Assembly (NCBI GenBank): GCA_934678915.1
Contig: CAKUSF010000026.1
Span: forward strand, 1-21,035
Reading direction: 5' to 3'
From: an uncultured Bacteroidales bacterium
GTDB lineage: Bacteria; Bacteroidota; Bacteroidia; Bacteroidales; UBA932
Length of the DNA: 21,035 bases
In this document: positions 1 to 21,035 of the stretch, one piece after another
How positions within the stretch are numbered: position 1 is the first letter of the stretch
Layout of the letters: each line of letters begins with the position of its first letter
Notes under the pieces: generated by a model
Database searches by the model: none
What the model was told of the DNA's origin: nothing
What the model saw: only the letters and a program-made list of their open reading frames with translations
Program-made: the position numbers and the translations under genes

Positions 1-663
1 GAGGATCTCCTCAAGGGTACCGGAGAGGACGTTCCTATGCACCAGCAGATCAAGACCTACTTCATCCAGGGAGGTCCGGGCTTCATGTCCATGATTCTCC
101 TCTGCCTCATCATCGGTCTTGCTCTCGCTATCGAGAGAATCCTTTACCTCTCGTTCTCAAAGACAAACACCAAGAAGCTCCTCAAGAACGTTGAGGCCGC
201 TCTCGCTCAGGGTGGTATTGAGAAGGCTAAGGCAGTTTGCCGTGACACCAAGGGTCCTGTTGCCAGCATCTTCTACGATGGTCTTAACCACTACGATGAA
301 GGTATTGATGTAGTTGAGAAGAGAATCACCTCAGCTGGTGGAGTTCAGATGAGCCTTATGGAGAACAACCTTTCTTGGATCGCCCTGTTCATCGCCCTTG
401 CTCCTTCTCTCGGATTCTTGGGAACAGTTATCGGTATGGTACAGGCCTTCGATGCCATTGAGGCCGCTGGTGACATTTCACCTAACATCGTTGCCGGAGG
501 TATGAAGGTAGCCCTTATCACCACCGTCGGTGGTCTTATCGTCGCCATGATTCTCCAGGTGTTCTACAACTATATTCTTTCCAGAATCGACGCTCTCTCT
601 ATTGACATGGAGAATGCTTCCATCGATCTCGTTGACGTTCTTGCTAAGAACCAGAAGAAATAA
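1..663 (+). CDS. exbB: ExbB/TolQ-family proton channel (5' partial)
   Basis: Inner-membrane proton-channel subunit that, with ExbD, energises TonB-dependent outer-membrane uptake. The first ATG is at 37, but the frame is open back to base 1 (reading EDLLKGTGEDVP before that Met), and Bacteroidetes ExbB proteins usually carry an extra N-terminal region, so the gene probably starts upstream of the window. Counting from Met37, an N-terminal membrane helix (about residues 17-33) is followed by a cytoplasmic stretch containing GPVASIFYDGL. Two helices typical of MotA/TolQ/ExbB follow: WIALFIALAPSLGFLGTVIG (about 111-130) and VALITTVGGLIVAMILQVF (about 158-176). First gene of an operon with a small membrane protein and two exbD genes. 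Family assignment is secure; the substrates served are unknown. Confidence 0.93.
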   Translation, partial: EDLLKGTGEDVPMHQQIKTYFIQGGPGFMSMILLCLIIGLALAIERILYLSFSKTNTKKLLKNVEAALAQGGIEKAKAVCRDTKGPVASIFYDGLNHYDEGIDVVEKRITSAGGVQMSLMENNLSWIALFIALAPSLGFLGTVIGMVQAFDAIEAAGDISPNIVAGGMKVALITTVGGLIVAMILQVFYNYILSRIDALSIDMENASIDLVDVLAKNQKK

Positions 664-695
664 TTTGTAGCAACAATTTTTAGAATCTGATTATA

Positions 696-1106
696 ATGAA
701 TAAGGTATTCAAAATAACCGGATGGGTATTGGGTCTTCTAGGAATAGTCTTTGGCATCTTGGCTTTCGTGAACGGAGGTTCTGCCATTGACCTTCTCCTC
801 AGATACACCTACGTGCTGTTCATTGCAGCCGTTGTTATCTGGATCGGACTGTCAATATTCATTTCCGGCAGAAACAACCCTAAGAACCTGCTGAAGGCCG
901 CTGGTGTAGTGGTCGGAATCGCGGTTTTGGTTGTTCTGGCCTATGTGCTCTCATCGGGCGCACCGGCACTTAATGTCAAGACACAGCCAAGCATGCAGTG
1001 GCTGAAACTGACTGACACAATGCTTCTTCTGACTTATGTACTCGGAGGTGCAGCTATCGTTGCCATCATCGTGGGTGCAGTCAGAGACGCGATCAACAAC
1101 AAATAA
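696..1106 (+). CDS. Small four-helix membrane protein in the exbB-exbD operon
   Basis: Product of 136 residues with no domain I recognise. It is almost entirely hydrophobic, with four predicted membrane helices at about residues 7-25, 35-56, 68-86 and 109-131. Short charged loops lie between them (RNNPKNLLK between helices 2 and 3) and the tail is basic and polar. It sits 32 bp after exbB and 9 bp before the first exbD, in the same orientation and with no promoter or terminator between. It therefore very likely belongs to the TonB-system operon and may be an accessory membrane component of the motor; that role is inference from position only. It could equally be an unrelated membrane protein carried in the operon. 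Confidence 0.75.
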   Translation: MNKVFKITGWVLGLLGIVFGILAFVNGGSAIDLLLRYTYVLFIAAVVIWIGLSIFISGRNNPKNLLKAAGVVVGIAVLVVLAYVLSSGAPALNVKTQPSMQWLKLTDTMLLLTYVLGGAAIVAIIVGAVRDAINNK

Positions 1107-1115
1107 CATCTAGCT

Positions 1116-1691
1116 ATGGCAAGAAAAACACCGGGACTGAACACACAATCGACAGCCGATATCGCGTTCCTTCTGCTCTGCTACTTCCTGATGACGTCCA
1201 CCATGGACCAGCAGTCAGGTCTGCAGCGCCGTCTCCCTCCTATGCCTGACCAGAATCAGAAAACGGAAGACACGAAGGTCAACAAGCGTAACATCATCAT
1301 CGTGAAGATCAACTCTTCCGACAGACTGTTTGCCGGTGACCAGCTTATGGATGTTAGCCAGCTTAAAGACAAAATCAAGGAGTTCATCACCAACCCAAGC
1401 AACGACCCTAATCTTCCTGAAAGGGAGATGAAGAACATTGAGGGCTACGGTGAATATCCTGTTTCCAAAGGAGTCATCTCTCTCCAGAATGACCGTGGAA
1501 CCAGCTATAGGGCCTACATCGCAGTTCAGAACGAACTCGTGAAGGCAATCAACGAAGTCCGTGATGACTTCTGCAAACAGAACTACGGGAAGGCCTACGC
1601 CTTCTTGACAGAGGATCAGCAGAAGATTGTCAGGGAAGCAATTCCACAGAACATTTCTGAGGCAGAGCCTAAAGACGTCACCAAAAAATAA
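1116..1691 (+). CDS. exbD: ExbD/TolR-family transducer, first copy
   Basis: Biopolymer-transport protein of 191 residues, partner of ExbB in the proton-driven motor. The N-terminal helix begins right after STADIAFLLLCYFLMTST (about residues 12-29). Its buried Asp (D16 in TADIAF) is the conserved proton-binding residue of the ExbD/TolR family. The rest is a periplasmic domain with the basic, proline-rich juxtamembrane segment RRLPPMPD. It is longer than the second copy (155 residues), the extra length lying in the central periplasmic part. Tandem exbD pairs with divergent periplasmic domains are common in Bacteroidetes and suggest a heteromeric ExbD. It is followed by a stop codon and, 16 bp later, the second exbD. 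Confidence 0.92.
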   Translation: MARKTPGLNTQSTADIAFLLLCYFLMTSTMDQQSGLQRRLPPMPDQNQKTEDTKVNKRNIIIVKINSSDRLFAGDQLMDVSQLKDKIKEFITNPSNDPNLPEREMKNIEGYGEYPVSKGVISLQNDRGTSYRAYIAVQNELVKAINEVRDDFCKQNYGKAYAFLTEDQQKIVREAIPQNISEAEPKDVTKK

Positions 1692-1693
1692 AG

Positions 1694-1699
1694 AGGAGG
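1694..1699 (+). promoter_or_regulatory. Canonical Shine-Dalgarno site for the second exbD
   Basis: AGGAGG lies 8 bases before the ATG at 1708, in a 16-base gap between the two exbD genes. Bacteroidetes rarely rely on Shine-Dalgarno pairing, and most genes in this window have none, so a perfect site stands out. It fixes the start of the second exbD and may raise its translation relative to the first. Confidence 0.7.
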
Positions 1700-1707
1700 A
1701 CTAAACA

Positions 1708-2175
1708 ATGCCTAATTTTAAAAGAAGCGGTAAAAAAGAAATGCCGGAGTTGGGAACCAGCTCAGACATCGTGTTCATGTTCCTGTTCTTCTTCATGGTG
1801 ACATCACAGCTCCGTTCTACGGAGGTGAAAGTCAGAGTCAGACTTCCAGAGGCAACAGAGGTTGCTAAACTTGAAAGAAAGGATTTGGCTTCATACATCT
1901 ACATCGGTTCCCCTACCGCTCAGTATCAGAGCCAGTACGGTACCGAGGCTCGTATCCAGCTTAATGACTCTTTCAAGACAACCAATGACATCCGTGATTT
2001 CATCGCTGCCGAACGCGATGCAATGAGCGAGGCTGACCGCCAGTTGATGCAGGTCTCAATCAAGGCAGACGAAGAAGCAAGAATGGGTATCGTGACGGAC
2101 GTAAAGCAGGAGCTTAGGCGCTGCTCCGCCCTCAAGATCATGTACGCTGCCAGAAAGACAGAAGACAAGAAATAA
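1708..2175 (+). CDS. exbD: ExbD/TolR-family transducer, second copy
   Basis: ExbD-like protein of 155 residues. A short basic cytoplasmic N-terminus (FKRSGKKEMPEL) precedes one membrane helix, SSDIVFMFLFFFMVTS, whose Asp (D20) is the conserved proton-relay residue. A periplasmic domain follows, beginning VKVRVRLPEA and ending with basic residues (AARKTEDKK). The start is supported by a perfect AGGAGG at 1694-1699. It is the last gene of the operon, since a strong hairpin terminator starts 17 bp after its stop. With the upstream exbD it probably forms a mixed ExbD assembly around the ExbB pentamer; this is inference from family knowledge. Confidence 0.93.
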   Translation: MPNFKRSGKKEMPELGTSSDIVFMFLFFFMVTSQLRSTEVKVRVRLPEATEVAKLERKDLASYIYIGSPTAQYQSQYGTEARIQLNDSFKTTNDIRDFIAAERDAMSEADRQLMQVSIKADEEARMGIVTDVKQELRRCSALKIMYAARKTEDKK

Positions 2176-2192
2176 CATTCTTGAAATAATTG

Positions 2193-2229
2193 AAAGAGAG
2201 GGACAGGCAAATAGCTTGTCCCTCTCTTT
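2193..2229 (+). terminator. Rho-independent terminator of the exbB-exbD operon
   Basis: Inverted repeat with a perfect 13-bp stem: AAAGAGAGGGACA at 2193-2205 pairs with TGTCCCTCTCTTT at 2217-2229. Inner pairs 2206-2208 with 2214-2216 (one G-U) extend the stem to 16 bp, leaving a five-base loop AAATA. The 3' arm ends in TTT, but no longer T-run follows. Because the arms start with AAA and end with TTT it may act in both directions, although only the plus-strand operon lies next to it. Confidence 0.85.
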
Positions 2230-2260
2230 ATGTTCTAAGTCAATGAGTCATTTCTTGCGG

Positions 2261-2287
2261 AATCACTGAGCCTGCTGAATCGACAGG
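2261..2287 (+). repeat. Degenerate REP-like palindromic core
   Basis: The stretch CACTGAGCCTGCTGAATC followed by GACAGG resembles the antisense arm found inside ispH (TTGAGCCTGCCGAACC at 13675-13690), with 13 of 16 matching positions over the best part. It contains a short inverted repeat, CCTG (2271-2274) and CAGG (2283-2286). It lies in the gap between the exbD terminator and the asnS promoter. The copy is degraded, so the call is tentative. Confidence 0.35.
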
Positions 2288-2312
2288 AAAGACGGAATAT
2301 TCAAAAAAGGTC

Positions 2313-2343
2313 TTTGACCACCGTAAATTTTATACTATCTTTG
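2313..2343 (+). promoter_or_regulatory. Bacteroidetes-type promoter of asnS
   Basis: The -33 element TTTG at 2313-2316 and the -7 element TATCTTTG at 2336-2343 (consensus TAnnTTTG) are separated by 19 bp, which fits the main sigma factor of Bacteroidetes. Transcription should begin a few bases after 2343. This excludes the GTG at 2343 as the asnS start and gives a leader of only about 10-25 bases. Confidence 0.85.
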
Positions 2344-2369
2344 TGAGATTGAATCAAATGTCATTAAAT

Positions 2370-3767
2370 ATGGTAACGAGGAGTAAAGTGAAAGCCCTCC
2401 TGAAAGCGGCTCCGGGACAGGAAGTCCTTGCCAAAGGTTGGGTACGCACCAAAAGAGGAAACAAACAGATCAAGTTTATCGCCCTCAACGATGGCTCAAC
2501 AGTGAATAACATTCAAGTTGTGGTCGATATGGCAAGTTTCGATGAGGCTCTCATCGCCAGAATCACCACGGGCGCTAGCATCAGTGTGACAGGTAATCTG
2601 ATAGAGTCGGTAGGAAGCGGACAAGCCGTTGAAATCCAAGCTAAAGAGATCGAAGTTCTAGGTGAATGTGATCCTGTGAGGTACCCTCTCCAAAAGAAAA
2701 ACACTTCTCTTGAATATCTTCGCACAGTAGCCCACCTACGTCCGAGGACAAACACTTTTGGAGCTGTTCTAAGGATTCGTCACGCAATGGCGTTTGCTAT
2801 TCATAAGTTCTTCAACGACAAAGGATTCGTCTACCTCAACACACCTCTCATCACCGAGTCGGACGCAGAAGGTGCTGGAGACATGTTCCAGGTGACGACG
2901 CTCAACCTTGAGAACGTTCCCAAGAAAGAGAACGGTAAAGTTGATTTCAGCAAAGATTTCTTCGGGAAGAAAACCAGCCTAACAGTGAGCGGGCAGCTAG
3001 AAGGAGAACTTGGTGCAACAGCCGTTGGAGAGATCTACACCTTCGGGCCAACTTTCAGAGCCGAGAACTCAAACACTCCAAGGCACCTTGCTGAGTTTTG
3101 GATGATAGAGCCGGAGATGGCCTTCTACGACATCAATGACAACATGGCCTTAGCCGAGGAGTTTGTCAAATTCCTTGTACAGTACGCACTCGACAACTGT
3201 GAAGACGATCTTAAATTCCTCAACGACAAGTACGATGACGGTCTAATCGAAAGGCTAAAGAGCGTGCTCGGAATTGCCTTCCAGAAAGTAACCTACACAG
3301 AAGCTGTGGAGATTCTCGAAGAGGCAGTAAAGAACGGCCAGCAGTTCGAATACCCAGTTCATTGGGGGACAGACTTCCAGAGCGAGCACGAACGCTTCCT
3401 TGTCGAGAAGCACTTCGGCAAGCCGGTGATCCTCACGGATTTTCCTAAAGACATCAAGGCTTTCTACATGAAGCAGAACGAAGACGGAAGAACGGTTCGA
3501 GGAATGGATGTGCTCTTCCCAAAAATTGGAGAAATCATTGGAGGTTCAGAAAGAGAAGCATCTCTTGAAAAGCTGGAGCAGAGAATTGATGAGCTCAAGA
3601 TGAGCCGAAAGAATCTTGAATGGTACATCGACACACGTAGGTACGGAACAGTACCTCACAGCGGATTCGGCCTAGGCTTCGAGAGATTGCTACTCTTCGT
3701 CACAGGGATGGCCAACATCCGTGACGTAATTCCATTCCCTAGGACTCCAAAGAACGCAGAATTCTAA
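2370..3767 (+). CDS. asnS: Asparaginyl-tRNA synthetase
   Basis: Class IIb aminoacyl-tRNA synthetase that charges tRNA-Asn. An N-terminal OB-fold anticodon-binding domain ([15 protein letters not shown] and on) is followed by the class II catalytic core. Motif 2 is [18 protein letters not shown], with the Asn-specific loop; motif 3 is [19 protein letters not shown] near the C-terminus. The insert around [20 protein letters not shown] is typical of Bacteroidetes AsnRS. A frame from GTG at 2343 is longer, but that codon overlaps the promoter -7 box. ATG 2370 places the OB-fold at the usual distance from the N-terminus; ATG 2358 is the alternative. udk follows 11 bp later, so the two are probably co-transcribed. 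Confidence 0.95.
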
Positions 3768-3778
3768 AATCTACGAAT

Positions 3779-4411
3779 ATGCTAGTGATAGGAATAGCCG
3801 GTGGTTCAGGCTCCGGAAAAACGACGGTTGTCAATGCGATAACCGAGAAACTTAAGGAAAGGGTTGTTGTCATCCCACAAGATTCCTACTACAAGGATTC
3901 CAGCCATCTTCCATTGGAAGAAAGACAGCAAATCAACTTCGACCACCCAGATGCCATCGACTTCAAGCTTCTCTGCGAACAGCTCAGGGAATTGAAAGAA
4001 GGCAAGGCAATTGAGCAGCCGGTATATTCTTACATCACTTGCTCCAGATCAAAGACAGAGACAGTCACAGTGGAGCCTGCTGAGGTCATCATCATTGAGG
4101 GAATCCTTGTGTTCACTTGCAAAGAGTTACGGGACCAGATGGACATCAAGATATTCGTTGACGCTGATGACGATGACCGTTTGATGAGGGTCATGGCTAG
4201 GGACATTCTGGAAAGGGGAAAGACAGTCGAGACCGTCATAGAACGGTACACCAAGACTGTCAAGCCGATGTACCTTCAGTTCATCGAGCCAAGCAAACGG
4301 TACGCAGACATCATCATCCCTCAGGGGGGACACAACAAGGTCGCGATTGACATAATTTCAGCCACGATTGAGAAGTCACTACGGGAAAAAGAGAGACAAA
4401 GCGCTGAATAG
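3779..4411 (+). CDS. udk: Uridine kinase
   Basis: Uridine/cytidine kinase of 210 residues, phosphorylating the nucleosides to UMP and CMP in pyrimidine salvage. The P-loop GIAGGSGSGKTT lies at residues 5-16. It is followed by QDSYYKDSS (nucleoside-site Asp and Tyr), NFDHPDAIDF, the strand IIIEGILVF and the lid region FVDADDDDRLMRVMARDILERGK. Length and motif order match bacterial Udk. It lies 11 bp after asnS and 48 bp before the tonB-type gene, in the same direction and with no terminator visible, so it likely shares the asnS transcript. Together with cmk and the dCMP deaminase further along, it is one of three pyrimidine-nucleotide genes in the window. Confidence 0.94.
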   Translation: MLVIGIAGGSGSGKTTVVNAITEKLKERVVVIPQDSYYKDSSHLPLEERQQINFDHPDAIDFKLLCEQLRELKEGKAIEQPVYSYITCSRSKTETVTVEPAEVIIIEGILVFTCKELRDQMDIKIFVDADDDDRLMRVMARDILERGKTVETVIERYTKTVKPMYLQFIEPSKRYADIIIPQGGHNKVAIDIISATIEKSLREKERQSAE

Positions 4412-4459
4412 GCGTAAGTGGGTGAACCACAATAAGGGGTCCGAATATTCATCAATGCT

Positions 4460-5167
4460 ATGAGAAGCGACGAAAAAGCAGGGCTTTACATCACGATCAT
4501 ATTCCATCTGGTGGTCGTGATTGTGTTGCTTGTCTGCCAAATCTCGTCAGCTCTCAAAAGGGGAGACACTTTCGTTATTGATTTTTCCAAACAGGAAAAA
4601 GTTGAAAAAGAACAAGCAGAGAGAACGCTCAAGGAAGAAGTTAGCGAACGATTGGATAGGATGCTAGCCGAAGCCGGTGGGGTTCCTGTGAGAAATGTCG
4701 CTGTTGATCGTGGTGGAGCCACTCTTAAAGACGACAGGAACACGAATGCGGAAGAACTCTATAAAGAAGCGGAAAAACTCGCTCAGGACTTAAAGAACGG
4801 GCCACAATTTGACGAGCCGGACGAGGACTACGTCAATGTGAACAAACCCCAGAAGAAAAAAGAAGAGCAACAGAAGAGCACCTACAAGGGGCCATCCGTT
4901 GTCTCCTATGAACTGAATGGCAGAAAAGCAAGCAAACTCTCGATTCCTGCTTACAGATGTCTCGGAGCGGGACATGTCACAGTGATCATCACTGTAGATC
5001 CTTCTGGAAAAGTACTCAACGCTAAAGTCCAGGACGAAGTGTCTTCCGATGACAAGTGCCTGAGAGACTTCGCAATCAGGGCCGCTCGGCTCTCTAGATT
5101 CTCTGCATCCGGAACAGCTCCTGCAAGACAGATAGGAAACATCGTTTATTTGTTTGTCGCACAATAA
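4460..5167 (+). CDS. tonB: TonB-family energy transducer
   Basis: Product of 235 residues with TonB architecture. There is a short cytoplasmic N-terminus, one membrane anchor (about residues 9-30, YITIIFHLVVVIVLLVCQ), and a long charged, Lys/Glu-rich periplasmic spacer (about 35-140, including KPQKKKEEQQK). The C-terminal domain begins near RCLGAGHVTVIITVDPSGKV and ends GNIVYLFVAQ, matching the TonB C-terminal fold that binds the TonB box of outer-membrane transporters. It lacks the long Pro-rich linker of enterobacterial TonB. It sits downstream of asnS-udk rather than next to exbB-exbD, but is the natural partner of that operon, which ends 2.3 kb upstream. Whether it is the sole TonB of the genome cannot be judged here. 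Confidence 0.85.
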   Translation: MRSDEKAGLYITIIFHLVVVIVLLVCQISSALKRGDTFVIDFSKQEKVEKEQAERTLKEEVSERLDRMLAEAGGVPVRNVAVDRGGATLKDDRNTNAEELYKEAEKLAQDLKNGPQFDEPDEDYVNVNKPQKKKEEQQKSTYKGPSVVSYELNGRKASKLSIPAYRCLGAGHVTVIITVDPSGKVLNAKVQDEVSSDDKCLRDFAIRAARLSRFSASGTAPARQIGNIVYLFVAQ

Positions 5168-5182
5168 TATTTGCTATCTTTG
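5149..5182 (+). promoter_or_regulatory. Promoter of the 722-residue membrane-anchored protein
   Basis: TATCTTTG at 5175-5182 is a perfect TAnnTTTG -7 box. TTTG occurs twice upstream, at 5149-5152 and 5153-5156 (spacers 22 and 18 bp). The promoter overlaps the end of the tonB-type gene and the TTG at 5171, so the downstream start must be the ATG at 5195, leaving a leader of only about 5-10 bases. Confidence 0.7.
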
Positions 5183-5194
5183 CGGATAAGGCTT

Positions 5195-7363
5195 ATGAAC
5201 AAAAAGACTGTCACCATACTCATCATCGTTGCAGCGATTCTTATCGGAGGAATTGCTGTGGCCGTGGCTAGTTTATATTCATCGCACGAAAAAGATGTGG
5301 AAACGGTCAATGATGCCTCGCATTATTTGAGCAAGCATAAATTGATAGAGGCAGTGCCTTCCGATGCAGCCATCGTCATGTGCTTCAAGGACTTTGGCCG
5401 GGCTTGTGACATTCTTGGAGACTCTCTTACGGTCTTCGGTGAGCTAGCTTCAAACAAATTTGACAAGATCACTTCAATAGAAGCCGGTGGGCTGAAAAAG
5501 TCTCCTACAATCATGTCTGTCCACTACAGCAAAGACATGCCCCCGCTTTTAGTCATCGAAGCAAGAAAGGCAATTGCGGACAGCAGTGCTGATCTAAGAA
5601 GGCTTCTCACTACAGCGGATTCTTCCGGACTTTACACAAGAATCAATGGAGACCTAGTACTAATCTCATCCTCCGAGACTGTCCTTAAATCCTCGATAAG
5701 GCATCAGGACGAAGGACATAGCATTCTTGAGGCACAAGGCTTTATAGAAATCGCATCGAAGGACGTGGCCGCCAATGACGATGTCATCTTCTTCTCCAAT
5801 GCCTACTCCGGGAACATCATGGAGGCGTTCCTGTCCAAAAAGCATCGTAAGGCTGGTGGATTCATCCGCGATCTGGCAAAGTGGACAGCTTTCAGCGTCT
5901 CCGACAAAAGCGATTGCCAAGTCATGATGAAGGGCTCCATGCTTTACAGCAACGAACCTTCATACTACCTCAACATCCTATCTCACAGCGGTTTATCCAA
6001 AGTAGCAATCGCAGAAGCCGTACCAGGTAATGCCACTTTCATCTTGGACATTCCTATTGGGAACATCAACTCCTACATCAAAGCCTACAGGAATTACCTT
6101 GATTCGAGAAGCCGTCTCGACAAGTACGAGTCCTCTCTGCGCGAACAGAAAAAGGAAAGAGGACAGAACGCGGAAGAATGGGCCCAGTCACTGGGCATCA
6201 AGGAAATCGCACTGGTCAATCTTCAAATGGATAGTAAAAACCGACAGGTTATCATGCTTAGACCGGGGAACAAACAGAGTTCAGAAAGTGTCAGCGCGAT
6301 GGCATGTCAGGGGTTTGCACGCAGCATATTCGGAGACATATTCATTGCTGATGATGAGAGCACTTGCTCTTTGGTCGGTGGATGGATTATTGTAGGAGCA
6401 GCGGATTGCTTGGCAAAATATTCAGACACATCCTTCCTGAAAGAAACTCTTGCTGAACGCATGAAATCAGAAGGGCTCGACAGGCTCCCTGAGAAGAACT
6501 GCCGCGCGTGGATGTACCATTCGCTAAGTGAAGATCCTAACCTGCTAAACGCCAATTTCAGTCCGGTAATGGCAATGGGAATTAGAAATATCCTGAAAGG
6601 CGCGACCTATGTTCCTGCAACATTGAGCATTCTTGATGAAGGGGGAGAACTTTCTTTTAAACTTTGTGTTGACCGAGTTCTAGTCAGCAAGGGCACGGTA
6701 GCACTATCCTCTGCAAGAGACACAACGATTGTAATCCCAGAAGGCCCATTTAAAGTCAGGAATTGCGCTACCGGGAAGATCAACACACTCTACCAGAACA
6801 GTCATCTTTCTATCTGCCTTCAGGACGAGAACGGCAAGGATGTCTGGGGGGTTCCTTTCAAGTCAAAAATCCGCGGTTATGTGCAGGAGGTTGACTACTA
6901 CAACAACGGAAAGATCCAGTACCTATTTGCAGCAGGCTCAAAGATGTACTTGATAGACCGGCTTGGACGTTTCGTGTCCGGGTTCCCGGCTGAGACTGGC
7001 AAGGGAATTGCGGCAGGCCCCACCGTGTATGATTTCACGGGAGCAAAGGGCTACACTGCGATGTTACTTCACAACGACAACACTGTAGGCTACTATGACC
7101 TGCACGGGAAGCAGGTCCCTTCATGGAAAGGGATAAGGGCCGATGAGACTATAAAAAGCCTTCCGGAACTTCTGGAAGGTAATGGTAAAAGATACTGGGT
7201 GGTCAGAACTTCATTCCAGACCATGGTCTTCCCTTTTGACGGTGGAGACCCTCTCGTCAAAGGTGAAGGCAACAAGATGATCCGTCCAGACAGTAAGGTT
7301 GAACTAACGGACAAGGGGTTCAGAGCGGTTTGTTACGATGGGAAGGAAAGAACCTTCAAGTAA
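5195..7363 (+). CDS. Membrane-anchored exported protein, DUF3352-like, unknown function
   Basis: About 722 residues. From ATG 5195 the protein begins MNKK and has one hydrophobic segment (about residues 4-25, ending AVAVASLY), a signal anchor; the rest is probably periplasmic. The long body, with DAAIVMCFKDF near the start, resembles the DUF3352-type proteins of Bacteroidetes, but I make this match by eye only. The last 200 residues alternate aromatic and glycine-rich strands (IQYLFAAGSKMYLIDRLGRF, then YDFTGAKGYTAMLLHND) and look like blades of a beta-propeller. I see no catalytic motif. TTG 5171 gives a longer frame but lies in the promoter. The acyl-CoA ligase gene starts 45 bp downstream. 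Confidence 0.8.
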   Translation: MNKKTVTILIIVAAILIGGIAVAVASLYSSHEKDVETVNDASHYLSKHKLIEAVPSDAAIVMCFKDFGRACDILGDSLTVFGELASNKFDKITSIEAGGLKKSPTIMSVHYSKDMPPLLVIEARKAIADSSADLRRLLTTADSSGLYTRINGDLVLISSSETVLKSSIRHQDEGHSILEAQGFIEIASKDVAANDDVIFFSNAYSGNIMEAFLSKKHRKAGGFIRDLAKWTAFSVSDKSDCQVMMKGSMLYSNEPSYYLNILSHSGLSKVAIAEAVPGNATFILDIPIGNINSYIKAYRNYLDSRSRLDKYESSLREQKKERGQNAEEWAQSLGIKEIALVNLQMDSKNRQVIMLRPGNKQSSESVSAMACQGFARSIFGDIFIADDESTCSLVGGWIIVGAADCLAKYSDTSFLKETLAERMKSEGLDRLPEKNCRAWMYHSLSEDPNLLNANFSPVMAMGIRNILKGATYVPATLSILDEGGELSFKLCVDRVLVSKGTVALSSARDTTIVIPEGPFKVRNCATGKINTLYQNSHLSICLQDENGKDVWGVPFKSKIRGYVQEVDYYNNGKIQYLFAAGSKMYLIDRLGRFVSGFPAETGKGIAAGPTVYDFTGAKGYTAMLLHNDNTVGYYDLHGKQVPSWKGIRADETIKSLPELLEGNGKRYWVVRTSFQTMVFPFDGGDPLVKGEGNKMIRPDSKVELTDKGFRAVCYDGKERTFK

Positions 7364-7408
7364 GCGTAAAAGAATTACTTGGCCCGGCAAATTAAAGGAA
7401 CGAACATT

Positions 7409-9079
7409 ATGAACGATTTCAAATTTGAATCAGTAAACAAACTTCTTGAAGACAGCTTTAAGAAGAATTGGGACAAATTGGCCCTTTCAAACTATCAAGG
7501 CGTAAGCCTCTGCTACAGAGATGTTGCCAGACGCATTGAGAAACTGCACATTGCTTTCGAGAAATGCTTCCTGCACAAGGGCGACAAGGTGGCGATCTGT
7601 GCCCGCAACCAGGTTAACTGGGCTGTGAGCTATCTGGCAGCGATGACTTACGGAGCCGTGCCGGTTCCGATTCTCCACGAGTTCAAACCTGGGAATATTC
7701 ATTACCTTGTGAACCATTCCGAGGCGAAGGTACTCTTCGTGGACGATGTAGTCTGGGAGGGGCTGAGTGCCGATGAGATGCCGGGACTGTTCGCTGTCGT
7801 GCGAATCAACACATTCCAGCTTCTCTACTCCAAAGTGCCACGAATCACTGAGGCAAGGGAGCACATGAATGAATATTTCGGCAAACGTCACCCGAACAGC
7901 TTTGAGCCAGAGGACATTTGCTACTACAAGGATTCGCCCAACGAGTTAGCTATGATCAATTACACCTCTGGCACCTCTGGGTTCTCAAAGGGTGTGATGA
8001 TCCCTTACAGAGCATTATGTTCCAACATCCAATTCGCGAAGCATGTCCTTCCTGAATTGAACAGCCACACCAATGTAGTGGCTATGCTTCCTTCTGCCCA
8101 CATGTACGGCATGATGTTCGAGTTCCTCTTCGAGATGACAATTGGAGCACACGTACACTTCCTGACAAGAGTTCCGAGTCCTAAGATCATCATGCAGGCT
8201 CTCTCCGAAGTCAAACCGAACATCATTATTGCTGTTCCACTGATCATTGAAAAAGTCTATAAGTCCAAGATCCAGAAGATTGTGGAAAAAGGTGGCATCA
8301 AGACCCTGCTCAAAGTGCCAGTGATAGACAAGATGATTCAAAAGAGAATCTGCGGAGAATTGATCAACGCCTTTGGAGGCAACTTCGTGGAAGTGATCAT
8401 GGGCGGAGCTGCTTTCAACAAGGAGATCGAGAAATTCTTCTGGGACATAGCATTCCCCTACACTGTCGGCTACGGAATGACCGAATGTGCACCGATCATT
8501 GCCTACGCACACTATGATGACAAGAGGCTCTACTCCTGCGGGAAAGCAGCCTTGAACATGTCAATCCGCATCGACTCTCCTGATCCTGAGAACATTGAAG
8601 GAGAGATTCAGGCCTATGGTCCGAACATTGCCCTCGGTTACTACAAGAATGAGGAAGCCACCAAGGATCTCTTTACCGAGGACGGTTGGCTCCGAACTGG
8701 AGACATGGGTGTCATCGACAAAGATGGCTACCTCTACATCAGAGGGCGCTCCAAGTGCATGGTCCTCGGCCCTAATGGTCAGAACATCTACCCGGAAGAG
8801 CTTGAGTCTGTGGTTAACTCTTTCGCCTATGTTGTTGATTCTTTGGTCATCGAGGACAACGGAGGGCTGACAGCTCTCGTCTATCCAGACTATCACCAGG
8901 GAGAGCTAGACGGAATGAACCGTGAGGATCTGGAAAAGACATTGACTTCGCAGCTTCCAGAAATCAACAGAGAGATTCCTAACTACGCCCAGATCAAGAA
9001 GATTGAATTCATGCCTGAGGATTTTGAAAGGACTCCTAAGCGTAGTATCAAGAGGTATCTCTACCAGAGGAACAAATAA
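7409..9079 (+). CDS. Long-chain acyl-CoA ligase (AMP-binding family)
   Basis: Adenylate-forming enzyme of 556 residues that activates a carboxylic acid, most likely a long-chain fatty acid, to the acyl-AMP and then the CoA thioester. The AMP-binding P-loop YTSGTSGFSKGV starts at residue 185. YGMTECAPII is the adenine-binding motif, and GWLRTGDMGVIDKDGYLYIRGRSK is interrupted only by normal family variation. The C-terminal hinge is GPNGQNIYPEELE. The start at ATG 7409 is preceded by AAAGGAACG and preferred to TTG 7379, which adds ten residues of no family resemblance. Its last base overlaps the ATG of the dCMP deaminase (TAATG), showing translational coupling. The exact substrate cannot be read from the sequence; a lipid or acyl-carrier role is possible. 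Confidence 0.88.
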   Translation: MNDFKFESVNKLLEDSFKKNWDKLALSNYQGVSLCYRDVARRIEKLHIAFEKCFLHKGDKVAICARNQVNWAVSYLAAMTYGAVPVPILHEFKPGNIHYLVNHSEAKVLFVDDVVWEGLSADEMPGLFAVVRINTFQLLYSKVPRITEAREHMNEYFGKRHPNSFEPEDICYYKDSPNELAMINYTSGTSGFSKGVMIPYRALCSNIQFAKHVLPELNSHTNVVAMLPSAHMYGMMFEFLFEMTIGAHVHFLTRVPSPKIIMQALSEVKPNIIIAVPLIIEKVYKSKIQKIVEKGGIKTLLKVPVIDKMIQKRICGELINAFGGNFVEVIMGGAAFNKEIEKFFWDIAFPYTVGYGMTECAPIIAYAHYDDKRLYSCGKAALNMSIRIDSPDPENIEGEIQAYGPNIALGYYKNEEATKDLFTEDGWLRTGDMGVIDKDGYLYIRGRSKCMVLGPNGQNIYPEELESVVNSFAYVVDSLVIEDNGGLTALVYPDYHQGELDGMNREDLEKTLTSQLPEINREIPNYAQIKKIEFMPEDFERTPKRSIKRYLYQRNK

Positions 9080-9483
9080 TGGAAAAATTTGACCAACGCT
9101 ATCTTGAGATGGCCGAAATCTGGGCCAAGAATTCCTACTGCAAAAGACGTCAGGTGGGTGCTATTCTAGTCAAAGACCGAATGATCATTTCAGACGGCTA
9201 CAACGGCACTCCATCCGGATTCGAAAATGTGTGCGAGGACGAAAACGGGGCTACAAAGCCCTATGTCCTCCATGCTGAGGCCAATGCAATCACAAAGGTT
9301 GCGAAATCCGGCAACAACAGCTTAGGAGCGACACTTTATGTGACAGCTTCTCCATGCATCGAATGCTCGAAACTGATCATTCAGGCAGGGATAAAGAGGG
9401 TTGTCTATAAGGATGAGTATCGTCTCACGGACGGGGTCGATCTGCTACGAAAGGCTGGTATAGAAATCGAAAAAATAGACTAG
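9079..9483 (+). CDS. Deoxycytidylate deaminase (ComEB-like)
   Basis: Zinc deaminase of 134 residues that converts dCMP to dUMP, the precursor for thymidylate synthesis. The signature HAEAN (His65, Glu67 as proton shuttle) and PCIEC (Cys93, Cys96) supply the zinc ligands and catalytic acid. The N-terminal VGAILVKDRMIISDGYNGTP is characteristic of dCMP deaminases rather than cytidine or tRNA deaminases. It overlaps the upstream ligase by one base and is followed by the S41 protease after one spare base, so all three are surely co-transcribed. The functional link between these neighbours is not obvious; the cluster may be only a shared transcript. Confidence 0.93.
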   Translation: MEKFDQRYLEMAEIWAKNSYCKRRQVGAILVKDRMIISDGYNGTPSGFENVCEDENGATKPYVLHAEANAITKVAKSGNNSLGATLYVTASPCIECSKLIIQAGIKRVVYKDEYRLTDGVDLLRKAGIEIEKID

Positions 9484-9484
9484 A

Positions 9485-11086
9485 ATGAAAAGAATATCCT
9501 CCATCTGGATAGCGGTTCTGGGGATTATCGTGGGTGCTCTGATCGTTGTGTCCTATAATTCCTACACACAGAAAAGGCACTTGCTAAGGGGTCAATACGG
9601 AGAATGGCGCAAATTGAACCTGATCCTCGATCAGATTGATAGGAACTATGTGGATTCCGTTGATGTCAAGAAAGTTACCGATGCTGCTATCACCGCGGCA
9701 CTTGCTGAACTAGACCCACATTCTGTCTATATGCCACCCGTTGAACTGACTGAGGCTGAGACAGATTTGGCCGGCAACTTTGACGGCATCGGGATCCAGT
9801 TCAATGTCCCAAACGACACTGCTATCGTGCTGGAGGTAATCCCCGGAGGCCCTTCTGAAAAGGTCGGACTCCAGCAAGGAGACAGAATCCTCAAAGTCGG
9901 AGACAAAGAGATTGCAGGTGTCAAATTCCCACAAGACAGCATGGTTCGAAGAATGAAAGGCCCTGCCGGGACAAAGGTCATTGTCACCGTAGGCCGCGGA
10001 AAGGAGACTATTCCATTCGAAATCACCAGAGGGAAGATTCCTATGCACTGCGTTGATGCAGCATTCATGGTCAACGACTCTACCGGCTACATCAAACTTT
10101 CGAAGTTCTCAAGAACGACTTTCACCGAATTTTACGAAGCCAGCGTCAAATTGCTTGGCGAAGGGATGAGAAGACTGATATTCGATCTCAGGGGCAACAC
10201 TGGAGGCTATTTTGACCAAGCCCTCCTACTGAGCGACATGTTCCTCAAGAAAGGAGACGAGATTGTTTACATGCAGGGACTGCACCGAAAGAAGAACGAG
10301 TACAAAGCTGACGGGAAGGGACTGCTACAAGACGTTAGCCTGACTGTACTCATTGATGAATCAACGGCTTCATCCAGCGAAATTTTCGCTGGTGCCATCC
10401 AAGACAATGACAGAGGCATCATCATGGGCCGCAGATCGTTCGGTAAGGGATTGGTTCAAGAACCGGTCTATCTGAATGACGGATCCGGAGTCAGGTTGAC
10501 TGTCGCGAGGTTCTACACTCCTTCGGGGCGGTGCATCCAGAAGCCATATTCAAAAGACTACCAGTACGACATCTACAAGCGCTACGCTGACGGTGAGATG
10601 TACGATGCTGACAGCATCAAGGTGGATTCCACCGCGGCTTACAAAACTGTGGGCGGAAGAACGGTCTATGGTGGCGGAGGCATCATTCCAGATGTGTTCG
10701 TGCCGGTTGACACCACAAGAGCCACGAAATTCTTCATCGCTTGCAACAGAAAAGCCACTCAAATGCGTTTTGCCTCAGCGATGTTCGATAGGTACAGAGG
10801 TACACTCTCCACCATCAGTGACTACAAGGAACTTAACACCTTCCTCGACAAGTTGAACCTTCCTTCCGCTTTCCGGGAATATGCTTCCTCTAAAGACGGC
10901 ATCACCTGCACGCAAAAAGAATGGGAAGAGACTTTGGAATATCTCCTCCCACAACTCCGCGCCCTTGTCGGACGGTATTCAAAACTCGGTGAGAACGCCT
11001 TCTACAAGATGTACCTCAACGTAGATGTCACACTAAAAAAGGCTATTGAATCGGACTCACGTAATCTTTTACATCCTGTCCACTGA
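9485..11086 (+). CDS. S41-family C-terminal processing protease
   Basis: Periplasmic serine protease of 533 residues of the CtpA/Prc type. The N-terminal signal anchor MKRISSIWIAVLGIIVGALI is followed by a helical region. A PDZ domain follows (about 95-170, with GIGIQFNVPNDTAIVLEVIP and GDRILKVGDKEI). The S41 catalytic domain contains DLRGNTGGYFDQAL. By alignment with Tsp the Ser-Lys dyad is Ser296 in DESTASSSEIFAGA and Lys321 in SFGKGLVQ. The C-terminal 130 residues form an extra helical segment common in Bacteroidetes members. The last 44 bases of the gene overlap the 3' end of the response-regulator gene on the other strand. The substrate is unknown; the family trims periplasmic and envelope proteins. 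Confidence 0.93.
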   Translation: MKRISSIWIAVLGIIVGALIVVSYNSYTQKRHLLRGQYGEWRKLNLILDQIDRNYVDSVDVKKVTDAAITAALAELDPHSVYMPPVELTEAETDLAGNFDGIGIQFNVPNDTAIVLEVIPGGPSEKVGLQQGDRILKVGDKEIAGVKFPQDSMVRRMKGPAGTKVIVTVGRGKETIPFEITRGKIPMHCVDAAFMVNDSTGYIKLSKFSRTTFTEFYEASVKLLGEGMRRLIFDLRGNTGGYFDQALLLSDMFLKKGDEIVYMQGLHRKKNEYKADGKGLLQDVSLTVLIDESTASSSEIFAGAIQDNDRGIIMGRRSFGKGLVQEPVYLNDGSGVRLTVARFYTPSGRCIQKPYSKDYQYDIYKRYADGEMYDADSIKVDSTAAYKTVGGRTVYGGGGIIPDVFVPVDTTRATKFFIACNRKATQMRFASAMFDRYRGTLSTISDYKELNTFLDKLNLPSAFREYASSKDGITCTQKEWEETLEYLLPQLRALVGRYSKLGENAFYKMYLNVDVTLKKAIESDSRNLLHPVH

Positions 11087-12200
11087 CAGGATTGCCACCA
11101 AGAATCATCAGACGCTCCACGACATTGCGAAGCTCTCTGATGTTTCCAGTCCAAGATTTCTCCTGAAGTAATTGGATTGCTTCGGGAGAAAATGTTTTTA
11201 CAGGCATTCCGGACTCTGTACTAATCTGATTGACAAAATATTCAGCCAAGAGAGGTATGTCTGATTTCCTTTCGTCTAGCGAAGGGACCTTGATGACAAT
11301 GACGCTGAGACGATGGTAAAGATCCTCTCTGAAATTGCCCTTCGCGATTTCCTCCTGAAGATTTTTGTTCGTGGCCGCCACGACTCTGACATCAACGATG
11401 ATGTCTTTATCGCTGCCGACCCTTGAGAGTTTCTTCTCCTGAAGAACACGCAGCACCTTAGCCTGTGCGGCAAGGCTCATGTCACCGATTTCATCCAGGA
11501 AAAGAGTTCCACCGTCTGCCTGCTCGAACTTGCCCTTGTGCTGCTTGATGGCCGAAGTAAATGCTCCTTTTTCATGGCCAAAAAGCTCACTTTCAATCAG
11601 TTCCGAAGGAATAGCCGCACAGTTCACCTCGATGTAAGGCATCGCGCTGCGAGAGCTCTGCTCGTGAAGGCTTCTCGCCACCAATTCCTTACCGGAGCCG
11701 TTAGGACCGACAATCAGCACACGGGCATCTGTAGGAGCGACTTTAGCTATGATGTCACGCACATGCCGGATTGGCTCTGACTCCCCTATCATTCTCTGGC
11801 CATAGACCTTTTTCTTCAAGCTTTTGTTCTCGGAGATGATGGTAGCCTTCTCGGAAGCATTTTTTATAGTGATCAGAATCCTATTCAGATCCAACGGCTT
11901 CTGAATGAAGTCAAATGCTCCTTTTTTGATGCACTCGACAGCAGTCTCAATGTCCCCGTGACCGGAGATCATCACGACAGCGGAATCAATGCCCTCAGCC
12001 ATCATCTTGTCCAGGACTTCTGTACCGTCCATCCCTGGCATCTTGATGTCACAGAAGATCACGTTGTACCTTTCCTTGTCCACCATCGCAAGGGCGGTCA
12101 TCCCGTCCTCGGCCACATCCACGTCATAGCCCTCATCCCCTAAAATCTCTTTCAGGGAGTTCCTGATGGACCTCTCGTCATCAACAATCAATATCTTCAT
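11043..12200 (-). CDS. NtrC-like sigma-54 response regulator lacking a DNA-binding domain
   Basis: Response regulator of 385 residues. The receiver domain (1-118) has the acidic pocket DD at 7-8, phosphoacceptor Asp51 ([10 protein letters not shown]) and Lys101 (QKPLD). The AAA+ sigma-54 activator domain has Walker A GPNGSGKE (165-172), [10 protein letters not shown] with the sigma-54 contact loop as GAFTSA at 212-217 instead of GAFTGA, and Walker [12 protein letters not shown] (about 230-240). The sensor region is [16 protein letters not shown]. The protein stops shortly after (VKDYVSPIQ) and has no Fis-type helix-turn-helix, so it is about 70 residues shorter than NtrC. I recall the same architecture and GAFTSA from other Bacteroidetes, so this is not a recent truncation. 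No sensor kinase lies in the window. It converges on the S41 protease gene with a 44-bp overlap. Confidence 0.93.
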
Positions 12201-12358
12201 AGAAATTCGTCTTTATTCACGTTCGTTCACCATGCCTATTATGTAATCCTAAAAAAATAATTTAAATCAACTTATTTTTTAACGCATACTAAGCGGGACA
12301 ACCAAGGCAAAACGTAGTACAAATATCGGACAAAATTCTTTCTTTACATAAAATTTGA

Positions 12359-12366
12359 TAATTTTG
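12359..12366 (+). promoter_or_regulatory. Putative -7 box of cmk
   Basis: TAATTTTG fits TAnnTTTG exactly and lies in the 170-bp divergent gap between the response regulator and cmk. No clear TTTG is found 19-21 bp upstream (the place holds TTC/TTT-rich sequence). Only four bases separate the box from the cmk ATG, so the transcript would be leaderless or nearly so. I see no convincing promoter for the minus-strand gene in the same gap. Confidence 0.5.
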
Positions 12367-12370
12367 CCGT

Positions 12371-13057
12371 ATGAAACTACCTGACATCATCATAGCCATC
12401 GATGGCTACTCATCAACGGGCAAGAGCACGCTTGCCAAACTGATAGCCGAGCATTTCGGATTCCTTTATCTAGATTCTGGAGCCCTTTATCGTGGAGTAA
12501 CCCTGTACGCCATCGAGAAAGGGTTCATTGGAGATGACGGAGCCATTGACGAGTCTGGCCTCAGGGCAGCCCTGCTGGAACTGAATCTCGATTTCAAGAC
12601 GGAAGGGACCTTCATCGGAGAGCGATGCGTAGAAAAGGAGATCCGCACCCTAAGGGTATCAGGCCACGTCAGTCCAGTCTCAGCGATCCCGTTTGTCAGG
12701 GAATATGTCGATGAGCGCCTGCACGCGTTCGGGCGCAGGAAAAGGGTCGTGATGGACGGACGGGATATCGGCACGACAGTGTTCCCGGACGCTGAAGTGA
12801 AGATATTCATGACTGCAAGTGATGAGGTCAGAGCACAGAGACGTTACGATGAGATGAAAGCTAAGGGGCAGGAACCGCAGATGGAAGACGTGATGAAGAA
12901 CCTCCGAGAAAGGGACTACATCGACTCGCATCGTGAGGTTTCCCCTCTTTCCAGAGCTGCAGATGCTTTTGTGCTGGACAACTCAGACATGAACCTGCAT
13001 GAGGAACTTGTTTGGTTCCAAGGACTTGCACAAGGCCGTTTCGGGATTTTAGAATAG
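12371..13057 (+). CDS. cmk: Cytidylate kinase
   Basis: CMP/dCMP kinase of 228 residues, forming CDP and dCDP. The P-loop is AIDGYSSTGKSTLAK (catalytic GYSSTGKST at 12-20). DSGALYRGVTLYA is the Cmk nucleotide-binding motif, and VVMDGRDIGTTVFPDAEVKI carries the conserved RDIGT. The lid is RAQRRYDEMKAKG, and DYIDSHREVSPLSRAADA matches the C-terminal part of the family. The start follows from MKLPDIIIAIDGYSS placing the P-loop at the normal distance. The ispH gene begins four bases after the stop, so the two form an operon. The pairing of cmk with ispH is a common arrangement in bacteria. Confidence 0.95.
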   Translation: MKLPDIIIAIDGYSSTGKSTLAKLIAEHFGFLYLDSGALYRGVTLYAIEKGFIGDDGAIDESGLRAALLELNLDFKTEGTFIGERCVEKEIRTLRVSGHVSPVSAIPFVREYVDERLHAFGRRKRVVMDGRDIGTTVFPDAEVKIFMTASDEVRAQRRYDEMKAKGQEPQMEDVMKNLRERDYIDSHREVSPLSRAADAFVLDNSDMNLHEELVWFQGLAQGRFGILE

Positions 13058-13061
13058 CGAA

Positions 13062-14075
13062 ATGAGCCTTCAGGTTGAGATAGAAAAGCATTCCGGCTTC
13101 TGCGGAGGAGTGATCCGAGCTATCAGCCGGGCAGAGAAGTTCTTGGATGAGCATCCGGGGGAAAAGTTATACTCTTTGGGTGCGATTGTACACAACGAGG
13201 CTGAACTACAGCGACTTGGAGGCAAAGGGCTCGTCACAATCGACAAAGAAGGACTTCTGAATATCCCGACCCCGTCATCCGAGACTCTTCTCATCCGTGC
13301 GCACGGAGAGCCACCGCAGACATATTCATTGGCCTCAGAACTTGGACTAACAGTCATCGACTGCACGTGTCCGGTGGTGCTGAGGCTTCAGAAAAGCATC
13401 CGAGAAGCCTATGAACGGCTAAAACCTGTCGGTGGGCAATTGATCATATTCGGAAAAATCGGTCATGCCGAGGTGCTTGGGCTGTTGGGGCAAGTAGATG
13501 GAGATGCTGTGGTGATTGAGAACATCGGGATGCTACGCTCTGCCCTTGACAGCGGTTCCATTCGGACAGATTGTCCGTTGGAAATTTTCTCCCAGACTAC
13601 AAAGAGTCCGGTAGAATATTCCCGGATCTGCGAGGTACTTTCAGAGTCGCTTCGACAGTTCAACCGCTCGAACGTTGAGCCTGCCGAACCATCTGGACGG
13701 GCGCTTAGACAGGCTCAGCGACCGCTAAGAACTGAGACTTTCGATGGAGAATCGGTATATGGCCAGGCCAGTCTGACAGTTCATAACACCATTTGTTCTC
13801 AAGTGGCGTCACGGCATGAAGAACTGGCCGAGTTTGCTCTTCGGCACGATGTCATCATCTTTGTGTCAGGTGCTTCCAGTTCCAACGGCAAGGTTCTTTT
13901 CGACCTATGCAAGTCCAAGAATCCTCGCACTTATCATATTTCAGAGCCTTCTGGACTGTCTCCTGAATGGTTCCGGGACGGAGACAAGGTCGGTGTCTGC
14001 GGAGCGACCTCTACTCCAGGATGGCTTTTGGAGCAGGTCGCAGAAAGAATTTTTTGCAGGAATATCCACAAATAG
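13062..14075 (+). CDS. ispH: 4-hydroxy-3-methylbut-2-enyl diphosphate reductase with repeat insertion
   Basis: Iron-sulfur enzyme of the last step of the MEP isoprenoid pathway, reducing HMBPP to IPP and DMAPP. The three cluster cysteines are Cys14 in SGFCGGV, the Cys of TCPVVLRLQ (about residue 103) and the Cys of HNTICSQVASR (about 245). Also visible are GAIVHNEAEL, LLIRAHGEPP, IFGKIGHAEVLG, SQTTKSP and VCGATSTP. At 337 residues it is about 40 longer than typical Bacteroides IspH. The excess lies between SESLRQ (about 195) and LTVHNTICSQ (about 240) and is encoded by a REP-like repeat cluster (13648-13724) that keeps the reading frame. The insertion falls just before the third cluster cysteine, probably in a surface loop. 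All catalytic motifs are kept, so I expect an active enzyme. Confidence 0.92.
   Translation: MSLQVEIEKHSGFCGGVIRAISRAEKFLDEHPGEKLYSLGAIVHNEAELQRLGGKGLVTIDKEGLLNIPTPSSETLLIRAHGEPPQTYSLASELGLTVIDCTCPVVLRLQKSIREAYERLKPVGGQLIIFGKIGHAEVLGLLGQVDGDAVVIENIGMLRSALDSGSIRTDCPLEIFSQTTKSPVEYSRICEVLSESLRQFNRSNVEPAEPSGRALRQAQRPLRTETFDGESVYGQASLTVHNTICSQVASRHEELAEFALRHDVIIFVSGASSSNGKVLFDLCKSKNPRTYHISEPSGLSPEWFRDGDKVGVCGATSTPGWLLEQVAERIFCRNIHK
13648..13724 (+). repeat. REP-like palindromic cluster inserted in frame in ispH
   Basis: Three related units are visible: a forward core CGCTTCGACAGTTCAACCGC (13648-13667), a reverse core CGTTGAGCCTGCCGAA (13673-13688) and a forward core TTAGACAGGCTCAGCG (13705-13720). 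The reverse and last forward cores pair at 13 of 16 positions. The last unit also forms its own hairpin, CGGGCGCT (13698-13705) with AGCGACCG (13717-13724), one G-A mismatch and an 11-base loop. The peptide encoded, VEPAEPSGRALRQAQRPL, resembles the translation of dispersed palindromic repeats I know from other Bacteroidetes. The exact borders are uncertain. Confidence 0.75.
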
Positions 14076-14084
14076 TTAACTTTG
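14053..14084 (+). promoter_or_regulatory. Promoter of efp
   Basis: TTTG at 14053-14056 and TAACTTTG at 14077-14084 are separated by 20 bp. The -33 element lies inside the end of ispH and the -7 box begins two bases after its stop codon. Transcription from here would give efp a leader of about 100 bases, which contains a 23-codon open reading frame. Confidence 0.8.
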
Positions 14085-14092
14085 CGGTCGAA

Positions 14093-14164
14093 ATGATTGC
14101 GCTTCAATCTTTTGAAATCATATTCAAAAAGAACGCGGAGGATGCGGCACGTCATTGTTTTTGA
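14093..14164 (+). other. Possible short upstream reading frame in the efp leader
   Basis: ATG 14093 to TGA 14162-14164 encodes MIALQSFEIIFKKNAEDAAR followed by HCF, 23 residues. The ATG lies only a few bases after the expected transcription start, and the frame is the same as efp, whose ATG is eight codons after the TGA. It could be a leader peptide or chance; no ribosome-binding site or known peptide family supports translation. Confidence 0.2.
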
Positions 14165-14188
14165 TTACTAAATTCATTACATATTTTT

Positions 14189-14755
14189 ATGGCAACAACA
14201 GCAGATTTTAAGAACGGCCTTTATATCAGCTACAACGGCAAGCCTTGCCAGGTAGTCTATTTCCAGCACGTTAAGCCTGGAAAGGGTCCAGCTTTCGTAA
14301 AGACAAAACTTCGCAACCTTGAGAACGGTAGAATCCTTGAGAACACCTTCACAGCAGGAATGAAGATTGATGTCATCAATGTTGAGAGACGTCCTTATCA
14401 GTTCCTTTATTCAGACGAAGATGGATTCAACTTCATGCACGAGGAGACTTACGAGCAGATTCACTTGCCTCATGATGTTGTTGAGAACGCTGACTTGATG
14501 AAAGAAGGCCAGCATGTTGAGATGATGTTTGTCACCGAACCTGAGGAGAAGTGCCTTACCTGCGAGCTTCCTACCTACGTTACCCTTGAGGTAACCTACA
14601 CAGAGCCAGCTGTGAAAGGCAACACTGCCTCTACCAGTGCTTTGAAGGAATGCACACTTGAGACCGGTGCAAAGATCATGGTTCCTCTGTTCATCAACCA
14701 GGGCGACAAAATCACTGTCAACACCACCGATCGTTCTTACGGTCAGAGAGTGTAA
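14189..14755 (+). CDS. efp: Translation elongation factor P
   Basis: EF-P of 188 residues, which relieves ribosomes stalled at polyproline stretches. The N-terminal KOW-like domain contains the loop KPGKGPAFVKTKLRN. Its tip lysine Lys32 is at the position of E. coli Lys34, the site of beta-lysylation in enterobacteria. No modification enzyme is encoded in the window, and which modification applies here is unknown. Two OB-fold domains follow, with ENTFTAGMKIDV, YQFLYSDEDGFNFMHEETYE and the C-terminal signature GAKIMVPLFINQGDKITVNT. It has its own promoter at the end of ispH and a strong hairpin terminator immediately after, so it is probably monocistronic, with a roughly 100-base leader. Confidence 0.96.
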   Translation: MATTADFKNGLYISYNGKPCQVVYFQHVKPGKGPAFVKTKLRNLENGRILENTFTAGMKIDVINVERRPYQFLYSDEDGFNFMHEETYEQIHLPHDVVENADLMKEGQHVEMMFVTEPEEKCLTCELPTYVTLEVTYTEPAVKGNTASTSALKECTLETGAKIMVPLFINQGDKITVNTTDRSYGQRV

Positions 14756-14767
14756 TCTCATAATAGC

Positions 14768-14819
14768 CCAAGTAAAAAAACAAGGTCTTGATTTTCAAGA
14801 CCTTGTTTTTTTTACTTGG
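14768..14819 (+). terminator. Bidirectional terminator between efp and tRNA-Leu
   Basis: Long inverted repeat. CCAAGTAAAAAAACAAGG continuing to TCTTGA (14768-14791) pairs with TCAAGA continuing to CCTTGTTTTTTTTACTTGG (14795-14819), with one extra T in the right arm. The A-run and T-run flank the GC-containing part (CAAGGTCTTGA), so it has the form of a rho-independent terminator on both strands. Its outer end includes TGG 14817-14819, the encoded CCA 3' end of the convergent tRNA-Leu. Confidence 0.85.
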
Positions 14820-14904
14820 TGCCCAAAGCCGGGCTCGAACCGGCACGTCTTTAAAGGACATTGGATTTTGAGTCCAACGCGTCTACCAATTCCGCCATTC
14901 GGGC
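14817..14904 (-). tRNA. tRNA-Leu, anticodon CAA
   Basis: Read on the minus strand, the gene begins GCCCGAATGGCGGAATTGG and ends with an encoded CCA. The acceptor stem GCCCGAA pairs with TTTGGGC (one G-T). The D-loop region is GGCGGAATTGGTAGACGC. The anticodon stem-loop is TTGGA, loop CTCAAAA, TCCAA, giving anticodon CAA and decoding UUG. The long variable arm (TGTCCTTTAAAGACG) is typical of type II tRNAs such as Leu. The T-arm GCCGGTTCGAGCCCGGC is perfect. Length is 88 bases with CCA. Its 3' end runs into the terminator hairpin shared with efp. Confidence 0.95.
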
Positions 14905-14953
14905 AATTCTTGTAGACTTCCCACTTGAAAGCGTCACACTTTCATAAGGATTG

Positions 14954-14985
14954 CAAAGTTATTGATTTTCCTCCGATATTCCAAG
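14954..14985 (-). promoter_or_regulatory. Promoter of tRNA-Leu
   Basis: On the minus strand TAACTTTG (14961 down to 14954) matches TAnnTTTG. CTTG (14985-14982), one base off TTTG, lies 20 bp upstream. This places the transcription start about 45 bases before the mature tRNA 5' end. Confidence 0.65.
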
Positions 14986-15066
14986 ACATCTCAGGAAAAA
15001 TGTCACAATGTCTTTTTTCATCAAAATTAGGCTGCCACAGAAGAACACCTTTCGGTAAAAACTGAT

Positions 15067-15074
15067 TATATTTG
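15067..15074 (+). promoter_or_regulatory. Putative -7 box upstream of the NagB-like/PIG-L gene
   Basis: TATATTTG matches TAnnTTTG. No TTTG lies at the proper upstream distance, so the promoter may be weak or assisted by an activator. A transcript from here would have a leader of about 135 bases before ATG 15216. Confidence 0.5.
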
Positions 15075-15097
15075 CAAGGTTTAAACTGATAGCCACT

Positions 15098-15174
15098 AAC
15101 GTCCGTGACTTCAGGCACGGGTTCCGCCCCGGCCAGCAAGCGGAAAGACATAGAGCTTTGGTCCGAGAACGGAC
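15098..15174 (+). ncRNA. Candidate structured 5' leader (three hairpins)
   Basis: The 311-base gap between the tRNA and ATG 15216 holds the tRNA promoter, a -7 box at 15067-15074 and then three hairpins in a row. (1) CCGTG (15103-15107) pairs with CACGG (15116-15120), extended by AAC (15098-15100) with GTT (15121-15123). (2) TTCCGC (15122-15127) pairs with GCGGAA (15140-15145). (3) GTCCG (15161-15165) pairs with CGGAC (15170-15174) around an AGAA tetraloop. Hairpins 1 and 2 share bases 15122-15123, so only one can use them. I recognise no known riboswitch consensus. The element could be a regulatory leader or a small RNA. The region is more GC-rich than its flanks. Confidence 0.4.
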
Positions 15175-15215
15175 AACGAAACATATCATATTAACGAAAT
15201 TTTAAGCTCAAAGAA

Positions 15216-17150
15216 ATGAAGCACTTTTCTTTACCCAAAGATGGTGGACTGATTGAGGAGAATTTGCCTAAGAGCATTCTCCATTCTCACGAGAAGATCA
15301 CCACCGAGATTTTTGATGACGCAGCCATCGGAAGCGAACGCGTGGCTGACATCATTGTAAAAGCAATCAAAGACCACGAGAAAGCCACGCTGCCGCGTTC
15401 TTTCAAACTAGGTCTTACTACCGGAAAGACCCCAGTGTCTCTCTACACAGCCCTCACAAAACAATTCAGAGAAGGCAAAGTTTCTTTTGCCAATGTTGAA
15501 GTGTTCTCAATTGACGAATATTACCCTTGCAGCAAAAATTCAGTTCAAAGCCGCAATCATAGGCTTCATGCAGAATTTCTAGACCAAGTCGATGTCAAGA
15601 AAGAGAACATACATATTCCTGACGGATCCATTCCAAAGGAGCAAGTTTCTGACTACTGTGCTGATTTTGACAAGATTGCCAGAGGTCTTGATTTGCTCGT
15701 GATTGGCGTCGGGGAAGGTGGACAGATTGGTTTCAATGAGGCTGGTTCTACTGAAAAGAGTCAGACTCGTACGGTTCCACTCTCTTATCAGTCAAGAAAA
15801 AGGCAAGCACGGAATTTCAATGGAGATGTCGCTGTAACTCCTAAGGCTGCTATCACCATGGGCATCGGAACCATGATGAGCGCACGAAGGATCATCTTGA
15901 TGGCTTGGGGTGAAGGCAAGGCCGAAATCGTGAAAAGGATTGTTGAAGGCGAAATCAATTCTTCATGCCCTGCTTCATGGCTCCAGAGTCACGACAACAT
16001 CACATTCTACACTGATGAGATGTCAGCCTCAATGCTGACAAGGCTCGTAGCTCCTTGGATGGTAGGACCTTGCCAATGGACCAACACCCTCATCCGCAAG
16101 GCTGTGGTATGGCTCTGCCAAAGGGTTCACAAGCCTATTTTGAAACTCACTCAGCAAGACTACCTTGAGAACTTCTTGGGAGAACTCATTGAGCTCTATG
16201 GGCCGTTCGACAAGATCAACATCGATGTGTTCAATGACTTCCAGCACACCATCACCGGATGGCCTGGCGGAAAGCCGAACGCTGACGACTCCACAAGACC
16301 TGTCAAATCGACTCCGTTCCCTAAAAAGGTGCTGATCTTCTCCCCTCACCCTGACGATGACGTGATTTCAATGGGCGGCACATTCATTCGTCTTGTGCAT
16401 CAGGGACATGACGTTCATGTTGCCTACGAGACTTCTGGAGATCTAGCTGTCCACGATGACGTTGTACTCCAGCACATGGATGCAGCCTATCAATTAGGAT
16501 TCGGGGACAGATTCGATGAGGTAAAGAAGATCATTGACTCCAAGAAGCCGGGAGAGCCTGAGCCTAAGGAACTTCTGGCGATAAAGGCGGCTATCCGTCG
16601 CAGCGAGGCACGCGGAGCCGACAGAAGCTTCGGTCTCAACGACAACACCAACGTGCACTTCCTCAACCTGCCGTTCTACGAGTCTGGTGGTGTAACAAAA
16701 CTTCCACGCACCCAGAAGGATCTTGACATCATCAAGGCTTTGATTGTGAAACTTCACCCGGATCAGATCTACATGGCTGGAGACCTTGCCGATCCTCACG
16801 GAACGCACAGAGTCTGCACAGAGGCCGCTCTTGAGGCCATTGAGCAGCTCAAGGAAGAAGGAAATGACTGGCTGAACGACACCACAATCTGGCTCTACAG
16901 AGGAGCTTGGATGGAATGGGAACTGTGGAGAGTCGACATGGCCGTTCCACTCAGTCCGGGCGAGCTCATTGAGAAACGTCATGCCATCTTCCGTCATCTG
17001 TCACAGAAGGACATCGTTCCGTTCCCTGGTGATGATCCAAGGGAGTTCTGGCAGAGGGCCGAGGAACGCACACAGAACACTGCTAAACTATACGATGAAC
17101 TAGGAATGGCTGAATATCAAGCCATTGAAGTGTTCCTTAGATTAAAATAA
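15216..17150 (+). CDS. NagB-like/PIG-L deacetylase fusion protein
   Basis: Two-domain protein of 644 residues. The N-terminal half (about 30-300) has the glucosamine-6-phosphate deaminase fold: GLTTGKTPVSLYTAL is the phosphate loop and VFSIDEYYP matches the NagB Asp72 region. The active-site strand reads GVGEGGQIGFNEAG, so the residues matching E. coli Asp141 and His143 are Gly168 and Gln170, while Glu148 is kept (Glu175). The C-terminal half (about 370-610) is a PIG-L/LmbE zinc deacetylase with SPHPDDD (near 376) and DPHGTHR (near 527). Fusions of this kind are known in Bacteroidetes and are usually annotated as glucosamine-6-phosphate deaminase. Here the deaminase domain may be inactive or altered, leaving N-deacetylation of an amino sugar as the more likely reaction. 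A complete nagB follows 23 bp later. Confidence 0.88.
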   Translation: MKHFSLPKDGGLIEENLPKSILHSHEKITTEIFDDAAIGSERVADIIVKAIKDHEKATLPRSFKLGLTTGKTPVSLYTALTKQFREGKVSFANVEVFSIDEYYPCSKNSVQSRNHRLHAEFLDQVDVKKENIHIPDGSIPKEQVSDYCADFDKIARGLDLLVIGVGEGGQIGFNEAGSTEKSQTRTVPLSYQSRKRQARNFNGDVAVTPKAAITMGIGTMMSARRIILMAWGEGKAEIVKRIVEGEINSSCPASWLQSHDNITFYTDEMSASMLTRLVAPWMVGPCQWTNTLIRKAVVWLCQRVHKPILKLTQQDYLENFLGELIELYGPFDKINIDVFNDFQHTITGWPGGKPNADDSTRPVKSTPFPKKVLIFSPHPDDDVISMGGTFIRLVHQGHDVHVAYETSGDLAVHDDVVLQHMDAAYQLGFGDRFDEVKKIIDSKKPGEPEPKELLAIKAAIRRSEARGADRSFGLNDNTNVHFLNLPFYESGGVTKLPRTQKDLDIIKALIVKLHPDQIYMAGDLADPHGTHRVCTEAALEAIEQLKEEGNDWLNDTTIWLYRGAWMEWELWRVDMAVPLSPGELIEKRHAIFRHLSQKDIVPFPGDDPREFWQRAEERTQNTAKLYDELGMAEYQAIEVFLRLK

Positions 17151-17173
17151 CTAATTAAAGACATAGAATAATC

Positions 17174-17968
17174 ATGAGAGTCATCATTAAAGACACAAAG
17201 AAAGAGGGCTCACTTTGGGCGGCCCACCACATTGCTGCCGCCATCAAGGCAAAGGCTGAAAGGACAGACAAGCCTTTCGTACTTGGGCTTCCTACAGGAT
17301 CAACACCATTGGACACCTATGCCGAACTGGCCAGAATGTGCGCAGCCGGAGAGGTTTCCTTCAAGAATGTCATCACATTCAACATGGATGAATATGTCGG
17401 GATTCCTGAAAATCACCCAGAGAGCTACCACAGCTTCATGCACAAGAACCTTTTTGACAAGATTGACATTCCTGCAGGCAACATCCACATCCTCAATGGC
17501 AATGCAGCTGATCTTGACAAAGAGTGTGAGGACTACGAGAAAGCAATCGTAGAGGCTGGTGGAATCGACCTATTCCTCGGAGGCGTTGGTGAAGACGGCC
17601 ATCTGGCCTTCAACGAGCCGTTCTCTTCCATCAACTCAAGGACAAGAGTTGTGACTCTGACCCAAGACACAATTGAGGTTAACTCTCGCTTCTTCGGAGG
17701 TGATGTAAACCTGGTACCTAAGCAGGCAATGTCTGTGGGTGTCGCCACTGTTTGCGGAGCCAAAGAGGTTCTCATCCTAGCTTTCGGAAGCAAGAAAGCT
17801 AGAGTTGTCAGCCAAGCCATTGAGGGCTCTGTTAGCCACTATGTAACCCTTTCCGCACTTCAGCTGCATGAGAACGGAACCGTTGTGCTTGATGAACCGG
17901 CTGCCGGTGAACTTAAGGTTAATTCCTACCGCTATTTCAAAGCTGTCGAGGCAGCTGAGAGCAAATAG
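17174..17968 (+). CDS. nagB: Glucosamine-6-phosphate deaminase
   Basis: Enzyme of 264 residues that converts glucosamine-6-phosphate to fructose-6-phosphate and ammonia, the step feeding amino sugars into glycolysis. Everything needed is present: LGLPTGSTPLDTYAEL (phosphate loop), FNMDEYVGIP (Asp72 equivalent), GGVGEDGHLAFNEP (Asp141, His143, Glu148 equivalents), SRFFGGDVNLVPKQAMSVGV and the C-terminal ELKVNSYRYFKAVE. It is 23 bp downstream of the fusion gene, with no promoter seen, so the two are probably one operon. The contrast with the degenerate site of the neighbour suggests that this gene carries the deaminase activity. A hairpin follows at 18010-18039. Confidence 0.96.
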   Translation: MRVIIKDTKKEGSLWAAHHIAAAIKAKAERTDKPFVLGLPTGSTPLDTYAELARMCAAGEVSFKNVITFNMDEYVGIPENHPESYHSFMHKNLFDKIDIPAGNIHILNGNAADLDKECEDYEKAIVEAGGIDLFLGGVGEDGHLAFNEPFSSINSRTRVVTLTQDTIEVNSRFFGGDVNLVPKQAMSVGVATVCGAKEVLILAFGSKKARVVSQAIEGSVSHYVTLSALQLHENGTVVLDEPAAGELKVNSYRYFKAVEAAESK

Positions 17969-18009
17969 CGTGTGGATGCGAACAATTTGTAAATCAAAAT
18001 AGTAAGCAT

Positions 18010-18039
18010 TATCCTCCCGCCATATTCGACGGGAGGATA
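18010..18039 (+). terminator. Hairpin terminator after nagB
   Basis: TATCCTCCCG (18010-18019) and CGGGAGGATA (18030-18039) form a perfect 10-bp stem around a ten-base loop. Only TTCATT follows, so termination may be incomplete. The esterase ATG lies 24 bases downstream and no consensus promoter is visible between, so read-through may express it. Confidence 0.65.
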
Positions 18040-18063
18040 TTCATTAAAAATCAATAAATCAAT

Positions 18064-19011
18064 ATGTTATCCTCCACGATTATTGCAGTGCTTCTGTCTA
18101 TTTTCTGTGAAATGGGAAGCAATGGGACGGAGAACGTCATGGGCTGTCGCTTCGACAAGATCAGCGAAAGCCCAACCCAGGAGCAAGGAGTAAAGGAACT
18201 GTGCGAGCACCACACAATGAAGAATCAGGGACTTGAGCGGGAATATTACCTCTACCGTCCGGAAGGTCTTAAGGCAGGGGCTCCGCTGGTGATAGTACTG
18301 CACGGCTACGGTGGCTCAGCCCTCAAGGGAAAGAAAGCGATGATGGATGTCGCTGATAAGAACGGCTTTGCGGTCTGCTATCCTCAGGGCATAAACGATC
18401 CGAAAGGCAAACCGGGCTGGAACGTCCGCTACCCTTCACAGGAAGGAATGAAGACTGATGACGTGAAGTTCCTTATCGCCCTCTCCAAAGAGCTCCAGAA
18501 GAAGTTCAGCCTCAGTGCCAAGAACACCTTCCTCACCGGAATGTCCAACGGTGGTGACATCATCTACCTGATTGCGATGCGCGCACCGAAGGCCTTCAAG
18601 GCCATGGCCTCTATCGCTGGATTACAATTCACTTGGATGGAGACTGAATATTCCTACAGACATCCGCTTCCTTTCATGGAGGTCCACGGCACGCAGGATC
18701 ACACTTCCGAATGGCTTGGCGACCCTGAAAATAAAGGAGGGTGGGGAGCCTATCTTCCGGTCCCTGCTGCCATAAGTCGAATCATAGCCGTCAATGGTTG
18801 CACCGAGGAATATGTCACCGAACTTCCTCGCTGGGATGGCCGTAATCAAGTCACCCTGTACCAGTTCAAGGCCGGCAAGCCCGCAAAAAAAGGCGGCAAG
18901 CCAACCGAAGTCTGGCTCTACAAAGTCGAAGGCGGCAACCACTCATGGTCCGACAAAGACATGGACACCTGCTCCGAAATCTGGCGCTTTTTTAGCCAAT
19001 GGCTTGACTAA
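18064..19011 (+). CDS. Secreted esterase, CE1/PHB-depolymerase (LpqC) family
   Basis: Alpha/beta-hydrolase of 315 residues with a hydrophobic N-terminal segment (SSTIIAVLLSIFC) that reads as a signal peptide; the Cys does not sit in a good lipobox. VIVLHGYGGSA is the oxyanion loop. The probable triad is Ser161 (GMSNGG), Asp212 (HGTQDHT) and His293 (GGNHSW). Relatives include feruloyl and acetyl-xylan esterases and poly(3-hydroxybutyrate) depolymerases; in gut Bacteroidales the former role, deacylation of plant polysaccharides, is likelier, but no neighbouring glycosidase supports it. The stretch just after the signal peptide (MGCRFDKISESPT) is encoded by a REP-like hairpin. The gene ends just before the promoter of the restriction endonuclease. 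Confidence 0.85.
   Translation: MLSSTIIAVLLSIFCEMGSNGTENVMGCRFDKISESPTQEQGVKELCEHHTMKNQGLEREYYLYRPEGLKAGAPLVIVLHGYGGSALKGKKAMMDVADKNGFAVCYPQGINDPKGKPGWNVRYPSQEGMKTDDVKFLIALSKELQKKFSLSAKNTFLTGMSNGGDIIYLIAMRAPKAFKAMASIAGLQFTWMETEYSYRHPLPFMEVHGTQDHTSEWLGDPENKGGWGAYLPVPAAISRIIAVNGCTEEYVTELPRWDGRNQVTLYQFKAGKPAKKGGKPTEVWLYKVEGGNHSWSDKDMDTCSEIWRFFSQWLD
18141..18173 (+). repeat. REP-like hairpin inside the esterase coding sequence
   Basis: GGGCTGTCGCT (18141-18151) pairs with AGCGAAAGCCC (18163-18173), with one G-A mismatch, around an 11-base loop. The core CGCTTCGACAAGATCAGCGA matches the last ispH unit at about 19 of 25 positions, and both have CGCT, 11 bases, AGCG. It encodes part of the linker after the signal peptide. 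Chance is possible because the element is short. Confidence 0.45.
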
Positions 19012-19014
19012 AAC

Positions 19015-19047
19015 TTTTGTATAAGTGGATCGAAAAGGCTAACTTTG
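19015..19047 (+). promoter_or_regulatory. Promoter of the restriction-modification operon; left copy of the flanking repeat
   Basis: TTTG at 19016-19019, 20 bp, then TAACTTTG at 19040-19047 form a full Bacteroidetes promoter four bases after the esterase stop. Over 33 bases it matches the purL promoter at 20841-20873 at 28 positions, including an unbroken shared CGAAAAGGCTAACTTTG. The endonuclease ATG follows 19 bases later. Confidence 0.85.
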
Positions 19048-19066
19048 GAATAAAACATAGTCGTTT

Positions 19067-19951
19067 ATGAACAGTAATCCCCTGGCCGAGGTTTTTGGGT
19101 TTCCGATATCCAACCAAAGCAAAAAAGCAGATAACTTTAGGGCCAACAAACTCTGTCCTTTCTGTAATATTGTTCCTAACTGCACAAAGGACAAGGCTCA
19201 AGATCCATTAGGAGTGTGCAGCATTTTCCATAATGGAGAAGGTGTCATTACTTGCCCTGTTCGATTTCGTGAAGATTGGACGATAATTGAGGATGCTGCA
19301 AGATTCGCGTTTCCTATTGGTTCTAAGTGGACATCTCTTTCTGAAGTCAAGTTGAACGATATTGATGGAAAATCAGCTGGAAACATCGACTATGTTATCG
19401 TGCAGTTAAACGATGATGGGGATATCATCGATTTCGCTTCCGTGGAAGTGCAAGGTGTGTATATCTCAGGTAATTTAAGAAACGCTTTCAATAAATATAT
19501 CAGCAATCCATCACCAGATTTTAAATGGGGTGGAGACAATTATCCTCTCCCTGACTATCTTTCGTCTTCAAGAAAAAGGCTTATTCCGCAAATGCTTTCT
19601 AAAGGGGGCATATTCAAGTCATGGGGAAAGAAACAATGTATCGTCATCCAAGAAGAGTTCTTTTCAACATTGCCTAAGCTTCCTACTGTAAATGAAGCCA
19701 ATGCAGACATTGCTTGGTTTCTTTACCGTCTGGAGCATGACACCCGTACAGACTCTTACCATCTCGTTTTATCAAGGGTAGTTTACACGGAATATCATTC
19801 TGCTTTGAACACGGTGATTGCGCCAAGGCCAGGAAGCATAGATGTGTTTATAAGTTCACTACAAAAGAAGCTTGAATCTAAAAATCAACCTCAAATATCA
19901 CCAGATAATCCGCGTACTATTCTCGATTCGTCTAACGGCACAAATGAATGA
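19067..19951 (+). CDS. NotI-family type II restriction endonuclease
   Basis: Product of 294 residues. It begins NPLAEVFGFP, followed by a four-cysteine cluster (Cys30, Cys33, Cys39, Cys51 in KLCPFCN, PNCTKDK and GVCSI), which matches the iron-binding Cys4 motif of NotI. The catalytic residues of a PD-(D/E)XK nuclease appear as Asp108 (GNIDYVIV) and Glu127-Val-Gln129 (VEVQG); the E-x-Q form is the one used by NotI. At 294 residues it is shorter than NotI (383). Its stop overlaps the methyltransferase start (ATGA). Codons are more A/T-rich than in flanking genes, consistent with transfer. The target sequence cannot be read from the protein; the adenine methyltransferase partner argues that it contains an A. 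Confidence 0.88.
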   Translation: MNSNPLAEVFGFPISNQSKKADNFRANKLCPFCNIVPNCTKDKAQDPLGVCSIFHNGEGVITCPVRFREDWTIIEDAARFAFPIGSKWTSLSEVKLNDIDGKSAGNIDYVIVQLNDDGDIIDFASVEVQGVYISGNLRNAFNKYISNPSPDFKWGGDNYPLPDYLSSSRKRLIPQMLSKGGIFKSWGKKQCIVIQEEFFSTLPKLPTVNEANADIAWFLYRLEHDTRTDSYHLVLSRVVYTEYHSALNTVIAPRPGSIDVFISSLQKKLESKNQPQISPDNPRTILDSSNGTNE

Positions 19952-20829
19952 ACATGCAAACTATTGTCAATTACGATTTGTTCGGGAATATTGTAAAAGA
20001 AAAGGAGAAAGTGGTGAATGTCTCATCAGTTCCTCAACGCAGTCCATTTAGGTATCCTGGTGGAAAAACATGGCTGGTACCTACGTCAAGAAAATGGTTC
20101 AGTCATTGTTCTGGCTGTAACACGTTGATCGAACCTTTCTGTGGAGGTGGAATCACAGGACTTACTGCCATATTCGAAGGATATTTCAAGAAAGTCATAT
20201 TCTCCGAAATTGATGAAGATGTCGCAGTCGTTTGGAAAACTATGCTAAGCAATGATTGTGATTGGCTTATTGCCCAAATATTGACATTCAAACCTCAATA
20301 TGAAGAGCTTCTTAAAATTCTTTCAAAAGAGGGCAAGAACGATAGAGAATTAGCTTTCTCGACTCTGCTTAGAAACAGGACCTGCCATGGAGGAATCCTT
20401 GCTAAAGGTTCCGGAATGATGAAGAACGGAGAAAACAGCAAAGGAATATTTTCTAGATGGTATCCAGAGACACTCGCCAGAAGAATAAAGGCAATTCATG
20501 AGATGTCAGCAAAAATAGAATTCCATCAGGCCGATGCTTTTTCAATAATACGTCAACATATTCATGATTCCAAGGCAGCATTTTTCATTGATCCACCATA
20601 CACTGTAGCAGGTCATCGACTTTATACTCATTTTGAGATTGATCACGAAGGTCTGTTTGACCTTGTCTCAGAGATCAAAGGGAACTACCTAATGACATAT
20701 GACTGCGTAGAAGAGGTTAAGAATTTGGCTCATAAACACTTCCTATCATATCAATCAATCCCTATGCAAACCACTCATCTTATCAAAAAAGATGAACTTC
20801 TGATCTCCAATGATTTTTCTTGGTTATGA
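19948..20829 (+). CDS. D12-class (Dam-like) adenine-N6 DNA methyltransferase
   Basis: Protein of 293 residues that should protect host DNA from the adjacent endonuclease. It has the Dam/D12 architecture. SPFRYPGGKTWLVP (about 32-45) is the N-terminal SAM-site motif, EPFCGGG (62-68) is motif I and FIDPPY with DPPY at 215-218 is catalytic motif IV. The DPPY form and D12 class indicate N6-methyladenine rather than cytosine methylation. The central target-recognition region is about residues 95-200. The ATG overlaps the endonuclease stop by four bases, so translation is coupled and nuclease comes first. No controller protein is encoded between or beside them. AT-rich codon use matches the endonuclease gene. 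Confidence 0.92.
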   Translation: MNMQTIVNYDLFGNIVKEKEKVVNVSSVPQRSPFRYPGGKTWLVPTSRKWFSHCSGCNTLIEPFCGGGITGLTAIFEGYFKKVIFSEIDEDVAVVWKTMLSNDCDWLIAQILTFKPQYEELLKILSKEGKNDRELAFSTLLRNRTCHGGILAKGSGMMKNGENSKGIFSRWYPETLARRIKAIHEMSAKIEFHQADAFSIIRQHIHDSKAAFFIDPPYTVAGHRLYTHFEIDHEGLFDLVSEIKGNYLMTYDCVEEVKNLAHKHFLSYQSIPMQTTHLIKKDELLISNDFSWL

Positions 20830-20840
20830 CCAAGAAATGA

Positions 20841-20873
20841 TTTTGTAAATGTGAGCCGAAAAGGCTAACTTTG
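20841..20873 (+). promoter_or_regulatory. Promoter of purL; right copy of the flanking repeat
   Basis: TTTG at 20842-20845 and TAACTTTG at 20866-20873 are separated by 20 bp. The region matches the promoter at 19015-19047 at 28 of 33 positions. It lies 12 bases after the methyltransferase stop and 28 bases before the purL ATG. No terminator is visible between methyltransferase and purL. Confidence 0.85.
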
Positions 20874-20901
20874 CGTTAGTCTTAAAAACAAAACTTCAAA
20901 G

Positions 20902-21035
20902 ATGTCCAATTACCGCATTTTCGTGGAGAAACACCCGGAGTTCCAGGTGGAGGCAAAAAGTCTTCTTGGGGAACTCAACGAGAACTTGCAGCTGGAGCTG
21001 AAAACGCTTCGGCTGCTTAATGTTTATGACCTTTT
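20902..21035 (+). CDS. purL: Phosphoribosylformylglycinamidine synthase (3' partial)
   Basis: Only the first 44 residues are in the window. They begin MSNYRIFVEKHPEFQVEAKS and continue with a leucine-rich segment ending LRLLNVYDL. This matches the N-terminus of the large single-chain PurL of Clostridia and some Bacteroidales (form YRIFVEKKPGF-VEA...NRYDV), which catalyses the glutamine-dependent fourth step of purine synthesis. It has its own promoter. The assignment rests on a short N-terminal match, and the gene runs off the end. Confidence 0.75.
   Translation, partial: MSNYRIFVEKHPEFQVEAKSLLGELNENLQLELKTLRLLNVYDL

What the first reader, a model, noticed from the sequence alone, without database searches (positions are those of the whole stretch)
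19015..20873. Near-identical promoter copies bracket the restriction-modification cassette
Positions 19015-19047 and 20841-20873 match at 28 of 33 bases, and both are complete TTTG-20 bp-TAACTTTG promoters. The left copy drives the endonuclease and the right copy drives purL. Everything between is the AT-rich R-M pair. The simplest reading is that the cassette entered upstream of purL and carries, or duplicated, the purL promoter, so the native gene keeps a promoter while the cassette uses its own copy. The repeat could also be the recombination site for gain or loss by deletion, which would leave one intact promoter in front of purL.
Basis: partly seen in the sequence, partly recalled or inferred. 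Interest (0 to 1): 0.7.

Follow-up and report, generated by a model that had tools for sequence, protein, structure and literature searches.

The report
Duplicated purL promoter flanks restriction cassette
In a bacterium related to rumen Bacteroidales, two related copies of what looks like the promoter of the purine gene purL sit on either side of a DNA-cutting defence gene pair, probably a scar of how the pair moved in; most of the parts are ordinary.

Summary
19015-19047 and 20841-20873 match at 28 of 33 bases, the best 33-base direct repeat in the window; 8 shuffles reach only 23-25. Both copies have the TTTG/TAACTTTG form of a Bacteroidota primary promoter. They enclose an AT-rich Type II pair: NotI-family nuclease and D12 N6-adenine methyltransferase. 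Two unrelated promoters of this lineage should rarely be so alike (model P about 7e-7; 4e-5 with consensus bases fixed).

The right copy looks like purL's own promoter. Of 109 purL starts examined, 6 have an own promoter; these six are also the most similar to the copies, and none has the R-M pair beside it. The best, in G004, has the same 28-nt spacing to the start codon. Six related R-M cassettes with both flanks readable lack flanking repeats (20-22 of 33), so the repeat belongs to this site. Duplication of the purL promoter around an inserted R-M pair is the best reading; it resembles known R-M insertion with long target duplication.

No empty site (esterase, one promoter, purL) was found. 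The copies differ at 15% and share at most 17 identical bases in a row, so the event is old or had two sources, and deletion between them looks unlikely. The insertion mechanism remains inference.

The parts
18064..19011 (+). Left flank gene: PHB-depolymerase-like esterase
   Evidence: PF10503, 36.2 bits; NF050058 below its cut-off
19015..19047 (+). Left 33-bp copy: TTTTG-N20-TAACTTTG promoter, 3 bp after the esterase stop, 19 nt before the nuclease ATG
   Evidence: 28 of 33 identical to the right copy
19067..19951 (+). NotI-family Type II restriction endonuclease, 294 aa
   Evidence: PF12183, 189.5 bits; D108, E127-x-Q129 and C30, C39, C51, C63 invariant in 20 aligned sequences
19948..20829 (+). 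D12-class N6-adenine DNA methyltransferase, 293 aa, overlapping the nuclease gene by 4 bp
   Evidence: PF02086, 59.8 bits; PADLOC methyltransferase models
20816..20837 (+). Candidate intrinsic terminator hairpin over the methyltransferase stop codon; the T-run that follows is the TTTTG of the right promoter
   Evidence: terminator-like site (4 found in the region, 2.8 expected in shuffles); RNA fold z -3.1 and -3.5 for two frames of it. Suggestive only
20841..20873 (+). Right 33-bp copy: purL promoter, 28 nt before the purL ATG
   Evidence: related promoter at the same 28-nt distance before purL of G004
20902..21035 (+). purL, first 44 codons, runs off the window
   Evidence: TIGR01857, E 7.3e-9; 95% identical to purL of L004-L006

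Best explanation
The two 33-bp copies descend from one promoter, that of purL. In the window's lineage purL already had its own primary-sigma promoter. A small, AT-rich Type II R-M pair came to lie just upstream of purL, and the promoter was duplicated around it, in the manner of insertion with target duplication. The right copy stayed at its native distance and drives purL; the left copy took the place where this R-M family often has a promoter of its own and drives nuclease plus methyltransferase. Shown: the repeat, its excess over chance, the position match to purL promoters elsewhere, and absence of flanking repeats at six other cassettes. Inferred: that insertion caused the duplication, the direction of copying, and transcription from either copy.
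For: Best direct repeat of the window, above all 8 shuffles. Against 54 promoter-like sites taken from 796 kb of G001, G004 and G036 the two copies are far more alike than promoters of that lineage should be: P about 7e-7 under a base-frequency model, 4e-5 with the 12 consensus positions fixed; of 1431 pairs one reached 28 or more (31 of 33; not traced, by eye two versions of one promoter), the rest at most 25. Of 109 distinct purL starts, 6 have an own promoter, and these are the 6 most similar to the copies (25, 23, 21, 20, 20, 20 of 33 within 120 bp; next 17); none of the six loci encodes a relative of the nuclease or methyltransferase in the DNA fetched. With up to 2 mismatches over 20 fixed positions, 25 of 400 genomes match; the only one with no mismatch is at purL (G004), and G311's, with 2, is also at purL. 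Left and right are closer to each other (28 of 33) than to G004's (24 and 25), so duplication probably postdates that split. 6 of 6 related R-M cassettes with both flanks readable have no flanking repeat (20-22 of 33).
Against: No empty site with the same two flanks. Three of the six own-promoter purL loci (L113-L115) have near-identical promoters, so about four independent cases. Three non-purL sites among those pulled out of 400 genomes reach 26 of 33, one more than G004's purL promoter, so orthology rests on position as well as identity; two non-purL sites have 1 mismatch to the search pattern, fewer than G311's purL site. The copies have diverged by 15% and by eye the homology stops at about the 33 bases, so the ends of any target duplication cannot be seen. 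The window's own genome is not held, so copies elsewhere in it could not be counted.
Confidence: 0.55

Rival explanations
1. Convergence: strong housekeeping promoters of this lineage share an extended form (TTTGTA...CGAAAnGGnTAAnTTTG), and the R-M pair and purL independently acquired one each.
For: 23 of 25 pattern hits in 400 genomes have no purL beside them; among them are ileS twice, eno, tpiA, secA and ruvA as read by eye from the translations; the listing shows no hit for the reversed pattern in any of the 400 genomes. Three such sites reach 26 of 33 to one copy.
Against: In the set of 54 promoter-like sites not chosen by this motif, the spacer there is mostly A/T, not CGAAAAGG, and model P for 28 of 33 is 4e-5 even with consensus positions fixed. 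The shared 17-mer occurs nowhere in the 251 fetched loci (1.77 Mb, partly overlapping).
Confidence: 0.2
2. The R-M pair arrived by homologous recombination (a circle or a donor chromosome segment) from a related strain in which it already sat behind a purL-type promoter; crossing over at the promoter left two diverged copies.
For: Would explain why the copies differ by 15% although they flank one insert. Nuclease relatives of 96, 89 and 88% identity exist on other contigs.
Against: Their genomic setting could not be seen; the homology is very short for RecA (general knowledge).
Confidence: 0.15
3. Shared operator: the common spacer CGAAAAGGC binds a regulator that co-controls the R-M pair and purL.
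For: All five differences lie outside CGAAAAGGCTAACTTTG; CGAAA-GG recurs in the purL promoters of G004 and G311.
Against: Loose matches elsewhere stand before other genes, none of which I recognised as a purine gene apart from purL itself.
Confidence: 0.07

Closest known systems
Insertion of R-M genes with long target duplication (Nobusato 2000, Helicobacter pylori; not seen itself, recounted in PMC3031569, PMC3874152, PMC1643837, PMC4978471)
   Same: A small R-M unit without a transposase gene lies between two direct copies of what looks like host sequence.
   Different: Here about 33 bp instead of the order of 100 bp (PMC3874152 passage); copies diverged; the duplicated piece is a whole promoter; no matched empty allele in hand.
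NotI-family (PF12183) Type II restriction enzymes
   Same: Same Pfam family; E-x-Q and four invariant Cys agree with NotI's Q in place of K and its Cys4 iron site (PMC4081073 passages).
   Different: No PDB chain found by sequence or profile at E 0.001. Partner is an N6-adenine methyltransferase, so the target should contain A and would not be NotI's GCGGCCGC (NotI site recalled; inference).
Bacteroidota sigma-ABfr promoters (-7 TAnnTTTG, -33 TTTG; PMC7366714 passage)
   Same: Both copies have both elements, 20 bases apart.
   Different: Spacer CGAAAAGGC next to the -7, unlike most of 54 lineage promoter-like sites.

Membership tests
R-M insertion with long target duplication | Insert holds R-M genes and no transposase | tested here: met
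   the only long same-strand ORFs between the copies are nuclease and methyltransferase
R-M insertion with long target duplication | Insert bounded by direct repeats of target sequence, beyond chance | tested here: met
   28 of 33, shuffles 23-25; right copy resembles purL promoters of loci without the R-M pair
R-M insertion with long target duplication | Close relative with an empty site holding one copy | tested here: inconclusive
   Single copy before purL in G004 and G311, but the left neighbour differs (IS3-like by eye; Y1 transposase); no esterase-promoter-purL site found
IS-borne or composite-transposon R-M | IS elements flank the cassette | tested here: not met
   Immediate flanks are esterase and purL; DNA beyond the window's right end was not available
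NotI-family Type II R-M | PF12183 nuclease with conserved active-site pattern, next to a methyltransferase | tested here: met
   active-site roles assigned from recall and PMC4081073 passages
NotI-family Type II R-M | Cleavage and matching methylation activity | not testable with these tools
   needs enzyme assay
sigma-ABfr promoter | -7 TAnnTTTG and -33 TTTG | tested here: met
sigma-ABfr promoter | Transcription start a few bases downstream | not testable with these tools
   needs 5'-end RNA mapping

The most novel reading that the evidence does not exclude
A self-standing R-M unit enters at a promoter and copies that whole promoter, so that the incoming nuclease/methyltransferase operon is expressed at once and the important host gene downstream keeps its own promoter; purL genes with an own promoter serve as a recurring safe site for mobile DNA (R-M here, IS3-like in G004, Y1 transposase between 109-nt repeats in G311).
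Probability: 0.2. Interest if true: 0.55.

Novelty: new member of a known kind. Interest (0 to 1): 0.35.

Why it matters
Some R-M genes appear to move without any linked mobile element (PMC3874152 passage), and how they enter chromosomes is poorly known. A case where the duplicated target is a working promoter would explain both expression of the newcomer and survival of the host gene, and it can be tested by finding an empty allele.

Tried and rejected
Chance repeat: rejected. Repeat as a regular part of the cassette: rejected, 6 of 6 cassettes with both flanks (L179, L180, L181, L245, L246, L247) have none within 300 bp before and 400 bp behind; L182 (cut before the nuclease start) and L244 (cut before the methyltransferase end) were dropped from that count. 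For L181 the methyltransferase end was placed from a partial match. Left copy as part of the esterase 3' flank: a scan of 78 loci, among them the 37 esterase loci, found no promoter copy behind an esterase at 23 or more of 33; one 23-base hit, about 390 bp behind the esterase of L005, lacks TAACTTTG. Purine regulon: the loose matches are not before purine genes as far as I recognised them, purL apart. Viral, plasmid or phage carriage: the pattern scans of viral contigs gave no relative; 35 plasmid records and 1 phage record hold relatives, all below 60% identity. Paper searches for a purL promoter with R-M, and for promoter duplication with R-M, insertion and direct repeats, gave 0 papers; two papers naming Cryptobacteroides (my recalled guess at the group) and R-M were seen as a listing only.

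Full report
Observation. The two 33-bp stretches are as described: 28 of 33 bases agree, with the five differences at repeat positions 8, 10, 14, 15 and 16, outside TTTG and TAACTTTG. A scan of all non-overlapping same-strand 33-mer pairs puts this pair first in the 21-kb window; 8 dinucleotide-preserving shuffles gave best values of 23, 25, 23, 25, 24, 24, 23, 24. The strict promoter pattern occurs three times in the window against 0.02 expected; the third, at 14053-14084, lies before the efp-like ORF.

What lies between. 19067-19951 is a NotI-family nuclease (PF12183, 189.5 bits) and 19948-20829 a D12-class adenine methyltransferase (PF02086). Aligned with 19 of the 120 listed relatives, the nuclease keeps D108, E127-x-Q129 and four invariant cysteines; a review states that NotI has Q in place of the usual K and an iron Cys4 site (PMC4081073, passages). 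No solved structure was found by sequence or profile. GC is 0.41 and 0.39 against 0.47-0.53 for six genes outside. The nuclease family is common: 6158 relatives at E 0.001 or better among 6465 candidates.

Is the similarity just promoter similarity? From 796 kb of three related genomes (G001, G004, G036) I collected 54 TAnnTTTG sites with at least 3 of 4 bases of a TTTG at about the right distance, out of 146 TAnnTTTG sites before ORFs. Their base frequencies give P = 6.6e-7 for 28 or more of 33 between two draws, and 4.2e-5 with all 12 consensus positions set equal. Of the 1431 real pairs, one reached 31, a pair I did not trace but which looks like one promoter seen twice; the rest reached at most 25. 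So common descent is favoured. Against this, a loose form of the whole motif (20 fixed positions, up to 2 mismatches) was found in 25 of 400 genomes, with none listed for the reversed pattern; 23 of these 25 have no purL beside them, and three reach 26 of 33 with one of the copies. A lineage-typical strong promoter form therefore seems to exist and keeps convergence alive as a rival.

Which gene does it belong to? purL starts were fetched from the best-scoring matches of four searches (matches in 66 of 101, 159 of 398, 56 of 80 and 54 of 75 genomes, partly the same genomes), at most 30 loci per search, with some loci from other calls; the sample favours close relatives. 125 loci held a purL start; after dropping repeats of the same sequence and starts too near a contig end, 109 were left. 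Of these, 78 follow a same-strand ORF within 60 bp, 6 have their own TAnnTTTG promoter with more than 60 bp to the next same-strand ORF, and 25 fit neither class. The six are the six most similar to the window's copies: 25, 23, 21, 20, 20 and 20 of 33 within 120 bp, the next being 17 (over 250 bp one other locus, L116, reaches 19). None of the six loci encodes a relative of nuclease, methyltransferase or esterase in the 1 to 6 kb fetched around purL. In G004 the promoter ends 28 nt before the ATG, as does the right copy; in G311 24 nt. The nuclease was not found in the whole genomes of G004 or G311. One of the six genomes, G268, holds a distant PF12183 protein on another contig. This makes the right copy the likely native purL promoter. 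In G001-G003 (L004-L006), which share nagB2, the esterase and purL with the window, purL follows another ORF by about 25-30 bp with no such promoter seen, and about 3.4 kb lies between esterase and purL (ORFs listed for L004 only). The neighbourhood has been remodelled more than once.

Does the cassette bring the repeat? Eight cassettes of the same nuclease-methyltransferase pair were examined; six have both flanks in the contig, and their best flank-to-flank 33-mer is 20-22 of 33, against 28 in the window; L182 and L244 are cut and not counted. By direct reading, several have another TAnnTTTG-like box close before the nuclease start, for example L179, L244, L245 and L246. So the left copy is special to this site and seems to occupy the place of a promoter that such cassettes often have.

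How it probably works. The right copy drives purL and the left copy the R-M operon (inferred from position). A hairpin over the methyltransferase stop codon (z about -3), followed by the T-run that opens the right promoter, may end R-M transcription just before purL starts; the scan found 4 terminator-like sites where 2.8 are expected, so this is only suggestive. Before the left copy no such hairpin stands out (z 0.3 and 0.6). Duplication of the target on insertion gives this layout in one step and is a reported behaviour of R-M genes, with long, variable target duplications of the order of 100 bp (PMC3031569, PMC3874152, PMC1643837, PMC4978471: passages read; the original papers were not seen). 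Arrival by homologous recombination from a related strain would leave the same layout. The 15% difference between copies means an old event or two sources. For loss by deletion the longest shared run is 17 bases; that makes an efficient RecA route unlikely (inference).

Limits. The window's own genome is not held, the contigs with 88-96% relatives could not be opened here, and no empty allele was found. 55% for duplication of the purL promoter around an inserted R-M pair reflects this.

Noticed in passing
L079:164-1347 (G311): Before purL of G311 a Y1_Tnp-type transposase (PF01797, 28.2 bits) sits between two 109-nt direct repeats of 76% identity, the right one ending just before the purL promoter.
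   Followed up: partly
L042:1880-2685 (G004): Divergent ORFs that look like an IS3-type transposase pair (by eye only) lie upstream of the single-copy purL promoter.
   Followed up: partly
window:19948-20829: The NotI-type nuclease is paired with an adenine methyltransferase that scores best against PADLOC's PD-Lambda-5_B (145.7 bits); all eight other cassettes examined have a match to this methyltransferase, L181 only a partial one in the listing.
   Followed up: no
L248, L251 (G879): A nuclease relative in two pieces, one with a TGA and a TAA inside: a decayed copy.
   Followed up: no
window:14053-14084: Third strict TTTG-N20-TAACTTTG promoter, before the efp-like ORF, 20 of 33 to either copy.
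   Followed up: no
window:14820-14904: tRNA on the minus strand (Rfam RF00005).
   Followed up: no
L080-L103, from a sample of 400 genomes: An extended spacer form, roughly CGAAAnGG before the -7, recurs at promoters of housekeeping genes in this lineage.
   Followed up: partly
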